Both the position numbers and the translations under genes were made by a program. Shown here in pieces: positions 1 through 64,000 of a stretch of DNA of 64,000 bases. This stretch comes from Rathayibacter rathayi (GTDB lineage Bacteria; Actinomycetota; Actinomycetes; Actinomycetales; Microbacteriaceae): contig NZ_CP028129.1 in NCBI RefSeq assembly GCF_004011095.1, positions 2,480,001 through 2,544,000 of the forward strand. The letters are read 5' to 3'. Numbering within the stretch: position 1 is the stretch's first letter; every line of letters begins with the position of its first letter. The notes below the pieces were generated by a model that saw only the letters and a list, made by a program, of their open reading frames with translations, made no database searches and was not told the DNA's origin.

Positions 1-468
1 CTTCTCCCGAGCCATGCGTGGATTGGGAATCCAGTTTTCGCCGGCTAGCGTAGACCGGATTGCGTCTAAAGATGCGTGCCGGTAAATGTATGGAATCCCG
101 ATCTCTCCCACCGCACTAGCCAAATCTGCCGCTTGCTGCATGAAGGTTCCGTCGTTGATAAAGAACCACTGTCTTAACTCCGGGATGTCTGCGGCATACC
201 CAAGAGGAATGCTGATGGTCGGCAAAACGTGACGTTTGCGGGCGGGAGTTGAAAGGATCTTGTGGTAAGTATTTTGGACCTCGTCACAGACGACGCCTAT
301 AATCGGGTAGACGGTGCCGCTCTCAGAACTCCAGCCCGCACCATTAAGCCCTAGCCAGCCCTGCCATCCCTCAGATACGGCCAGTACTCTACTGCCGTTT
401 TTTTTCTCGAAACCAAGCTTTTCTAAATGGTACAGGCATGCAGCCTCTACCTCTTCCTTAAATAACAT
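1..468 (-). CDS. Candidate immunity protein of the RHS toxin (partial, runs off left edge)
   Basis: An open frame of 156 codons runs from an ATG at 468 to the window edge without a stop, so the C-terminus is missing. It starts MLFKEEVEAACLYHLEKLGF and has good codon structure throughout. AGGGTGA lies just upstream of the ATG and overlaps the stop codon (476-474) of the toxin-tip frame, so the two are tightly coupled. I do not recognise the family. Position directly behind a nuclease tip, small size, acidic N-terminus and clearly lower GC than the RHS core are what is expected of a cognate immunity gene. Immunity is inferred from position only. Confidence 0.7.
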   Translation of the reverse strand, partial: MLFKEEVEAACLYHLEKLGFEKKNGSRVLAVSEGWQGWLGLNGAGWSSESGTVYPIIGVVCDEVQNTYHKILSTPARKRHVLPTISIPLGYAADIPELRQWFFINDGTFMQQAADLASAVGEIGIPYIYRHASLDAIRSTLAGENWIPNPRMAREK

Positions 469-473
469 TCTCT

Positions 474-845
474 TCACCCTAAATCCCAATTATCTCGTTT
501 TATGTACATACTTCCAAGGGGTCGAGTAGGGTCGAGGCCAGCTTCCTCTGCTCGGAGCCCGACGGGTATCGCGACGCCACCCTGTTCGATCAGGGGGTAC
601 GCAATACTCTGGTTTTTCGTGAGTTTAGCGCGGAGGCCATTTTTTGCCTCAATAAAGTACAGCTCACCGGATGGTGTCCGGGCGAGGATGTCGACGCGTG
701 TTCTGACTCCTCCGGCGATGATCGTGATCTCGGTTCCGACGAGGGTATCGCCGCGTGCTTCGAGGGCTTCGATGGAGGCTTGGACGCCTCGTTGGCCTTT
801 CGCGACGAGTGCGGCGCCGGTGAGGCGTGGGCGGACGGGGGTGAG
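474..845 (-). pseudogene. Out-of-frame C-terminal nuclease toxin tip of the RHS protein
   Basis: In the frame one base away from the RHS reading frame, 123 codons are open from the C6 run at 845-850 to a TGA at 476-474. The peptide carries VDIL (Asp about 692), then FIEAKNG (Glu about 650, Lys about 644) and TKNQ. This is the D...ExK...Q pattern of restriction-endonuclease-fold toxin tips. It has no start codon of its own near its beginning, so it can be made only as a fusion to the RHS core. A seventh C in the reverse-strand C6 run (forward G845-850) would join it to the core as ...DDPPLTPVRP.... As sequenced, the core instead runs into a low-complexity Ser/Pro/Arg tail ending at 590. Nuclease activity is inferred from the motif. 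Confidence 0.75.
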
Positions 846-3800
846 GGGGGATCGTCGAGGCGTGTGGTGGGGATGTCTGTGCCGAGGCGGCGGGTGGTGG
901 CGCTGCCGAGTCCGCTGGCGGCGCCGGTGGCGGCTCCTCCTGCGGCTCCTGCGGTGGTGGCGCCGAGGAGTCCGGTGGGGGTGTGGGGGCCGGGGCTGGT
1001 GAGGTATTGGGCGGCTTTGGAGACGCTGCCGTCGGCGGTGTTGGCGATCACTTCGGCTGTGAGGGCGCTGGCGCCGGCGCGGTAGGCGAGGGCTTCGGCG
1101 CCTCCGCCGAGCGCGCCGACGGCGGAGTCGATGCCGACTTGGCCCCAGTTGACGCTACCGGTGGTGGCTTTCTGGGTGGCGACGGAGATGCCGCCGGCTA
1201 GGAAGGCTCCGGATGCGGCTCCGGCGAGGGCCATCCCGGCGAGGGTGCCAACTCCGGTGAACATCAGGGCGACGCCGATGGCGACGAGGGCGCCTGCGGC
1301 GACGTATTCCCCGTTGTTGGACCACCAGTCGCCGGCGGCGGCGAACGCGCCGTTGTTCCCGTCGCGATACGCGCGCAGGTCCGCGTCCGACACCGGCCGC
1401 AACCCCGTCGGGTCCACGGCGTGGAGGGGGTCGTTCCCGGCGTAGGAGTAGGGGTTCCCTGACCAGCCTGCGCCGGTCACCGCCTCCAGCGGATCCACGG
1501 TCAGGAAGCCCCGAGTCCCCGGATCGTAGGTGCGGTGTCCGAGCCATTCCAAGCCCGCGATGGAGAGGCCGCCGTTGGCGGTCAGGCCGATCCCGGCGGG
1601 CAGGTCGAGGCCGGGCGGCAGGCCCGTGTCAGGTCCGACCGTGCCCCACGGATCCTCCGCGGTTGTCGCGCGGTCGGCTCGCCACCCGGCGCTGGTCCAG
1701 GTGTCGCCGATGCCGGTGACGCCTCCCGGGGTGGCGAGGATCGGGGTGTCGCCCACGGTCAGTAGTGCGGGCGCGGAGGAGGCGGTGTCCCACCACGTCG
1801 CGGCGCCGTTGATGGTGGCGAGTTCGCCGAGGGTGTCGACGTGCAGGGTCGTGGTGGACGTTTCGTCGGTGACGGCGTCGAGCCAGCCCGCGGCGCTCCA
1901 GGCGTAGGAGCGCTGGCCGCCGTCGCTGTCGGTGACGCGGGTGCGGCGGCCGAGGCCGTCGTAGAGGTATTCGATGCGGGTGCCGTCCTCGCGGGTGGTG
2001 GCGAGGAGTTGGCCTGCGGCGTCGTAGTTGTGGGTACTGGTGCGGCCGTCGGGGGTGGTTTCGCGAGTGAGGCGTCCGCCGGTGTCGTACCCGAACGTGG
2101 AGGTGCCGGCGTCGGTGCGGGTTTCGAGGAGTTGCTGGGCGTTGTCGTAGCGGTAGTCGACGCCTCCGCTGGGTCCGTCGAGGCGGGTGATGCGGCCGTC
2201 CTCGTCGCGGGTCACGCGGGTCAGCGACGTCCCGGTGCCCGCTGCTGTCCCGGTGCTGTGCTCCGTGATGAAGCCGTCGCGGTGCTGCCAGGTCTGAGCG
2301 ATCCCTCCGGCGGTCGAGGCGATCAGGTGTCCGGCGGCGTCGTACTCGAAACTCGCGCGGCCCAGGCGGGGGTGTTCGATCGCGGTGACTCTGCCGGTGC
2401 TGTCGCGTTCGTAGCGGGTGCGGGTGCCGTCGGGGCCGGTGACGGCGGTGCGGTGGCCGGCGGCGTCGTACTCCCAGGCGAGGCCTTGGCCGTCGCGGGT
2501 GCGGCGGAGGAGTTGGTCGCGGCGGTTCCAGGTGAGGGTGTGTTCGAGGGGTGCGCCGGGGCCGGTGTGGTCGGTGATGACGGCTTGGCGGGCGGGAAGG
2601 TCGCGGCGGGTTTCGGAGAGCAGGCGTCCGTCGGCGCTGAGGCTGGTTTCGCGGCCGGCGGGGTCGTAGGTCCAGGAGAGGCGGTGCCCGTCGGGGTCCT
2701 GCTGCCAGAGTTGGCGGCCGGCGGGGTCGTAGCCTGCGGTCGTGCTGCGGCCGAGGGGGTCGGTCGCGGCGACGGCGTGGTCGGCGGCGTCGAAGGTGCG
2801 CCGGGTGATGCCGCCGAGGGGGTCGATGATGACGGTGTTGCGGCCGCGCTCGTCGTAGTCGTAGCGGGTGATGCCGCCGACGCCGTTGACGGCTTCGACG
2901 AGTTGCCCGGCGGGGTCGTAGCGGAACCGGCGGGTGCCGTGCCAGCAGTCGCGGGACCACACGACGCGGCCGAGGAGGTCGTAGCGGTAGCGGGCGGTGC
3001 CGCGGCCGGGGGTGTGCCGGGCGGTGAGGCGGCCGGCGGCGTCGTACTCGCTCCAGCCGGTCTCCCCGGTGGGTCCGGTCCAGCGGATCTGGCGCCCGTC
3101 GGCGTCGTACTCGAGCGTGGTCGAGGCGCCGGCGGGGTCGGTGACGGCCGCGAGGCGCCCGCACCGGTCGTACTCGAACCGGGTGCTCGCGCCGGAAGGA
3201 GCGACTTGCTCGATCACGCGGCCCGCGGCGTCGCGGATCAGGCGGGTGAGGCCGCCTTCCTCGTCGACGAGTTCCACGGGGCGTCCGCACCGGTCGTAGA
3301 CGGTGAGGGCCGTGGATCCGTCCTGCGCCTCGGTCGCGATGGGCCGGCCGAGGGGGTCGAAGCGGGTGCGCGAGGAGGCGGCTCCGTCGGAGACGGCGGT
3401 GGTGTGCGGGTCGGTGAACACCGTGGCGCGGGAGCCGGTCGGGTCGATCAGGGCGCTGAGCGCGCCGTCCGCGTCGTACTCGCGGCGCCAGAGGTGGCCG
3501 GCGGGGTCGGTGGTCTCGGTCAGGCGGGAGAGCGCATCGTACGCGAACCGCCAGGAGTTGCCGTCGGGCAGCAGCGCGGCCGAGACGTTCCCGAGGTCGT
3601 CGAACTCCCGGGCGATCGCGCGGCCGAGGGGGTCGATGGTGCGGACGACGGCGCCGTGTTCGCCGTGCTCCATCACGGTGCGCGCGCCGAGCGGATCGAC
3701 GATCGCGCCCAGGCGTCCGCCTGCCTCGTATTCGTAGCGCCAGGTCGCGCCCAGCGGGTCGCGGCGGGAGGCGAGCAGGCCCGCCGGGGTGTAGCGGTAC

Positions 3801-5740
3801 TCGGTGCGCGCTCCGGAGGGGGACACCGCGGCGACCACCCGGCCCGCCTGGTCGCGCAGCAGCCGCGCGGTGTTCCCGTCCGCGTCGGTCGTGCTGATCA
3901 GATCCCCGAACGGGTCGTAGCCGAGACGGACGCTCACCCCCTCCGGGTCGGTGACCTCGACCAGCAGGCCGTCGTCCCAGGTCAGCTGGGTGCGTCCGCC
4001 CTCCGGGTCGATCACGACGCTCGGGGAGCGGTCCACGTCGGTCGCGTACTCGTAGCTGGTGACCCCGCCCTGCTCGGCGATGAGGGTCATCACCCGGTCG
4101 AACTCGTCGTAACCGCGGGTGATGTCCGCGCCGGAGGGAGTCTTCGTGCGCACCAGCCGGCCGCGCGCGTCGTAGGCGTGGGCGGTGACCGTTCCGTCGC
4201 GGCCGGTCGCGGAGAGCAGGTTCCCGGCGGCGTCGTAGCTCATCGACTGCCGCCGCCCCGCCGGATCGAGGATCCCCACCAGGCGGCCCCGGGCATCCGA
4301 AATCCAGGTGTTCGACCGGGATCCGTCCGCGTCCGAGACGACCGTCGCCCGGCCGGGCAGATACGCGTACCGGGTGGTGCGCCCGAACGGCGACGTCTGC
4401 GCCAGCACCCGCCGCTTCGCGTCGTAGCGGTTGCGGACCTCGACGACTCCGCCCGCGTCCGTCACCGACTCCAGCAGTCCGTCCGCGTTCCACCCGTACC
4501 GGCGCGTCCCGCCCGGGGTGGCTGCCGCGACCAGGCGTTCAGCGTCGTACTCGTACTCCACCCGGCGGCCGTCGGAGGCGTGCGCGACGACGATCCGCCC
4601 GCCCGACCACTCCAGAGCCACCCACCGGCCCCGCTCGTGCACCAACCGCGTCAGCGCGCCGTCACCGTCGTACTCGACGTCCACCCGCGTCCCCGGGCCG
4701 CTGCTCGCCGACAGCCACTGCCCACCCGCCGTGAACAGCCACCGGGAGCCGTCGTTCCCCGACACCACCAGCTTGTCGCCCTCCGGACCGCTCTCGCGGG
4801 TCAGCCACCGGCTCTCGCCCACGGCGCGGTCCCAGCCCTCGCCCTGGCGAGGGAACACCACCTCCCGCCCATCCGGGAGCACGAAGGTCGCGCCGTCGTC
4901 CTCGACCCGTAACCGCACCTGCGCCACCGAAGACCAGCCCGCACCGAACGCCCCCGCACGCTCATCGAGGGAGTTGTAGGTCCGCTCCCACCGCAGCGAG
5001 CCCGCGCCGCCGGGGAACCCCAGATCCACCTCCGTCTCGAGGAAGTTCCCCGTGCCCGTGTTCACCGGATCATCCGCGTACCCGGACGTGGGCGGCGCCC
5101 CATACGCCTGCGCAGCAGTGATCGTGATGTCCTCCCGCGACAGCGCCACCCCCGCCGACCCCAGCGCGAGGGCCAGCGCACTGTCCGCGTCCAGCGACCC
5201 CCACCGGCACTGGTCCGCGAAATCCGTCAGCAGTCCCCGCAGCTGTCCCGGACGCTCCCGCAGCTCGTCGTTCGCCGCCGACGACGCATCCGCGAACACC
5301 CGCAGATCCTCCGGCCGCGCAGACGACGTCCCCCCACCCATCCCGCCGCCACCCGGCGCCGGAGTCTGACGCGCCCCCACCGCCCCCTGCTCGATCGGGA
5401 TCGACACCGGATCGGCCGCAGGCCCCACCGGCGGATCCTCCTCGCCGAACAACGCCGCACCGACCTGCTCGAACAGGTTCCGGGACTCCTGCTCCCGCTT
5501 CCACTCCCGCGCCAGCACCCGCCGCTCACCAGTGGCCGGGCTCGTCCGTTCCGAGCGGATGTCGCGCTTGCCGAGCGTCGAGAACCCCGGGCGGAACTCG
5601 AGAGCGGAGCACACGTCGCGGCGATGCGACGCGCCCGGGCTGCACGAGCACGGGATCAGCAAGAGGGGATCGTGAGATTCGCTCGGACGACTAGGCGACT
5701 GCCTGGTGGAGGCGGCGCGATCCGTGCCGGAATGCGCCAC
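590..5740 (-). CDS. RHS/YD-repeat polymorphic toxin core, C-terminus frameshifted
   Basis: This is a 1716-residue protein with an N-terminal leader region, a DUF6531-like start of the cage (NTGTGNFLETEVDLGFPG, about residue 230), some 1000 residues of YD repeats (RYDxxGRL, YEYDxxGR) and the hyperconserved RHS end DPLHAVDPTGL near residue 1445. A glycine/alanine-rich hydrophobic pretoxin stretch follows. RHS proteins form a shell around a C-terminal toxin used against competitors. After about residue 1631 the frame becomes a Ser/Pro/Arg/His tail unlike a folded domain, while the nuclease tip continues in another frame (474-845). The start is uncertain: the first 70 residues look non-coding, and a GTG at 5518 (VLAREWKREQ) is a plausible alternative. 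No secretion gene adjoins it. Confidence 0.85.
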   Translation of the reverse strand: MAHSGTDRAASTRQSPSRPSESHDPLLLIPCSCSPGASHRRDVCSALEFRPGFSTLGKRDIRSERTSPATGERRVLAREWKREQESRNLFEQVGAALFGEEDPPVGPAADPVSIPIEQGAVGARQTPAPGGGGMGGGTSSARPEDLRVFADASSAANDELRERPGQLRGLLTDFADQCRWGSLDADSALALALGSAGVALSREDITITAAQAYGAPPTSGYADDPVNTGTGNFLETEVDLGFPGGAGSLRWERTYNSLDERAGAFGAGWSSVAQVRLRVEDDGATFVLPDGREVVFPRQGEGWDRAVGESRWLTRESGPEGDKLVVSGNDGSRWLFTAGGQWLSASSGPGTRVDVEYDGDGALTRLVHERGRWVALEWSGGRIVVAHASDGRRVEYEYDAERLVAAATPGGTRRYGWNADGLLESVTDAGGVVEVRNRYDAKRRVLAQTSPFGRTTRYAYLPGRATVVSDADGSRSNTWISDARGRLVGILDPAGRRQSMSYDAAGNLLSATGRDGTVTAHAYDARGRLVRTKTPSGADITRGYDEFDRVMTLIAEQGGVTSYEYATDVDRSPSVVIDPEGGRTQLTWDDGLLVEVTDPEGVSVRLGYDPFGDLISTTDADGNTARLLRDQAGRVVAAVSPSGARTEYRYTPAGLLASRRDPLGATWRYEYEAGGRLGAIVDPLGARTVMEHGEHGAVVRTIDPLGRAIAREFDDLGNVSAALLPDGNSWRFAYDALSRLTETTDPAGHLWRREYDADGALSALIDPTGSRATVFTDPHTTAVSDGAASSRTRFDPLGRPIATEAQDGSTALTVYDRCGRPVELVDEEGGLTRLIRDAAGRVIEQVAPSGASTRFEYDRCGRLAAVTDPAGASTTLEYDADGRQIRWTGPTGETGWSEYDAAGRLTARHTPGRGTARYRYDLLGRVVWSRDCWHGTRRFRYDPAGQLVEAVNGVGGITRYDYDERGRNTVIIDPLGGITRRTFDAADHAVAATDPLGRSTTAGYDPAGRQLWQQDPDGHRLSWTYDPAGRETSLSADGRLLSETRRDLPARQAVITDHTGPGAPLEHTLTWNRRDQLLRRTRDGQGLAWEYDAAGHRTAVTGPDGTRTRYERDSTGRVTAIEHPRLGRASFEYDAAGHLIASTAGGIAQTWQHRDGFITEHSTGTAAGTGTSLTRVTRDEDGRITRLDGPSGGVDYRYDNAQQLLETRTDAGTSTFGYDTGGRLTRETTPDGRTSTHNYDAAGQLLATTREDGTRIEYLYDGLGRRTRVTDSDGGQRSYAWSAAGWLDAVTDETSTTTLHVDTLGELATINGAATWWDTASSAPALLTVGDTPILATPGGVTGIGDTWTSAGWRADRATTAEDPWGTVGPDTGLPPGLDLPAGIGLTANGGLSIAGLEWLGHRTYDPGTRGFLTVDPLEAVTGAGWSGNPYSYAGNDPLHAVDPTGLRPVSDADLRAYRDGNNGAFAAAGDWWSNNGEYVAAGALVAIGVALMFTGVGTLAGMALAGAASGAFLAGGISVATQKATTGSVNWGQVGIDSAVGALGGGAEALAYRAGASALTAEVIANTADGSVSKAAQYLTSPGPHTPTGLLGATTAGAAGGAATGAASGLGSATTRRLGTDIPTTRLDDPPSPPSAHASPAPHSSRKANEASKPPSKPSKHAAIPSSEPRSRSSPEESEHASTSSPGHHPVSCTLLRQKMASALNSRKTRVLRTP

Positions 5741-5785
5741 TCATCGGACGGCCGAAGTGCGGACGTCCGTCAGGGCGCGAGAACG

Positions 5786-5825
5786 CAGAAGTCGCGGTAG
5801 TCGAACGCGACTACCGCGACTTCTG
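5786..5825. terminator. Perfect 18-bp hairpin between reductase and RHS genes
   Basis: CAGAAGTCGCGGTAGTCG at 5786-5803 is exactly complementary to 5808-5825, with a 4-nt loop. It lies just after the aldo/keto reductase stop and before the RHS start on the same strand. There is no T tract, as is common in high-GC actinobacteria. Transcription termination after the reductase is the likely role. Confidence 0.6.
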
Positions 5826-5866
5826 GAGGTTCGGGGCCGAGAGCACGGGGGCCGAGAGCTCGCGGG

Positions 5867-6688
5867 TCAGGACTCCGTGTCGACGAGCGAGTCCAGGTGC
5901 GCTAGGTCCTCGGCCGAGATCGAGAAGTCGACGTCGGCGTTCTCGACGATCCGCGAGGGCGTGGTCGACTTCGGCAGCGGCAGCACGTCCTTCTCGAGCA
6001 GATAGCGGATGCAGAGCTGCGCCACCGACTTGCCGTACTTCTCGGCGATCCCGCGGATGTCGGAGTTGTCGAGCAGGCCGCCCGTCGCGAGCGGCGAGTA
6101 GCCCTCCACGAGGATGCCGTGCTCCCTGCAGTAGGCGGTCGTCTCGTCCTGGGTGTTGCCGACGAACCAGCGGATCTGGTTCGCGTGCGGCACCACGTCG
6201 GTCGCCGCGATCAACGACTCCAGATCGGCGACCTCGAAGTTCGAGACGCCGATGGCGCGGGAGCGGCCGGCCTCGAGGATCTCCTCCATCGCCTTCCACG
6301 CCGCGATGGTGCCCTCGCGATGGTCGGAGCCCCTGTCCTGCCACGGCCACGGCGCGTGGATGAGGTAGAGGTCGACGTGGTCGAGTTCGAGCGCCGCCAT
6401 CGTGGTCTCGAAGCTCGCCTTCGCGCCCTCGTCATCCTTCACCTCGGCCGGGAGCTTCGTCGTGACGAATACCTCCTCCCGCGGGACACCGCTGTCGCGC
6501 AGGGCGCGGGCGACGCTCGCCTCGTTGCCGTAGGCGCGCGCGGTGTCGATGTGGCGGTAGCCGGCCTGGAGCGCCGCGGTCGTCGCGTCGTACGCCTCGG
6601 GGCCGTCGGGGATCTGCCAGGTGCCGAACCCGATCTTCGGGATGGCGACTCCGTTGGACAGCGTGAAGGTGTCGGTCAGGGCGGGCAT
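5867..6688 (-). CDS. Aldo/keto reductase (2,5-diketogluconate reductase type)
   Basis: A 273-residue NADPH-dependent oxidoreductase of the AKR superfamily, predicted to reduce aldehydes or ketones in the cytosol. The catalytic tetrad is visible: Asp48 and Tyr53 in HIDTARAYGNE, Lys78 in TTKL, and His111 in LIHAPWPW. The nucleotide-binding end has GVSNFE and, further on, LPKSTTPSRI. Length is normal for the AKR5-like bacterial enzymes. The ATG at 6688 is chosen because GAGGAG lies 5 nt upstream; the longer reading from 6703 only adds MMRRD, which is encoded by that ribosome binding site. It stands alone between the sugar transporter and the RHS gene. The physiological substrate cannot be told. 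Confidence 0.92.
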   Translation of the reverse strand: MPALTDTFTLSNGVAIPKIGFGTWQIPDGPEAYDATTAALQAGYRHIDTARAYGNEASVARALRDSGVPREEVFVTTKLPAEVKDDEGAKASFETTMAALELDHVDLYLIHAPWPWQDRGSDHREGTIAAWKAMEEILEAGRSRAIGVSNFEVADLESLIAATDVVPHANQIRWFVGNTQDETTAYCREHGILVEGYSPLATGGLLDNSDIRGIAEKYGKSVAQLCIRYLLEKDVLPLPKSTTPSRIVENADVDFSISAEDLAHLDSLVDTES

Positions 6689-6786
6689 GTCTCTCCTCAT
6701 CACTTCGTTTGGTCGTACCGTGCCACGCTAAGCCGGCCGCGGCGCCCGCACGGCCCCCTTGCGCCGGTCGGGTTCGGCGCTCTGCG

Positions 6787-7695
6787 TCAGCCCTTGAACG
6801 CCCCGTCCATGATCCCGGACACCATTCGGCGGCCGACGAAGAAGAAAGCGATCAGCAGCGGGAGAGTGGCCATGAACGATCCACCCATCGCCAGGGCGAC
6901 GTCGATCGAGCGGTTGGCCTGCAGCTGCTTTAGCGCGATCTGCACCGTGAACAGCTCCGGCGACTTCAGGACGATGAACGGCCACATGAAGTCGTTCCAG
7001 ACCGCGGTGAACGTGATCAGTCCGAGCACAAATGCCGCGGGGCGGACCACCGGAAAGGCGATGCGCCAGAACAGCTGCCACGAGTTGGCGCCGTCGATGC
7101 GGGCGGCCTGAATCAGCTCGTCGCTGACCGTCGTGGACATGTGCTGCCGCATCCAGAAAATGCCGAAGGCACTGGCCAGACCCGGCACGATGATCGCCTG
7201 AAGGGTGTCGACCCAGTCGAGCGCCGAGACGATCAGGTACTGCGGGATGATGCTCAATTGCGCCGGCACCGTCATCGTCAGCAGCACGATCAGGAACAGC
7301 AGGTTCCGGCCCGGGAAGTGCAGCTTCGCGAAGGCGAAGCCGGCCATTGCGCAGAGGATCGCAGAGAGGAAAGCGATGCTCAGCGACACGATAAGACTAT
7401 TCAGCATCGAGGCGATGAACGGGACGGTGTCGAACACCTTCTCGGCGATTGCCATGAAATTCGTACCCGGATACAGGCGCGGCGGGATCGACGTGACGGC
7501 GGTCGCTCCGACCGACGCCACGACGAACATGTAGTAGAGCGGGAAGACCGAGACGACGACCGCGATCGCGAGGAACACGTACGTCGGCCAGCCGACTCCG
7601 CCGCCCTTGCCGCGCCGCTTGGGCAACGTCTTCGCGGTGTCCCCGGTCGCCACCGCGCGGGCCTGCGGGAGAGCCTGATCGATCACGTCGGACAT
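6787..7695 (-). CDS. Carbohydrate ABC transporter permease (MalG/LacG type)
   Basis: A 302-residue inner-membrane permease with a short cytosolic N-terminus and six predicted membrane helices. The EAA loop that docks the ATPase is seen as ELIQAARIDGANSWQLFWRI. Family: CUT1 sugar permease, MalG-like partner. The ATG at 7695 overlaps the upstream permease stop by one base (TGATG), so translation is coupled. No ATPase gene is in the cluster; CUT1 systems in actinobacteria often share one MsiK-type ATPase encoded elsewhere. Control is probably by the divergent LacI protein upstream. Confidence 0.93.
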   Translation of the reverse strand: MSDVIDQALPQARAVATGDTAKTLPKRRGKGGGVGWPTYVFLAIAVVVSVFPLYYMFVVASVGATAVTSIPPRLYPGTNFMAIAEKVFDTVPFIASMLNSLIVSLSIAFLSAILCAMAGFAFAKLHFPGRNLLFLIVLLTMTVPAQLSIIPQYLIVSALDWVDTLQAIIVPGLASAFGIFWMRQHMSTTVSDELIQAARIDGANSWQLFWRIAFPVVRPAAFVLGLITFTAVWNDFMWPFIVLKSPELFTVQIALKQLQANRSIDVALAMGGSFMATLPLLIAFFFVGRRMVSGIMDGAFKG

Positions 7696-8666
7696 CAGAC
7701 GGCCGCCTTCCTGGTGCGGGTGGAGAGGTAGAAGTTGAGGAGGGAGACAAGGACCACGATCACAAACAGCACGACGCCGATAGCGGATCCGTAACCGAAC
7801 TTGAACTGACCGAAGCCCTGCTCGTAGAGGAAGAGAGCCAACGTCTGGCACTGCCGGCCGGCGCCGCAGGTGAGGCCCGATTCGGGAGCCACCAGGAGCG
7901 CCTCCGTGAAGATCTGCAGACCGCCGATGGTCGACATGATCACAGTGAAGACGATGATCGGGCGCAGCGCCGGGATCGTCAGGTGGCGAAACTGCTGCCA
8001 ACTGGACGCGCCATCGACCGAGGCGGCCTCGAACATCTCGCGGGGCAGCGACTGTAGGCCCGCCAGGTAGAGCAGGGTGTTGTAGCCGAACCAGCGCCAG
8101 AAGACCATCGTCGAGATGACGATCCAGGAGCCGTAGTTGGTGGCGAGGAAGTTGATCGACGGCAGTCCGAAGATGCCGAGGAACCAGTTGATCAGGCCGA
8201 AGTTCTTATCGAAGATCTGAGCGAACACGATCGCGGTCGCGGCGACGGACGTGATGTACGGCACCAGCAGAGCCATGCGGAAGAAGTTCGCCCAGCGCAG
8301 GCGCGCGTGGTTCAGCAGGTGCGCGAGGAACAGGGCGAACAGGAGCTGCGGCACGGTCGAGATGATAAAGATGCCGAAGGTGTTGACCAGTGCGTTCCAG
8401 AATCGCGAGTCGGCGAAGAGTTGCTGGAAATTCGCGATTCCGATGAAGGTCTGCTCGCCGATCGGGTTCCAGTCGAACAGCGAGACGTAGAAGGTGAACA
8501 GGAGCGGGAACAGCCCAAAGACGATGAAGATGATGAAGAAGGGCGCGACGTAGGCGTAGGGGGCGATCCGCTCCGAGAGGGAGTTGCGGATCCGCGCGGC
8601 TTTCTGGACCGGCACGCTGGGCTGCTTGCGCTGCTTGCTGGGTGGTGCTGCTGTCACCGTTGACAC
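7695..8666 (-). CDS. Carbohydrate ABC transporter permease (MalF/LacF type)
   Basis: A 323-residue permease, the first of the two membrane subunits of a CUT1 sugar importer. About six to seven hydrophobic helices follow a basic N-terminus, and the EAA loop REMFEAASVDGASSWQQF is present. The start is a GTG at 8666, preceded by GGAGGT with 6-nt spacing; the much longer open frame upstream has no such site. It lies 74 nt downstream of the binding-protein gene, and its stop overlaps the next permease start. The sugar is unknown. Confidence 0.93.
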   Translation of the reverse strand: MSTVTAAPPSKQRKQPSVPVQKAARIRNSLSERIAPYAYVAPFFIIFIVFGLFPLLFTFYVSLFDWNPIGEQTFIGIANFQQLFADSRFWNALVNTFGIFIISTVPQLLFALFLAHLLNHARLRWANFFRMALLVPYITSVAATAIVFAQIFDKNFGLINWFLGIFGLPSINFLATNYGSWIVISTMVFWRWFGYNTLLYLAGLQSLPREMFEAASVDGASSWQQFRHLTIPALRPIIVFTVIMSTIGGLQIFTEALLVAPESGLTCGAGRQCQTLALFLYEQGFGQFKFGYGSAIGVVLFVIVVLVSLLNFYLSTRTRKAAV

Positions 8667-8740
8667 GGGAGTACCTCCGTCGAGAAAAGGGGGAGGGGCC
8701 CGGCGCCCAGGGCGCCGGGCCGCTCGAATGGGTGGGGCGA

Positions 8741-10015
8741 TCAGCCGCCGATGGCCTGCTGGGCCGTCTCGAGGGCGGTCGACCACGCCTTGTCGGAGGT
8801 GACATTGCCGGCCTCCAGCTCGACGAGGGTGTTGAGCAGTGCGCCGTTGATCGGAGTCGTCTCGGGTCCGTTGTAGAAGGACGGGAACTGCTCGACGGAG
8901 GTCGCCATGACCTCGCCGATCTTCGAGTCGCCGAAGAACGGATCGGTGTAGGACTGGACCTCTTCGCTCGCGACCGCCTCGGTGGCGGCGGGCAGCGTGC
9001 CCGAAGCCTTGAAGTGGTCGGTCTGGCCCTCGGCCGACATCATCGTCTCGATGTACTGCCAGGCGGCCTCGGGGTGCTCGGCGCGGGCCGGAATGGCGAT
9101 GACGCTGCCGCCCCAGTTGCCGCCGATGCCGGGGACGCTGGTGACCCGCCAGTTCCCGGCGGTGTCGGGGGCGTCGGTCTTGATGCCGGCGAGGATCCAC
9201 GAGGGGGCGATCGTCACGGCGAAGGCGCCGTTCGCTCGGCCCGGCGCCCAGCCAGAGGACCAGGCGGCGATCCCGGCGCTGATGCCGGCGTCCTTGGTGT
9301 CCACGGCGATCTGGAATGCGTCCTTCACCTGCGGGTTGGTGTCGTAGACGAGCTCGCCGTCGGGCGAGTAGTACTTCTCCGAGACCTGGTTGACGGTGGA
9401 GAAGAAGACGCTGGTCTCGATGTTGTCGACGAACGGCTTGCCGGTCGCCTCGGTGTACTTCTTGCCGGTCTCGATGAAGGACGGCCAGTCCTTCCAGAGC
9501 TCGGCGACCTCGGCCGGGTCGGTCGGCAGTCCGGCTTGCTCGAAGAGGTCGGCGCGGTAAGCGAAGCCCAGCCCGCCGACGTCGGTCGGGACGCCGACGA
9601 CGGAGCCGTCGTCAGCGGTCGCGGCGGAGGCGGCCCACGGCAGATACGTCGAGGCGACATCGTCCCCGCCCAGGGTGCGCAGGTCGAGGAAGTTCGAGCT
9701 GTTGGCGACGAACTGGGGCAGATCGTCGTTCTGGATCATGACCAGGTCGGGCACCTTGCCGCCGGCGAGCGCGGCGGTGAGGGCAGTCGCGGTCTCGGTC
9801 GTGCTGCCGACTTCGGAGAGCTTGATCTTCGCCTCGGGCATCTTCGCGAGGTATTCATCGACACTGTCCTTGGCATTAATGCCGGTGAAGGACCAGAAGG
9901 TGGCCTCGGCGTTCGGATCGTCGGAGGCGCCGCCTCCCCCTCCGGACGAGCACCCGGTCAGGGTGAGCGCGACTACTGCTGCTGCTGCGGCCACGGCCGT
10001 CAAGCTTCTTTTCAC
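8741..10015 (-). CDS. Sugar ABC transporter substrate-binding lipoprotein
   Basis: A 424-residue extracytoplasmic solute-binding protein (SBP family 1). The signal peptide MKRSLTAVAA... ends in the lipobox LTGC with Cys22, so it is a lipoprotein anchored outside the membrane. Body motifs such as PDLVMIQNDDLPQF, AGLPTDPAEVAELW and the NWGGSVIAIPARAEHPEAAW segment are typical of CUT1 binding proteins. It starts at a GTG (10015), with GAAGAGGA about 8 nt upstream. It is the first gene of the three-gene importer and faces the LacI gene. Substrate unknown; an oligosaccharide or glycoside is likely from the family. Confidence 0.93.
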   Translation of the reverse strand: MKRSLTAVAAAAAVVALTLTGCSSGGGGGASDDPNAEATFWSFTGINAKDSVDEYLAKMPEAKIKLSEVGSTTETATALTAALAGGKVPDLVMIQNDDLPQFVANSSNFLDLRTLGGDDVASTYLPWAASAATADDGSVVGVPTDVGGLGFAYRADLFEQAGLPTDPAEVAELWKDWPSFIETGKKYTEATGKPFVDNIETSVFFSTVNQVSEKYYSPDGELVYDTNPQVKDAFQIAVDTKDAGISAGIAAWSSGWAPGRANGAFAVTIAPSWILAGIKTDAPDTAGNWRVTSVPGIGGNWGGSVIAIPARAEHPEAAWQYIETMMSAEGQTDHFKASGTLPAATEAVASEEVQSYTDPFFGDSKIGEVMATSVEQFPSFYNGPETTPINGALLNTLVELEAGNVTSDKAWSTALETAQQAIGG

Positions 10016-10062
10016 GACAATTCCTCTTCATTGGGGATTCGCAGGGGGTGAGGGCGGGCCTG

Positions 10063-10145
10063 AGAGAACGATCTCTTGGCGGCCAACCTAACCCGCCCGC
10101 GAGCGCGACGCAAGCGAGGACCGCCCTCCGCGAGATAACGATCTC
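10063..10145 (-). promoter_or_regulatory. Promoter with two LacI-type operators for the sugar importer
   Basis: On the reverse strand TTGCGT (10113-10108) and TAGGTT (10090-10085) are spaced 17 bp, a sigma-70-like promoter facing the binding-protein gene. Two near-palindromes sharing ACGATCTC flank it: AGAGAACGATCTCT at 10063-10076, just downstream of the -10 box, and GAGATAACGATCTC at 10132-10145, upstream of the -35 box. The paired arrangement between a LacI gene and its transporter suggests looping repression. Binding is inferred. Confidence 0.6.
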
Positions 10146-10289
10146 CGCCTAGTATTCAAGGGAACTTTCGCAAATCGAATAGTTCCGGACAGCGGCCCGG
10201 CGCCGCCTGCGACTCTGGAGATCCACGCCCTCCCACCCGAGCACCGCGAGGTGGCGCAGGAGTCGGACTCCCCGTCAGAAGGAAGCAGC

Positions 10290-11291
10290 ATGACTCGACC
10301 CACGCTGGTGGACGTCGCACAGGCCGCAGGCGTCTCGCGCGCCACCGCCGCCCGGGTGCTCGCGGGCGGCAGCAATGTCGATGTCCGGATGACCGCCGCG
10401 GTCGAGCGCGCCGCGAAGTCCCTGGGCTACGAGGCGAACAGCGCCGCCCGGATGCTCCGCGGGGGTCGCGCCGGGGCGATTGCCCTGATCGTCGCCTTCA
10501 ACGAACTCGACAGCCTCACCGGCACCTTCTTCACCTCGGTGCTCAAGGGCGCAGCGAAGGGCCTGTACGCCGGCGAAGTCCAGCCCGTACTACTGCCCGC
10601 CGACCACGACGACGGCGATCGCATCCCCCGCTTCCTCCGCTCGCGAGCCGTAGACGGCGCGATCATCATCCTGCAGCACGAGATCACCCACCTCGCCCAG
10701 GCCCTCGCCGACTCCCCCGTGCCGATCGCCTGGGTCGGCCGCCCGCGTGTCGCACTGGCGGAAGACGCGATCGTCATCGACTCCGACAACTACGGAGGTG
10801 GCCGCCTCGCCGCCCGCGCGCTCGCCGGCTCCGGGCGCCGACGCCTGGGCATCATCGCCGGCCCGCACGACATGGAGCCCGCCCGCGACCGCATCCGCGG
10901 CTGGCGCGACGAGCTGACCGAACTCGGCCTCGACCACAGCCCGATCGTGCACGGCGAGTTCACCCTCGAGAGCGGATCCGCCGCTATGGCGCGCCTGCTC
11001 CAGCGCCACCCCGACCTCGACGGCGTCTTCGCCTCCTCGGACCTGATGGCCAACGGGGCGATCCGGGTGCTGCAGGCGTCCGGCCGCCGCGTCCCCGCCG
11101 ACGTCTCGGTGATCGGCTTCGACGACGTGGTGATCGCGACCACCTCGGATCCGACCCTGACGACCATCCGCCAACCGCTGGAGGACATGGGCCGCGTCGC
11201 CGCCGAGACGGTCGTCGCCGTGGTGCAGGGCCGCCCCGTCGACCGGCAGCCGATCCTCGCGACGACGCTGGTGCAGCGGGAATCGGCGTGA
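10290..11291 (+). CDS. LacI-family transcriptional regulator of the sugar importer
   Basis: A 333-residue repressor. The N-terminal helix-turn-helix reads TLVDVAQAAGVSRATAARVL (residues 5-24), followed by the hinge and the periplasmic-binding-like effector domain with GAIALIV, DGVFASSDLMANGAIRVL and SVIGFDDVVIATTSDPTLTT. The ATG at 10290 is chosen over the upstream frame start at 10251 because AAGGA lies about 7 nt before it and the HTH starts normally. It is divergent from the ABC sugar genes, with the two operator-like palindromes between. Divergence makes local control of that operon likely. Confidence 0.92.
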   Translation: MTRPTLVDVAQAAGVSRATAARVLAGGSNVDVRMTAAVERAAKSLGYEANSAARMLRGGRAGAIALIVAFNELDSLTGTFFTSVLKGAAKGLYAGEVQPVLLPADHDDGDRIPRFLRSRAVDGAIIILQHEITHLAQALADSPVPIAWVGRPRVALAEDAIVIDSDNYGGGRLAARALAGSGRRRLGIIAGPHDMEPARDRIRGWRDELTELGLDHSPIVHGEFTLESGSAAMARLLQRHPDLDGVFASSDLMANGAIRVLQASGRRVPADVSVIGFDDVVIATTSDPTLTTIRQPLEDMGRVAAETVVAVVQGRPVDRQPILATTLVQRESA

Positions 11292-11653
11292 GCGTCGGCA
11301 CCCCGGCAGGAGTGAGCGCTGGCCGGGCCGGAGCGGGCCGTGGTGGCACGCCGCGAGCTGCACGCCGAGCTCGAGCGGGCACTCGGGCTGACCGCCCCGC
11401 TTCTCGGCGGGAGGCTGTTCCGAACCGAGGCTGAGCAGCGCGAGCAGGCGCTGATGGGCGGGATTCGGGGCTCTCGCCCTCGGTTACGGACAGGATGTCA
11501 GCCGACGCAGGTCGCGTCCGGGGCCCTCCACGGCTGGTCGATCCGAGCTAGCACCGGCACCGACGCCCGGCCAGGCCCTGCCCCGAGGGCATCGGGGGTC
11601 CGTAGCGTCGTCCGCGACCATCGACCCGCCGGGTCACGACGAGAAGACATGCG
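11292..11653 (+). other. Intergenic stretch without a supported gene
   Basis: This is 362 bp between the LacI gene and the copper-binding fragment. Open frames here lack a ribosome binding site and recognisable motifs. One frame from 11340 reads VARRELHAELERALG..., which could be a decayed helical gene, but nothing supports it as functional. CCTCGGTTAC near 11480 resembles one arm of the inverted repeats at 39160 and 46114. Confidence 0.4.
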
Positions 11654-11848
11654 GTGAGCAGCACGAACGAGATGATCAGGAGCCACCCCGAGGAACTGCG
11701 CGGCGTCGATCCGGACGTGCTCGCCGAGTGCATCGACGCCTGCGGCACCTGTGCGCTGACCTGCACGGCCTGCGCCGACGACTGCGAGCAGGCGTGCGAG
11801 CGGCTGCTCGCCCAGCTCTCGCCGCGGTCACCGCACAACGTCAGCTGA
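11654..11848 (+). CDS. Truncated four-helix-bundle copper-binding protein (Csp/DUF326-like)
   Basis: A 64-residue protein with the Cys pattern CIDACGTCALTCTACADDCEQAC, i.e. repeated CxxC/CxxxC as in the copper-storage (Csp) and DUF326 ferredoxin-like four-helix-bundle proteins. Family members are usually 105-135 residues with a second Cys-rich helix pair. Here the frame ends after LLAQLSPRSPHNVS, inside a large palindrome (11836-11899). It starts at a GTG (11654). The shortened length and the stop inside a repeat suggest that a palindromic element truncated the gene. It may be non-functional. Confidence 0.6.
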   Translation: MSSTNEMIRSHPEELRGVDPDVLAECIDACGTCALTCTACADDCEQACERLLAQLSPRSPHNVS

Positions 11849-11899
11849 GAGGCGGTCTCATCCACGATGGTGGATGAGGAGGTCTCTCAGCTGACGTTG
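11836..11899. repeat. Nested palindrome ending the copper-binding gene
   Basis: The outer arms CAACGTCAGCTGAGAG (11836-11851) and 11884-11899 are perfectly complementary over 16 bp. The inner arms CTCATCCAC (11857-11865) and 11870-11878 pair over 9 bp with a 4-nt loop. The stop codon of the upstream gene lies inside the left arm. It could act as a terminator or be an inserted REP/MITE-like element. Confidence 0.7.
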
Positions 11900-11979
11900 C
11901 GTCGTGCCCTCCGGAGAGACAGTCGTTCACAGTCGCCGCACATATCGTTGAGTATCGTCCGGAGAAACAGGAGGTCATC

Positions 11980-12516
11980 ATGAACGGATCGTCATCAACC
12001 GGCGCGTTCGGCACCGGCACACCCATCGAGAGCATCTGGCGCGCGATGGAGCAGGCCCGCTCCCGGATGGAGAAGCGCGTCGGCTCCCGCGTCGGCCGGG
12101 GGGATGTGCGCACCGCGGTGCTCGCACTCCTCGCCGAGCAGCCGATGCACGGCTACCAGATCATCCGCGAGATCGAGGAGCGCAGCGGCGGCGACTGGAA
12201 GCCGAGCCCCGGCTCCGTCTACCCGACCCTCCAGCTGCTGGCGGACGAGGGCCTCATCACAGCCGACGAGCAGAACGGCCGCAAGACCTACACGCTGACC
12301 GACGTCGGCCGCGCCTCGGTCACCGAGCACGGCACCTCGGCGCCGTGGAGCGACTCCGACCACGTCGACTTCGGCGCCCTGCCCAAGGCGGGCCTCGAGC
12401 TCGCCCAGGCCGCGGCGCAGGTAGGACGCTCGGGCACCCCCGAGCAGATCCGCAAGGCCGTCGCCGAACTCGAGGACGTGCGCCGCCGCCTGTACGCGAT
12501 CCTCGCGCAGGACTGA
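11980..12516 (+). CDS. PadR-family transcriptional regulator
   Basis: A 178-residue regulator. The winged helix covers residues 42-115, with the PadR signature VLALLAEQPMHGYQIIREIEER, PSPGSVYPTLQLLADEGLI and GRKTYTLTDVGR. A C-terminal helix (PEQIRKAVAELEDVRRRLYAIL) is the usual dimerisation arm. The ATG at 11980 follows AGGAGGTC at good spacing. It is followed 5 nt after its stop by the UbiB-like kinase gene, so the two form an operon. The effector and targets are not visible. Confidence 0.92.
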   Translation: MNGSSSTGAFGTGTPIESIWRAMEQARSRMEKRVGSRVGRGDVRTAVLALLAEQPMHGYQIIREIEERSGGDWKPSPGSVYPTLQLLADEGLITADEQNGRKTYTLTDVGRASVTEHGTSAPWSDSDHVDFGALPKAGLELAQAAAQVGRSGTPEQIRKAVAELEDVRRRLYAILAQD

Positions 12517-12521
12517 CCCGG

Positions 12522-14228
12522 GTGGCCTCGGTCAGCCCGGGTCCCGCCGCCCCGGGCCGCCGAGAGCGGGAGGACCGGCGGCGCTACCGCCGCATCCTCC
12601 GCTTCGCCGCGTGGCACCTCGCGGTCACCTGGTTCTTCGACCTGCTCCTGCCGCGGGTCGGGCTCGCACGGGTGGCGCTGCGCACCCGACCGGGCCGGAT
12701 GCGGCGCTTCGCACGCAGCTTCCATGTGCTCGCCGTCGACCTGGGCGGCCTGATGATCAAGGTCGGCCAGTTCATGTCATCGCGCCTGGACGTCCTACCG
12801 CCCGAGATCACCCGCGAGCTGGAGGGGTTGCAGGACGAGGTCCCGCCCGTTGCGTTCCCACGGATCCGGGCGTTGGCCGAGGCCGAGTTGGGGCTGGTGC
12901 TCGAGCGCGCGTACGCCGGAGTCGAGGAGTCGCCGGTCGCCGCCGCTTCGCTCGGGCAGGCCCACCGCGCCCGACTCTCCCCCGCCGATGCCGCCGACAC
13001 CGGCCATTCCGCCGCGATCATGAAGGTGCAGCGGCCCGGAATCGACCAGATCGTCGAGGTCGACCTCGCGGCGCTGCGTCGGGTCGGCGGCTGGCTCAGC
13101 CATGTGCGCCTGGTCTCGGACCGCGTCGACTCCCCGGCACTGGTCGAGGAGTTCGCGGTGACCAGCCTCGAAGAGATTGATTATCTGCAGGAGGCGGCCA
13201 ACTCCGTCCGCTTCGCCGCCGACTTCGCGGGTGACGCCCGAGTGGCCGTGCCCGATGTGGTGTGGGAACGCACGACGCGCAGGGTCCTCACCCTCGAGGA
13301 CGTCACCGCGATCAAGATCACCGACCACGCCGCACTGCTGGCCGCCGGGATCGAGCCGCGGGAGGTCGCTCCGGTCTTCGCCGCCGTGATGTTCGACCAG
13401 CTCTTCACCACCGGCTACTTCCACGCCGACCCACATCCCGGCAACGTCTTCGTCACGCCGACCCCCGGCGCCGAGCTGCCCTGGCGGCTCACCTTCATCG
13501 ACTTCGGGATGATGGGCGAGGTGCCGCCGAGCACCCGCGCGGGCTTGCGCCGGATGCTGATCGCCGCCGCCTCTCGCGACGGCAAGGGACTCGTCGACGC
13601 GGCCCGCACGGTCGGCGTCCTCCTCCCCTCCGCCGACTCCCGCGAGCTGGAGCGGGCGTTGACGCAGCTGTTCGCCCGGTTCGGCGGGATGGGCTTCGCC
13701 GAGCTGCGGGAGGTGGATCCGCGCGAGTTCCGCGACTTCGCCGTGCAGTTCGGCGACGTGGTGCGCGCGCTCCCGTTCCAGCTGCCCGAGAACTTCCTGC
13801 TCGTGATCCGCGCGATGTCGCTGACCTCCGGCGTGTGCAGCGCGCTTGACCCGGCCTTCAACCTGTGGGACTCGGTCGAGCCCTACGCGCAGCAGCTGAT
13901 CCGGGAGGAGCGCGGCTCCGTGGTGCAGGACATCGGCACGCAGGCCGTCGACACGCTCGGTCTGCTCTGGCGCCTGCCACGCCGCCTCGACGAGCTCGTC
14001 ACTACCCTTGACGACGGCGAGCTCTCGGTCACCGTCCCCGCAATCGAGCGCCGGCTGGGCCGACTCGAGCGCACAGTCCGCCGGGTGATCTCGGCGGTGC
14101 TGTTCGCGGCTCTGCTCATCGCGGGGGCCGTCGTACGCCCGGACGATGGCGGACTCGGGACGGTGCTGATGATCGCCTCGGTGCTGCCGCTCCTGCACGC
14201 CCTGCTGGCCCGCGGTCCGCGCGGCTGA
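12522..14228 (+). CDS. ABC1/UbiB-family atypical kinase-like protein
   Basis: A 568-residue membrane-associated protein of the ABC1/UbiB/ADCK family, linked to quinone biosynthesis or lipid homeostasis. Visible motifs: the KxGQ inhibitory motif MIKVGQF (about residues 79-84), the AASLGQAHRA loop, IMKVQRPGI with the invariant Lys, EEIDYLQEAAN, the catalytic HADPHPGN near residue 300 and DFGMM near 326. Two hydrophobic segments close the C-terminus. The GTG at 12522 is 5 nt past the PadR stop; the longer frame upstream overlaps PadR and is rejected. Coupling to PadR suggests co-regulation. Confidence 0.9.
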   Translation: MASVSPGPAAPGRREREDRRRYRRILRFAAWHLAVTWFFDLLLPRVGLARVALRTRPGRMRRFARSFHVLAVDLGGLMIKVGQFMSSRLDVLPPEITRELEGLQDEVPPVAFPRIRALAEAELGLVLERAYAGVEESPVAAASLGQAHRARLSPADAADTGHSAAIMKVQRPGIDQIVEVDLAALRRVGGWLSHVRLVSDRVDSPALVEEFAVTSLEEIDYLQEAANSVRFAADFAGDARVAVPDVVWERTTRRVLTLEDVTAIKITDHAALLAAGIEPREVAPVFAAVMFDQLFTTGYFHADPHPGNVFVTPTPGAELPWRLTFIDFGMMGEVPPSTRAGLRRMLIAAASRDGKGLVDAARTVGVLLPSADSRELERALTQLFARFGGMGFAELREVDPREFRDFAVQFGDVVRALPFQLPENFLLVIRAMSLTSGVCSALDPAFNLWDSVEPYAQQLIREERGSVVQDIGTQAVDTLGLLWRLPRRLDELVTTLDDGELSVTVPAIERRLGRLERTVRRVISAVLFAALLIAGAVVRPDDGGLGTVLMIASVLPLLHALLARGPRG

Positions 14229-14369
14229 CGCGAGGAGCACTGCCGCGAGGCGGGGTCCGGAAGCCGGATCAGCGTCCCGGGATCGTCCGATCGAACGCCA
14301 CCAGGAGGTCACGGTGTGCTCGAGCATTCGGCAGCCCGATCTGGCGCTGACCGCTGGTGTGCGTTTGGC

Positions 14370-15401
14370 CTAAACCGCGGCCACGGAGGAGCGGCGGATC
14401 AGCCGCGTCTCCAGCTCCATGCGGGTCGCCGAGGCGAGCGGAGTCGCGGACCGGTGCGCTTGGTGCAGCATCCGAAAGGCGAGGGCGCCCATCTCGCCGA
14501 TGGGCTGCTGGATGGTGGTCATCGGCGGGGTCGCCCAGGCCGACTCCTCGACATCGTCGAAGCCGATGACGCTGAGGTCACGCGGGATGCGCAGGCCCGC
14601 ATCGTCGGCGGCCTCGAAGACGCCGAGCGCCATCACGTCGGAGCAGGCGAAGAAGGCGGTGGGCGCATCCGGCTCGGCGAGCATTGCGCCGGCGGCCTCG
14701 CGGGCCAGCTCGCGGTCCCAGTCGCAGTAGGCGACGCGCGGTTCGCCGACGCCGACCGCCCGCAGCGCGGTCGTGAATCCGTCGATCCGGGCGCTGCTGT
14801 AGAGCTGGGTGCGCGTACCGCCAAGGACGCCGAAGCGGGTGTGGCCCGCGGCGAGCAGATGCTCGGCGGCCATGCGCCCCCCGTCCCAGTTCGTCGCACC
14901 GACACTCGCCACGTCGGCCGGGGGCCGGGTGCTGGGGTCGACGACGACGACGGGTAGCTCTGCGGTGGTGAGAACATGCAGCTGCGCCGCCGAGACGTTG
15001 ACCAGCACCACGATGGCGCCGAGCGAGGGGCGGCGGAGGAGGCGGCTGATCCAGGCCCCGTCGTCGCGGGCGCGGGTGAGCACCAGGTCGACCCCGGCGG
15101 CCGAGGCCTCGGCCTCGATGCCCTCGAGGACCGGGCCGATCCAGGTGCCGCCGATATGGCCGACGACGACGTCCACGATCTGGGCAGCGTGCGGGTCCTC
15201 GACCGGGGGTCGCAGCCTCGGTCGGCGCCGGTAGCCGAGCTCGTGCGCGGCCTCCATCACCCGCAGCCGCGTCGCCTCCGAGACGTCGGTGCCGCCGTTG
15301 AGCACCTTGGAGACAGTGGGGACGCTGGTCCCCGCGCGTCCCGCGATGTCAGCCATCGTGGGTCGGGGGGTTGCTCCGGAGACGTCGTCGAGGTCGGGCA
15401 T
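14370..15401 (-). CDS. LacI-family regulator, first ThuA/Gfo-Idh module
   Basis: A 343-residue repressor with HTH TMADIAGRAGTSVPTVSKVL near residues 15-34 and a sugar-binding domain (DVVVGHIGGTWIGPVLEGIE, AFFACSDVMALGVFEAADDAG, DLSVIGFDDVEESAWATPPM). The ATG at 15401 is preferred because TACGGT sits 6 nt before it, consistent with leaderless initiation, and the HTH starts 14 residues later. It is divergent from the ThuA and Gfo/Idh genes, which it probably controls. Confidence 0.92.
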   Translation of the reverse strand: MPDLDDVSGATPRPTMADIAGRAGTSVPTVSKVLNGGTDVSEATRLRVMEAAHELGYRRRPRLRPPVEDPHAAQIVDVVVGHIGGTWIGPVLEGIEAEASAAGVDLVLTRARDDGAWISRLLRRPSLGAIVVLVNVSAAQLHVLTTAELPVVVVDPSTRPPADVASVGATNWDGGRMAAEHLLAAGHTRFGVLGGTRTQLYSSARIDGFTTALRAVGVGEPRVAYCDWDRELAREAAGAMLAEPDAPTAFFACSDVMALGVFEAADDAGLRIPRDLSVIGFDDVEESAWATPPMTTIQQPIGEMGALAFRMLHQAHRSATPLASATRMELETRLIRRSSVAAV

Positions 15402-15407
15402 GCGCCT

Positions 15408-15413
15408 ACCGTA
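15408..15413 (-). promoter_or_regulatory. -10 box of a leaderless lacI transcript
   Basis: TACGGT on the reverse strand ends 6 nt before the ATG at 15401, with no Shine-Dalgarno at normal spacing. It fits the leaderless pattern repeated across this window. Confidence 0.4.
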
Positions 15414-15513
15414 GCGGATCCAGACTTTCGCAACTACACCGGCAGGGGAACGGGTTGCTGCATCGGAGAAACGCGGTGCATTATGGTCGGACGCCGGGAC
15501 CGCCGCGCAGAAG

Positions 15514-15521
15514 TTGCGCAA
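15514..15521. promoter_or_regulatory. Possible LacI operator upstream of ThuA gene
   Basis: AAGTTGCGCAAGT contains the perfect palindrome TTGCGCAA with a central CG step, as in many LacI-family operators. It lies about 55 nt before the ThuA start, downstream of a weak promoter (TTGCTG 15455, CATTAT 15479, 18-bp spacing). Inference only. Confidence 0.35.
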
Positions 15522-15573
15522 GTCTTGCTCGATGACGAACCGCGGAGTGATCCGCCTGCACCTGAGGACGACG

Positions 15574-16290
15574 ATGACCGACATTCCTCCGACCGCCCCC
15601 GGCACGACGGCTCTCGTCGTCCGAGGGGGCTGGGACGGCCACCAACCGGTCGAGGCGACCGAGCTGTTCCTGCCGTTCCTGCGCGAGCACGGCTATGACG
15701 TGCGCGTCGAGGAGTCAACCGCCGTGTACGCCGACGAGGAGTACCTGCGGACAGTCGACCTGATCGTGCAGTCGACCACCATGACCACCATCCGGTGGGA
15801 GGAGTTTCTGGGACTGCGCGCGGCGGTCGAGCGCGGGACGGGCCTCGCCGGCTGGCACGGCGGGATCACCGACTCCTACCGCGACAACTCCGACTACCTC
15901 CAGCTGATCGGCGGCCAGTTCGCCTCGCACCCCGGCAAGCACCCCGATGAGCGCATCGGCGAGCAGTCAGACAACGACGTGCCGCACACGATCGAGATGA
16001 CGGCCCTCGCCGCCGACCACCCGATCACCCAGGGCATCTCGGACTTCGAACTCGTCACCGAGCAGTACTGGGTGCTGCACGACGACTACAACGACGTCCT
16101 CGCCACGACCACCCAGGCGGTCCGCCCCTGGGACCCGTGGAAGCGCCCGATCACCTCCCCCGCGATCTGGACCCGCCTCTGGGGCGAGGGCCGGATCTTC
16201 GTCTCGACGCCAGGCCACCGCGTCGAGATCCTCCAGGACGAGAACGTCCGCACGATCATCGAGCGGGGGATGCTGTGGGCGTCCCGCTGA
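15574..16290 (+). CDS. ThuA-like domain protein (trehalose utilisation type)
   Basis: A 238-residue protein of the ThuA/class I glutamine-amidotransferase-like fold, a family found in sugar catabolic operons beside dehydrogenases. Seen: ALVVRGGWDGHQPVEATELF at the N-terminus, GTGLAGWHGGITDSYR, YLQLIGGQFASHPG, DHPITQGISDFEL and ITSPAIWTRLWGEGRIF. The ATG at 15574 has GAGGA 6 nt upstream; an earlier frame start at 15514 sits inside the promoter region. Its end overlaps the Gfo/Idh start by 16 bp. Activity is unproven for the family; ThuA/ThuB in rhizobia convert trehalose and related disaccharides to 3-keto derivatives. Confidence 0.88.
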   Translation: MTDIPPTAPGTTALVVRGGWDGHQPVEATELFLPFLREHGYDVRVEESTAVYADEEYLRTVDLIVQSTTMTTIRWEEFLGLRAAVERGTGLAGWHGGITDSYRDNSDYLQLIGGQFASHPGKHPDERIGEQSDNDVPHTIEMTALAADHPITQGISDFELVTEQYWVLHDDYNDVLATTTQAVRPWDPWKRPITSPAIWTRLWGEGRIFVSTPGHRVEILQDENVRTIIERGMLWASR

Positions 16291-17372
16291 GAGTCGGCAT
16301 CATCGGCGTCGGGAAGATCAGCGAGCAGTACCTCGCGAACCTCCCGACCTTCCCGGGCCTGCGCCTGGTCGCGGTCGCCGACCTGAATCAGGAGCGTGCC
16401 CAGCAGGTCGCCGACGAGCAGGGCATCCGGGCCCTCACCGTCGACGCGCTGATCGAGGATCCGGACATCGACGCGGTGCTCAACCTCACGATCCCGGCGG
16501 CGCACGTCGAGATCGGCACCCGGGCCCTGACGGCAGGTAAGCACGTCTTCGCCGAGAAGCCACTCGGACTGAACCCCGCTGAGGCCGCACCGATGCTCGA
16601 CCTCGCCGACGAGCTGGGCCTGCGCTTCGCGAGCGCCCCGGACACGGTGCTCGGGACGGGCGTGCAGACCGCGCGCCGCACGCTCGACTCCGGAGTGATC
16701 GGCACGCCGATCGCCGCGCAGGTGCACTGGGCCGCGCCGGGACATGAGCGCTGGCACCCGGCGCCCGAGTTCTACTACCAGCCGGGCGGCGGGCCACTGC
16801 TGGACATGGGACCCTACTACCTGACGGCGCTCGTGCACTTCTTCGGGCCGGTCGTCCGCGTCACGGGTCTGGCGACCCGCTCCGACCGCCCGCGCACGAT
16901 CACGACCGGACCGAAGGCGGGCACGCCGATCGAGGTCACGATCGACACGCACATCACCGCGCTGCTGGAACACGCGAGCGGAGTCGCCACGACCGTCACC
17001 GTGAGTTTCGAGGTCTGGCGGAGTCGCGCGCCGAAGTTCGAGGTCTACGGCACGGAGGGCACCATCTCGGTTCCGGACCCGAACATGTTCTCGGACCCGG
17101 TCGAGGTCGCGGTCCGCGACGAGGACTGGCGGGTCGTGCCCGACTCCGCAGGCGTGATCGGCACCGGGCGCGGAGTGGGGCTCGCCGACCTCGCGGAGGC
17201 GATCGTCGAGGACCGGCCGCACCGCTCCTCCGGCCGAGTGGCCCTGCATGTGCTCGAGATCATGGACGCCGTGCTGCGCTCGAATGAGGAGAAGGCGGTC
17301 GTGACGATCGCGAGCACCGCCGAGAAGCCCGAGGTGATGCCGTTGCGCGCGGCCGGCTCGAGTGGCGGGTAA
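16275..17372 (+). CDS. Gfo/Idh/MocA-family NAD(P)-dependent oxidoreductase
   Basis: A 365-residue sugar or inositol dehydrogenase. The Rossmann start is VGIIGVGKISEQYLANLPTF, the substrate-site signature is AGKHVFAEKPLGL (Lys of EKP), and the C-terminal sheet domain has GGGPLLDMGPYYLTALVHFFG. The GTG at 16275 with GGGGGA 5 nt before it gives a normal N-terminus and overlaps the ThuA gene by 16 bp. Together with ThuA it resembles a ThuAB pair. The exact sugar is not determinable. Confidence 0.9.
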   Translation: MGVPLRVGIIGVGKISEQYLANLPTFPGLRLVAVADLNQERAQQVADEQGIRALTVDALIEDPDIDAVLNLTIPAAHVEIGTRALTAGKHVFAEKPLGLNPAEAAPMLDLADELGLRFASAPDTVLGTGVQTARRTLDSGVIGTPIAAQVHWAAPGHERWHPAPEFYYQPGGGPLLDMGPYYLTALVHFFGPVVRVTGLATRSDRPRTITTGPKAGTPIEVTIDTHITALLEHASGVATTVTVSFEVWRSRAPKFEVYGTEGTISVPDPNMFSDPVEVAVRDEDWRVVPDSAGVIGTGRGVGLADLAEAIVEDRPHRSSGRVALHVLEIMDAVLRSNEEKAVVTIASTAEKPEVMPLRAAGSSGG

Positions 17373-17379
17373 TCGCTAC

Positions 17380-17458
17380 CAGCGCTGCGCTCCCCTCTCA
17401 GGTCTGGGCTCACCTTTCCAGCACTGCGCTCACCTTTCCAGCAGCGCGCTCCCATTTC
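17380..17458. repeat. Four imperfect ~20-bp tandem repeats
   Basis: Units at 17380-17399, 17400-17418, 17419-17438 and 17439-17458 follow the pattern CAGCxCTGCGCTCACCTTTC. They start 7 nt after the Gfo/Idh stop and precede the TPR-like gene. No coding frame explains them. Confidence 0.65.
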
Positions 17459-17539
17459 CGGGGGCCTCGGGCGCGGCGGAGCGTAGACTCAAGCGTCCGA
17501 CGGTCGTCCGCCGCCGTCGCGTGCGGGAGGGGATAGGGC

Positions 17540-18445
17540 GTGGTAGTCGGCTTCCGACGGAGCGGGGAGCTCCGCACTCTCACGCGACCCCGCCTCCGGC
17601 CTGTCGGCGATCCCCTGTTCCGCGGTGGCCGCAGCTCGCGGCTGTCCGGCTGGCTGAGTATGCCCGGCGGCCCGGGCCTCGTCCGACCTTCCGCGCTCGC
17701 TCCGGCGTGGGAGGCGCCGCTGCTGCGGCTCGTGCGGTCGGGGGCACCGGCCCCCGAGTTGCACGAGGCGACGGCCGGCTCGCCAGAGGGCTCCCGCATT
17801 GCGGCGGTCGTCGAACTCGTCCGCGACGCCCTGCACTCCCCCACTGACGACCGCGCGGTGCGTCTCGCGTGCTGGCTCGTCCGACTGCGCTACGACCCCT
17901 CCGCCGACTCATTCCTGCGCCGCTACGGGATCGCGCTGACCGTCCGCCTGCCCATCAGCGGCGGCCTCGACGTAGAAGTACCGCTCGATTCCTCCGCGCT
18001 GCGCCTGCTCTACGCCGAGCTGGTCGCCTCGACGGATCACGCTGCTGCGGCGGCGTCCGTCGAGACGCTGGAGCCATCGACCCTCGCGGCGTCCACGCTC
18101 GCCGCGCTCTACTTCGCCCGCCGCCGCTGGAACGATGTCGCTGCTTTCTCCGCCCCGATCGAGAACGTCGACGCGGCCTCCGCCGCCGTCCTTATCCGCC
18201 GTGGCGTCGCGCTGCGGGAACTCGGGCTGATCACGGGCGCTCTCGACGCTTTCGATCGCGTTGTGCGCCCGACCGTCACCAGCGCCCGGCCCGTCGAACT
18301 CCGCGCGGAGGCGTTGCTCGAGCGGGCGAGCACCCTCCTCTCGGACGGGCGCCGCGCGCCGGCACGCCGTGATCTGGAGCGCGTCCTCCTTCACTACCCG
18401 GACAGCGCCGAGGCGCGGGAGCTACTGACGGTCGTGCAGCACTAA
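17540..18445 (+). CDS. Hypothetical TPR-like protein
   Basis: A 301-residue protein rich in Ala/Leu/Arg helices. Residues 170-300 show repeat-like helix pairs (STLAALYFARRRWNDVAAF, ALRELGLITGALDAFDRVV, LLERASTLLSDGRRAPARRDLERVLLHYP), the pattern of tetratricopeptide repeats. No signal peptide or membrane helix is seen. Translation starts at a GTG at 17540 preceded by GGGAGGGG. Function unknown; a scaffold or tetratricopeptide adaptor is a guess from the repeats. The N-terminal 60 residues are Arg/Pro rich, and the true start might lie further in. Confidence 0.65.
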   Translation: MVVGFRRSGELRTLTRPRLRPVGDPLFRGGRSSRLSGWLSMPGGPGLVRPSALAPAWEAPLLRLVRSGAPAPELHEATAGSPEGSRIAAVVELVRDALHSPTDDRAVRLACWLVRLRYDPSADSFLRRYGIALTVRLPISGGLDVEVPLDSSALRLLYAELVASTDHAAAAASVETLEPSTLAASTLAALYFARRRWNDVAAFSAPIENVDAASAAVLIRRGVALRELGLITGALDAFDRVVRPTVTSARPVELRAEALLERASTLLSDGRRAPARRDLERVLLHYPDSAEARELLTVVQH

Positions 18446-18474
18446 GCCGCGCAGTCCTGAGCTAGCCCAGGAGT

Positions 18475-18615
18475 TCAGCCCTCGGCCTTCGACGGCTTGC
18501 CCTCGGCGGGAAGGACCTCGTGCGGGGTGTCGCGCTCGTCCTCGCCCTCGGCCTGCGAGGGCTTGTCGGCCTGGTCCTGCGGATCCTCGACCGGGCTCGG
18601 GGTCTGGTCGCTCAT
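18475..18615 (-). CDS. Small acidic hypothetical protein
   Basis: A 46-residue, highly charged peptide (MSDQTPSPVEDPQDQADKPS...) dominated by Asp, Glu, Gln, Lys and Pro, probably disordered. Its ATG at 18615 overlaps the upstream gene stop (ATGA), with GGAGG at normal spacing, so it is translationally coupled. Comparable short acidic proteins are common and unexplained in Microbacteriaceae. No function can be given. Confidence 0.6.
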   Translation of the reverse strand: MSDQTPSPVEDPQDQADKPSQAEGEDERDTPHEVLPAEGKPSKAEG

Positions 18616-18854
18616 CGGAGTCCCTCCGGCTCGTCGGATGTGGCGGACGGCTCGGGGTGCGCCTCGAACTCCATCCAGGCCCGGTCGAGGTCGGCCTGCG
18701 CCGACTCGGGCTCGCTGGCGAAGTAGCCGTCGTAGATCGCGCGGCCACCGTGCTCGGGCAGGTCGTCGCGGGAGCCGAAGGCCTGCGCGAAAAGGCCGAC
18801 CTCGTCGTCCCTCTTCTGCTGATCCCGTAACCAAGCGGGGAAGGTCTGCGTCAT
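18612..18854 (-). CDS. Small YozE-like (SAM-like fold) protein
   Basis: An 80-residue protein with FPAWLRDQQKRDDEVGLFAQ at its start, which resembles the YozE_SAM_like family (F..WL..Q..RDD.VG..A). The rest is acidic. The ATG at 18854 has AGAGAGGTG upstream. It overlaps the next small gene by 4 nt (ATGA). The longer frame reaching 19250 is rejected because it is Arg-rich and crosses the tandem repeat upstream. Role unknown. Confidence 0.65.
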   Translation of the reverse strand: MTQTFPAWLRDQQKRDDEVGLFAQAFGSRDDLPEHGGRAIYDGYFASEPESAQADLDRAWMEFEAHPEPSATSDEPEGLR

Positions 18855-18971
18855 GGGTGACACCTCTCTCTCGTGTATCCAGCCAATCCCCCGCCACGGA
18901 TCCCGGCAAGCCCTTCCGCCGCGCGCGCCGAGGGGCCAGGCTTCGTGCGCTCTGGTTCTCGCTCCGCCCTC

Positions 18972-19052
18972 GCCCGGGATTGATCGGCGCCCGGGATTGA
19001 TCGCGCCCGGATCGGTCAGCGCCGGGATTGATCGGCGCCAGGATCGGTCAGC
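18972..19052. repeat. Five imperfect 16-17-bp tandem repeats upstream of esterase
   Basis: Units at 18972, 18989, 19005, 19021 and 19037 alternate between CCCGGGATTGATCGGCG and CCCGGATCGGTCAGCG types. They lie in the divergent region between the YozE-like gene and the esterase, where a promoter must sit, so they could be regulator binding sites. Confidence 0.65.
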
Positions 19053-19098
19053 GCCAGCGCCGTCCCCTACGCTGACCAGCGGAACGGGAGGTGACGGC

Positions 19099-19134
19099 AT
19101 GGTCAAGCTCTCGAACGACCCTCGCGATGGTTGA
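19099..19134 (+). CDS. Possible 11-codon leader peptide before the esterase
   Basis: ATG at 19099 with GGGAGG about 7 nt upstream opens a short frame MVKLSNDPRDG whose TGA (19132-19134) overlaps the probable esterase start (ATG 19127) region. The best ribosome binding site of the area serves this frame, not the esterase. It may provide translational coupling, or the arrangement may be chance. Confidence 0.3.
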   Translation: MVKLSNDPRDG

Positions 19135-20560
19135 GGCCGTCGTCTCGGCCGGGCGGCTGCGCGGGCGGAGGATCGAAACGCCGGACGGGGTCGCGCGTGC
19201 CTTCCTCGGCGTGCCGTACGCCGGCAAGGCTCCGCGGTTCCGCCCGGCACCGCCGGTACAGCAGTGGAGCGGACGGCGGGAGGCGAGGGACCCGGGTCCG
19301 GCCGCCCCGCAGACCGCGGGCGGGAGCGAGCACGGCTGCCTCACCGTGAACGTGTGGACGCCCGAGACCGCGGCGGATCGCCCGGTGTTCGTCTGGATCC
19401 ACGGCGGGCTGCACGTCGCCGGGTCCAACGCCGAGCCCTTCTGCGACGGGGCGCGCCTCGCCGCCCGCACCGGCAGCGTCGTCGTGGCGGTCAACTACCG
19501 GCTCGGAGCGCTCGGCTTCCTCACCCTCGACCACCTCCTCGGCGACGAGTTCCGCAGCTGCGCGAACCTCGGCCTGCACGACACGATCGCCGCTCTCGCG
19601 TGGATCCGCGCCGAGATCGCGGCATTCGGAGGAGACGCCGACCGGGTGACGCTGGCGGGCCAGTCCGCGGGCGCGACGTCGGTCGCGATGCTGCTCGCGG
19701 CACCCCGCAGCGCGGGCCTGTTCAGGCGGGCGGTGCTCCAGAGCGCGAGCCCCGAGCGGATCGGGTCGCGAGAGTACGGCGAGGAGGTGACCGCCGACCT
19801 GCTGAGCCTGCTCGCCGCGGTGCCGGAGCAGCTCCTCGACCTGCCCTGCCCGCGACTGATCGAGGCTCAGGACCGCCTGCTCGCCCGGCGCTCGGCGGCG
19901 GGTCCGAACACGGTGGCCGTGTTCCGGGCGAATCTCGACGGTCACCTGCTGACTCGCGACCCGGTTTCTGCCGTCGCTGCGGGGGCCTCGAGCGGAGTGG
20001 ACCTGATCATCACGACGAACGTGAACGACGGCTCCGGCGCCGTCGACCTGCGTGCCCCGAACTCCCCGGAGCTGCGCGCGCAGCTGGACCGACACCTCGC
20101 CGAACTGCTGCCGGGCGGGGACGCGACCGCCTACCGCGAGGCGCTGGCGGCGGAACTGGGCCGCGCCCCCTCCGATGCCGAGGCTCTCGAGGCCTGCCTC
20201 AGCGATGAGATCTACCGGCAGCCGAGCCAGCGCCTACTCGACGCGCGGGCCGCGGCGACCGGATCGACGCACGCCGCCCTGTTCGCATGGCGCGTCAACG
20301 ACTCCCGCGGCGCCACCCACTCCCTCGAACTGCCGTTCCTCTTCCGCAGCCTCGACGCCGCTCGCGCGATGATCGGGCCGACTCCGCACCACCTGAGCGA
20401 GGAGATCTCGACGCGGTGGGCCGAGTTCGCCGCCACAGGCGACCCGGGCTGGCCCGAGTACAGGCCCGGGCGCACGACCCTCGTGCTCGACGACCCGCTC
20501 CGGATCGTCGATGCGCCCCGCGAGCACCTGCGCCGCCTGGTCGCCGAGCACCACCGCTGA
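19127..20560 (+). CDS. Type-B carboxylesterase
   Basis: A 477-residue alpha/beta hydrolase of the carboxylesterase type-B family. The oxyanion loop IHGGLHVAG (92-94 HGG), the nucleophile elbow LAGQSAGATS with Ser180, the NLGLHDTIAALAWI helix and the catalytic His398 in GATHSLELPFLF are present. The acidic residue probably lies in the TTNVNDGSG loop. No signal peptide is seen, so it is cytosolic and would hydrolyse esters of small molecules. The start at ATG 19127 gives the usual family N-terminus; an in-frame GTG at 19091 would add 12 residues. Confidence 0.88.
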   Translation: MVEAVVSAGRLRGRRIETPDGVARAFLGVPYAGKAPRFRPAPPVQQWSGRREARDPGPAAPQTAGGSEHGCLTVNVWTPETAADRPVFVWIHGGLHVAGSNAEPFCDGARLAARTGSVVVAVNYRLGALGFLTLDHLLGDEFRSCANLGLHDTIAALAWIRAEIAAFGGDADRVTLAGQSAGATSVAMLLAAPRSAGLFRRAVLQSASPERIGSREYGEEVTADLLSLLAAVPEQLLDLPCPRLIEAQDRLLARRSAAGPNTVAVFRANLDGHLLTRDPVSAVAAGASSGVDLIITTNVNDGSGAVDLRAPNSPELRAQLDRHLAELLPGGDATAYREALAAELGRAPSDAEALEACLSDEIYRQPSQRLLDARAAATGSTHAALFAWRVNDSRGATHSLELPFLFRSLDAARAMIGPTPHHLSEEISTRWAEFAATGDPGWPEYRPGRTTLVLDDPLRIVDAPREHLRRLVAEHHR

Positions 20561-20621
20561 GAGGCCAGCCGGCCTTCGTCGGGTGACCCGAACCGCTCGG
20601 GCACTGGCCTCAACCAGGCAG

Positions 20622-20640
20622 TTAGGTTAGGGTAACCTTC
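20622..20640. promoter_or_regulatory. DtxR/IdeR-type iron box
   Basis: TTAGGTTAGGGTAACCTTC closely matches the 19-bp iron box TTAGGTTAGGCTAACCTAA bound by DtxR/IdeR repressors. It sits 30 nt before the siderophore-binding-protein gene, so the importer should be repressed by iron. Confidence 0.85.
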
Positions 20641-20669
20641 GCAACCCTGTCACCCTTCGAAGGATCGCC

Positions 20670-21734
20670 GTGCCCGCCACCCGCACCCCCCTCCGCCGCA
20701 CCGCCCTCCGCCGCACCGCCGTCGCCTCGCTCGGGCTCGCCGCGCTCCTGCTCACCGCATGCTCGGGAGGAGCCGACGCCGGCTCCACAGGCACAGCCGA
20801 GAGCACCGCCGCGGTCAGCGGCGAGGGCCTCCCCGTCACCGTCGACCACGCCTTCGGCAGCACCACCGTCGAGTCGGCCGATCGCGTCGTCGCGACGAGC
20901 TGGACGAACCAGGACGTGGCGCTCGCGCTGGGGGTGACCCCGGTTGGCTTCACGCGCGCCTCCTACGGCGATGAGGACGGTGACGGCCTGCTCGCGTGGA
21001 CGAAGCAGGCACTCGATGCGTCCGGCGCCGCGACTCCGACCCTGTTCGACGAGACCGACGGCGTGCCCTTCGAGTCGATCTCGGACCTTCGCCCGACCGT
21101 GATCCTCTCGGCCTACTCCGGCATCACGCGGCAGGACTACGACACCCTCAGCCAGATCGCTCCCACCATCGCCTACCCGGGCCTGGCCTGGGGCACCACC
21201 TGGCAGGACTCCGCGACGCTCGACGGCACCGCGCTCGGACTCAAGAACGAGGCCGTCGCGAAGGTCAACGAGGTGGAGAGCGCGATCACGCAGACCACCG
21301 CGTCCCACCCGCAGCTCGCGGGCACCACGTTCCTCTACGGCTGGTACGACCCGACCGACGCGAGCACCTTCACCTACTACACGCCCAACGACGCACGGGT
21401 GAAGTTCGTCGAAGACCTGGGGCTCGACGTCGCCCCCAGCATCACCAAGCTCTCCGGCAACTCCGAGGCATTCAGCGGCACCATCAGCTCCGAGAACGCC
21501 GACCAGCTCGACGCGGACGTGCTCGTCGTCTACGGCGACGACACCACCCTCGCCGCCCTGCAGGCCGACCCGCTACTCTCCAAGATTCCCGCCGTCGCTC
21601 GCGGCTCCGTCTACGTACTGAAGGACGGCTCCTCCGCCGCGATGGCCACCTCCTCGCCCAACCTGCTCAGCATCCCGTGGGTGCTGGAGGAGTACACCGC
21701 CGGCCTCGCCGCAGCCGCCGACAAGGTGTCGTGA
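20670..21734 (+). CDS. Iron-siderophore ABC transporter substrate-binding lipoprotein
   Basis: A 354-residue class III binding protein (FecB/FhuD-like). The signal peptide ends in the lipobox LLTACSGG (Cys31). TTVESADRVVATSWTNQDVALALGVTPVG and ISDLRPTVILSAYSGI are family hallmarks. It starts at a GTG (20670) with GAAGGATC upstream. It is the first gene of a four-gene operon in which each stop overlaps the next start (GTGA), and it follows an iron box, so it should deliver ferric siderophores or haem-like chelates to the permeases. Confidence 0.92.
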   Translation: MPATRTPLRRTALRRTAVASLGLAALLLTACSGGADAGSTGTAESTAAVSGEGLPVTVDHAFGSTTVESADRVVATSWTNQDVALALGVTPVGFTRASYGDEDGDGLLAWTKQALDASGAATPTLFDETDGVPFESISDLRPTVILSAYSGITRQDYDTLSQIAPTIAYPGLAWGTTWQDSATLDGTALGLKNEAVAKVNEVESAITQTTASHPQLAGTTFLYGWYDPTDASTFTYYTPNDARVKFVEDLGLDVAPSITKLSGNSEAFSGTISSENADQLDADVLVVYGDDTTLAALQADPLLSKIPAVARGSVYVLKDGSSAAMATSSPNLLSIPWVLEEYTAGLAAAADKVS

Positions 21735-22744
21735 CCCGCACCGCACCCTCCCGTGCGGTGCTGATCGCGCTCGCGCTGATCGCCCTCGCCCTCGCGTCGG
21801 TCCTCTCGCTCGTGTACGGCTCGCGCGAGATCCCGCTGGCCGAAGTCTGGCCGGCGCTGACCTCGCCCGACCCGGCGTCGATCGTCGACGCGGCGGTGCA
21901 GGGGCGGGTGCCGCGGACGATCCTCGCGATCCTGGTCGGCGCAGCGCTCGGGCTCGCGGGCGCCGTGATGCAGGGGCTGACCCGCAACCCGCTCGCCGAT
22001 CCGGGCATCCTCGGCCTCAACTCCGGCGCCTCGCTCGCGGTCGTGCTCGGGATCGCCGGGGTCGGCGCGACGAGCCTGCCGCAGTTCATCTGGCTCGCGT
22101 TCCTCGGGGCGGCGGCCGCCGGAACGTTCGTCTACGCGGTCGCCTCGCTCGGCCGCGAGGGCGCCACTGCGCTCAAGCTCGCCCTCGCCGGAGCCGCGAC
22201 CGCCGCTGCCCTCACCTCGCTGATCAGCGCCGTCCTCCTCACCCAGGAGACGACGCTGAACCGCTTCCGCTTCTGGCAGGTCGGCGGAGTTGGCGGCGCC
22301 GAGACCGCGAGCATCCTGCAGGTCCTGCCGTTCCTCGCGGTCGGTGCCGTGCTGGCGGTGGCGAGCGCGCGGGGCCTGGACGCCCTGGCGCTCGGAGACG
22401 ATCTGGCGACCGGCCTCGGCCGGCGCGTCGGGCGCATCCGCCTGGTCGCGGGGCTGGCCGCCGTGCTGCTCTGCGGAGCGGCGACCGCGATCGCCGGCCC
22501 GATCGGCTTCGTCGGGCTGGTCGTCCCGCACCTCGCGCGCCGAGTGACGGGGCCGGCCCATGCCTGGCTGCTCCCCTCCTCCGCTGTGCTCGGCGCCCTG
22601 TTGCTGCTCGTCGCCGACGTGGTCGGGCGTGTGATCGCCCGGCCGAGCGACGTCGAGGTCGGCATCGTCACCGCGCTGATCGGCGCCCCGGTGCTGATCG
22701 CGATCGTGCGTCGCTCGACGGTGCGAGCGCTGTGGGTGCCGTGA
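21731..22744 (+). CDS. Iron-siderophore ABC transporter permease (FecCD family), subunit 1
   Basis: A 337-residue permease with about nine to ten membrane helices. FecCD signatures seen: VPRTILAILVGAALGLAGAV, MQGLTRNPLADPGILGLNSG and the C-terminal GPIGFVGLVVPHLARRVTGP. The GTG at 21731 overlaps the binding-protein stop. It forms a heterodimer with the next gene product. Confidence 0.93.
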   Translation: MTRTAPSRAVLIALALIALALASVLSLVYGSREIPLAEVWPALTSPDPASIVDAAVQGRVPRTILAILVGAALGLAGAVMQGLTRNPLADPGILGLNSGASLAVVLGIAGVGATSLPQFIWLAFLGAAAAGTFVYAVASLGREGATALKLALAGAATAAALTSLISAVLLTQETTLNRFRFWQVGGVGGAETASILQVLPFLAVGAVLAVASARGLDALALGDDLATGLGRRVGRIRLVAGLAAVLLCGAATAIAGPIGFVGLVVPHLARRVTGPAHAWLLPSSAVLGALLLLVADVVGRVIARPSDVEVGIVTALIGAPVLIAIVRRSTVRALWVP

Positions 22745-23799
22745 ACGCTACGGAAGCGAAGTGCACGGTCGGCATCACGGCCGGTCGCGCCCTGCGCCGC
22801 CGCCGCACGGTGCTCGGCTGCGTGGTCCTCCTCGTGCTCGCGCTGGCGCTCGTCGTCGTCTCGCTCACGGTCGGCAGCACCCTCTACTCGGTGCCGCAGG
22901 TCGTCCGCGTGATCCTCGGGGAGACGGTGCCGGGCGCCTCCTTCACCGTCGGCACGCTGCGGCTGCCGCGCACGATCATCGCGGTGCTCGTGGGCGTCGG
23001 CTTCGGGATGGGCGGCGTGATCTTCCAGACGATGCTGCGAAACGCCCTCGCCAGCCCCGACATCATCGGCATCACCTCGGGCGCGAGCGCCGCGGCCGTC
23101 GTCGCGATCGCATTCTTCGGGCTCTCCGGAGGCGCGGTCTCGGTGCTCGCGGTCGCGGCCGGGCTCGCGACGGCGCTGCTCATCGCGGGGCTGGCCGAGG
23201 GCGGCGGCGTGATCGGGGCGCGCCTGATCCTGATCGGCATCGGCGTTGCGGCGATGTTCCAGAGCGTTATCGCCTACGTGCAGACCCGCGCCGACGTCGA
23301 GGACGTCCAAGAGTCGCTGCGCTGGTTGACCGGCAGCCTGAACTCCGCGGCATGGCCGTCCGTCCCACCGCTCGCGCTCGCGATGCTCGTGCTGGTGCCG
23401 ATGGCGCTGCTACTCTCGGGGCGGCTCGGAGTGTTGCAGCTCGGCGACGAGTCGGCGATCGCGCTGGGGCTCGACGTGCGGCGTAGCCGGCTGGCTCTGC
23501 TCGCGGTGGGCGTGGGGCTCGTGGCCACCGCGACCGCCGCCACCGGCCCGATCGCGTTCGTCGCGTTCGTCTCCGGGCCGATCGCGCGGCGGATCCTGCC
23601 GAGCGCGCGCACACTCCTGATTCCCTCCGCCCTGGTCGGCGCCGTCGTGGTGCTCGCCGCCGACCTGCTCGCCCAGTACGTCGTCGGTGCGCTGTTCTCG
23701 GGCGCGCGCTTCCCGGTCGGCGTCGTCACCGGCGCGCTCGGCGCACCCTTCCTGCTCTGGCTCCTCGCCCGCCGCAACCGCTCAGGAGGCTCCCTGTGA
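22741..23799 (+). CDS. Iron-siderophore ABC transporter permease (FecCD family), subunit 2
   Basis: A 352-residue second permease. FecCD signatures: LRLPRTIIAVLVGVGFGMGG, FQTMLRNALASPDIIGITSG and TGPIAFVAFVSGPIARRIL. The GTG at 22741 overlaps the preceding stop (GTGA). Its stop overlaps the ATPase start in the same way. Confidence 0.93.
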   Translation: MNATEAKCTVGITAGRALRRRRTVLGCVVLLVLALALVVVSLTVGSTLYSVPQVVRVILGETVPGASFTVGTLRLPRTIIAVLVGVGFGMGGVIFQTMLRNALASPDIIGITSGASAAAVVAIAFFGLSGGAVSVLAVAAGLATALLIAGLAEGGGVIGARLILIGIGVAAMFQSVIAYVQTRADVEDVQESLRWLTGSLNSAAWPSVPPLALAMLVLVPMALLLSGRLGVLQLGDESAIALGLDVRRSRLALLAVGVGLVATATAATGPIAFVAFVSGPIARRILPSARTLLIPSALVGAVVVLAADLLAQYVVGALFSGARFPVGVVTGALGAPFLLWLLARRNRSGGSL

Positions 23800-24602
23800 C
23801 CCATGCCCGGCACACCCTGGCCGCCGACGCGGTCACCCTCGCCTACGACGAGCGCGTGGTGATCGACGGGCTCTCGCTCACCGTGCCGCCCGGCGCGATC
23901 ACGGTGATCGTCGGCGCGAATGCCTGCGGCAAGTCGACGCTCCTGCGCGCGATGGCCCGGCTGATCACTCCGCGTTCCGGGAGCGTCCTGCTCGACGGCC
24001 GCGCGATCCACCGGCTCCCGACTCGGCTGGTCGCCCAGCAGGTGGGGTTGCTGCCGCAGACGCCGATCGCTCCGGAGGGAATCGCCGTCTCTGACCTGGT
24101 GGCTCGCGGCCGCTACCCGCATCGCGGGCTGTTCGGCCGCGGCTCCGGATCGGACGACGACGCGATCGTCGAGGAGGCACTGCGCGACACGGGCACGCTC
24201 GAGCTCGCCGACCGCCCCGTCGACGAGCTGTCGGGCGGGCAGAGGCAGCGGGTGTGGATCGCGATGGCCCTCGCTCAGCGGACCGACGTGCTCCTCCTGG
24301 ACGAGCCGACGACGTACCTCGACGTCTCGCACCAGGTCGAGGTGCTCGACCTGCTCACCGACCTCAACCGCTCGCGCGGCACGACGATCGTGATCGTGCT
24401 GCACGACCTCAACCTCGCCGCCCGCTACGCCGACCACCTCGTCGCCGTGCGCGACGGTGCGCTCTACGCCTCGGGTAGGCCCAGTGAGGTGGTGACGCCG
24501 GACACGGTACGCGCGGTCTTCGGGATGGAGTCGCGCGTGATCGAGGACCCGGTCTCGCGGACGCCGCTGGTGCTGCCGATCGGGCGCCACCACTCGGGGT
24601 GA
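23796..24602 (+). CDS. Iron-siderophore ABC transporter ATPase
   Basis: A 268-residue ABC ATPase. Walker A GANACGKST (40-48), Q-loop QQVGLLPQTP, signature LSGGQRQRVWIAMALAQ, Walker B VLLLDEPTTYLD and switch His in VLHDLNLAARYADH are all intact. It starts at a GTG (23796) preceded by CAGGAGG. It completes the importer with the two FecCD permeases. Confidence 0.94.
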   Translation: MTHARHTLAADAVTLAYDERVVIDGLSLTVPPGAITVIVGANACGKSTLLRAMARLITPRSGSVLLDGRAIHRLPTRLVAQQVGLLPQTPIAPEGIAVSDLVARGRYPHRGLFGRGSGSDDDAIVEEALRDTGTLELADRPVDELSGGQRQRVWIAMALAQRTDVLLLDEPTTYLDVSHQVEVLDLLTDLNRSRGTTIVIVLHDLNLAARYADHLVAVRDGALYASGRPSEVVTPDTVRAVFGMESRVIEDPVSRTPLVLPIGRHHSG

Positions 24603-24712
24603 GCGGCGGAGCCAGGGCGGCGGCACGGCGGCGAGGGGCGGCGGATGTCGGGGCTCAGTGGCATGCTCGGTCCCGAGCGCGGCCGGCGGGCGGCGGTGCG
24701 GAGCGGAGCAGC

Positions 24713-25510
24713 ATGATCGGGTTGGATCTCACGGGGCGGACGGCCCTCGTCACGGGGTCGGGGCAGGGCATCGGGCTGGCGATCGCGACGACGCTCGCCG
24801 AGGCGGGGGCAGAGGTGATCGTCAATGCCCGGTCGGAGCGGTCGATCCGCCGGGCGATCGAGGCCGTCACGGCAGCGGTCCCGGAGGCGCGGGTGCGCGG
24901 AGTCGCGGCCGACGTGTCGACCGATAGGGGCACGGCCGCCCTCCTCCGCTCCGCCCCCGACGTGGACGTGCTCGTCAACAACCTCGGGATCTTCGGGTCC
25001 GCCGATCCGCTCTCGATCGACGACGACGAGTGGCGCCGCTACTTCGAGGTCAACGTACTCACCGGCGTCCGCCTCACCCGCGCCTACCTGCCGGGGATGA
25101 CCGAGCGCGGCTGGGGCCGCGTGCTCTACATCGGCAGTGACTCGGCCGTCGTCACGCCCGCCGAGATGATCCACTACGGAGTGTCGAAGACGGCGCTGCT
25201 CGGCGTCTCACGCGGCTTCGCCAAGGCGGCGGCCGGCTCCGGTGTGACGGTGAACAGTGTGCTCGCCGGCCCGACGCATACCGGCGGTGTGGAGGACTTC
25301 GTCTACGAGCTGGTCGACCGCGAGCTGCCGTGGGAGGAGGCTCAGCGCGAGTTCATGCGCCTGCACCGGCCGCAGTCACTCCTCAAGCGCCTGATCGAGC
25401 CGGAGGAGATCGCGCACATGGTCGCGTACCTCGCCTCGCCGCTCGCCTCGGCGACCACGGGCGCCGCCGTGCGTGTCGACGGCGGGTACATCGACTCGAT
25501 CGTCCCGTAG
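24713..25510 (+). CDS. Short-chain dehydrogenase/reductase (SDR)
   Basis: A 265-residue classical SDR. The cofactor motif TGSGQGIG is at residues 14-21, NNLG follows, and the active-site YxxxK is in IHYGVSKTALLG, with Ser in GSDSAV. VDGGYIDSIVP ends the fold. The ATG at 24713 has GGAGCAGC before it. It lies about 110 nt after the iron operon in the same direction; a link to siderophore metabolism is possible but not shown. Confidence 0.9.
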   Translation: MIGLDLTGRTALVTGSGQGIGLAIATTLAEAGAEVIVNARSERSIRRAIEAVTAAVPEARVRGVAADVSTDRGTAALLRSAPDVDVLVNNLGIFGSADPLSIDDDEWRRYFEVNVLTGVRLTRAYLPGMTERGWGRVLYIGSDSAVVTPAEMIHYGVSKTALLGVSRGFAKAAAGSGVTVNSVLAGPTHTGGVEDFVYELVDRELPWEEAQREFMRLHRPQSLLKRLIEPEEIAHMVAYLASPLASATTGAAVRVDGGYIDSIVP

Positions 25511-25571
25511 CTCATCGTCCCGTAACCCAGCCGGAACAGCGCGATCAGCGGATCGACCAGCTGGCTCGGTT

Positions 25572-26099
25572 CTACCCGTCGTACTGCACGAGGTTGCCAT
25601 CGTCCTGCATCACCAGGCGATACGGTCCGACCGACGAGGGCGAGGCCGACGCGGTCCAGGCTCCGGAGCCGCCGTCGGTAACGACGGCGAGGAGACCCTC
25701 GTCATAGGCGTTAAACGAGCTGCCCCGCGCGGAGATCCCCGTCGACCAGACCGGCCCCGAGCCGCCAGAGACGACGACGTTGCCTTCGCCCTGCATCTGG
25801 GCACGGTAGGCGCCGTTCACCGAGCGGAGCAGGCTCTCCGCGTCGAGGCCGTTCGGCGCGGAGAGGCTGCTGGAGGGGAGCGCGACCTGGCTCGTCCAGA
25901 GGACGGAGACCGAGTCCACGACGACGAGCTCGCCGTTGTTCGCCAGGCCGAGGCGGAGATCGCTGCCACGGGTGCCCGTGAGCCACTTCACGGAGCCATC
26001 GGGACCGTAGATGACGGCGTTGCCGTCCGACTGCATCACGAGGCGGTTCCCGGAGCCGCGGGTGTTCGTGCTCCAGACAACGCTCGCAAGGATTCGACA
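25572..26099 (-). pseudogene. 5'-truncated bulb-lectin-domain protein fragment
   Basis: The frame is open from 26099, just after a TGA, to 25572 and consists of B-lectin (mannose-binding, beta-prism) repeats: LVMQSDGNAVIYGPDG, MQGEGNVVVSGG and LVMQDDGNLVQYDG, with WSTNT and WSTG segments between. Family proteins are secreted and begin with a signal peptide and often an enzyme domain. None is present, and the upstream sequence turns non-coding and lower in GC at about 26100. It is therefore the C-terminal remnant of a secreted lectin or cell-wall protein cut at the border of the accessory island. ATG 26039 could start a short product, but no signal peptide would result. Confidence 0.65.
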
Positions 26100-26259
26100 T
26101 CAAGTTGCTGTGAGCAACCGGAAACAAGGGCACTCGGGAGGATCAAGGCCTTCCCGAACATCTGGGTGAAAGTCGAGATCGACCGGCCAGGCCCCTCGCA
26201 CACCAACACGAGCCCGGCCGACGCAATCTCGACATTGGTCGGTCATGTCTCACGATCGG

Positions 26260-26544
26260 CTACGCCTCTAGCCGAAGCTTCCTCCGCTTGCTGACCTCCA
26301 GAATGTACTCAAACGCTTCGTCCAAGGTTCCCTTGAAGTCGCCACCGTCATCCGTCATTGCGGGGAAGTAGCCAGCTCTATCGCTGGGCTTGAGGATCTC
26401 ATATTGATCGTCATCGCCAGGAACGATGTTGAACTCACGCCCCGTGAGGTCTCGTGGATTGGAAGCAATCCAGACCGTGGCAAGTGCAGCTTCGCGGCTA
26501 AAGCCGAGCACACTCATCCGCTGAACAAAGTCCTCAATTGTCAC
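26260..26544 (-). CDS. Small orphan immunity candidate
   Basis: A 94-residue acidic protein (MTIEDFVQRMSVLGFSREAA...), starting at a GTG (26544) with GAGGAGA 6 nt upstream. The GTG overlaps the stop of a toxin C-terminus in the preceding frame (GTGA), the layout of toxin-immunity pairs. I do not recognise the family. The toxin in front is broken, so this would be an orphan immunity gene. Lower GC than the surrounding core genes supports horizontal origin. Confidence 0.65.
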   Translation of the reverse strand: MTIEDFVQRMSVLGFSREAALATVWIASNPRDLTGREFNIVPGDDDQYEILKPSDRAGYFPAMTDDGGDFKGTLDEAFEYILEVSKRRKLRLEA

Positions 26545-26760
26545 TTGATCTCCTCAAGATATCCAAGCTCGACGAGCCGTTCCAGGCCACCTGGGAAATA
26601 ACACTGCTTGCCGGCGCCTTGTACCCCACAGAGCGTCTTCGGTCCGCTTCCGCTCCGCCTCTGCGTTCACATCATCGACATACCCCGCGAAGAGAGCCTC
26701 CCACCCCGTCGACGCGACCCTACCCCAATGCGCTTGTCGAACCAGCCAGCGAAACCACGA
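26541..26760 (-). pseudogene. Remnant of a second LXG-type toxin (middle piece plus C-terminal tail)
   Basis: On the reverse strand 26640-26720 reads VASTGWEALFAGYVDDVNAE and EAERKRTEDA, matching VASDGWQAVFSGYVDDVEAD of the intact toxin at 28322-30370. A shift of frame then leads into GAGKQCYFPGGLERLVELGY and LEEIK before a TGA at 26543-26541. So a paralogous toxin has lost its N-terminus and the part between its middle and its tip. The tail and its partner gene remain. This is typical of toxin-tip replacement by recombination. Confidence 0.7.
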
Positions 26761-26764
26761 GGCT

Positions 26765-27229
26765 TTAGCGTTGGTCGACCCAGCGCGTCAAGATCGCAGA
26801 GAAGAACTCATCGAAAGTGTCGAACATCTCCATCTCTTCGGCAGAGGGCTTGTCGAGTATTAGGTACTTCTCGCGCTCGATCTCGTAGACGAACCAGTCG
26901 ATATTCCCGTCCCCGAGAAAGGTGTAGCGGCGCTGCTCTTCGACCTCATGCCAGATTATGTTGCTGGCGATGATCGCATTGTTCGTAGAGACCTCCAATG
27001 GGTTTATGTGGTCACTCAACTCCGCGTCGACCTGATAAAAGACGTTACCGTCGTGCTCCAACCCGTTTTGAATCTTCCAGACTTCGGCGAAGTCAGCCGG
27101 AATGAAAAGACCGCAGACAGACGCCGCAAATCTCACGAACTCTCCGACATTTCGAGCAGGTTCCGGGTTTGAGCGACCTCGACTGATTCTGTCCCGAGCC
27201 AAAACCAGAAGTGCCTCTTGCCATATCAT
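26765..27229 (-). CDS. SUKH (SMI1/KNR4)-like immunity candidate
   Basis: A 154-residue protein. GLFIPADFAEVWKIQNGLEH with following NVFY, YTFLGDGNIDWFVYEIEREK and the acidic tail MEMFDTFDEFFSAIL fit the SUKH/YrhA-like immunity superfamily, which protects against nuclease toxins. The ATG at 27229 is preferred to 27319 because GGAGGTTAGCG precedes it. It lies within the toxin cassette, upstream of the toxin-tail remnant. It may be an accumulated immunity gene against other strains. Confidence 0.6.
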   Translation of the reverse strand: MIWQEALLVLARDRISRGRSNPEPARNVGEFVRFAASVCGLFIPADFAEVWKIQNGLEHDGNVFYQVDAELSDHINPLEVSTNNAIIASNIIWHEVEEQRRYTFLGDGNIDWFVYEIEREKYLILDKPSAEEMEMFDTFDEFFSAILTRWVDQR

Positions 27230-27373
27230 CGCTAACCTCCCGTGTACACTTGGATCGTACCCGGGGCCCGCCGGCTCATGCGTGCCGCAGACGCATCCGA
27301 TCGACTCTGTCCGCAGCATTACTCGACCGGACGAAGGGCGGTGTCGGCCGAGCGAGTGGGAGACAGACGAAGG

Positions 27374-27745
27374 TCAGCGTCGGTGTCCTGGCGGGACGTA
27401 CATCCTCTCGGGTGTCAGTTCTCGACCGGTCGGCGTGTCGACGATGCGTGTGCCGTGCTCGTCGATGACGATCTGCAGATCGCTTCCCACCGGGAGATCG
27501 TAGATACCGATCAGCGCGGGCTCGATCTCGCACGCATCGTTGAAATCGGTGATGCGCCAGTTGTCCGAGTCGGCGAGGTACTCGCTGCTGTCCGCCGCGC
27601 TCATAATCCGCCAGCCATTGTCGACCGGTGCGTTCGACCTCTCCCGCAGCATCCACCGCACCGGAGCGCGACCCTCCCACGCGTTCACCGTCATCAGACA
27701 TGCCCCCGCCTGAGGAATAATCTCCATACCCTGCTCCCGTCTCAT
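27374..27745 (-). CDS. DUF2185/Imm33-like immunity candidate
   Basis: A 123-residue protein with GWRIMSAADSSEYLADSDNW followed by RITDFNDACEIEPALI and YDLPVGSDL, the pattern of the DUF2185 (immunity protein Imm33-like) domain. The ATG at 27745 overlaps the ankyrin-gene stop (ATGA). An inner ATG (MEIIPQ) with GGGAG upstream is an alternative start. It is part of the immunity array downstream of the GH-E toxin. Confidence 0.6.
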   Translation of the reverse strand: MRREQGMEIIPQAGACLMTVNAWEGRAPVRWMLRERSNAPVDNGWRIMSAADSSEYLADSDNWRITDFNDACEIEPALIGIYDLPVGSDLQIVIDEHGTRIVDTPTGRELTPERMYVPPGHRR

Positions 27746-28308
27746 GAGATCACGTCGATATCTTGCCCGGACGCCGCAGCATACGCACGAACCTCATCAC
27801 GCATGAAACCAAACATGTTCTCCGCAAGATACTGCCCCACGCTGGCCTGACGACGCCGATCGACATGCGCTGTCAAGTCGGGTCGAGAGTGCGCCGTGAC
27901 CGCAGCAAACGCGGCCCGCAAATATTCGCGGCTGGCCGAAATATCCGTGACAAGCATCGTCAGTGGAAGGCCGAACCTGGGTGAGCGCAGGTTGATGTCC
28001 GCCCCGCCGTCCAACAACCGTGCGATCAGCGCCGCTTCCGCTTCAGGGTCACGATCCCGCGCGCGACCCCACAACGCATGCAACACATTGATACGATCAC
28101 CGCTCGTGCTCACCAGACTCGGATCCGCGCCATCATCGAGCAGACGATTCGCGATCGCCAACCGCGCCCGAGGATCCTTATTCAGCATCGCGTCGCCGAG
28201 GAGCTCATCTACGTCAGCAGTTGCGTCGAACGGTATGGTAGCGGGGTCGTAGACGGCACAAAACTCTTCATATGTTCCATATTTAGTAGTGTGCAGCAGC
28301 GAAGCCAT
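27742..28308 (-). CDS. Ankyrin-repeat protein, probable cognate immunity of the GH-E toxin
   Basis: A 188-residue protein with ankyrin-type repeats: ARLAIANRLLDDGADPSLVS, NVLHALWGRARD and ALIARLLDGGADINLRSPRF. The ATG at 28308 lies 13 nt after the toxin stop, with AGGATG in between. Ankyrin proteins are a known class of immunity proteins for polymorphic toxins. Position makes it the first candidate to neutralise the GH-E nuclease. It lacks a signal peptide, so it is cytosolic. Confidence 0.75.
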   Translation of the reverse strand: MASLLHTTKYGTYEEFCAVYDPATIPFDATADVDELLGDAMLNKDPRARLAIANRLLDDGADPSLVSTSGDRINVLHALWGRARDRDPEAEAALIARLLDGGADINLRSPRFGLPLTMLVTDISASREYLRAAFAAVTAHSRPDLTAHVDRRRQASVGQYLAENMFGFMRDEVRAYAAASGQDIDVIS

Positions 28309-28321
28309 CTAATCATCCTAT

Positions 28322-30370
28322 CTAATTTAATTGTTCGTCGATATGCGACCGGTTTCTGCCCGGATCTTCAACTTGATACTTTTCCGCGTTATGATATTCG
28401 TCCAAGAATTCTTCCTTCGTAATCTTGTGGCTGAGGTACTGGTTTCGAAGTTTGGAATATTCAGCCCGGGGGATGTGTCCCATGTCCCAGAGGCCAGCGC
28501 GGGGTTCTCCGGGTCGCCACTCGATGAGTTTCCAGTCGCCTGACTTGTTCTTGACCCAGAGCTGATCCGGACCCGGAAGACTCGGCGGAGACCCCAGACG
28601 GCCGGCCTCAATGTCGGCCAATTGTTTATCCCGGGTAGCATTCCACACCTCTTCGACTTGTCCGGGCACGTAATCAGGGCGACTATTCGCGTAGGGAAGA
28701 CGAACCCCGTCAGAATCGTACCCGAAAGAGTTCGGTTCACCACGCTTCGGCAACCAACCAGTCCGATACTGCTTCACGGGACCCGGAACGTCATTACCGC
28801 CCGGCTGGTCGACAGAATACGACTTCACGGTCGACCCGTCAATCGGGTCTAATGGTCGTATTGTGGGCGTGAATTCGTCGCTGACTGTCACCCCTCCCGC
28901 GCCGAGATGGTTCTTCAGCCAGTCCAGTGCGCTGGTGGCATCACTCGCGGTGGCGATCGTGACGGGGTTCCCGAAACCGAGGTCGTCGGCCTTTGTGGTC
29001 AGACGCCCGAGGTCGTCGGACTTCGTGATGAGGCCTCCGAGGTCGTCGGCTTTGGTGAGCAGGTTGTCGAGTGTGGTGGCCTTCGTCAGCGCGCCGAGTG
29101 GGAGAAGGTTCCCGGCGATCTGGCCGAGGACGAACGCGTCTCCTGAGGCGGCTTTCCCGGCGATAGTGGTCAGCTGGTTCCACAACTGGGAGAACGCGTC
29201 GCCGTTGGTCGCGAGGGTGAACACACCGGTCACCGTGTCGTGCATGTTCAGCTGCAGCGCTCCGCTGACCTGGTCTCCCAACCCAGACCCGGCACCGGCG
29301 AGAAACTGCAAGTCTTGATCGCCGGACGCGATCGCGGGTTGCGCGAGGGTGACGTCATACCACTGGCCGATGCCCTGGCTGGCCATCCCGACCAGGTTCA
29401 AGCCCTCGCCCGTGGACGCGATGGTGGCGTGATCAATCGCACTGTTCACACCCCCGGCGATCAGCGACCCGCCCAGCCCAGCCAACGCGAGACTCACGCC
29501 CGCGCTGAACGGCGTCCCCACCACACCCACCGCGACAACGACCGCGCCCGCGACGATCTGCAACCCATCCCACAGCAGACCCGACACGGCGTCTTCCTTG
29601 CGCTGGCGTTCCGCGTCCGCCTCAACGTCATCGACGTACCCGGAGAACACGGCCTGCCACCCGTCGGAGGCGACCTCCCGGTTCTGCTGGCAATACTCCA
29701 GCATCCCGCCGGTCAGCTCCCCCAACGTCCGCAACGTCAGAGTGAAGCTCCCCGGCAGATACGAGCGTCCCTGCCCGACCGTGAGACTCCCCAGGTTCGC
29801 GACCACCCGGTTCACCTCCGCCACCAGGTTCTTCACCTGAGTGAACCCCGGATCGGTGGCTTCATACGCGGCCCACGTCTCCTGCTGAGTTTTCGCGATC
29901 GACCGCATCCGCTCGAAACCCTCAGCAGCGGCATCGGCCGCGCCAGCGCCAGCGCCGTCCAGCGACACCAGATGCGACGCGCTAGCAGCAATCGACCGCA
30001 AGTCGGCCGCGAACCCCCGCAACCGCCCGATACCGGTATCAAGCTGGGTGAGGTGCGCGTCGTACTCATCGTTCACGAGCCGGAAATTCCCGTCCGCGTC
30101 CACCTGGGAATACCCGCTCCAATACACGCCAATCGCGGTCTGGAACGTGGATAGGCACACCAGCAGCGACTGCACGATCGGGACATGCACTTCCCGAATA
30201 TACGCGCGCATCGCATCCGCACCCTGACCACTAATAGTCCCCGATTCGGCCAGATTCACGAGCCCCTGCAAGAGCGCATCAAGCGCCTCCCCCCGCTCCG
30301 CGAGACTCTTCTGCAACCCCGGAGACGACGCCTGCCACGAATCCGCAGAAAACTCCACCACGCTGCTCAC
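28322..30370 (-). CDS. LXG-domain polymorphic toxin with GH-E (HNH/ENDO VII) nuclease tip
   Basis: A 682-residue predicted type VII secretion effector. The N-terminal 230 residues are helical and LXG-like (SADSWQASSPGLQKSLAERG, then YWSGYSQVD). The middle (about 270-330) is hydrophobic, Gly/Ala rich. Three 10-residue repeats of the LTKADDLG type lie near 439-466. The C-terminus has the GH-E nuclease signature LWDMGHIPRAEYSKLRNQYL, KITKEEFLDEYHN and PGRNRSH, as in B. subtilis YobL-type toxins. It starts at a GTG (30370) overlapping the upstream stop (GTGA). Predicted to be exported by an ESX system with the nearby WXG100-like proteins and to cut nucleic acid in rivals. Confidence 0.88.
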   Translation of the reverse strand: MSSVVEFSADSWQASSPGLQKSLAERGEALDALLQGLVNLAESGTISGQGADAMRAYIREVHVPIVQSLLVCLSTFQTAIGVYWSGYSQVDADGNFRLVNDEYDAHLTQLDTGIGRLRGFAADLRSIAASASHLVSLDGAGAGAADAAAEGFERMRSIAKTQQETWAAYEATDPGFTQVKNLVAEVNRVVANLGSLTVGQGRSYLPGSFTLTLRTLGELTGGMLEYCQQNREVASDGWQAVFSGYVDDVEADAERQRKEDAVSGLLWDGLQIVAGAVVVAVGVVGTPFSAGVSLALAGLGGSLIAGGVNSAIDHATIASTGEGLNLVGMASQGIGQWYDVTLAQPAIASGDQDLQFLAGAGSGLGDQVSGALQLNMHDTVTGVFTLATNGDAFSQLWNQLTTIAGKAASGDAFVLGQIAGNLLPLGALTKATTLDNLLTKADDLGGLITKSDDLGRLTTKADDLGFGNPVTIATASDATSALDWLKNHLGAGGVTVSDEFTPTIRPLDPIDGSTVKSYSVDQPGGNDVPGPVKQYRTGWLPKRGEPNSFGYDSDGVRLPYANSRPDYVPGQVEEVWNATRDKQLADIEAGRLGSPPSLPGPDQLWVKNKSGDWKLIEWRPGEPRAGLWDMGHIPRAEYSKLRNQYLSHKITKEEFLDEYHNAEKYQVEDPGRNRSHIDEQLN

Positions 30371-30642
30371 TGCGACACCTCACACACCTGCGCATCCTGC
30401 ACTTCAATACTCACTCCGAGCTGGTCGAACTCGACCGTGTCCTTTCCCGCCGCCGCACCATACGACGCGACCAGGGCGGACAGGCCCGCAGAGATCTCGG
30501 ACACAACCGTGACCCCCGGAACATTCAAGTCACCACCCCAATCCCCTCCACCGCCCGCCTCCGCCACACAGGACGTCAGAGTAGACACCGACCGGGTCTC
30601 CTCATGGAAACCGTCACGAACGCCTCGCGTATCTGCACCCAT
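30367..30642 (-). CDS. Unknown small protein of the type VII toxin cassette
   Basis: A 91-residue protein with a central AGGGGDWGGDLNVPG segment and VVSEISAGLSALVASYGAAA, ending QDAQVCEVSQ. It overlaps the toxin start by 4 nt (GTGA), so it is coupled. The ATG at 30642 has GAGGGGG about 9 nt upstream. By position it resembles the small LXG-associated helper proteins that pair with toxins for export, but it has no WXG motif I can see. Family not recognised. Confidence 0.55.
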   Translation of the reverse strand: MGADTRGVRDGFHEETRSVSTLTSCVAEAGGGGDWGGDLNVPGVTVVSEISAGLSALVASYGAAAGKDTVEFDQLGVSIEVQDAQVCEVSQ

Positions 30643-30669
30643 GATCTCTTACCCCCTCTTACGTCTCGT

Positions 30670-30987
30670 TCAGGTCAGGGCTATCGCGACAGCCTGCGCG
30701 GAAAGGATCGGATGCTCGAGCGGGTTGATCGAGAACGCGAGCGCGCGCTGCTTGCTCTTGCAGTCACTGATGGCCTGTCCGATCTGGTCGCTGATTCGCG
30801 CGTGATCCGACCTAGCCGCGTCAAGAGCATCCGTGAAACTGGTGCGACTCTGCCCCGCCCACAGCGCCCCGCCCGCATCCTTATAGTCATCGACCCGGAA
30901 CTCCTCCGCCTCACCACGCACCGTGTCCAGCTGCGCGATAATGTCGTCGAGTTCCTGCACCTGAGCCAACGCCTGTTCCTCATTCAT
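30670..30987 (-). CDS. WXG100-like helper (YwqH/DUF5082-like)
   Basis: A 105-residue all-helical protein (MNEEQALAQVQELDDIIAQL...) with a central LWAGQSRTSF turn, which is WxG-like, and the C-terminal KSKQRALAFSINPLEHPIL typical of small YwqH/DUF5082-like proteins encoded before LXG toxins. The ATG at 30987 overlaps the DUF4176 gene end by 8 nt; the longer start at 31026 is less likely. It probably acts as export partner of the toxin. Confidence 0.6.
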   Translation of the reverse strand: MNEEQALAQVQELDDIIAQLDTVRGEAEEFRVDDYKDAGGALWAGQSRTSFTDALDAARSDHARISDQIGQAISDCKSKQRALAFSINPLEHPILSAQAVAIALT

Positions 30988-31393
30988 CGTCGACTCCGAG
31001 GTCGCGAACACCAGCGAAGAGGTCATCGGCCGCGACCCGCGCGGGCGCGACCAACGCAGGAACAGTCGCAGGAGCAGCCGCCGGCGGACGATGTTCCTGC
31101 TGGAACCGGAGGTAAGCGTTGTTCAGGATCTCGCGCACGAGTTCGTCATCAACGTCGCGATAGCCCTCATACACCACCTTCACAGCGTCGTCGCCACTGA
31201 AATAGACGATATTCGCGTCAATCATGCCCTCCGGAAACAGGAACGCGCCATAGTCGAAGAACTGATCCTTCACAACCGACCCTCGACTGACGATCAGTAA
31301 CTTCTTCACCGAACCGTTCAGAATCACCACACTTCCCAACGGCAAGAACGTGCGGCTCCCCAAGGACCCAGAGTCAGTCTGAAGGTCGGTCAT
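30980..31393 (-). CDS. DUF4176 domain protein
   Basis: A 137-residue protein with LPLGSVVILNGSVKKLLIVS, then FDYGAFLFPEGMIDANIVYF and VYEGYRDVDDELV, which is the DUF4176 signature found in type VII secretion toxin loci. A C-terminal Ala/Pro-rich linker follows. The ATG at 31393 is preceded by AAGGAAG. Its precise role is unknown; it is a marker of LXG/WXG cassettes. Confidence 0.75.
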   Translation of the reverse strand: MTDLQTDSGSLGSRTFLPLGSVVILNGSVKKLLIVSRGSVVKDQFFDYGAFLFPEGMIDANIVYFSGDDAVKVVYEGYRDVDDELVREILNNAYLRFQQEHRPPAAAPATVPALVAPARVAADDLFAGVRDLGVDDE

Positions 31394-31417
31394 GGTCGTC
31401 TTCCTTTGCGTCGTAGC

Positions 31418-31955
31418 TCACTGAATGGGTCTGTGGCGGTCTTCGCTCTCTCGAGCGGCGCTCCCGCGCCCTCGGCCGCCCGCTTTGTCCTCGCCCGCAC
31501 CCCCACCGCCACTAGCACCGTCGGCGCCGCCACCGCAGCCCGCGGTGGTAAACGTCACGGGAGACGCTTCGCTCTCCTCGTGCGTCGCCTTGAACGCGTC
31601 CCGCGGCGAGTAGCGCCAGGGTGTTGGCGACCGTCAGCCGGTCAGCCGTCGCCTTTTGCTTCTCCTGCGCCCTCGCAGAGACATTCACGGGGAACAGGTC
31701 GCGACGAATCGCGAAGTTTCCCGTAGAATCGGCGCCCACCGACTCGTCAACGAGAACATTCGTGTCAAGGTCCAGCCGCCCCTCACCGTCGTCATCGGTG
31801 ACGAATGCGAAGGCCGGTGCGCTTATCGTCACCGCGACAGTAAGCGCACCTGGACACAACCCTCGAACAAGGCGAGATCGCCGTGCCGAGTCTTCTGCTC
31901 CCGGGAAGCTGCTAGAAGCCGAAGCTCTGCGCATCCTGCGCGTCACGCTCAGCAA
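31418..31955 (-). pseudogene. Frameshifted secreted protein of the WXG100 cassette
   Basis: The first part reads a basic start RRSRLVRG and a hydrophobic stretch LCPGALTVAVTISAPAFAF (signal peptide), then TDDDGEGRLDLDTNVLVDES, and AIRRDLFPVNVSARAQEKQK. After about 31620 that frame becomes Arg-rich and stops at 31512. Another frame continues sensibly as DAFKATHEESEASPVTFTTA then GCGGGADGASGGGGAGEDKA, ending at a TGA (31420-31418) 24 nt before the DUF4176 ATG. One indel between about 31610 and 31650 explains this. The gene overlaps the WXG100 end by some 20-40 nt. It may have been an EssA-like or other secreted accessory protein. Confidence 0.6.
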
Positions 31956-32202
31956 TGGTGTCCGCGTACTTGTTCAACTGCTCGTTGATGTTCACCAGCA
32001 GATCCTCGAACTTCTTCACGCTCTCCGACAGCTGGTTGTACTGCACGAGATACGCCTGGAACGCCTGACCCCTCCACTGCTCAGCAATAGTCGAGTTCAT
32101 CTGGCTCACCTTCTGAATAGCCTGCTCGATCTCTTCCTTCGAGCGAGTGTAAACCTGAGCCTGCTGCTTCAGTTCTTCCGGCGTAACACTAATCTGAGCC
32201 AT
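31912..32202 (-). CDS. WXG100-family (ESAT-6-like) secreted protein
   Basis: A 96-residue two-helix protein: helix 1 ISVTPEELKQQAQVYTRSKE, the WxG turn EQWRGQAFQAYLVQY, and helix 2 SVKKFEDLLVNINEQLNKYA. This is a canonical WXG100 protein, a substrate and cofactor of ESX/type VII secretion. The ATG at 32202 has AAGGGA about 9 nt upstream. It is the first gene of the cassette. No EccC/EssC or membrane component is in the window. Confidence 0.9.
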   Translation of the reverse strand: MAQISVTPEELKQQAQVYTRSKEEIEQAIQKVSQMNSTIAEQWRGQAFQAYLVQYNQLSESVKKFEDLLVNINEQLNKYADTIAERDAQDAQSFGF

Positions 32203-32274
32203 GAAACGTTCCCTTCTTGATCCTGCGCGACAGCCTAGTCTGCCGTCAGCACGGCATCAGGAACCCGGGAGTTA

Positions 32275-32700
32275 CTATCGTCGCAAAGGCGCAAAGTAGG
32301 ACGCCGTTGGCGCAGACCAATTAGGACTTAGTGTCTCGAAAAACTCGATGGCGACTGGAATGAAGAGGAGGCCTATGCAAAGTACCGTTGCACGCTCAAC
32401 GAAGATTCCTCTGACCCAGGCATGTGTGGCACTCAACCTAAATTCTACACAAGCCCAGACCATCGTCACATTAGCGATGACGTCAAGCAACCCGATACCA
32501 ACCGCGAGAAGCAGAGTTCGACCTCGAAGAGGGGACGCTTGACGCGTGAGCAGTGCGGCAAGTACAACAATGGCCGAGGCAACCACGCGTGCGGCGAAAA
32601 GCAGCCAAATTCCCGCGCTCGCATCGATCTGATGAGTGAAAATGAAGCTCAACGCAAAACATGTTCTCGCGCAGCGGTGATTCTCATCAGGTGCTGACAC
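32275..32700 (-). pseudogene. Decayed EamA/DMT-family transporter fragment
   Basis: The frame contains HQIDASAGIWLLFAARVVAS and GRTLLLAVGIGLLDVIANVT followed by MVWACVEF, recognisable as the middle of an EamA drug/metabolite transporter. It then breaks off into unrelated sequence, and the N-terminal half is missing. Directly beyond, about 32700-32900, the reverse strand holds another short orphan coding piece (GLWWHPDALGIETADGFDGA, then MVVPRAACTTPLGRGLD) that I cannot place. The 32203-32944 stretch is therefore gene debris at the island border. Confidence 0.55.
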
Positions 32701-32944
32701 GAGGACGGTGATGTCGGGCATTGATGGCGAAGGTTTGGATGAAGGACATCTCTCGCGAGTTCGCCAGACGATCGAGGCCCCTGCCGAGCGGCGTAGTGCA
32801 AGCGGCGCGCGGGACGACCATCGCCCCGTCGAAACCGTCCGCGGTCTCGATGCCGAGGGCATCGGGATGCCACCAGAGCCCGCGGCCGCTGCCGCATGAT
32901 CGACATCTTCTTTCTCGAGGTATCCGCCACGCCGGAGCAGGGCC

Positions 32945-33955
32945 TTACGTCAGTGCAGCCGGAGGCGCGAGCGAGCCGCCCGCGCGCCAGGGGCCGCCGA
33001 TGCGCTCCTGGAGGAGCGGCGCGTCGGGGTCCGCCAGGCGGGCGAGCAGCGCCTCCACCCCGCGGCGGCCAAGCTCGCGGCCGGGCGCGACGAGCAGATC
33101 GAGGGCCGGGTCGGCGAGGTCGGCGACGTCGGGGTCCGATGCGAGCAGCACGATCGAGAGGTCCACGGGGACGCGCAGTCCACGGTGTCGCAGCTCGTGC
33201 GCGAAGCCGACAGCGGCGCCTCCGTTCACGATCACGGCGGCGGTCGCGGCGGCAGGATCGAACGAACGGGCCAGCGCGCGGCCGCCGGCAGGCGACTCCT
33301 CGCAGCGCAGCAGCACGCCCTCGAGTCCGCGCGCCGCGCAGGCCAGCGAGAACGCCTCCTGCGTCCGCACATACGGCCCGAAGCCGGTCACGTCGCGGTC
33401 CGGACCGAGCACCAGCGCCACCCGCGCGTGCCCCAGACCGGCGAGCCGGCCGAGCGCCTCCGCGACCATCCCCTCGAAGTCGATGTCGACCCAGTCGAGG
33501 GCCGACGGATCGCGGGTGCGCCCGATCAGGGCGAAGGGCGTCCCGGAGTCGCGCAGGACCGGGACTCGCTCGTCCTCGCTGGTGACCTGCATCAACACCA
33601 CGCCGTCGATCAGCCCGTCGGCGCGCAGGTCGGCCAGGCGCTCGGATCCGCCGACCGTCGGCCAGAGGACGATCGAGTGGTCCTGCTCCGCCGCAGCCTC
33701 GGCGGCCCCGAGCAGGAACGAGGTGGCGGTGGTGAGCGGGCGGCTCGACACCAGCGGATAGACCACCGCGACGATCCCGGAGCGGCGGCGTGCGAGGGCG
33801 CGGGCCAGGGCGTGCGGACGGAAGCCGAGCTCGCGCATGGCCGCCTGCACCCGCTCGCGGGTCTCGGGCGAGACAGGCTTGGTGTCGTTCACGACGAACG
33901 AGACCGTCGCGATCGAGACGCCTGCCAGGCGCGCGACGTCCCTCATCGTGGCCAC
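32945..33955 (-). CDS. LacI-family regulator, second ThuA/Gfo-Idh module
   Basis: A 336-residue repressor. HTH MRDVARLAGVSIATVSFVVN begins at residue 4, and the effector domain has IDGVVLMQVTSEDERVPVLR, LGHARVALVLGPDRD and LSIVLLASDPDVADLADPAL. GTG at 33955 with GGAGG 4 nt upstream is chosen; ATG 33946 is an alternative. It is divergent from a ThuA and a Gfo/Idh gene with an operator-like palindrome between. Confidence 0.9.
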   Translation of the reverse strand: MATMRDVARLAGVSIATVSFVVNDTKPVSPETRERVQAAMRELGFRPHALARALARRRSGIVAVVYPLVSSRPLTTATSFLLGAAEAAAEQDHSIVLWPTVGGSERLADLRADGLIDGVVLMQVTSEDERVPVLRDSGTPFALIGRTRDPSALDWVDIDFEGMVAEALGRLAGLGHARVALVLGPDRDVTGFGPYVRTQEAFSLACAARGLEGVLLRCEESPAGGRALARSFDPAAATAAVIVNGGAAVGFAHELRHRGLRVPVDLSIVLLASDPDVADLADPALDLLVAPGRELGRRGVEALLARLADPDAPLLQERIGGPWRAGGSLAPPAALT

Positions 33956-34031
33956 CGCGCCTCCTCCGCTCGCGCGGCCCGGCCGTGGTTGACGCGGGGC
34001 GAACGCCTCCCGCATCCTAGGAGACGCAGCC

Positions 34032-34047
34032 GGTAAAGCGGTTAACC
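34032..34047. promoter_or_regulatory. LacI-type operator candidate
   Basis: GGTAAAGCGGTTAACC is a near-palindrome (6 of 8 positions) with a central GC step. It lies 22 nt before the ThuA start and is shared by the divergent LacI gene. Probably the site of its repressor. Confidence 0.5.
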
Positions 34048-34068
34048 CACCGTCGAAGAAGGAGCACC

Positions 34069-34848
34069 GTGACCACACCCTCCTCCCCCGTCAGCGTCCT
34101 CGTCTGGGGCGAGAACCGCCACGAGCAGATCGAGGAGAAGGTCCGCGCGATCTATCCCGACGGAATGCACAGCACCATCGCCGAGGGCATCCGCGAGAAC
34201 CTCGGCGAGCGCGCATCCGTCTCGACCACCACACTCGACGAGCCCGAGCACGGACTCACCGAGGACGTCCTCGCCGCCACCGACGTCCTCGTCTGGTGGG
34301 GCCACCTGGCGCACGGCGACGTCTCGGACGAGATCGTCGCCCGCGTGCGGCGCCACGTTCTCTCGGGCATGGGTCTCGTGGTCCTGCACTCCGGACACTG
34401 GTCGAAGATCTTCGGCACGCTGATGGGTACCACCTGCACGCTGCGCTGGCGCTCGGAGCAGGACCGCGAGCTGGTCTGGACCGTCGACCCCACGCACCCC
34501 ATCGCGCAGGGGATCCCGCATCCGTTCGTGATCCCGCAGCAGGAGATGTATGGCGAGTTCTTCGACGTGCCGGCGCCCGACGAGCTGGTGTTCCTCTCGA
34601 CCTTCACGGGCGGCGAGGTCTTCCGCTCCGGGATGACCTGGAAGCGCGGCCGCGGGCGCATCTTCTTCTTCTCCCCCGGCGACCAGGACTACCCCGTCTA
34701 CCACCAGGCCCAGGTGCGCCGCGTGATCGCGAACGGCGTCGAGTGGGTGCGCTCCTCGCGCCCCGAGCGCCGCCTCCCGGTGTTGCAGCGGTACGAGACC
34801 GAGGACTTCTCCAACGGCCAGGACTACGAGGGGGCGCTGGTTCGATGA
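34069..34848 (+). CDS. ThuA-like domain protein, second copy
   Basis: A 259-residue ThuA-family protein. Seen: [80 protein letters not shown] and [20 protein letters not shown]. It starts at a GTG (34069) with GAAGGAG upstream. Its TGA overlaps the ATG of the oxidoreductase (ATGA). It is only distantly similar to the copy at 15574-16290, so the two modules probably handle different sugars. Confidence 0.88.
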
Positions 34849-35933
34849 CCCTCCGCCTCGTCCAGGTCGGCGCCGGTGCGATGGGCCGCGCCTGGATCCG
34901 CACCGTCCGCGACTCCCCCGACGCCGAGCTGGTCGGCCTGGTCGACCTGGACGTCGACCTCGCTGGGGCCGCGGCGGAGGAGGAGGGGGTCGGCCCGGTC
35001 GCGGTCGGCACCTCCGTCGCCGAAGTCGCCGCGCGCTCCGGCGCCGACGCCGTGGTCAACGTGACCGTGCCGCGCGCGCACCTGCCGGTGAGCTCGGAGG
35101 CGCTGTTCGCCGGACTCCCCGTGCTCTCCGAGAAGCCGATCGCGCCGACCATCGCCGAAGCGCTGGTGCTCGCGGCGACCGCCGAGGCCTCGGGGCGGCT
35201 GCTGATGACCAGCCAGTCGCGCCGGTACTTCGCCTCGATTGCCGCCTTCCGCGAGCAGATCGCCGGGCTCGGGCAGCTGGGCAGTGCCTCCGTGCACTTC
35301 GCGAAAGCGCCCCGCTTCGGCGGTTTCCGCGACGAGATGGACCATGTGCTGCTCGTCGACATGGCGATCCACGCCTTCGACGCGGCGCGCTACCTGCTCG
35401 ACAGCGACCCGGTCGCGGTCTACTGCGAGGAGTACAACCCTCTCTGGAGCTGGTATGCCGACGGAGCCGCGGCGAGCGCGGTGTTCGAGTTCGCCGGCGG
35501 GGTGCGCTTGAGCTACACCGGCAGCTGGTGCGCCGACGGCCTCGAGACGTCGTGGAACGGCGACTGGCGGGTGAACGGCGCCGGCGGCACGGCGCACTGG
35601 GACGGCGACGGTGCTCCGACATGGCAGTCGCGCGAGTCGGAGGCGGTGCAGGTCGCGTCGCTCGTGCCCGTGCCCGAGGAGATCGCCGGCTCGCTCGCCG
35701 AGTTCGTGCGAGTGCTGGGCTCGGGGGCGGTGCCCTCGGGCGAGGTGCACGCGAATGTGCGGAGCCTCGCGATGGTGGAGGCGGCCGTCCGCTCCTCCGA
35801 GACGGGAGCGCGGGTGCGGATCGACGAGGTCCTGGAAGAGGGCTACGCCGAGGCGCTGACGCTGGCGCGCGACGAGCGCGTGCGCGCGGCCCTCGCCTCC
35901 TGGGGCTCAGCGGCGGCGGGCCTCTCGCGCTGA
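34845..35933 (+). CDS. Gfo/Idh/MocA-family oxidoreductase, second copy
   Basis: A 362-residue dehydrogenase. Rossmann start [20 protein letters not shown], active-site Lys in [13 protein letters not shown], and the substrate helix [20 protein letters not shown]. The ATG at 34845 overlaps the ThuA stop. The C-terminal part has [20 protein letters not shown], a common Gfo/Idh sheet segment. Works with the preceding ThuA-like protein; substrate unknown. Confidence 0.9.
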
Positions 35934-35991
35934 CGGCCGCCGACAGCCCGGGGACCTGGTCCGCCGGGCCGTCGGGGTTCCCACGACGGGG

Positions 35992-36801
35992 TCAGCTGCC
36001 GGTGGGGGCATCCTCAGTGTCGGGTGTGGTGCTCTCGGAGGGAGCCGAGGGCGCGGAGGGCGCGGAGCCGTCAGCCGGAGCCGGCGGAGCGGGGGGTCCG
36101 GCCGGACCGCACTCGCCCGGGGCGGGTGGCATCGGCGCCGTGCCGTCGACAGCGGTGGGCGGCGTGGGCAGGGTGCCGTCGATCGGGGGAGCCGGAGCAT
36201 CGGTGGGCGGTGTCGGAGCGGCGGCGTCAGCCGGAGGCGCGGGAGGCGCGGGCGCGTCAGCCGGAGGCGCCGGAGGCGCGGGCGCGTCAGCCGGAGGCGC
36301 CGGAGGCGCGGGCGCGTCAGCCGGAGGCGCCGGAGGCGCGGGCGCGTCAACCGGAGGCGCCGGAGGCGCGGGCGCGTCAACCGGAGGCGCCGGAGGCGCG
36401 GGCGCGTCGGCCGGAGGCGCAGGCGCGTCAACCGGAGGCGTCGGGGCCGAGCCGTCGACGGGCGGCGCAGGCAGAGCGGCGGCACCGGGTCCGGCAGGGC
36501 CGCACTGGCCAGGCTCCGGCAAGCCAGGGCCGGGCAGGCCAGGGCCAGGCAGGCCAGGCTCGGGCAGGCCAGGGCCGGGCAGGGTGGGCGCCGTGCCCTC
36601 AGCAGGGGCGCCGGTCGAGTGCAGCGCAGCAGCATCGGCGGTCGGCGTGCTCGACGGCGCGGCGGCGAAAGCCGCGGTCGAGCCGAACGCGACGAGTCCG
36701 AGGGCGCCGACGGCGATGAGGCCGATGCTCAGTGGGCGCTTCCTGGGACGCCGCGGCCCGAAGCTCGAGCCCTTCTCGGTGGGGGTGATCGACTCGGTCA
36801 T
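35992..36801 (-). CDS. Proline-rich repeat protein with N-terminal membrane/signal segment
   Basis: A 269-residue protein. Residues 25-50 are a single hydrophobic segment after a basic region (RRPRKRPLSIGLIAVGALGL), ending AAFAA, which is either a signal peptide or an anchor. The rest is low complexity: four to five LPGPG/LPEPG pentapeptides, then about seven APPAPPADAP decapeptides, then an acidic Ser/Thr-rich tail. Such proteins are expected to span the cell wall. GAGGAGACACCC precedes the ATG. It is divergent from the two-component system, which may control it. Confidence 0.7.
   Translation of the reverse strand: MTESITPTEKGSSFGPRRPRKRPLSIGLIAVGALGLVAFGSTAAFAAAPSSTPTADAAALHSTGAPAEGTAPTLPGPGLPEPGLPGPGLPGPGLPEPGQCGPAGPGAAALPAPPVDGSAPTPPVDAPAPPADAPAPPAPPVDAPAPPAPPVDAPAPPAPPADAPAPPAPPADAPAPPAPPADAPAPPAPPADAAAPTPPTDAPAPPIDGTLPTPPTAVDGTAPMPPAPGECGPAGPPAPPAPADGSAPSAPSAPSESTTPDTEDAPTGS
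36232..36420. repeat. 30-bp tandem repeats coding for APPAPPADAP decapeptides
   Basis: GGCGCGTCAG recurs exactly every 30 bp (36251, 36281, 36311), with TCAA and TCGG variants at 36341, 36371 and 36401. A second set of 15-bp repeats (AGGCCAGGGCCGGGC type) lies at about 36523-36582. Such arrays change length easily by slippage. Confidence 0.85.
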
Positions 36802-36947
36802 GGGTGTCTCCTCGTTCCGGCCCGGTGCCGACTCCGTTCGGGATCGGTTGCGACCGGTTCCTTGTCAGATTCGAAGGCGAATCTGAAGCAGCACTGAAGA
36901 ACAGACCCTCCACAGCACACGCCTGGTGCGCCCCGATCCGCTGCCCC

Positions 36948-36953
36948 TAGGTT
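36948..36953 (+). promoter_or_regulatory. -10 box of leaderless response-regulator transcript
   Basis: TAGGTT ends 7 nt before the ATG at 36961, and there is no Shine-Dalgarno sequence. Confidence 0.45.
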
Positions 36954-36960
36954 CGAGCGC

Positions 36961-37629
36961 ATGCCCTCCTCCGCCCGCGTGCTCCTCATCGAGGACGACG
37001 ACGCCATCCGCTCCTCCGTCGAAGCCGCGCTGCGGAGCGAGCGCTTCACCGTCCGCGGACTCGTCTCCGGGGAGGACCTCGCCCGCGAGCTGAACACCTT
37101 CGCTCCCGACCTGGTGATCCTCGACTGGATGCTCCCCGGCCCGAGCGGCATCGTTCTTGCCCAGCGGATTCGGCGCAGCAGCGACGCGGCTGTGATCATG
37201 CTCACTGCCCGTGACGCCGTCGAGGACCGCCTGCGCGGCTTCGACGAGGGCGCGGACGACTACGTGGTGAAGCCGTTCGTGCTCGCCGAGCTCGTCAAAC
37301 GTGTGAGCGCCGTGCTCCGTCGCCGAGGCCGCATCCCCTCCGTCATCGAGATCGGCGATCTCGTCGTGGATCCGGAGTCGGGTCGCGCGCGCCGAGGCGA
37401 CGTCGCCCTCGACCTCACCGCCACCGAGTTCCGCCTGCTCGCCTTCCTCGCCGGCAACCGCGGCCGCACTCTGACCAAGACGCAGATCCTCACGCAGGTC
37501 TGGGGCTACGACCACGTCGACCCGAACCTCGTCGAGGTACACCTCAGCTCCCTGCGCAAGAAGATGGAGGCGCACGGCGGCCGACTCGTGCACACCGTCC
37601 GCGGCCTCGGCTACCGGGTGGAAGCGTGA
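36961..37629 (+). CDS. OmpR/PhoB-family response regulator
   Basis: A 222-residue regulator. Receiver domain with acidic pocket EDDD (11-14), phospho-acceptor Asp55 in LVILDWMLPG, Thr82 and Lys104 (VVKPF). The C-terminal winged helix has LTATEFRLLAFLAGNRGRTL, TQVWGYDHVDPNLVEVHLSS and VRGLGYRVEA. It overlaps the histidine kinase start (GTGA). It probably starts leaderless. Targets unknown; the divergent proline-rich protein is a candidate. Confidence 0.93.
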   Translation: MPSSARVLLIEDDDAIRSSVEAALRSERFTVRGLVSGEDLARELNTFAPDLVILDWMLPGPSGIVLAQRIRRSSDAAVIMLTARDAVEDRLRGFDEGADDYVVKPFVLAELVKRVSAVLRRRGRIPSVIEIGDLVVDPESGRARRGDVALDLTATEFRLLAFLAGNRGRTLTKTQILTQVWGYDHVDPNLVEVHLSSLRKKMEAHGGRLVHTVRGLGYRVEA

Positions 37630-39089
37630 GCCGCGCCCAGCCCGGCGCCCTGCGCACGGGCTCCCTCCGCCTGCGCACCGTGCTGGCCGTGCTCGCTCTG
37701 CTGGCCGTGCTGCTGCTCGCGCTCTCAGCGACGGTGCAGGCGGTGCTCGGCGAGCGCCTGCGCGACCAGATCGAGGAGCGGCTGCAGGACCGCGCCTCCA
37801 CCGCGGCCGCGCTGGTCGGCTCGATCCCCGACGACACTCTCGCCTCCCGGCTCTCGGCTCAGGGTGTCTCGGTGCGGATCACGAGCCCCGAGGGCGAGGA
37901 CGTGGTCGCCGGCCCCAGCCCGGAGGAGCTGCGCCTGGGCCCCGGCGCCGTTGACCCGCTCGGCGAGCCGCCCTCGCCGCCCGGCCCGAGCTCCCCCTCC
38001 GACGCCGTCACCCCGCGAGCCGCCGTCACCGTCGTCTCCAGTAGCGTCAGCGCCGACGCCGAGCTGATCACCCTCGAGTCGACCCTCAGCGACGGGACCC
38101 GCCTCGAGCTCACCAGCGAGGCCGGCTCGGTGGGCAGCACCCTCGCGCAGCTGAACGGGATCCTGCTCGCCGCGTCGGCCGTGTTCCTGCTCCTCGCCGC
38201 GCTCGCGCTGATCGTCGTCGTCCGCGCGACCCTCCGGCCTCTCGAGCGGATGACCGACGTGGCCCGCGACATCGCGCACGGCGACCGCGGCCGACGCCTC
38301 CGCCCCTCCCGCCCGCGCACCGAGCTGGGCCGCACCGCAACCGCGTTCGACGAGATGCTCGACGATCTGGAGCAGGCCGAGCGCACCGCGCTCGCCGCCG
38401 AAGCGACCGCCCTTGCGGCCGAGCAGCGGATGCGCGCCTTCGTCTCGGACGCCGCGCACGAGCTGCGGACGCCGGTCGCCGGCATCCAGGCCGCGGCCGA
38501 CGCGCTGGTGCGGGCCGACGGCGGCGAGCAGGAGCGCGAGCGCCTGTCGGTGCACGTCGTCCGGGAGTCGCTGCGCGCCGGCCGCCTGATCCAGGACATG
38601 CTGCTGATGGCGCGGCTCGACGAGGGCCTGACCGTCAAGGCGCGGCCGCTGGACCCCGCCGGCGTCGCCGAGGCCGCGGTCGAACGCCAGGAGCTGCGCT
38701 GCCCGGGACTCGCGATCCGGCTGCACCGGTCGGCAGAACTGCCGCTGGTCAGCGCCGACGCCGACCGGCTAGGCCAGGTGCTCGGGAATCTCCTCGAGAA
38801 CGGCGCTCGCTTCGCCCGCTCCCAGATCGACGTGTCCGTCGAGGCCGACCCCGACTCTGTCTCGATCACCGTCGACGACGACGGCCCCGGCATTGCCGAA
38901 GCCGACCGCGAGCGCGTCTTCGACCGTCTCGTCCGCCTGGACGACGCCCGCAACCGCGCGGACGGCGGCTCGGGCCTCGGCCTGCCGATCGCCCGCGGGC
39001 TGGCTCGGGCGTTCGGCGGTGACCTCGTGGCGCAGGCCGGACCGGTGGGCGCGCGCTTCCGGGTGACGCTCCCGCGCGCAGCGGAGTGA
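37626..39089 (+). CDS. Sensor histidine kinase
   Basis: A 487-residue membrane kinase. Two membrane helices (about 14-38 and 175-200) enclose a periplasm-facing sensor of about 135 residues with a Pro/Ser-rich loop. HAMP follows, then the H-box VSDAAHELRTPVAGIQAAAD (His near 278), N-box VLGNLLENGARFA, G1 DDDGPGIAEADRERVFDRL and G2 GSGLGLPIARGLA. The GTG at 37626 overlaps the regulator stop. The sensed signal is unknown. Confidence 0.93.
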   Translation: MSRAQPGALRTGSLRLRTVLAVLALLAVLLLALSATVQAVLGERLRDQIEERLQDRASTAAALVGSIPDDTLASRLSAQGVSVRITSPEGEDVVAGPSPEELRLGPGAVDPLGEPPSPPGPSSPSDAVTPRAAVTVVSSSVSADAELITLESTLSDGTRLELTSEAGSVGSTLAQLNGILLAASAVFLLLAALALIVVVRATLRPLERMTDVARDIAHGDRGRRLRPSRPRTELGRTATAFDEMLDDLEQAERTALAAEATALAAEQRMRAFVSDAAHELRTPVAGIQAAADALVRADGGEQERERLSVHVVRESLRAGRLIQDMLLMARLDEGLTVKARPLDPAGVAEAAVERQELRCPGLAIRLHRSAELPLVSADADRLGQVLGNLLENGARFARSQIDVSVEADPDSVSITVDDDGPGIAEADRERVFDRLVRLDDARNRADGGSGLGLPIARGLARAFGGDLVAQAGPVGARFRVTLPRAAE

Positions 39090-39159
39090 GACGGCGGAGC
39101 GACCGAGCAAGTGACTCGACAACGGCCGCGGCGGTCGAAGCGCGGTCGGTGACCGTCAG

Positions 39160-39224
39160 TAACCGAGATCGAGCGCTCCTGATATTCCTCCAGGGTCCGT
39201 TCCGGCCCTCTGAACCTCGGTAAC
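39160..39224. repeat. 65-nt inverted-repeat element (possible terminator), within a 436-bp gene-free gap
   Basis: TAACCGAG at 39160-39167 faces CTCGGTAAC at 39216-39224. An element of the same length with AACCGAGGT/ACCTCGGTT ends lies at 46114-46176. The rest of 39090-39525 holds no supported gene; short CTGAATCGCC-type direct repeats occur at about 39235-39290. Confidence 0.4.
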
Positions 39225-39513
39225 GAACACCTTCGGCCTGAATCGCCTGGCTGAACGCCTGAATCGCCCGGCTGAATGGCTGAATCACGCTCTCGAGCGT
39301 CGGGAGCGGTCTGCTGCTCGCCACCTTCTCGCCCCCAATATCCCGCCCCGCCGGAGGAGCGCGCAGACGGAGGGCGGGGCGTGGTCGCTGCGGGCGGCGA
39401 AGCCCGACGCGCCGAACGAGCCCGCGCACGCTCCACAGCGCATCCTCCAGCGGGTCCTCACCGGCATGACACTCAATTCGTTGCACTCAACAACAAAAAG
39501 GGCGACCACCCGG

Positions 39514-39519
39514 CAGAAT
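39514..39519 (+). promoter_or_regulatory. -10 box of leaderless oxidase transcript
   Basis: CAGAAT ends 6 nt before the ATG at 39526. No ribosome binding site precedes that ATG. Confidence 0.35.
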
Positions 39520-39525
39520 GGATCC

Positions 39526-40782
39526 ATGACCTCACGGAGCAACTGGGCGGGCACCTACGAGTACCGCGCCGCCGCCATCATCGAGCCGGAGTCGGTCGAG
39601 GAGGTGCAGCGCCTCGTCCGCGAGAACGAGCGCGTTCGCGCCCTCGGCAGCCGTCACTCCTTCAACTCCCTGCCCGACACCCCCGGCGCCCTGCTGCACC
39701 TCGGCCGCCTCGCCGCCGATCCCGTGATCCACGCCAAGGCGAGCACCGTCACCGTTGACGGCGCCACCCGCTACGGCGTCCTCGCCGCACACCTACACAG
39801 CAACGGTTACGCCCTGCACAACATGGGCTCGCTCCCGCACATCTCGGTTGCCGGCGCCATCGCGACCGGCACGCACGGCTCGGGCGACCGCAACGCGAAT
39901 CTCTCCTCCGCCGTTTCGGCTCTCGAACTCGTCACCGCCGACGGCTCGCTGCGCACGATTCGCCGCGGGGAGCCCGGCTTCGAGGGCGTCGTCGTCGGCC
40001 TCGGCTCCTTCGGCATCGTCACCCGCGTGACCCTCGACATCCAGCCGACCTTCAACGTTCGCCAGGACGCCTTCGTCGATCTGCCCTGGGAGCGCGTGCT
40101 CGACGACTTCGACGCGATCACCTCCTCGGCCTACAGCGTCAGCCTCATGACGCACTGGTCGTCGCCAACCGTCGAGCAGCTGTGGCTCAAGACGAAGGTG
40201 GCCGCAGGATCCGTCGCCGACGTCGACGCGACGCACCTGGGTGCCGTCGCCGCCTCGGCGAGCCTGTTCGCCGTCTCCGAGGGCGTCGACTCCAATCTCA
40301 ACCCGTTCGGCGGATCGGTCGGCCCGTGGTCGGAGCGTCTGCCGCACTTCCGCCTCGACCGTGAGCCGAGCGCGGGCGACGAGATCCAGAGCGAGTACAT
40401 GGTGCCGCGCACGAACGTCCGCGAGGCGATCGTGGCGCTGCGCGCAATCGGCGAGCGGATCGACGACGTCCTGCTGATCACGGAGCTGCGCACGATGGCG
40501 GCTGACGACCAGTGGCTCTCCCCGGCCGAGGGCCGCGACAGCGTCGGCGTGCACTTCACCTTCAAGAAAGACCGCGCCGGCGTCGACGCCGTCCTCCCCG
40601 CCGTCGAGGGCGCGCTCCTGCCGTTGGGCGCCCGCCCGCACTGGGGCAAGCACTTTCTCGCCGGAGCCGACGAGATCGCGCCGCTCTACCCGCACCTCGA
40701 CGAGTGGCGCGCCCTCCGCTCCGAGTGGGACCCGTCCGGCCGCTTCGCCAGCGACTTCCTCCACACCCGCCTCCTCGGCTGA
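39526..40782 (+). CDS. FAD-dependent alditol/xylitol oxidase-like flavoprotein
   Basis: A 418-residue flavoprotein of the VAO/PCMH family, AldO type, oxidising polyols such as xylitol or sorbitol with oxygen. Seen: RVRALGSRHSFNSLPDTPGA (FAD-binding; the His of RHSF is the usual covalent flavin site), HNMGSLPHISVAGAIATGTH with GSGD, GLGSFGIVTRVTLDIQPTF, and the C-terminal ARPHWGKHF that forms the substrate pocket. The ATG at 39526 is chosen (leaderless -10 box); the in-frame start at 39466 lacks support. The gene stands alone. Confidence 0.85.
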   Translation: MTSRSNWAGTYEYRAAAIIEPESVEEVQRLVRENERVRALGSRHSFNSLPDTPGALLHLGRLAADPVIHAKASTVTVDGATRYGVLAAHLHSNGYALHNMGSLPHISVAGAIATGTHGSGDRNANLSSAVSALELVTADGSLRTIRRGEPGFEGVVVGLGSFGIVTRVTLDIQPTFNVRQDAFVDLPWERVLDDFDAITSSAYSVSLMTHWSSPTVEQLWLKTKVAAGSVADVDATHLGAVAASASLFAVSEGVDSNLNPFGGSVGPWSERLPHFRLDREPSAGDEIQSEYMVPRTNVREAIVALRAIGERIDDVLLITELRTMAADDQWLSPAEGRDSVGVHFTFKKDRAGVDAVLPAVEGALLPLGARPHWGKHFLAGADEIAPLYPHLDEWRALRSEWDPSGRFASDFLHTRLLG

Positions 40783-40817
40783 CCCCTCCCCCTCCCGCCT
40801 CTCCCCCCTCCCCCCTC

Positions 40818-40880
40818 CCGCGAGATGCCACTTATGCGCGCGACACGCCGCAGAACGCGCGCGTAAGTGGCATCTCGCGG
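40818..40880. repeat. Dispersed palindromic element, copy A
   Basis: CCGCGAGATGCCACTTA (40818-40834) and its exact complement (40864-40880) enclose GCGCGCGACACGCCG. Two more copies are at 46407-46467 and 49946-50008. Confidence 0.9.
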
Positions 40881-40949
40881 CGGACGTCAACGGGGTGGTT
40901 GGGGTGACCAGTGCGTCGTAGCGTCGGGAGCGACGAGAGGGAGGCGGCT

Positions 40950-41345
40950 ATGCCCCGCGAGGAACAGGTTCCGTCGACCATCGAGCGCTCGGACAAGCAC
41001 GCGCAGAGGCTGTGGTCGGCCGCGCACGACTCGGCCGTCGAGAGCTACGGAGAGGGGGAGCGAGCGCACCGCACGGCCTTCGCCGCGCTCAAGCACGAGT
41101 ACGAGAAGGTCGGCGACCACTGGGAGCGCAAGGCCGACAGCGGCCCCTCCGACTCCGGCGCCGAGGGCCACGGCCACTCCCCCGGAGGCGAGACGGCGGG
41201 CGGAGTCGACGCGAACGCCACCAAGGCACACCTGCTTGCCCTCGCCAAGCGCCTGAACATCCCCGGCCGCTCCCGCATGTCCAAAGCCGAACTCATCGAG
41301 GCCCTCCAGCGCGAGAACACCCGCCGCACACGCACGGCGCGGTGA
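40950..41345 (+). CDS. ChaB-like protein with Rho-N/SAP-like C-terminus
   Basis: A 131-residue protein. The N-terminal half (LPxT-like start PREEQVPSTIERSDKHAQRL, then AHRTAFAALKHEYEKVGDHW) matches ChaB, a small protein once linked to cation transport regulation. The C-terminal 40 residues (TKAHLLALAKRLNIPGRSRM, SKAELIEALQRE) form a Rho-N/SAP-like nucleic-acid-binding helix pair. GGGAGG lies 6 nt before the ATG at 40950. Function unknown; stress or DNA-related roles are suggested for this fusion. Confidence 0.8.
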   Translation: MPREEQVPSTIERSDKHAQRLWSAAHDSAVESYGEGERAHRTAFAALKHEYEKVGDHWERKADSGPSDSGAEGHGHSPGGETAGGVDANATKAHLLALAKRLNIPGRSRMSKAELIEALQRENTRRTRTAR

Positions 41346-41355
41346 CCCCTCCGCG

Positions 41356-41425
41356 CCCAGGGAACCCCGGACCGTCGAGGGAACCCGCCGTCCGAGGCTC
41401 CCTCGACGGCTCGGGGTTCCCTGGG
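41356..41425. repeat. Nested palindrome, GGGAACCCC family, copy 1
   Basis: Outer arms CCCAGGGAACCCCG (41356-41369) and 41412-41425 pair perfectly over 14 bp. Inner arms CCGTCGAGGGA (41372-41382) and 41399-41409 pair over 11 bp. It lies between the convergent ChaB-like and kynureninase genes and can serve as a bidirectional terminator. A related copy is at 52398-52467. Confidence 0.8.
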
Positions 41426-41428
41426 CCA

Positions 41429-42619
41429 TCAGCCCAGCGAGTCGCGCACAGCTGCCACTCCCAGCTCCAGCTCGGCGAAGGTGGTCGAGAGCGGCGAGAG
41501 GCCGATCCGGATGCCGTCGCGGAAGTCCGGCACGACTCCCTGCGAATGCAGGCGCGGCACCAGGGCGGCGAACGACTCGTGCACGATCGTCATGTGCGAG
41601 CCGCGCCGGGCCGGGTCGCGCGGAGTCGCCACGCGCACCCCGCGCGGCACCAACCACGCGTCGGCCAGCTCGAGCGCGTACGCCGTCAGCGCCTCCGACT
41701 TCGCACGGACCGCGGGCATGCCCACCGACGCGATCAGCGCGATCATGTCCTGCATCGCCAGCATCCCCGTGATCGGCGGCGTCCCGCTGAGGAATCGCCG
41801 GATCCCCTCGGCCGGATGGTAGCTCGGACCCATCTCGAACATGTCGGCGACGCCCATCCAGCCCTGTACCGGCTGCGCGAGCGAGCCCTGGTGCCGGGAG
41901 GCGACGTACGCCCAGGCCGGCGCCCCCGGCCCTCCGTTGAGGTACTTGTAGGAGCAGCCGACCGCGAGATCCGCGCCCCACACGTCGAGTTCCAGCGGCA
42001 CCGAGCCGACGGAGTGGGAGGCGTCCCAGAGCACGAGCGCGCCGGCCTCGCGGACCTGCGCAGTGATCGCGGCAGCGTCGGCGAGGAAGCCCGAGCGGTA
42101 GGCGACGTGGCTGAGCAGCACGAGCGCGGTGCACTCGCCGAGCACGGGAGCGAGGTCGTCCGGGCCGACGCCGCTCTCGGGGTCGGAGGTGATCCAGCGC
42201 AACGTGCTGCCGGTCTCGGCCGCGATGCCCTCGAGCACGTAGCGGTCGGTGGGGAAGTTGTCCATATCGACGACGATCTCGTCGCGTCCCCGCTCCGCCT
42301 GGCGGGCGATCGCCGCTCGGGCGAGCTTGTAGAGCAGCACCGTCGTGGAGTCGGCGACGATCGTCTGCCCGGCGGCGGCTCCGAGCGCCGCCGAGCCCAG
42401 CGCGTCGCCGACCTTGAGCGGCATCTCGAGCCAGCCCTCCCCCCAGCCGCGGATGAGGCGGCCACCCCACTCCTCCTGGGCGAACCGGGCGAGCCGGGCG
42501 ACGCTCGCGCGCAGTGGCCGGCCGAGGGAGTTGCCGTCGAGGTAGGAGCGGACCTCGGGGGTGCGGACGAATAGCTCCGGGCAGTGAGCGAGCGGATCCT
42601 GGGCGTCGAGCGGATGCAT
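41429..42619 (-). CDS. kynU: Kynureninase
   Basis: A 396-residue PLP enzyme that cleaves kynurenine to anthranilate and alanine. Seen: YLDGNSLGRPLRASVARLAR, DSTTVLLYKLARAA, DMDNFPTDRYVLEGIA, LVLWDASHSVGSVPLELDVW (Asp for the pyridine N) and the PLP Lys near residue 224 in CSYKYLNGGPGAPAW. FLSGTPPITGM and RIGLSPLSTTFAEL complete the fold. The ATG at 42619 directly abuts GAGGAG, too close for a ribosome site, but TAGGGT 6 nt upstream suits a leaderless start. No other kyn gene is nearby. Confidence 0.92.
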   Translation of the reverse strand: MHPLDAQDPLAHCPELFVRTPEVRSYLDGNSLGRPLRASVARLARFAQEEWGGRLIRGWGEGWLEMPLKVGDALGSAALGAAAGQTIVADSTTVLLYKLARAAIARQAERGRDEIVVDMDNFPTDRYVLEGIAAETGSTLRWITSDPESGVGPDDLAPVLGECTALVLLSHVAYRSGFLADAAAITAQVREAGALVLWDASHSVGSVPLELDVWGADLAVGCSYKYLNGGPGAPAWAYVASRHQGSLAQPVQGWMGVADMFEMGPSYHPAEGIRRFLSGTPPITGMLAMQDMIALIASVGMPAVRAKSEALTAYALELADAWLVPRGVRVATPRDPARRGSHMTIVHESFAALVPRLHSQGVVPDFRDGIRIGLSPLSTTFAELELGVAAVRDSLG

Positions 42620-42625
42620 CTCCTC

Positions 42626-42631
42626 ACCCTA
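42626..42631 (-). promoter_or_regulatory. -10 box of leaderless kynU transcript
   Basis: TAGGGT (reverse strand) ends 6 nt before the ATG at 42619. Confidence 0.4.
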
Positions 42632-42713
42632 GATCGCGGCCCGCGGCGTCCCCCGGCCCCGTGTGTCGCCCGAACCCTGAGAGTCCACGAGGCGTTCTCA
42701 TGGCTCACGTCCC

Positions 42714-42719
42714 TACTCT
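42714..42719 (+). promoter_or_regulatory. -10 box of leaderless CNNM/CorC-type gene
   Basis: TACTCT ends 7 nt before the GTG at 42727, which favours this start over the in-frame ATG at 42700. Confidence 0.35.
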
Positions 42720-42726
42720 GGTCGGC

Positions 42727-44058
42727 GTGGATCTCGACACCCTCCTCAACATCGGCCTCGTCGTGCTGTTCGTCCTGCTCGGAGGCGTCTTCGCGGGCAC
42801 CGAGATGGCCATCGTCAGTCTCCGCGAGAGCCAGGTCCGCGCGATCGAGGCCGGCAGCGAGCGCGGCCGGAGGATCGCCGAGCTCGTCCGCAACCCCAAC
42901 ACCTTCCTCTCGGCCGTGCAGATCGGCGTCACACTCGCCGGCTTCTTCTCCTCGGCGTACGGCGCCTCGACCATCGCGCCCGACCTCGTGCCGCCGCTGG
43001 AATCACTCGGCCTCTCCGCCGGCGCCGCGTCCACCGTCGCGCTCATCCTGATGACCCTCGTCATCGCCTACCTGTCGCTGGTGCTGGGCGAGCTGGTCCC
43101 CAAGCGCCTCGCGATGCAGAAGTCGGTCGCGTTCACCCGCGCTCTCGCCCCTCCGCTGAACACCCTCGCCCGCCTGATGCGCCCCGTGATCTGGCTGCTG
43201 TCCGTCTCCACCGACGCCGTCGTCCGGCTGCTCGGTGCGGACCCGAGCGAGAAGGGCGAAAGCGTCTCGGCCGATGAGGTGCGCGACCTGATCTCGAGCA
43301 CCACCGAGATCCACGAGGACAACCGCCGCCTCCTGACCGACATCTTCCGTGCCGACGACCGCCGGGTCGCCGAAGTGATGCGCCCCCGCCCGGACGTCGA
43401 CGTCCTCCGCGGCGCCCTCAGCGTGGCCGACGGCTACACGGCGGTCCTCGACCAGCCACACTCGCGCTATCCCGTCGTCGGCGACGACTTCGACGACGTG
43501 CTCGGCTTCGTGCATGTGCGCGACCTGATGTCGGCGTTCCCGGAGGCGGGCCGCGCCGGCACCGCGAGCAGCGTCGCCGAGATCACCCGCCCGATCCTCG
43601 CGGTCCCCGGCACCACGAAGGTGCTCTCGGCCCTGCGCACCATGCGCCAGAACGGCCACCAGATCGCCGTCGTGATCGACGAGTACGGCGGAACGGACGG
43701 CATCATCACGCTCGAGGACCTGCTCGAGGAACTCGTCGGCGAGATCTACGACGAGTACGACGGCGCCCGCCAGGCGGTCGACGCGAAGGCAGCCGAGCAA
43801 CTGCACGACGTCGACGGCGGCATGATCCTCGAGGACCTCGCCGAGCAGCTGGGCATCGAGCTGCCGGAGGGCCCCTACGAGACGGTCGGCGGATTCGTCC
43901 TCGACCGGATCGGCCGCGTCGCCGTGGTGGGCGATTCAGTCGTCGTCGGCGACCACCTGCTCCGGGTGGCCGAGACGGACCGCTACCGCATCTCGAGGCT
44001 GACCCTGGTGCCGCAGCCTGCGTCGAAGCCGAGCGAGCCGACCGCGCCCGCCGTTTGA
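42727..44058 (+). CDS. CNNM/CBS-pair/CorC-type membrane protein (hemolysin C family)
   Basis: A 443-residue membrane protein. The CNNM domain has an early helix with GVFAGTEMAIVSLRESQVRA, then SAVQIGVTLAGFFSSAYGAS and SLVLGELVPKRLAMQKS. Two CBS motifs follow (VMRPRPDVDVLRG; ITRPILAVPGTTKVLSALRT) with DEYGGTDGIITLEDLLEELV, and a C-terminal CorC_HlyC domain (GPYETVGGFVLDRIGRV). The family is linked to Mg2+/Co2+ efflux. GTG 42727 is chosen; ATG 42700 would add 9 residues. Confidence 0.9.
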   Translation: MDLDTLLNIGLVVLFVLLGGVFAGTEMAIVSLRESQVRAIEAGSERGRRIAELVRNPNTFLSAVQIGVTLAGFFSSAYGASTIAPDLVPPLESLGLSAGAASTVALILMTLVIAYLSLVLGELVPKRLAMQKSVAFTRALAPPLNTLARLMRPVIWLLSVSTDAVVRLLGADPSEKGESVSADEVRDLISSTTEIHEDNRRLLTDIFRADDRRVAEVMRPRPDVDVLRGALSVADGYTAVLDQPHSRYPVVGDDFDDVLGFVHVRDLMSAFPEAGRAGTASSVAEITRPILAVPGTTKVLSALRTMRQNGHQIAVVIDEYGGTDGIITLEDLLEELVGEIYDEYDGARQAVDAKAAEQLHDVDGGMILEDLAEQLGIELPEGPYETVGGFVLDRIGRVAVVGDSVVVGDHLLRVAETDRYRISRLTLVPQPASKPSEPTAPAV

Positions 44059-44218
44059 GGCCCGAGCGGCGCCGGGGGTCGCTCCGGCCGTCGGATCCAC
44101 GAGCCCCACCGGACGCGAGCGCGTCGCGCCGGACGGTCAACGGAGCATGTCGAGGGGACTACCGTGCCAGGGAGATCGAGGGACACCACCTCGATCCGAG
44201 AGAACGGGGAAAGAAGAG

Positions 44219-45148
44219 ATGAAGAGACGACGCACACTCATGGCGCTCGTCGCGGGGGCGACGATCGCGTTCAGTCCGGTGGCGCAGGCAGCGACGACCT
44301 ACACCGACTACACGACGAAGGCGGAGATACCGGACTACGACTGCGGCTCCGATGCGTGCACCGCGGCGCAGGGGTTCGCGGTGACCACCAACTACCTTTA
44401 CACGATCAAGACCGACTCCGAGCACGGGAAGTCCGTGATTTACCGGGTCGACCGCAGCTCCGGTGACCGGGTCCTCATGCACAACGCGACAAGCGATTCG
44501 AACGTCAACACCTGGCTCGGACACGCCAACGACATGGAGATCGCCAGCATCGGCGGCCAGAAGTACATGTTCGTCGTGACGATGTTCGACAGCGGCAGCG
44601 GTGCGGACAGTACCAAGCAGCTGGTGCGGCTCAAATACACCGGCACCAGCTACGAGTGGGATCACACCTACACGCTCCTGTCCGGGACGACGCCGAAGAA
44701 GATCAGCGGACTCAGTAAGATCTCGCAGAGCGGCACCAGCATCGACTTCTTCTTCAGCTCCGGAGACCAGGTCTACCGCGGGAGTCTCGACGCGACCGCT
44801 CCAGGAGGCAGCGCGAACGACGTCCCACTGACGACCGCGTTCACGATGAACAACAAGCCGAGCGGCTGGGACTCGCAGGGGATCCACTATGACGCCGCGC
44901 ACCAGCGCTTCTACCGGCCCGTCACCAGCGGCAACCGCAGCAGGATCCTCCTGTACGACGGCATCACGCCCGCGACGACGGGCGCCAGGTCGTCCAGCGC
45001 CGACGTCAAGATCGACATCACGAGCGCGAACGACGCGAAGTTCGAGATCGAGGGCGTCGGCGTGAACGCCGAGAGCGGGAAGCTCTACTTCAGCACGAAC
45101 CGCACCGGCTCGGACGGCGTTCACTACGTGAACGGCTACTCAGCCTGA
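44219..45148 (+). CDS. Secreted helveticin J-like protein
   Basis: A 309-residue exported protein. The signal peptide MKRRRTLMALVAGATIAFSP ends at AQA (about residue 23). The mature part shows the helveticin J pattern: AAQGFAVTTNYLYTIKTDSE, VIYRVDRSSGDRVLM, WLGHANDMEIASIGGQKYMF, VYRGSLDAT, KFEIEGVGVNAESGKLYFST and GSDGVHYVNGY. Helveticin J is a class III bacteriocin of lactobacilli with a beta-propeller-like fold. The role in actinobacteria is untested. The ATG at 44219 follows GGGGAAAGAAGAG. The gene stands alone, and no immunity gene is evident. Confidence 0.75.
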   Translation: MKRRRTLMALVAGATIAFSPVAQAATTYTDYTTKAEIPDYDCGSDACTAAQGFAVTTNYLYTIKTDSEHGKSVIYRVDRSSGDRVLMHNATSDSNVNTWLGHANDMEIASIGGQKYMFVVTMFDSGSGADSTKQLVRLKYTGTSYEWDHTYTLLSGTTPKKISGLSKISQSGTSIDFFFSSGDQVYRGSLDATAPGGSANDVPLTTAFTMNNKPSGWDSQGIHYDAAHQRFYRPVTSGNRSRILLYDGITPATTGARSSSADVKIDITSANDAKFEIEGVGVNAESGKLYFSTNRTGSDGVHYVNGYSA

Positions 45149-45194
45149 GCCGCTCTGGCTCCGGGTGGAGGAGCCGCGTCCCTGGGCAGTGCGC

Positions 45195-46076
45195 CTAGGG
45201 CAGTGGCCCCTCCACCCAGCGCGTAGCGACGCGCCCGCGGGCGCCGGGCCGCGCGACCCAGAGCCCGCCGGCGAACGGATGACGCGTCCGCTCGTCCGCC
45301 GAGAGGTCGCGCGACGCGGAGGTGACGACCGCCACGTCCAGGTCCTCGCCCGCGAAGGCGATGCTGGAGGAGTGCGGCGCGTCAATCCTGATGCCCTCGC
45401 CCTCGACCGCGCGGCCGTCGGCATCGAACACGCGCACGCCGCTCCCGCCCCAGACCGCCACCCAGACGCGGCCCTCCGCGTCGACGGTCAGCCCGTCGGC
45501 GAACACGCCCTCATCCAGTGCGACGAACGGCTCGCGAGCGCCGTGCTCGCCGCCCGCGTAGGAGCGGCGGTGGATCATGCCCGACTCGGTGTCGGCCGAG
45601 TACAGCACCGAGCCGTCGGGTGAGAAGCCGAGGCCGTTCGAGAGCCGCAGGTCGTCGTCGAGCACCGTCACCGATCCGTCGTACTCGATCCGCAGCAGGA
45701 CGTCGTCGCCGGCCGACTCGCCGAGGGTCAGCGAGCCGACGAGGAGGCGCCCCTGCGGGTCGATCGTGCCGTCGTTGAAGCGGTGCCCCTCGGGCAGCAG
45801 CTCGGAGCCGCGAGTGAGCGAGCCGTCGACCTCGAGGATCGCGAGACGCCGGGTCAGCGCGATGAGCGTCCGTCCGTCGCCCAGCGGCAGCGCGCAGCCG
45901 ACCTGCTCGCCGACGTCGGTGCGCGAGATCGCGCCGATCCCCTCCGCTGCGAGGGGCGCCGAGAGGACGGCACCCGCCTCGATGTCGACCCAGGTGAGGC
46001 GGCCGGTCTCCGGATCCCAGACGGGCCCCTCGCTGAGGACGTAGGTGGGGGTGCCCGCGGGCGTCGCGTCGATCAT
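45195..46076 (-). CDS. SMP-30/gluconolactonase-like protein
   Basis: A 293-residue six-bladed beta-propeller lactonase. The metal ligands are visible: Glu in VLSEGPVWDPETGRLTWVDI, Asn in LRLSNGLGFSPDGSVLYSAD and Asp in GVFADGLTVDAEGRVWVAVW. It hydrolyses sugar lactones, fitting the sugar dehydrogenases of this window though not adjacent to them. The ATG at 46076 has TAGCGT 6 nt upstream (leaderless) and only a weak GGAG. Confidence 0.9.
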   Translation of the reverse strand: MIDATPAGTPTYVLSEGPVWDPETGRLTWVDIEAGAVLSAPLAAEGIGAISRTDVGEQVGCALPLGDGRTLIALTRRLAILEVDGSLTRGSELLPEGHRFNDGTIDPQGRLLVGSLTLGESAGDDVLLRIEYDGSVTVLDDDLRLSNGLGFSPDGSVLYSADTESGMIHRRSYAGGEHGAREPFVALDEGVFADGLTVDAEGRVWVAVWGGSGVRVFDADGRAVEGEGIRIDAPHSSSIAFAGEDLDVAVVTSASRDLSADERTRHPFAGGLWVARPGARGRVATRWVEGPLP

Positions 46077-46082
46077 GGCTCC

Positions 46083-46088
46083 ACGCTA
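46083..46088 (-). promoter_or_regulatory. -10 box of leaderless lactonase transcript
   Basis: TAGCGT (reverse strand) ends 6 nt before the ATG at 46076. Confidence 0.4.
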
Positions 46089-46113
46089 GGCGGCGACGGC
46101 CTACGCCGTCAGG

Positions 46114-46176
46114 AACCGAGGTTGGGAGCGACGGACCCGGGCCTCGGGGCAGTTCCCGGCACTTTCCACCTCGGTT
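46114..46176. repeat. Inverted-repeat element resembling 39160-39224
   Basis: AACCGAGGT (46114-46122) pairs exactly with ACCTCGGTT (46168-46176). Overall length and arms resemble the element at 39160. It sits in the 407-bp gene-free stretch between the lactonase start and the APC transporter end. No gene is seen in that stretch. Confidence 0.45.
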
Positions 46177-46406
46177 GCGTACGCGGGCGGCGAGATACAC
46201 CCGCCCGGTCGGCGGCGACAAGGGTGAAGAGCCCGGCGATATGGGCCGCCCGGGGGCCTAGGGTCGTCTCACCGCGCTCGTGCAGCGTTCCTCCGCAACG
46301 ACGCGGGAGCGACAGGAAGGCGCGCTCGCCATGTCGAGATCTACCAGGCCGCGCGGCCCTGCCCGGAGCCACTGGTCGATCGTCGTCGGCCTCGGCCTCT
46401 GCACCG

Positions 46407-46467
46407 CCGCGAGATGCCACTTACGACGCCCGCGTGCGGCGTGTCGCCCTTATAAGTGGCATCTCGC
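46407..46467. repeat. Dispersed palindromic element, copy B
   Basis: CCGCGAGATGCCACTTA (46407-46423) faces TAAGTGGCATCTCGC (46453-46467). The interior CGGCGTGTCGC is the reverse complement of the GCGACACGCCG found inside copies A and C, so this copy is inverted. Confidence 0.85.
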
Positions 46468-46483
46468 CGCGGACGTCTCGGCA

Positions 46484-48469
46484 TCAGCCCACATGCACGC
46501 CCGGGCGGCGGTCGCGGCGCGCCTCCGCGCGGCGCAGGACCTCGCGGGTGACGGGGGCGACCTCGCCGGTGCCCGTGATGAGAAAGCGGAACATGTTCGA
46601 GAGGGGGCCGCCCTCGGTCCACTCGAAGTAGACATCGGGGATGACGCCGGTGAGGTCGCGGATCTCGAGTAGCACGGTGGCGATGGTGTTCGGGATGTTG
46701 CCACTGGTTACCGTGAGCACGCGGAAGCCGTGGCAGACGCGCCCCTGCACGATCAGGTCCTCCTCGAAGTCGGAGGAGTCCGTCGTGTGCACCTCCAAGA
46801 ACAGCACCGGGCCGCGCATCGGCAGGTTGCTGTCGCGCTGCTCCTCCGCCAGCTTGTCGCGGTACTCCGCCTCGGATCCGTCATCGGGTTCGTTCGCGAG
46901 GATGCGGATCACGCCGTAGTCGTCGGCGTCCGTGCTGAGGAAGTCGATGGCGGTGGCGTCGAAGGTGACGGAGGTCGCGCGCAGCTGGAACGAGCGGTGG
47001 ACGCGCGAGACGAGCGAGACCGCCAGGATGCCGACGATGAAGACCGCGGCGATCCGGACGCCGTCGGGCCGCTCGACCACGTTGACCACCGTCGTGTAGA
47101 CGAAGACGATAGCGATCACCGCGAAGCCCACCGCGCGCTTGCGCTGCTTCTTGCGCTTGGCCGAGAGGAACACGGCGACGGACGCGGAGGTGATCAGCAC
47201 GAGCACGCCGGTCGCATAGGCCCCGCCCTGGGCGTCGACGTCGGCGCGGAAGAGGATCGTGATGACGAAGGCGACGACCGTGAAGACGAGCACGAGCGGA
47301 CGAACGGCTCCGGCCCACTGCGGCGCCATCCCGTAGCGGGGCAGGTAGCGCGGCACGATGTTGAGCAGGCCAGCCAGAGCGGAGGCGCCCGCGAACCAGA
47401 GAATGCAGATCGTTGCGATGTCGTAGACGGTGCCGAAGCCCTCGCCCAGGTATTCGTGCGCGAGGTACGCCAACGCGCGACCGTTGGCCTCTCCTCCCGG
47501 CTGGAACTGCGCCTGCGGGATGAGCAGCGTGGTCACGAAACTCGAGGTTATGAGGAACGCCGACATGGTGACGGCGGCGGTGATCAGCAGCCGCTTTGCC
47601 CCGCGGATGCGGCCGACCGGAGAGCCCTCGGTATCGCCCGAGTTGCCGCGGATCTGCGGCATCACTGCGACTCCGGTTTCGAAGCCGGAGAGTCCGAGCG
47701 CGAGCTTGGGGAACACGATCAGCGCGATGCCGACCATGATCAGCGGATTCCCGTGCTGCGTCGTGAGCGCCAACCACCACTCGCCGATGACGACGGGGTT
47801 CTCGGCCACATGCCCGATCGCCACGGCGATCACGATCGCGTTGAGCAGCAGGAAGACGGCCACGAGCACGACCGCGATCGAGATCGCCTCACGGAAACCG
47901 CGGAGGAACACGATCCCCAGCAGAGCGATCAGGCCCAGCGTGAGCGGCACCTCCGCCCCGTGGAACCACGCCGGCGCGAACGGGTTCTCGACCGCGTGCG
48001 CCGTCGCGTCAGCCGCCGAGAGGGTGATCGTGATCATGAAGTCGGTGGCTGCGAAGCCCAGTAGCACGAGCACGAAGAGCTTGCCACCCCACCAGGGCAG
48101 CAGGCGCTCCAGCATCGCGATGGACCCTTCGCCGCGGAAACTCTCGCGGGCGACACGGCGGTACACGGGAAGCGCGCCCAGGAGCGTCAGCACCACCAGG
48201 ACGATCGTCGCGAGCGGCGAGACCAGGCCAGCGGCGAGCGCTGCGATCGCCGGCTGGTAGCCGAGAGTGGAGAAGTAGTCGACGCCGGTGAGGCACATCA
48301 CGCGCCACCACGAGTGCGTCTTGGCTGTCGCCGCGTGCGGGCCGGGGTGGGCTCCGGAGTCGTCGCGGAGGCCCTCGAGCAGCCACGCCTTCACTCCGCC
48401 CGCGCGCGCGGAGGAGAGACGGGAGGGTTCAAGGGCGTCGGGGTCGCCACGGACTACGGAAGAGGTCAC
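46484..48469 (-). CDS. APC-superfamily amino-acid/cation transporter with C-terminal cytosolic domain
   Basis: A 661-residue membrane protein with about 12 helices. Seen: [60 protein letters not shown] and [21 protein letters not shown] 180-residue soluble C-terminus follows ([20 protein letters not shown]...). Large APC proteins of this type are annotated as amino-acid permeases; a K+ or NH4+-coupled role cannot be excluded. It starts at a GTG (48469), with TAGAAA 6 nt upstream suggesting leaderless initiation. Confidence 0.85.
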
Positions 48470-48475
48470 TGCACG

Positions 48476-48481
48476 TTTCTA
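48476..48481 (-). promoter_or_regulatory. -10 box of leaderless APC transporter transcript
   Basis: TAGAAA (reverse strand) ends 6 nt before the GTG at 48469. Confidence 0.4.
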
Positions 48482-48667
48482 CTCGCCGGGAGGAGCGCTG
48501 ACGCCAGGACCGGGCGGATCCTCACGCTTTCCTCACGGGTATTCGCCTGTGGAGGAGGATTCACGACCGATCGGGCGCGAAAGGGACGCCGGTGGCGCCT
48601 CCTGACCGCCGCCCCCAGGGCCGGGCGGAAGGATCGGACGCGTCCCCTCACCGAGAGGAGCACCACC

Positions 48668-49183
48668 ATGACCACACCGCGCCGCGCATTGATCCTCGTC
48701 GATGTGCAGCAGGAGTACTTCAGCGGTCCGCTCGAAATCCAGTACCCGCCGCACGCGCAGTCGCTACCCCGGATCGCCGCCGCCATCGACTCCGCCGCCG
48801 CCGCGGGCCTTCCGATCGCCGTCGTTGCGCACAGCGCGGGCAAAGGAGCCCCGATCTTCGACCCGACCGGCCCGTCCTTCGCACTGCACGCAGAGATCGA
48901 GCGCCGCCGCTCCGACACCTGGAAGAGCGTGACGAAGCAGTTCGGCAGCGTCCTCGCGGGGACCGACCTGCTCGACTGGCTGCGCGAGCACGGTGCCATC
49001 GCTCTCTCAAACGACGCCGGCTCGGTCGACGCCCGCTCCCTGCACACCACGCTGAGGGCGCTGCTCAACTCGAACTTCGCCGCCGTCGCCCCCACCACGG
49101 TTGGGATCTCGGCGCTCACAGGCGAGTACACGCTCCCGATGAGCACACTCCCCGAGTCCGTGACCGCCGGCGCCGCGCGCTGA
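48668..49183 (+). CDS. Isochorismatase-family cysteine hydrolase lacking its catalytic segment
   Basis: A 171-residue protein. The N-terminal half is typical: RALILVDVQQEYFSGPLEIQ with catalytic Asp, then GAPIFDPTGPSFALHAEIER and SVTKQFGSVLAGTDLLDWLR. Family members next carry a strand and loop with the catalytic Cys (GYMTNNC type). Here LREHG joins directly to AIALSNDAGSVDARSLHTTL, so about 35 residues including the Cys are gone without loss of frame. The C-terminus is otherwise normal. GAGAGGAG precedes the ATG at 48668. It is probably inactive as a hydrolase. Confidence 0.8.
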   Translation: MTTPRRALILVDVQQEYFSGPLEIQYPPHAQSLPRIAAAIDSAAAAGLPIAVVAHSAGKGAPIFDPTGPSFALHAEIERRRSDTWKSVTKQFGSVLAGTDLLDWLREHGAIALSNDAGSVDARSLHTTLRALLNSNFAAVAPTTVGISALTGEYTLPMSTLPESVTAGAAR

Positions 49184-49184
49184 T

Positions 49185-49270
49185 GTTCACAACTCAGGAT
49201 GAACGCACGAACTCTGAGGCGGATCCGCGGATCGACGGCGCTCGGATCGACGTCGTCCTGAGTTGTGAAC
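49185..49270. repeat. Palindromic element between hydrolase and maltokinase-cap gene
   Basis: GTTCACAACTCAGGA (49185-49199) pairs exactly with TCCTGAGTTGTGAAC (49256-49270), starting 2 nt after the hydrolase stop. The interior holds the palindrome GATCCGCGGATC. It is either a terminator or a small mobile repeat. Confidence 0.75.
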
Positions 49271-49308
49271 ACCATCCGTCGTATCAACACCGAACGGGCA
49301 CTCGCCTC

Positions 49309-49314
49309 TAGCCT
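49309..49314 (+). promoter_or_regulatory. -10 box of leaderless maltokinase-cap-like gene
   Basis: TAGCCT ends 6 nt before the ATG at 49321; no Shine-Dalgarno is present. Confidence 0.45.
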
Positions 49315-49320
49315 TGGGAC

Positions 49321-49935
49321 ATGGCCCTGCTGCATCGAGCGACGATCACCCCCGGCAAACTCGAGATCGTGGAGGCGTGGGCGCCGACGCAGCCGTGGTG
49401 CGAGGTCGGCGGCTTCAGTCAGCTCGGCGCCTACCGGTTCGATGATCCGGAGGGCGACGTCGGCGTCGAGACGCTGATCGTTCAGGCGCCAGGGCAGCCG
49501 CCGCTGCAGGTGCCGCTGACCTACCGCGGCGTCCCCCTTCCCGGCGGGGAGGAGCATCTCATCGCGACGGTCGAGCACACCGTCCTGGGTCGCCGCTGGG
49601 TCTACGACGGACTGGGCGATCCGGTCGCGGTCGCCGCCTTCGCGACGGCGATCCGCACCGGCGCCCGGGAGGTCGAGCAGTACGTCGAGGAGGACGGACA
49701 TCGCATCATCTGCCCGCCGACCGCCACGGTGCAGGGCAGCGGAGTCGGGGGCGGCCCGGTTGAGCCGCCCGCGTCGCTCCGCGCGCAGAGCGACGCCCGG
49801 ACGACCACTACCTCCGCGGATGGCCTGACCCTCGTCCTCGCCCGAGTCCTCGCACCCCCGTTCCTCGAGGGCGAGCGGCACCTCACCGGCTCCTGGGGCA
49901 ACGCACTCCCCCTCCCCCTGGCCACCCTCGCCTGA
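49321..49935 (+). CDS. Maltokinase N-terminal cap-like domain protein
   Basis: A 204-residue protein. It has PGKLEIVEAWAPTQPWCEVG, then ETLIVQAPGQPPLQVPLTYR and LIATVEHTVLGRRWVYDGLG, as in actinobacterial proteins annotated as having a maltokinase N-terminal cap-like domain, which lack the kinase part. Cytosolic by appearance. Function unknown. Initiation is probably leaderless. Confidence 0.75.
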   Translation: MALLHRATITPGKLEIVEAWAPTQPWCEVGGFSQLGAYRFDDPEGDVGVETLIVQAPGQPPLQVPLTYRGVPLPGGEEHLIATVEHTVLGRRWVYDGLGDPVAVAAFATAIRTGAREVEQYVEEDGHRIICPPTATVQGSGVGGGPVEPPASLRAQSDARTTTTSADGLTLVLARVLAPPFLEGERHLTGSWGNALPLPLATLA

Positions 49936-49945
49936 CGCCCCCTCC

Positions 49946-50008
49946 CCGCGAGATGCCACTTGTGCGCGCGACACGCCGGGGAAGGCGGTCATATGTGGCA
50001 TCTCGCGG
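49946..50008. repeat. Dispersed palindromic element, copy C
   Basis: CCGCGAGATGCCACTT (49946-49961) faces ATGTGGCATCTCGCGG (49993-50008), pairing over nearly all positions, with GCGCGCGACACGCCG inside. It lies between convergent genes, where it would also terminate both. Confidence 0.85.
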
Positions 50009-50030
50009 AGGGAGAGGGCAGGGCACCCCC

Positions 50031-51248
50031 TCAGCGCAGCGACGCGAGTACGGCTTCTAACTCGTCGACGGCGAAGTCGATCTCGGCGGCGGTGACCACC
50101 AGCGGCGGCGCCAGGCGGATCGTCGATCCGTGAGTGTCCTTGGCCAGCACGCCCCGCGCCATCAGTGCCTCACAGACGGCACGGCCCGAGGCGAGCTCCG
50201 GGTCGATGTCGATGCCGGCCCAGAGTCCGGCGCCCCGGACGGCGACCACTCCCCGGCCGATGAGCGCCTGGAGGCGCGCATGGAGCTGGGTGCCGCGCTC
50301 GCGGGCAAGGGCCTGGTAGTCGCCGGTCGCGAGCATCTCGACGACCGCGAGGCCGACGGCGGCGGCGAGCGGGTTGCCGCCGAAGGTCGAGCCGTGCTGG
50401 CCTGGCTGCAGGACGCCGAGTACGTCGGAGTTCGCGACCACGGCGGACACCGGGACGATGCCCCCGCCGAGAGCCTTGCCGAGCAGGTAGACGTCCGGGA
50501 CGACTCTGTCCAGGTCGCAGGCGAAGGTCGCGCCGGTGCGGCCGAGGCCGGACTGAATCTCGTCCGCGATGAAAAGGACATTCCGACGCGCGGTGATCTC
50601 GCGCACGGCCGGCAGGTAGCCCGCGGGCGGCACGACGATGCCCGCCTCGCCCTGGATCGGCTCGAGCAGCACGGCCACGGTGTCCTCATCGATCGCGGCC
50701 TCGAGGGCTGAGGCGTTCCCGAACGGGACTGTGCGGAACCCGGGCGTGAACGGAGCGAAGCCGTCGCGCGCCTCCGCGTCGTCGCTGAACGAGATGATCG
50801 TGGTGGTACGGCCGTGGAAGTTGCCTGCCGCGACGACGATGTTCGCCCGCCCCGGCGCGACGCCCTTGACCCGGTAGCCCCAGGCCCGGGCCACCTTGAT
50901 GCCTGATTCCACCGCCTCCGCGCCCGTGTTCATCGGCAGGACCATGTCCTTGCCGGCGAGCGCGGCGAGCGCCGTGACGAACGGGCCGAGGCGGTCGTTG
51001 TGGAACGCGCGGCTGGTCAGGGTGACGCGGCCGAGCTGCTCGCGGGCCGCCTCCAGCAGCACCGGGTGCGAGTGACCGAAGTTCACGGCGGAGTAGGCGG
51101 CGAGGCAGTCGAGGTAGCGGCGACCCTCGACGTCGGTGATCCAGGAGCCCTCGCCGGTGGCCGCGACGACGGGCAGCGGGTGGTAGTTGTGCGCGGCGTG
51201 CTCCTCCTCCACGGCGATGAGGGCGGCGGCGGTATCGGTCATGCTCAT
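50031..51248 (-). CDS. rocD: Ornithine aminotransferase
   Basis: A 405-residue class III PLP aminotransferase converting ornithine and 2-oxoglutarate to glutamate semialdehyde and glutamate. Seen: YHPLPVVAATGEGSWITDVE, YLDCLAAYSAVNFGHSHPVL, MNTGAEAVESGIKVARAWGY, VVAAGNFHGRTTTIISFS, LFIADEIQSGLGRTG and the PLP Lys near 258 in LLGKALGGGIVPVSA. The ATG at 51248 has GGGAGG 7 nt before it. It follows ddaH in the same direction, consistent with an arginine/ornithine catabolic operon. Confidence 0.93.
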   Translation of the reverse strand: MSMTDTAAALIAVEEEHAAHNYHPLPVVAATGEGSWITDVEGRRYLDCLAAYSAVNFGHSHPVLLEAAREQLGRVTLTSRAFHNDRLGPFVTALAALAGKDMVLPMNTGAEAVESGIKVARAWGYRVKGVAPGRANIVVAAGNFHGRTTTIISFSDDAEARDGFAPFTPGFRTVPFGNASALEAAIDEDTVAVLLEPIQGEAGIVVPPAGYLPAVREITARRNVLFIADEIQSGLGRTGATFACDLDRVVPDVYLLGKALGGGIVPVSAVVANSDVLGVLQPGQHGSTFGGNPLAAAVGLAVVEMLATGDYQALARERGTQLHARLQALIGRGVVAVRGAGLWAGIDIDPELASGRAVCEALMARGVLAKDTHGSTIRLAPPLVVTAAEIDFAVDELEAVLASLR

Positions 51249-51380
51249 GTCGTTCCTCCCGGGGGACGGTCGACTCTCCAGAAGTTGTCGCACTCGACGC
51301 GGAACGCGACAACGCGTGGAGACTGGAGGGTGGGTCGGTGCTGGGCAGCAAGTCAGCGCTGCACAGCGGAAGTCAAGGGA

Positions 51381-52217
51381 TCAGCGGCGCAGTTCGAGCG
51401 TGCAGCACTTGACGCCGCCGCCGCCGAGCAGCAGCTCGGACAGGTCGACGCCGATCGGGTTGTAGCCTCGCTCGCGCAGTTGTCGCTCGAAGCCCGTCGC
51501 GCGCGACGCAATGACCACAGTGAGGCCGTCGGAGAAAGCGTTGAGGCCGAGCACGGATGCGTCCTCCTCCGAGACGAGGATCGCGTCAGGGTAGAGCTCG
51601 CGGAGGGTGCGGTTGCCCTCCTCGCTGAACGCGCTCGGGAGGTACGCGATGGTCGCGTCGTCGAGCACGGCGATCGCGGTGTCGAGGTGGTAGAAAGACG
51701 GATTCACCAGCTCCAGCGTGACGACCTCGCGACCGAAGACGCGGGCGACCTCGGCATGTGAGTCGGAGGCGGAGCGAAAGCCGGTGCCCGCGAGGATCCG
51801 CTCCCCGACGAGGAGGAAGTCGCCCTCGCCCTCGTTGACCTCCTCCGGAACGCGGACGTCGAAGCCGGCCGAGCGGAACCAGTCCATGTAGGCCGGGCCC
51901 TCGGGCTGGCGCTCCGGGAAAGCGAAGGAGGCACCGTAGGCGATCCCGTCGATCACGAATCCGCCGTTGGCCGCATAGACCATGTCCGGCAGGCCCGCCT
52001 CGGGCTCGATCAGCTCGATCGTGAAGCCGAGGTCGGCGTAGGTGTCGTAGAGGGTCTGCCACTGCCGGACGGCGAGGGAGGTGTCGGTGGGGACCTGCGG
52101 GTCCATCCACGGATTGATGCGGTAGACGACGGTGAAGTGCTCGGGGCTGCACATCAGGATCGTCTTCGCGACGGGCGTTCGGGCGGGTGCCTCGGGGAGT
52201 ACGGCAGTATCGGTCAT
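51381..52217 (-). CDS. ddaH: Dimethylargininase / arginine-deiminase-superfamily amidinotransferase-fold hydrolase
   Basis: A 278-residue guanidino-group-modifying enzyme. Seen: ILMCSPEHFTVVYRINPWMD, GLPDMVYAANGGFVIDG (substrate-binding loop), NEGEGDFLLVGERILAGTGF (acidic residues), a catalytic His in NPSFYHLDTAIAVLDD and a C-terminal Cys pair (about 271-272) in GGGGVKCCTLELRR. The ATG at 52217 has GGAGG about 6 nt upstream. It precedes rocD. The pair suggests arginine or methylarginine breakdown; whether the product is citrulline or, as in ArgZ-like dihydrolases, ornithine cannot be told. Confidence 0.85.
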   Translation of the reverse strand: MTDTAVLPEAPARTPVAKTILMCSPEHFTVVYRINPWMDPQVPTDTSLAVRQWQTLYDTYADLGFTIELIEPEAGLPDMVYAANGGFVIDGIAYGASFAFPERQPEGPAYMDWFRSAGFDVRVPEEVNEGEGDFLLVGERILAGTGFRSASDSHAEVARVFGREVVTLELVNPSFYHLDTAIAVLDDATIAYLPSAFSEEGNRTLRELYPDAILVSEEDASVLGLNAFSDGLTVVIASRATGFERQLRERGYNPIGVDLSELLLGGGGVKCCTLELRR

Positions 52218-52397
52218 TCGAGTCCTCCTGCGAAAGGATGCGGATGAGCGGACCGGGTCCAGTGGCTCCGTGCCCCGACGGGGTGCGAGCACGCTCCCAG
52301 CAAGTGTGACACGCCACAATCCCTCCTTCTCCGCAGTAACACGCATAAATACCGCGTACCCACCCCTCCCCACGCACATCTACAGCGTCCGGCCGAC

Positions 52398-52467
52398 CGA
52401 GGGAACCCCGGGCCGTCGAGGGAACCAGCCGGACGGGGCTCCCTCAACGGTGTGAGGTTCCCCCGAC
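52398..52467. repeat. Nested palindrome, GGGAACCCC family, copy 2
   Basis: This shares GGGAACCCCGG, CCGTCGAGGGAACC and GGCTCCCTC with copy 1 at 41356-41425, though its arms are less perfect. It lies upstream of ddaH in the region without an intact gene (52218-53437). Confidence 0.7.
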
Positions 52468-52626
52468 GACAACCCTGCGGCAGCGGGCGACTGTTACGCC
52501 AAAAAGGGGGACTATGTGCGTCCACCGGCCGATGGCGCGATCCTCGCAGCCCGACGATCGCGGGCCTTCTCCCCGCGACGAAGCTGGATATCTATGCGAC
52601 GACGAGGGCACGGGGAGCGGATACCG

Positions 52627-53406
52627 TGAGCCTCGTAGAGGTCACGGCAAAGACCAGCATCACCCGCGACCTGGGTCGTTCGTACGATCCATACTTCTTC
52701 GAGGTCTCGAGCGTGACGAATGTCAGCGCGCCCTTCACAGGAGGCCGCGACGGCATGCGGCTCGCACCGTCCTCATCTCAGAGCAGCCCAGCCGAAACCG
52801 CACCCACTTCTGGGATGTCCTAGCCCCGGCGATCTCACCATCGTGGTCGGCACAGCAACGTCTCTCGTCTCCGCTCGCTGGAGTCGGCCTTCCTGTGACG
52901 CCAAGCTCTGCACCTTCGAGAGCTCTCACTTCACGCTCAACGACCCCTCCTCGTCGGATGACGGGAACGATCACCGGAACTTCGACGGCACCATGTCACA
53001 GGCCGACACCTCTTACACATGGAACTCGAACCGTTCCACCGCTAGGAGTTCTGCATCTGGGCCTCCTCACAAAGCGAGCGGTCCTGCGGGGAATACACCA
53101 GCTACGCGGATTCTCCTGCCGCTTGCGCCAGCACCGGCACGGACGCCTCCGGCAGCGGCCCCTGGTCGAGCGTCGTCGCGGCCGATCGCCGCTCACAGAC
53201 CTTCACGAATCTCCGCCGGCTTCGCCGACGCCCTCGCCGTCGGCCCGGTCGCCGCGCGACTGGGCGCACCGCTCTACCTCAGCGAGCCGACCTGCCTCCC
53301 GCGCACCACCCGTGTGAAGATGCAGAGCCACAACCTCGATCAGGTCCTCCTGCTCGGTAGCCCCCTGACGCTGTCGGCGCAGGTCCGATCGCTGACCGCC
53401 TGCTGA
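52627..53406 (+). pseudogene. Decayed secreted protein with cell-wall-binding repeat 2 end
   Basis: Coding-quality segments are scattered over different frames: TSITRDLGRSYDPYFFEVSS with VTNVSAPFTGG (52648-52740), TLNDPSSSDDGNDHRNFDGT (from about 52936), EFCIWASSQSERSCGEYTSY (from about 53049), and at the end FADALAVGPVAARLGAPLYL with SEPTCLPRTT and NLDQVLLLGSPLTLS (53220-53404). The last part is a cell-wall-binding repeat 2 unit. No signal peptide or complete frame remains. It is a degraded exported wall protein with several frameshifts. Confidence 0.6.
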
Positions 53407-53437
53407 GGCCCGCCGTCCCGCACGAGCCCGGAGATCC

Positions 53438-54382
53438 ATGAGCGACACCGCCGACCGTCCCCTCCTCGTCGGCATCGAGACAGGAGGGACCAAGGTCGTG
53501 GCGGCGGTCGCAGCGGCCGCCGCTCCCGAGCGGATCCTCGCGACGACGACCCTGCCCACTCGCGGGCCCGACGAAACCCTCGCCGACCTGGCCGGCTTCG
53601 TCGGCGGTCACGGAGTCGCGGGCACCGTCGCCGCGATCGGCGTCGCCTCCTTCGGTCCGCTCGACATCGACCCCGGCTCCCCGACCTACGGTCACCTCAC
53701 TTCCACCCCGAAGCTCGGCTGGGAGGGCACGGACGTGCTCGGCCCGATCGGCGCGGCAGCACCGGGCGCCCGCCTCGCGCTCGTGACCGACGTCAACGGA
53801 GCCGCGCTGGGGGAGGCGCGCTGGGGCGCCGGAGTCGGCGATTTCGTCTACCTCACAGTCGGCACCGGAGTCGGCGGAGGCGTCATCGCGGGCGGGCGGC
53901 TCCTCGCCGGCAGCGGTTGGCCCGAGGTCGCGCATCTGCTGCCTCGGCGACACCCCGAAGACGGCTTCGCGGGCACCTGCCCGTTCCACGGGGACTGCCT
54001 CGAAGGCCTGGTCGCCGGTCCCGCGATCTCGGCCCGCTGGGGCATGGACGGCTCCCGCCTCCGCGCAGAGCAGGCCGCCGCGAACCTCCGCTTCAGCTCC
54101 TACTACCTCGCGCAGCTCGTGACGACGCTCGCCTACGTCGCCGGAGTGCGGCGTGCGGTGGTGGGCGGCGGCGTGTCGAAGACGCCGGGGCTCGTGCCCG
54201 CGATCGAAGCCGAGGTCGAGCGGCTGATGGGCGCGCCCGGAGCGACGGGGACGGCCGGCGGGCGGATCCGCATCCTGCGCCCGGCACTCGGCGACGAGTC
54301 CGGCGTCCGAGGGGCGCTCTCACTGGCAGGGTCGCTGCTCGAGGGGGCTTCACCCTTCCCGCAGGAGCACGAGGCCCGGTGA
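53438..54382 (+). CDS. ROK-family sugar kinase (fructokinase type)
   Basis: A 314-residue kinase. ATP-binding GIETGGTKVVAAVA is at residues 13-26, catalytic Asp in LVTDVNGAALGEARWGAG, phosphate loop TVGTGVGGGVIAGGRLL, and the ROK zinc motif in HLLPRRHPEDGFAGTCPFHG with DCLEGL. GGGVSKTPGL closes the fold. GGAGA precedes the ATG at 53438. Fructose or mannose phosphorylation is likely by family; no transporter adjoins it. Confidence 0.9.
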   Translation: MSDTADRPLLVGIETGGTKVVAAVAAAAAPERILATTTLPTRGPDETLADLAGFVGGHGVAGTVAAIGVASFGPLDIDPGSPTYGHLTSTPKLGWEGTDVLGPIGAAAPGARLALVTDVNGAALGEARWGAGVGDFVYLTVGTGVGGGVIAGGRLLAGSGWPEVAHLLPRRHPEDGFAGTCPFHGDCLEGLVAGPAISARWGMDGSRLRAEQAAANLRFSSYYLAQLVTTLAYVAGVRRAVVGGGVSKTPGLVPAIEAEVERLMGAPGATGTAGGRIRILRPALGDESGVRGALSLAGSLLEGASPFPQEHEAR

Positions 54383-54462
54383 AGTCTCCGCCCACGGCGT
54401 GGGGCGGAGGTGCGGGAGAGGGTGGGGGCGACGGGAGGCGCGACGTGGCCGGGGGAGGGTGC

Positions 54463-54592
54463 GATTCGCAGGGGACCGTCCGATTCGCAGGGCGTCGTCC
54501 GATTCGCAGGGCGTCGTCCGATTCGCAGGGCGTCGTCCGATTCGCAGGGCGTCGTCCGATTCGCAGGGCGTCGTCCGATTCGCAGGGGATCC
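54463..54592. repeat. 19-bp tandem repeat array (seven units)
   Basis: GATTCGCAGGGCGTCGTCC is repeated exactly at 54482, 54501, 54520, 54539 and 54558. Degenerate units flank it (54463-54481 and 54577-54592). There are no spacers, so it is not CRISPR. It follows the ROK gene in a 517-bp stretch (54383-54899) with no supported gene. Confidence 0.9.
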
Positions 54593-54651
54593 ACGCGCCG
54601 TCGTCGATCCATCCGCTTTCCTGCTTCCTCACGCACGCAACCCCCTGCACA

Positions 54652-54707
54652 TCGCACGCGATCCGCAGCAACACGTACGATCTGCAGGGACACGTACGAT
54701 CTGCAGG
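54652..54707. repeat. Second set of 19-bp units, GATCTGCAGG core
   Basis: ACACGTACGATCTGCAGGG at 54671-54689 is repeated at 54690-54707, and a diverged unit with GATCCGCAGC occupies 54652-54670. Unit length and the GAT-(C/T)(C/T)-GCAG core match the first array. Confidence 0.8.
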
Positions 54708-54762
54708 TCTTCCGGCGCTCGAGCCCCTCGAAGCCGCATGAAACAGCCGGCGCCGTCGGAAT

Positions 54763-54779
54763 CCCCTGCGAATCGCACC
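54763..54779. repeat. Inverted copy of the array's first repeat
   Basis: CCCCTGCGAATCGCACC is the exact reverse complement of GGTGCGATTCGCAGGGG at 54458-54474, so the repeat region is bracketed by a 17-bp inverted repeat about 290 bp apart. Confidence 0.85.
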
Positions 54780-54899
54780 AGCCGCGCCCAAGCCACCACT
54801 CCTCCACAGCCGCCGGATCCCCGATCTCTCCCCCGATCAGCCCGGGCCCGCCCACCAGCACCCGCAGAGCGAGCACGCTCGTGACATGCAGCAGTCACG

Positions 54900-55208
54900 T
54901 CAGTCCCCCGGAGCGTCGAACTCCTCGAGCGCCCTCAGCGCCTCCCGCGCGCGGTCCAGCCGATCGGCCTTGGGCTCGTCCCACCAGACCGGCCCGCGCT
55001 CACCGAGCCCGTGCTTCGCGAGCCCCACCCGCCTTCGCGCCAGCGACTCCGCTTCCGCATCGTCGTGCATTCTCGCCGAGCGCACCGCTGAGCGGCCCCG
55101 TCCGAGATGCGAGGTCAGCCCGGCGACCACGTCCTCCGGAAGCGAGGGGTCGGTTCGCCGCCACCGTCGGCCCTTTACCACCAGCCAGCGCTCGTCGTCG
55201 TCACTCAC
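54900..55208 (-). CDS. Conserved small hypothetical protein
   Basis: A 102-residue charged protein beginning MSDDDERWLVVKGRRWRRTD and ending in an Arg/Glu-rich helix (KADRLDRAREALRALEEFD). WLVVKGRRWR and GERGPVWWDEP look like conserved blocks. It starts at a GTG (55208) that overlaps the upstream gene by 8 nt (GTGAGTGA), so both are co-translated. Similar proteins exist in actinobacteria with misleading Tol-like names; no function is known to me. Confidence 0.7.
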   Translation of the reverse strand: MSDDDERWLVVKGRRWRRTDPSLPEDVVAGLTSHLGRGRSAVRSARMHDDAEAESLARRRVGLAKHGLGERGPVWWDEPKADRLDRAREALRALEEFDAPGD

Positions 55209-56031
55209 CCCGTCCCCGCAGCCTCGGATTGACGCGGTCGCCCCTGCTCGTCAGATCCACCTCGTCCGGCAGAAAGAGCACCTCGATCCTCCCCGCGCGG
55301 GAGAGGAGCAGCAGGTCGTCGACGAGGGCCCGCGAGCCGCCGACCAGCGTCACATCGACGTCAACCTCGCTCACGAGGTACCATGCCCGGTCCTCCGGCC
55401 AGAGGGCGAGCGGAGTCTGGGTGGAGAGCCCCGAGGCTTCCGCGAAACCCGAGGCGCGTGCCCAGCCAATGTCCTCGAGAGCCCGGACGTCCAGCGACAG
55501 AAGAGGCCCGTCGCATCCGCGCAGCTCCACCGTCCCCGAGGCGGCGATCTCGGGGGGTTCCCAGCCGGTCGGGCGGGTGTCGCTCATCCTCTCGGGCAAC
55601 CGGTCCAATCCGTCCGAGCGGGAGAGTACGGCCGGCGACCCGCCGGTCAGCGTCCTGAAACCCGCCGAGAAGTCGGCGAGGCAGTCCCCCGGAGTCGACG
55701 TGTGCGCGGCGAGGACCTCGGCGACGACCGCGAGCTCGTCGAGCGGAAGAAGCCCGAGCCGGGGCGCCGAGTACCCGTCCGGGTGCCCGCCGACGAGCGC
55801 GTCCCACTGTGCCAGCGGATGCAGGACGGTCCCCTCGCGTGCCGCAACCTCGTGCCAGCGCACACTCGGGTCCCGGCCGGAGGGATGCAGGATCCGAGCC
55901 GCTGCCTCGAACAGCGGCGGGACAACCCCCTCGAAACACCCGAACGGGCCGAAAGCGTCCAGCACCCAGCCGGCCCGCTCGACGGCCTGCTCTGCGCGCA
56001 GCGGCGCACCCTTCGGCGTCGGCTCGACCAT
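55201..56031 (-). CDS. Hypothetical protein, coupled to small downstream gene
   Basis: A 276-residue soluble protein without signal peptide or membrane helices. Notable blocks are WVLDAFGPFGCFEGVVPPLF, SVRWHEVAAREGTVLHPLAQ, GWEPPEIAASGTVEL and AWYLVSEVDVDVTLVGGSRA. I do not recognise a domain. The ATG at 56031 has TAGCCT 6 nt upstream, indicating leaderless initiation. It overlaps the 102-residue gene by 8 nt. Confidence 0.7.
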   Translation of the reverse strand: MVEPTPKGAPLRAEQAVERAGWVLDAFGPFGCFEGVVPPLFEAAARILHPSGRDPSVRWHEVAAREGTVLHPLAQWDALVGGHPDGYSAPRLGLLPLDELAVVAEVLAAHTSTPGDCLADFSAGFRTLTGGSPAVLSRSDGLDRLPERMSDTRPTGWEPPEIAASGTVELRGCDGPLLSLDVRALEDIGWARASGFAEASGLSTQTPLALWPEDRAWYLVSEVDVDVTLVGGSRALVDDLLLLSRAGRIEVLFLPDEVDLTSRGDRVNPRLRGRGE

Positions 56032-56037
56032 CGGCCC

Positions 56038-56043
56038 AGGCTA
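56038..56043 (-). promoter_or_regulatory. -10 box of leaderless hypothetical-gene transcript
   Basis: TAGCCT (reverse strand) ends 6 nt before the ATG at 56031. It overlaps the stop codon of the glycosyltransferase gene. Confidence 0.45.
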
Positions 56044-57369
56044 GCGCTGCACCATCGCTCCGGTCAGGGCGGAGAAAGCTCGGTGCGGCCCGGTCTCTCG
56101 TGTGAGGCCGTCGGCGATCTTTCCCAGTCGAGCGCGGACGACCGCGTCGAGTGCAAGCATCCGCCGAGCGGCGGCAGCGAGCTCCGCCACAGTCGCCGCG
56201 TTCGGGTCGAGTACGGCGGCGAACCCGGCGTCCTCCAGTGCGGCGGCTCCCGCGAACTGGTCGGTCGAGAACGGCAGCACCACGAGCGGCACGCCGGCGG
56301 TCATGGCCTCGGTGACACTGTTGTTGCCGCCGTGGCTGATCGCGAGGTCGGCCCGGCGCAGCAGAGAGACCTGCGGGAGGAAGTCGCGCACGAGCCAGCC
56401 CTCGGGCACCGGCCCGAGGGCCGAGAAATCCGTCGCACCCGAGGCGAGCGCGACGCGCACGGGTCTGCCCTCGACCTCGATGCCCGCCAGGGCCTCGACG
56501 ACCCGGGCCAGGACGTCGTCGCGCACCGAGAGGAAGCTGCCGAAGCTCACGTAGATAAGCCGGTCCGCCGACACGGCGAGCCACTGCTCGACCTCCGCGT
56601 CGCGGGGTTCCTCACGGACGGCCGAGCCGAGGAATGCGTGCGGCGGAAGCTGAGCGGTACGTGCCGGTTCGTGCAGCTCCCCCGGGTAGTTCAGCAGCAG
56701 CACATCGCCGCTTTCGGCGAAGGCGTCGGTGCTGAGTGCGGCTCCGGGGTCGAGAGCGGTCAGAGCGGCATTCCATTCGGCAGTGAAGGAGTCGCGCACC
56801 TGCTCGCAGAGCAACCGCAGCCCGTCCAGATCGTCAGGCTCCGGAGCGAACGCGTCCGGCCAGGCCGGCGGGAACCCATAGACCTCACCGGGCACGGTGA
56901 GCGCGCTCGGATGGCCGAGCACGACATCGCCGTACGGCACCCGCAACGCCCGCAACGCCACCCGCGCCGTGAAGGCGAGGTGGTCGACCACGATCGCGTC
57001 GGGCTGTATCTCGTCGAGGATCGCCCGCAGCCGCGCAGCGACTCCGGCCGGATCCCAGAGAAGGTCGGTGAGCCGCTCCCGCGCTTGATAGGAGAGGATC
57101 GAGACCATGCCGCGCCGCGTGGCATCGAAGAAGCCACGGAGGGACACGCCCTCGTCGGGCGCCTGCTCCTCCGCGCGGATCGTGCCCGGGTTCGAGCCAC
57201 GCCCCAGCCGGAGTGCGATGTGCTCGAAGCCGAAGCCGTCGACGATCGAGCGTGTCGCGTCCCCGGTCGCGACGACGACGCGCTCACCCGCCTCCAGCCA
57301 CGCCGTGCCCAGGGTCGCCAACGGCAGCAGGTGCGAGGCGTAGTCCGGACTGACGATCAGCAGGGTCAC
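56041..57369 (-). CDS. UGT-type glycosyltransferase (GT1, macrolide/glycopeptide-like)
   Basis: A 442-residue GT-B enzyme. N-terminal acceptor domain: VTLLIVSPDYASHLLPLATL and DAIVVDHLAFTARVALRALR. C-terminal nucleotide-sugar domain: RLIYVSFGSFLSVRDDVLAR, GWLVRDFLPQVSLLRRADLA and the donor motif ISHGGNNSVTEAMTAGVPLV with PFSTDQFAGAAALE. It starts at a GTG (57369) overlapping the GT4 stop (GTGA). Length is normal. The acceptor is unknown: a secondary metabolite, lipid or wall component. Confidence 0.88.
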   Translation of the reverse strand: MTLLIVSPDYASHLLPLATLGTAWLEAGERVVVATGDATRSIVDGFGFEHIALRLGRGSNPGTIRAEEQAPDEGVSLRGFFDATRRGMVSILSYQARERLTDLLWDPAGVAARLRAILDEIQPDAIVVDHLAFTARVALRALRVPYGDVVLGHPSALTVPGEVYGFPPAWPDAFAPEPDDLDGLRLLCEQVRDSFTAEWNAALTALDPGAALSTDAFAESGDVLLLNYPGELHEPARTAQLPPHAFLGSAVREEPRDAEVEQWLAVSADRLIYVSFGSFLSVRDDVLARVVEALAGIEVEGRPVRVALASGATDFSALGPVPEGWLVRDFLPQVSLLRRADLAISHGGNNSVTEAMTAGVPLVVLPFSTDQFAGAAALEDAGFAAVLDPNAATVAELAAAARRMLALDAVVRARLGKIADGLTRETGPHRAFSALTGAMVQR

Positions 57370-59501
57370 GAGGCCCCCAGGATGAGAGTCGAGCGGAGGG
57401 GACGCTCCTGGTCCGCGGTCGCATGCGCGTAAACGCCGGCGAGGGCGTGCGCCATCGCCTGCACCGTGTAGCGTTCGGCGACCATCGCGCGCCCGCGAGC
57501 CGCCGCGTGTTCGCCGAGCGGTCCGCCCGCGAGATCGAGTGCGGCCGTCGCTCCTGCGGCGAGCGCCTCGGGGTCTGCGGTGTCGACCAGGAAGCCGGTC
57601 TCCCCCTCGTCGACGTAGGTGACCGGTCCGCCGGTCGCCGGAGCAACGACGACCAGGCCCGCCGAGAGCGCCTCGAGGAGGGCGATGCCGAACTCCTCCT
57701 TGACGCTCGCACAGATGTACGCTCCGCCCGCGGCCGAGAGTCCCGGGCGGCCGTGTCGGATCGCGCCGAGCCACCGTGCGATCGTCCCGTTTGGCCGGTG
57801 ACCGGCCAGGAGCAGGCCGTCGGACGCGACGGCGTCGATGCGGTCGATCTGCTCGCGCTCGTCGGAACTCGGGCCGGCCAGGTCTCCGCCCACCAGGAGC
57901 AGGTTGGCGCGGTCGCGGAGCGACGGGTCGGCCGCCCACGCCTCGGCGAGCGCCGCCATCCCCTTCACCCGGTGCAAGCGCCCGACGCTGAGCAGCAGCG
58001 GGAGTCCGTGCCGGTGCTCGGGAAGCTCCGCCAACAGCTGGTCGAGCGAGGCCAGATCACCGCCCTCGTCCAGAGCGACCGTCTCGCCTGCGGCGGAAGC
58101 GCGCGCTGCCGCCTCGCCGCGCTCGACGAGGCCAACGTCGATCCCCTCGGGGACGATCGTGTGCCGCTCCGGATGCGCGGTGATGTCGACGCCGATCAGC
58201 TCTCGGATGGTCGCGGCCAGCTCGTCGCGCGGGAAGAGCACCGTGTGCGCGGCGTCTGCGGCCAAGCGCTGCACGAGACGCACGCGGAACCAGAAGTGCT
58301 CGGCGACGTCACGCTCGCCGAAGTCTGCGCGGGTGAGTGCGCCGGAGGCATCCAAGCCCGCCATCAGAGCGTGCGGGTCCGGAGCGAGAGTGAACACGAC
58401 CGGAATCTCGAGCTCCCGCGCGACCGCGGCCGCCGCGAGAGACCCCACATCCGCCATCCGCAGGTGCAGCACGTCGACCCGGCCGGCCGCGCGCAGGATC
58501 CGCCGGATGCCGCGCTCCGCCGCGACGCGACGGTCCCACGTCTGGGGCATCGCGACAGGCGACCCGACGAAGGGCACCGGGGCGAACCCGTGACCGGCCT
58601 CAGGCAGCTCCTCGAGTGCGCGCTCCGCCTCGGCCGGGGTCCCGCGCGAGAGCGTGAGCACCCGGTCGATTCCCTCCTGCTCGACGAGCGCGTCGCCCAG
58701 CCTCACGAGCAGTGTCGCAATGCCGCCGTTGTCGCCGGCACCCACCCGGGTCAGGGTCCCGTCGATGTCAGCGTGGACGAAGAGCTGGGCGACCGTCGGC
58801 CCGGCCGTAGAGGCGGGAGCGGCAGCGAGGTCGGTCAGTGCGAGTCGAGCGATCGGCCCGATCGACCCGTCTTGCTCGGCCAGACGCGTGAGCAGAAGCT
58901 CAGCGTCGTCGGATCCGCGCTCGCCGAGCGCCTCCGTCGCAGCGGCGCGCGTCTGCGGTCCCTCGTCATGATCAGCGGCCACCTGCAGAAGGGTGCGCTC
59001 CGCGATCGCCCCCGGGACCAACCCGAGCGTCTCGACGAACCGCGCCCGGGCGGGCGTCTCGCGCTCGCCGAGCAGCGCTCCCTCGAGCGACACCGCGACG
59101 AGGTCAGGGGTCGAGGAGGCCCAGAGCACGACCGTGCGCTGCGCGAGCATCCCCGAGAAACCGCCGTCGCGCACCAGGCGCAGCAGTGGACCGAGCGCGG
59201 CAGGTCGGGGAAGCCGCCCGCCGAACGCCCAGGCCGCGTGCTCGCGGAGGTACAGCCGCTCGTCCTCGAGCAGCATCAGCAGCGCAAGGTCAGCCTCCTC
59301 GTCAAAGACCTGAGCGAGCGAGTGCACGGCAGCTATCGCGGTGAGCTGATCGGAGGGATCCAGGGCGGCGCGGGTGAGCAGGCGCACGGCGCGACCGCCG
59401 CCGTCGCTCACTGCGGCAACCGTCAATTCGTCGGCCGACCGGATCGCTTCGAGCAGAGTGGGAGCGGCGCGCACGGCGTCGAGAACGGTCTGCGTGGCCA
59501 T
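57366..59501 (-). CDS. HEAT-repeat / GT4 glycosyltransferase fusion
   Basis: A 711-residue protein. Residues 1-225 form HEAT-like helical repeats (LTRAALDPSDQLTAIAAVHS, YLREHAAWAFGGRLPRPAAL, TRAAATEALGERGSDDAELL). Residues 240-700 form a GT-B retaining glycosyltransferase of family 4: LTRVGAGDNGGIATLLVRLG, EIPVVFTLAPDPHAL, ERHTIVPEGIDVGL, LLSVGRLHRVKGMAALAEAW and the donor motif SVKEEFGIALLEALSAGLVV with ATGGPVTYV. The middle resembles sucrose-phosphate-synthase-like enzymes. The ATG at 59501 has AGGTGAAG upstream. It is co-translated with the UGT gene. Confidence 0.87.
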   Translation of the reverse strand: MATQTVLDAVRAAPTLLEAIRSADELTVAAVSDGGGRAVRLLTRAALDPSDQLTAIAAVHSLAQVFDEEADLALLMLLEDERLYLREHAAWAFGGRLPRPAALGPLLRLVRDGGFSGMLAQRTVVLWASSTPDLVAVSLEGALLGERETPARARFVETLGLVPGAIAERTLLQVAADHDEGPQTRAAATEALGERGSDDAELLLTRLAEQDGSIGPIARLALTDLAAAPASTAGPTVAQLFVHADIDGTLTRVGAGDNGGIATLLVRLGDALVEQEGIDRVLTLSRGTPAEAERALEELPEAGHGFAPVPFVGSPVAMPQTWDRRVAAERGIRRILRAAGRVDVLHLRMADVGSLAAAAVARELEIPVVFTLAPDPHALMAGLDASGALTRADFGERDVAEHFWFRVRLVQRLAADAAHTVLFPRDELAATIRELIGVDITAHPERHTIVPEGIDVGLVERGEAAARASAAGETVALDEGGDLASLDQLLAELPEHRHGLPLLLSVGRLHRVKGMAALAEAWAADPSLRDRANLLLVGGDLAGPSSDEREQIDRIDAVASDGLLLAGHRPNGTIARWLGAIRHGRPGLSAAGGAYICASVKEEFGIALLEALSAGLVVVAPATGGPVTYVDEGETGFLVDTADPEALAAGATAALDLAGGPLGEHAAARGRAMVAERYTVQAMAHALAGVYAHATADQERPLRSTLILGAS

Positions 59502-59714
59502 GCTTCACCTGGTCTGTCGGAGCGGAGAGTGCTGCGGAGGGTGGGGCGGAACACCACTCCAGACCGCCCGAGCAGCCCAAGAGAAGCGGACCGTTACCGA
59601 GCATGCCGCTTGAGCAGCTGGGATTTCGCCTCTTGCGTCCGAACTCCTCCCGCGGTACTGCCTCCCGTCAAGGGGATGATGCTCGCAGTTCGTTTGCGCC
59701 GTGCCCGAGGAGCG

Positions 59715-60701
59715 TCAGCCGCGGGTCCACTCCAGGAGCCGCTCCAGCGGCCAGGTGGTCACGATCCGCTCCTGGGGCACCCCCAAGCGCTCCGCCCGCT
59801 CGGCTCCGTAGTCGAGCAGGCGCAGCTGGCCCGGCGCATGCGCGTCGCTGTCGATCGAAAACAGGCAGCCCGCTTCGAGGGCGAGCGCGATCAGCTCGTC
59901 CGGCGGGTCCTCGCGCTCGGGTCGAGCGTTGATCTCGACAGCGGTCCCGTGATCGGCGCAGGCCCGGAACACGGCACGGGCATCGAAAGTCGAGGGCGGG
60001 CGGGTGCCGCGCTCGCCCGCCACCAGTCGCCCGGTGACATGGCCGAGAATGTCCGTCCGGGGGTCCGAGGCTGCCGCCACCAGCCGTGCGGTCATCTCGC
60101 GGGAGGGCAGCCGCAGCTTCGAGTGCGCGCTCGCAACGACCACGTCGAGCCGGCGCAACAGGTCGTCGCTCTGATCGAGCGCCCCGTCCTCCACCACGTC
60201 CACCTCGATTCCGCTGAGCAGCCGCAGCGGCGCCGTGTCGAGCGTCGCGAGGTGCCGGAGCTGCTCCTCCAGCCGCTGCACACTGAGACAGTGCGCGACC
60301 CGGAGCCGAGGGGAGTGGTCGGTGAGCGCCAAGTAGTCGTGGCCGAGGGCGCGAGCCGCGTCCGCCATCGCACTGATGGCTGTCGCTCCGTCGGACCATT
60401 CGCTGTGACTGTGCAGGTCTCCGCGAAGCCGCCCCCGCAACGCACTGGTGGGCGGCGGCTCGGAGCCGCGCAGCTCGGCGAGGTACTCGGGCACACGGCC
60501 CGCCCGTGTCTGCTCGATCACGGTGAAGGTCGTGTCTCCGATCCCGGACGCCCTCCGCACCCGAGCGAGGTCGTTCCGCTCCTCGGGCGTCATGCCTTCC
60601 AGTACCGCGGCCGCGCGCCGGAACGCCTTCGCCCGATAGCGCGAGGCCCGCTCCCGCTCCAGCAGCGTCGCGATCTCCTCCAGCGCCGCGATGGGGTCCA
60701 T
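59715..60701 (-). CDS. PHP-domain phosphoesterase with PolX-like N-terminus
   Basis: A 328-residue protein. The N-terminus (ALEEIATLLERERASRYRAK; RVRRASGIGDTTFTVIEQTR) is a helix-hairpin-helix domain as in family X DNA polymerases. The PHP metal site is complete: DLHSHSEWSDGATAISAMAD, YLALTDHSPRL, GIEVDVVEDG, VASAHSKLRL, ILGHVTGR and SIDSDAHAPGQLRLLDYG. It may be a phosphoesterase or 3'-5' exonuclease in DNA repair, separated from the polymerase part. The ATG at 60701 has TAGACC 6 nt upstream. Confidence 0.87.
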   Translation of the reverse strand: MDPIAALEEIATLLERERASRYRAKAFRRAAAVLEGMTPEERNDLARVRRASGIGDTTFTVIEQTRAGRVPEYLAELRGSEPPPTSALRGRLRGDLHSHSEWSDGATAISAMADAARALGHDYLALTDHSPRLRVAHCLSVQRLEEQLRHLATLDTAPLRLLSGIEVDVVEDGALDQSDDLLRRLDVVVASAHSKLRLPSREMTARLVAAASDPRTDILGHVTGRLVAGERGTRPPSTFDARAVFRACADHGTAVEINARPEREDPPDELIALALEAGCLFSIDSDAHAPGQLRLLDYGAERAERLGVPQERIVTTWPLERLLEWTRG

Positions 60702-60707
60702 GCCCTC

Positions 60708-60713
60708 GGTCTA
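60708..60713 (-). promoter_or_regulatory. -10 box of leaderless PHP gene
   Basis: TAGACC (reverse strand) ends 6 nt before the ATG at 60701. Confidence 0.4.
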
Positions 60714-60812
60714 TCACGGCCAGACCCGACCACTCAGCCCCTTGCCGACGCACGAGGGCACCCGACACCGCAGCCTGAGAACCGTCCGAGGCCCGTTGCG
60801 ACGCATTTCGAT

Positions 60813-60852
60813 CGAGATATATCGTGACACCATCAACTCGCGATGTATCGCG
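60813..60852. promoter_or_regulatory. Paired PadR-type operators before DUF4097-padR operon
   Basis: CGAGATATATCG (60813-60824) and the perfect palindrome CGCGATGTATCGCG (60839-60852) lie 27 bp apart, centre to centre, upstream of the DUF4097 gene. PadR proteins bind AT-centred palindromes of this kind, so the regulator at 61785 probably represses its own operon here. Confidence 0.55.
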
Positions 60853-60888
60853 TTTCCGCAAGGCACCAGAGATGCAGGAGGAGGAGCT

Positions 60889-61788
60889 ATGTCCCTCGAG
60901 AAATGGCTCGTGCAAGCGGGCGAGACGAAGGTCATCGACCTCGACGTCGTCCGCTCGCTCAAGGTCGCCCTGGTGGGTGGCCAGGTCGACGTCATCGCCC
61001 ACGACGAGCCGACGGCGCGCGTAGAAGTCCACAGCGTCGACGGCCGCCCGCTCAAGGTCTCGATGGACGGCGACCGCCTCGACATCGATCACGTCCAGCT
61101 GCGCTGGGACACGATCGTGGACGTCGTGAAGGGCCTCGGCCGGCGGGGTGACCGCGCCGACCTCAGCCTCCTCGTCCCCCGCGGAATTGACGTGACCTTC
61201 GACACCGTCTCGGCCGACGGCCTGGTCTTCGGCCTGCACAGCGACGCCCGCATCTCGACGGTCGGCGGCGACATCGTCGTGGACGGCTTGCACGGCGACA
61301 TCGAGGTGAACACCGTTTATGGCGAGCTCTCGGTCCGCAGCCACACCGGCCGGGTCAGCGCCCGCACCGTCTCCGGCGACGTCACTGCCACCGGCGAACT
61401 CACCCGCTTCACCGTCGACGGACTCTCGGGCAGTGTCTTCGTCGACGCCGAGGGCACGCCCGACCAGATCCGGGCCAACACCGTCAGCGGCGATCTCACC
61501 GTCCGCATTGACGAGGGCCTCGGCGCCCGCTACCGCATCAACACGGTCTCGGGCGCACTTCAGCTCGACGGCTCCGTCGTCAAGGGCACCTTCGGCCGGG
61601 GCTACACCTCGACCACCGGCTCCCTGGACTCGGCGTGGGTCGACGTCACCGCCAACTCGGTCTCGGGGGACGTGAGCGTCGTCCGCCGATCGAAGACCAC
61701 CGCCTCGGCCACGGTCGGCGAGGGCTGGGGCTCTCCCGAGTCCGGTCCCGACGACGGTCAGCGCCCGATGGATGGAGGCTCGCTGTGA
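60889..61788 (+). CDS. DUF4097 beta-helix-like protein
   Basis: A 299-residue protein built of short beta strands: LSLLVPRGIDVTFDTVSADG, ARISTVGGDIVVDGLHGDIE, GRVSARTVSGDVTATGEL and RANTVSGDLTVRIDEGLG, i.e. the repeating G-D-(I/V)-x-V pattern of DUF4097. No signal peptide or membrane helix is seen. The ATG at 60889 has AGGAGGAGG, a very strong ribosome site. It overlaps padR by GTGA. In firmicutes and actinobacteria such proteins accompany PadR and envelope-stress systems; exact role unknown. Confidence 0.88.
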   Translation: MSLEKWLVQAGETKVIDLDVVRSLKVALVGGQVDVIAHDEPTARVEVHSVDGRPLKVSMDGDRLDIDHVQLRWDTIVDVVKGLGRRGDRADLSLLVPRGIDVTFDTVSADGLVFGLHSDARISTVGGDIVVDGLHGDIEVNTVYGELSVRSHTGRVSARTVSGDVTATGELTRFTVDGLSGSVFVDAEGTPDQIRANTVSGDLTVRIDEGLGARYRINTVSGALQLDGSVVKGTFGRGYTSTTGSLDSAWVDVTANSVSGDVSVVRRSKTTASATVGEGWGSPESGPDDGQRPMDGGSL

Positions 61789-62492
61789 GCCCCGTCTTCG
61801 CACACGGCCGCCTGCGCCTCTACCTGCTCAACCTCCTCGCCGAATCGCCGCGCCACGGCTACGAGCTGATCCAGGCACTCAGCGAGCGCTTCGGCGGCAC
61901 CTACGCCCCCAGCGCCGGCACCGTCTATCCGCGCCTAGCGAAGCTCGAGGAGGAGGGACTCGTCACGAAGGAGGCGGACGGCCGCAAGACCGTCTACTCC
62001 ATCACCGACGCCGGCCGCGCCGAGCTCACCGCCCGGGCGACCGATCTGGGCGACATCGAGGAGGAGCTCACCGACTCCGTCCGTCGCTTGGCCGACGAGG
62101 TGCGCCTCGGCGTCGCGGAGGCGATGAAGAGTCTCCGCGCCGACCTGGCCAGCGCCGCCCGCGACGCGCGAGAGCCCGGTCGCCGTCCGGAGCACTCCGC
62201 CGAGAAACAGCGCCCACAGGACCCGCCGACCGGCCCAGCCGACTCCCACCCGACCGACTCCCACCCAACCGGCTCCCACCCAGCCGGCTCCGAGCACACC
62301 GCACCCGACGCGCGCACCGCCTCGCGCCTCGCCCTGCGCGACGCCGAAGTGCTGCTCACCGAGTTCCGTGACGAACTGCGCGCGCAGCTGCGCACCGCCT
62401 CCGCCACGGGCTCTGTGACGACCGCGAGCGTCGACGCCCTGCGCGCCGCGCTCGAGCAGGCCCGCGCCGCCGTCCGCTCCACCCTGGGCTGA
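61785..62492 (+). CDS. PadR-family transcriptional regulator with long C-terminal linker
   Basis: A 235-residue regulator. The winged helix is LRLYLLNLLAESPRHGYELI, SAGTVYPRLAKLEEEGLVTK and GRKTVYSITDAGRAEL (residues 8-85). The C-terminal part is helical, broken by a Pro/Ser/His repeat linker (SHPTD, SHPTG, SHPAG) at about 160-180. Family members are usually shorter. It starts at a GTG (61785) overlapping the DUF4097 stop, with GGAGG upstream. Autoregulation through the palindromes at 60813-60852 is likely. Confidence 0.9.
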   Translation: MSPVFAHGRLRLYLLNLLAESPRHGYELIQALSERFGGTYAPSAGTVYPRLAKLEEEGLVTKEADGRKTVYSITDAGRAELTARATDLGDIEEELTDSVRRLADEVRLGVAEAMKSLRADLASAARDAREPGRRPEHSAEKQRPQDPPTGPADSHPTDSHPTGSHPAGSEHTAPDARTASRLALRDAEVLLTEFRDELRAQLRTASATGSVTTASVDALRAALEQARAAVRSTLG

Positions 62493-62496
62493 CGGC

Positions 62497-62533
62497 GCAG
62501 TAGGCGGGGAATCCCAGGGTCCCCGCCTACTGC
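62497..62533. terminator. Bidirectional terminator hairpin
   Basis: GCAGTAGGCGGGGA (62497-62510) pairs perfectly with 62520-62533 around a 9-nt loop, between the convergent padR and antiporter genes. It overlaps the antiporter stop codon. Confidence 0.8.
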
Positions 62534-64000
62534 CGCCCTACCGCCAGCGCCTCCTCCTCCACGTCGAGGAACGCCAGCGCACTCACCACCGCCGGCTCCT
62601 GATACCGCCCCTGCGCGCGGGCACGCAGCACCGCCTCCCGCTCGGCCGCGATCATCACGCGCCGAAGCCGGTTGTAGGCCTGCGGCAGCGGCTCCGCGCC
62701 CTCACCCTCCGGCGGGTTCTGCAGCGCGTCGGCGAGGAACGTTGCATTGCGTCGCAGCCGGTCGAGCACCCGATCCTCGACCCCGTCCTGCGGTTCCTCG
62801 TCGAGCCGTGAGAGACCAGCCGCCTGCGCCTCGGCAAGGAGCATCTGCTTCTCCACATGCTCCTGCATCTCGTTCGGAGCCGGCAACTTCAGCGCCCGAA
62901 TGAGGCGCGGGAGCGCGAGACCCTCGACCAGGGTCCCCGCCACCACGACGAAGGCGAGGAACTGCAGAAACGCGCGCTGCGGCGTCTCCTCCGGCAGAAG
63001 GAACGCGGCCGCGAGCGTCACCACACCGCGGATGCCCGCGAAGGAGACCCCGATTGCGGTCGGCCAGGTCCACCCGCGCTGCCGCAATCGGCTCGGGCCG
63101 TGGCGGAAGAGCAGCGTCGTCATACACATCCAGGCCACGCGGCTGCCGATCAGCGCCGCGAGCACCGCCGCGCCGATGCCGACCGTCTGCCAGACCCCGA
63201 CCCCGGAGTCGGCGGTCGCCCGCACCACCGACGAGAGGCTGAGCCCGATGAAGAGGAACACCGCGTTCTCGAGGAGGAATTGGATCGTCCGCCAGTTCAG
63301 CGACTCCGCGATGCGCGCCTGCGCCGACTGGATGACGGGCGCGCGGAAGCCGAGGTAGAGCCCCGCGACCACGACCGCGAGTACTCCCGATCCGTGCAGC
63401 AGCTGTGCCGGGATGAACGCCACGTACGGCGTCACCAGCGAGAGGCTCGTGTCGAGCACCGACGACTGCACCTGCCTGCGGACGAAGCCGAGCAGCACGG
63501 CGACGCCGATGCCCACTCCGGCCCCTACCACCACGGCCAGCACGAAGTCGGCGGCGATCCGGCCGGGGGTCACCGTGCTCACGATCGCCAGGAGGGAGGC
63601 GTTCAGCGCTACCAGCGCGGTCGCATCATTGAGCAGGCTCTCGCCCTCGAGCACCGTCAGCATGCGCCTGGGCAGTCGGAGCCGACCTGCGATCGCCGTG
63701 ACCGCCACCGCGTCCGTGGGCGCCACGATCGCGCCGAAGGCGAGCGCCGCGGCGACCGTGATCGCCGGAACGACCATCCAAGCCACCGCGCCGACGACCG
63801 CGACTGTGAAAACGACGAGCCCGACCGAGAGCAGCAGGATGCTATCACCGCGAGCCCGCACATCGAGGACGGAGGTGCGCAGCGCCGCCGCGTAGAGCAG
63901 CGGCGGCAGAATCCCGAACAGCACCACGTCGGGCTCGACCACCACCGCGGGGATGCCCGGCACGAACGACGCGAGGGCGCCCACAGCCACCAGCGCGACG
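62527..64000 (-). CDS. CPA1-family Na+/H+ antiporter (5' end beyond the window)
   Basis: About 490 residues are in the window and the frame stays open to the right edge, so the start and first membrane helix are missing. Seen: GAIVAPTDAVAVTAIAGRLR, LEGESLLNDATALVALNASL (the ND ion-binding pair), AGLYLGFRAPVIQSAQARIA and GVSFAGIRGVVTLAAAFLLP. A C-terminal cytosolic tail of about 140 residues (EKQMLLAEAQAAGLSRLDEE...) may regulate it. The GTG at 63990 lies inside the first helix and is not the start. Exchanges Na+ or K+ for protons in pH homeostasis. Confidence 0.9.
   Translation of the reverse strand, partial: VALVAVGALASFVPGIPAVVVEPDVVLFGILPPLLYAAALRTSVLDVRARGDSILLLSVGLVVFTVAVVGAVAWMVVPAITVAAALAFGAIVAPTDAVAVTAIAGRLRLPRRMLTVLEGESLLNDATALVALNASLLAIVSTVTPGRIAADFVLAVVVGAGVGIGVAVLLGFVRRQVQSSVLDTSLSLVTPYVAFIPAQLLHGSGVLAVVVAGLYLGFRAPVIQSAQARIAESLNWRTIQFLLENAVFLFIGLSLSSVVRATADSGVGVWQTVGIGAAVLAALIGSRVAWMCMTTLLFRHGPSRLRQRGWTWPTAIGVSFAGIRGVVTLAAAFLLPEETPQRAFLQFLAFVVVAGTLVEGLALPRLIRALKLPAPNEMQEHVEKQMLLAEAQAAGLSRLDEEPQDGVEDRVLDRLRRNATFLADALQNPPEGEGAEPLPQAYNRLRRVMIAAEREAVLRARAQGRYQEPAVVSALAFLDVEEEALAVGRQ

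What the first reader, a model, noticed from the sequence alone, without database searches (positions are those of the whole stretch)
474..850. RHS toxin separated from its nuclease tip by one base in a C6 run
The reverse-strand RHS frame runs out of the cage into a meaningless Ser/Pro/Arg tail, while the neighbouring frame, open for 123 codons to 474, carries a D...ExK...Q nuclease pattern and abuts an immunity-like gene. One extra C in the run at 845-850 restores the fusion. A homopolymer at exactly the cage-tip junction could be phase variation, a programmed -1 slip, a recent inactivation, or a sequencing error.
Basis: partly seen in the sequence, partly recalled or inferred. Interest (0 to 1): 0.85.

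Follow-up and report, generated by a model that had tools for sequence, protein, structure and literature searches.

The report
Decayed RHS toxin gene, nuclease tip
This is a copy of a large bacterial RHS gene whose nuclease-like tip is out of frame and whose front end and an inner segment are missing compared with relatives; because a second R. rathayi record shows the same damage, it is likely a retired toxin gene rather than a switch or a sequencing error.

Summary
On the minus strand the RHS frame ends at 590 in an off-frame tail; the -1 frame (845-474) encodes a 123-residue PD-(D/E)XK-like tip just upstream of an immunity-like gene. Compared with orthologues in two related Rathayibacter genomes, and with two paralogues in its own genome, it lacks the N-terminal region and 41 inner residues (123 bp, where the relative has cgcggacag direct repeats). 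A full-length R. tritici protein and both R. iranicus copies read linker into tip without a frame break; the R. iranicus DNA lacks the C6 run. A separate R. rathayi protein (P0008) has the same altered front end, the same 41-residue gap and the same off-frame tail, plus one more deletion. So the break is unlikely to be an error of this assembly, it is shared, and it sits in a gene that no tract length alone could make whole. Best reading: a decayed RHS toxin gene beside a still-open immunity gene. Phase variation and programmed slippage are not supported, though few strains could be compared. Ordinary biology; interest low.

The parts
5549..5740 (-). 5' part of the RHS ORF that matches neither paralogues nor orthologues, except a 32-base leader match at 5694-5663; it stands where relatives have about 130 N-terminal codons
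   Evidence: tblastn of RHS2 over window 1-9000 starts at residue 130 (window 5548), nothing better than E 0.79 before it; nucleotide match to L065 resumes at 5525
5181..5194 (-). scar of the 123-bp (41-residue) deletion; one copy of cgcggacag here, two copies flanking the extra segment in the relative L065
1415..5548 (-). RHS cage region: DUF6531, RHS repeats, RHS-associated core
   Evidence: PF05593 (24 stretches), PF20148, TIGR03696
1400..1414 (-). DPTGL cage-end (predicted self-cleavage) motif
   Evidence: sequence; motif as described in PMC8765631 passages
851..1399 (-). Ala/Gly-rich linker between cage and tip
   Evidence: 80% identical in R. iranicus C38
845..850 (-). C6 run where the two frames part
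   Evidence: absent from R. iranicus copies A and B
590..844 (-). off-frame tail of the RHS ORF up to its stop; shared by R. rathayi P0008
474..845 (-). nuclease-like tip in its own frame (123 codons and stop)
1..468 (-). immunity-like gene (start at 468 or 477), continuing outside the window
   Evidence: 53-59% identical genes follow both R. iranicus tips

Best explanation
The window holds an RHS gene that lacks the front end and a 41-residue inner segment seen in its relatives and has its nuclease-like tip out of frame, and it is therefore likely a dead toxin copy rather than a switchable or frameshifted one. The likely ancestral form, seen today as one protein in R. tritici, was an N-terminal region, the RHS cage, a linker and a PD-(D/E)XK tip, predicted to be released by self-cleavage and to cut nucleic acid in rival cells, with the next gene protecting the maker (inferred from homology). 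In the R. rathayi lineage the 5' coding part was replaced or deleted while a short leader stayed, 123 bp were lost between short direct repeats (the repeats are seen, the event is inferred), and the frame was lost at a short C run. Translation would now stop about 85 residues after the run, giving a cage with a meaningless tail and probably no export signal. The immunity-like gene stays open, which would still protect against relatives that carry the intact weapon (inferred).
For: Tip, linker and immunity are homologous to, and ordered as in, R. iranicus, where copy B is continuous from the C-terminal RHS part to the tip. R. tritici P0009 (1771 aa) is one protein from RHS N-terminal part to tip. 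Window RHS1 lacks the N-terminal region and 41 residues kept by RHS2 and RHS3 of the same genome and by the orthologues L065 and L066; direct repeats mark the deletion. P0008 of R. rathayi shares the altered front end, the gap and the tail, and has a further 41-residue deletion in the repeats. P0002, two sequences on contigs of at most 11171 bases, reads the junction as the window does, so a second assembly seems to agree.
Against: The cage frame is still open over some 1500 codons and differs little from P0008 (11 of 1529), and the internal deletions are in frame, so the cage may still be made and used. The immunity-like gene is open. The tip keeps its motif and reads dN/dS 0.36 against both R. 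iranicus copies, no looser than the linker (0.36). Only the window and one R. rathayi protein record could be compared inside the species; P0008's 30 member sequences were not opened. Whether the lost N-terminal region is an export signal is not shown: its WXG100 match in RHS2 is far below cut-off (E 0.072).
Confidence: 0.82

Rival explanations
1. Phase variation: tract-length changes at the C run switch the tip on and off in subpopulations.
For: The frames part exactly at a homopolymer, and the tip keeps its motif and codon bias.
Against: The same allele is seen in the window and in R. rathayi P0008. The run has only 6 units, one of 12 such C or G runs in the window. R. iranicus lacks the run. 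The gene lacks its N-terminal region, so no tract change alone gives a complete protein.
Confidence: 0.04
2. Programmed -1 ribosomal or transcriptional slippage at the run makes a small share of cage-tip fusion.
For: The tip frame is -1 to the cage frame at a homopolymer, and the break is kept in two sequences of the species.
Against: All 6 relatives with a readable junction are in frame without any slip, and the two with DNA have no such run. The front end is missing. Stimulatory structures and slippage rates were not tested here.
Confidence: 0.03
3. Sequencing or assembly error in the run.
For: Homopolymers are error-prone, and the finding rests on one base.
Against: P0008, a different sequence of R. 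rathayi (20 differences in 1615 aligned residues), has the same off-frame tail and end; P0002 reads the junction likewise. Both could in principle share the same kind of error; no raw reads were seen.
Confidence: 0.03
4. Parked cassette, an extension of the best explanation rather than its opposite: the gene is silent, but its tip and immunity module is kept and refreshed by recombination among RHS loci and could be moved onto an intact cage.
For: The genome has orphan linker-tip cassettes beside RHS2 (three) and linker pieces beside RHS3 (two), and a truncated second copy of this tip 31 kb away. The tail differs from P0008 far more than the body does (9 of 86 against 11 of 1529, Fisher p 2.4e-7), six of the nine in one block, as a conversion tract would leave. 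The Salmonella precedent for moving an orphan tip onto a main RHS gene is PMC3967940 (abstract and passages).
Against: No rearranged product was seen; in the own genome the tip occurs only here and as the remnant.
Confidence: 0.15

Closest known systems
Rathayibacter tritici RHS protein P0009 (named 'type IV secretion protein Rhs', 1771 aa)
   Same: Same cage (about 80% identity over the region searched), linker, DPTGL motif and tip (77%)
   Different: Tip in frame, 41-residue segment present, starts in the N-terminal region that the window lacks
Rathayibacter rathayi DUF6531 protein P0008 (1632 aa)
   Same: Same altered front end, same 41-residue gap, same off-frame tail
   Different: 20 substitutions in 1615 aligned residues and one further 41-residue deletion
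Rathayibacter iranicus RHS C-terminal modules on NZ_QGDV01000038 (L018/L019)
   Same: Linker, tip (77% and 71%) and following immunity-like gene in the same order
   Different: In frame; two modules on a 3.5-kb contig, the full cage not on it
Rhs family protein of PDB 7q97 (recalled as Pseudomonas protegens RhsA; PMC8765631)
   Same: The tip profile matches its C-terminal part (E 1.6e-5, 65 positions); the paper predicts its toxin domain to be a DNase (passages)
   Different: Type VI effector of a Gram-negative bacterium with a plug domain; intact
Orphan rhs-CT/rhsI modules of Salmonella (PMC3967940)
   Same: Silent tip fragments with immunity genes beside RHS genes (abstract and passages)
   Different: Here the tip stays attached to a long cage gene and is silenced by frame
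Listeria LrhA (PMC10327511)
   Same: DUF6531 plus RHS repeats in a Gram-positive bacterium, at a type VII secretion locus (passages)
   Different: Different N-terminus and tip; a type VII link is not shown for the window gene

Membership tests
RHS polymorphic toxin | RHS/YD repeats with RHS-associated core | tested here: met
   PF05593 E 1.1e-123, TIGR01643, TIGR03696
RHS polymorphic toxin | PxxxxDPxGL cage-end motif | tested here: met
   PLHAVDPTGL, DPTGL at 1414-1400
RHS polymorphic toxin | variable toxin tip in frame with the cage | tested here: not met
   tip in the -1 frame; met in R. tritici and R. iranicus
RHS polymorphic toxin | N-terminal region as in orthologues | tested here: not met
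   missing against RHS2, RHS3, L065, L066
RHS polymorphic toxin | immunity gene immediately downstream | tested here: met
   homologous genes in the same place after both R. iranicus tips; immunity function not testable here
PD-(D/E)XK (Tox-REase-like) nuclease tip | E, D, ExK, Q residues | tested here: met
   invariant in 6 of 6; signature as listed for Tox-REase-1 and -6 in PMC3482391 (passages)
PD-(D/E)XK (Tox-REase-like) nuclease tip | fold | tested here: inconclusive
PD-(D/E)XK (Tox-REase-like) nuclease tip | match to a named Tox-REase model | tested here: not met
   0 families for the tip in Pfam and NCBIfam at E 0.1
PD-(D/E)XK (Tox-REase-like) nuclease tip | nuclease activity | not testable with these tools
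   no assay
phase-variable locus | both ON and OFF alleles within the species | tested here: inconclusive
   window and P0008 both off-frame; no raw reads, P0008's cluster members not opened
phase-variable locus | tract length standing out from the background | tested here: not met
   12 C or G runs of 6 or more in 64 kb
programmed frameshift | slip site and split frames conserved among orthologues | tested here: not met
   6 of 6 relatives with a readable junction in frame

The most novel reading that the evidence does not exclude
The locus is not just dead but parked: frame loss keeps a nuclease cassette silent next to its open immunity gene, while recombination among RHS loci keeps refreshing the tip, so that the lineage holds a rotating reserve of tips that can be returned to an intact cage.
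Probability: 0.15. Interest if true: 0.45.

Novelty: new member of a known kind. Interest (0 to 1): 0.22.

Why it matters
It shows how an apparent switch at a homopolymer dissolves once relatives are compared: the same gene carries other losses that no tract change could undo. It also documents, in a plant-associated genus, RHS loci with orphan tip cassettes, an immunity-like gene that may have outlived its toxin, and a tip family with no match in the Pfam or NCBIfam copies searched.

Tried and rejected
Pfam and NCBIfam gave no family for the tip at E 0.1; for the immunity-like gene none at E 0.1, and for its relatives only a weak D5_N match of P0085 at E 0.26, below cut-off. The genome-contig scan confirmed 2 of 74 candidate stretches: R. 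iranicus and a short weak Ramlibacter match, which was not followed. In the family draw 2 of 398 genomes hold the tip, the own genome included; in the genus 2 of 15, likewise. So few strains could be compared. The protein search behind P0008 and P0009 scored only the 7995 candidates sharing most words.

Export route: WXG100 rings at four places of the own genome over cut-off, none next to this gene; a small protein upstream of RHS3 and a part of RHS2 match WXG100 below cut-off (E 3.8e-4 and 0.072). EccC (T7SS) gave five matches, none over cut-off, and the controls ring in 8 of 14 genomes, so a type VII route is a guess.

Selection: tip against R. iranicus dN/dS 0.36 for both copies, linker 0.36; immunity 0.08 against copy B with saturated dS, not computable against copy A; tip against the own remnant 0.61 over 94 codons. 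These mix time before and after the frame loss and do not decide. A 'third frame' column repeated the RHS frame by mistake; one search replaces it. Before the count of 20 differences in 1615 residues, the first 60 residues of the window ORF and the first 8 of P0008 were dropped; over the whole alignment the count is 1606 identical of 1632.

Literature: 'Rathayibacter' with 'Rhs' as whole words gave 2 papers; I read passages of PMC5552033, which names T7SS and RHS-like proteins of R. toxicus in one sentence, and saw only the listing of the other. The listings show no title on this locus. All other papers cited were seen as abstracts or passages only.

Full report
What is there. On the minus strand an RHS frame runs from 5740 to 590. 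It has DUF6531, 24 RHS-repeat stretches and the RHS-associated core, a DPTGL cage-end motif at 1414-1400 and an Ala/Gly-rich linker to 851. At a C6 run (850-845) it enters a tail with no Pfam match. The neighbouring frame encodes 123 residues, 845-474, followed at 468 or 477 by an immunity-like gene that leaves the window. Codon usage switches from the RHS frame to the tip frame at the run.

The relatives. R. iranicus contig C38 carries two tip modules, each followed by its own immunity-like gene. Copy B reads from the C-terminal RHS part through the linker into the tip in one frame; copy A is in frame as far as the contig reaches, and neither has the C run. R. tritici P0009 is one 1771-residue protein ending in the tip, 77% identical. 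R. tanaceti P0003, Arthrobacter P0006 and metagenomic P0046 (tip 48% identical) are continuous too. That is 6 of 6 readable junctions in frame outside R. rathayi; P0004, P0005 and P0007 begin too near the tip to tell.

Other damage. Against the paralogues RHS2 (L010, 1858 aa) and RHS3 (L011) the window gene lacks the N-terminal region: over window 1-9000 the match begins at RHS2 residue 130 (RHS3 residue 79), with nothing better than E 0.79 before it. It also lacks 41 residues. The orthologues in G402 (L065, 86% identical over 1229 columns) and G221 (L066) keep both. Upstream, a 32-base leader match survives at 5694-5663, then about 137 bases without match, and homology resumes at 5525. In L065 two cgcggacag copies flank the 123 bp that the window lacks; the window has one copy, the usual mark of a deletion between short repeats.

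Shared damage. P0008, an R. rathayi protein, differs at 20 of 1615 aligned residues (11 of 1529 in the body, 9 of 86 in the tail). It has the same altered front end, the same 41-residue gap and the same tail and end, plus one more 41-residue deletion within the repeats. So the frame break is unlikely to be an error of this assembly and predates the split of these sequences. P0002, on contigs of at most 11171 bases, also reads the junction as the window does; where those contigs come from is not shown. The tail differences are concentrated (Fisher p 2.4e-7), six of nine in one block, which would fit exchange with another tip copy; this is inference from a protein record.

Mechanism. Most likely an RHS weapon was retired in this lineage: without the N-terminal region it would probably not be exported, and without frame it carries no tip. 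The immunity-like gene stays open in the window. Orphan immunity protecting against non-self effectors has been shown in Serratia (PMC10539506, abstract and passages). A related record, P0085, has a different start that points to another length of the A8 run at 405-398; that would fit immunity beginning to decay as well, or an error in that record. The same genome keeps an RHS2 that looks intact, with three orphan linker-tip cassettes downstream, and a shortened RHS3 with two further linker pieces: the layout from which orphan tips have been seen to recombine onto a main RHS gene in Salmonella (PMC3967940, abstract and passages).

Against this reading. The body is still open and little changed from P0008, the internal deletions are in frame, and the tip is no less constrained than the linker against R. 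iranicus (dN/dS 0.36 each). The cage may still be made; a use for it is not excluded. Only two R. rathayi-type sequences were compared over the full gene.

Species. Its RHS protein is about 98-99% identical to the R. rathayi record over aligned residues, so I treat it as R. rathayi or very near.

Verdict. Observation confirmed; of the explanations offered, inactivation. Ordinary decay of a known kind of system; interest 0.22.

Noticed in passing
L016 9558-9845 (genome 2449558-2449845), minus strand: A second, truncated copy of the tip (residues 28-123, 82% identical, one TGA near its end) followed by a truncated immunity-like start, 31 kb from the finding.
   Followed up: partly
L064 2803-9027 and L010 1663-2541 (genome 1072803-1080541): Three orphan RHS linker-tip cassettes with small genes between them downstream of RHS2, with a transposase-like ORF (L064 5108-5887, named by eye) inside the array.
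   Followed up: partly
L011 1459-4144 and 4126-6405: RHS3 is cut short after part of the repeats and followed by linker and tip pieces; a WXG100-like small protein (below cut-off) lies upstream at 6492-6767.
   Followed up: partly
P0085 and window 405-398, minus strand: A related immunity-like record has a different N-terminus consistent with another length of an A8 run near the start of the gene.
   Followed up: partly
L009 10364-11201 (genome 2478364-2479201), minus strand: Two overlapping ORFs that look like an IS3-type transposase (named by eye) lie just beyond the immunity-like gene.
   Followed up: no
window 31942-32196, minus strand: A WXG100 protein over Pfam's cut-off, one of four in the genome.
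   Followed up: no
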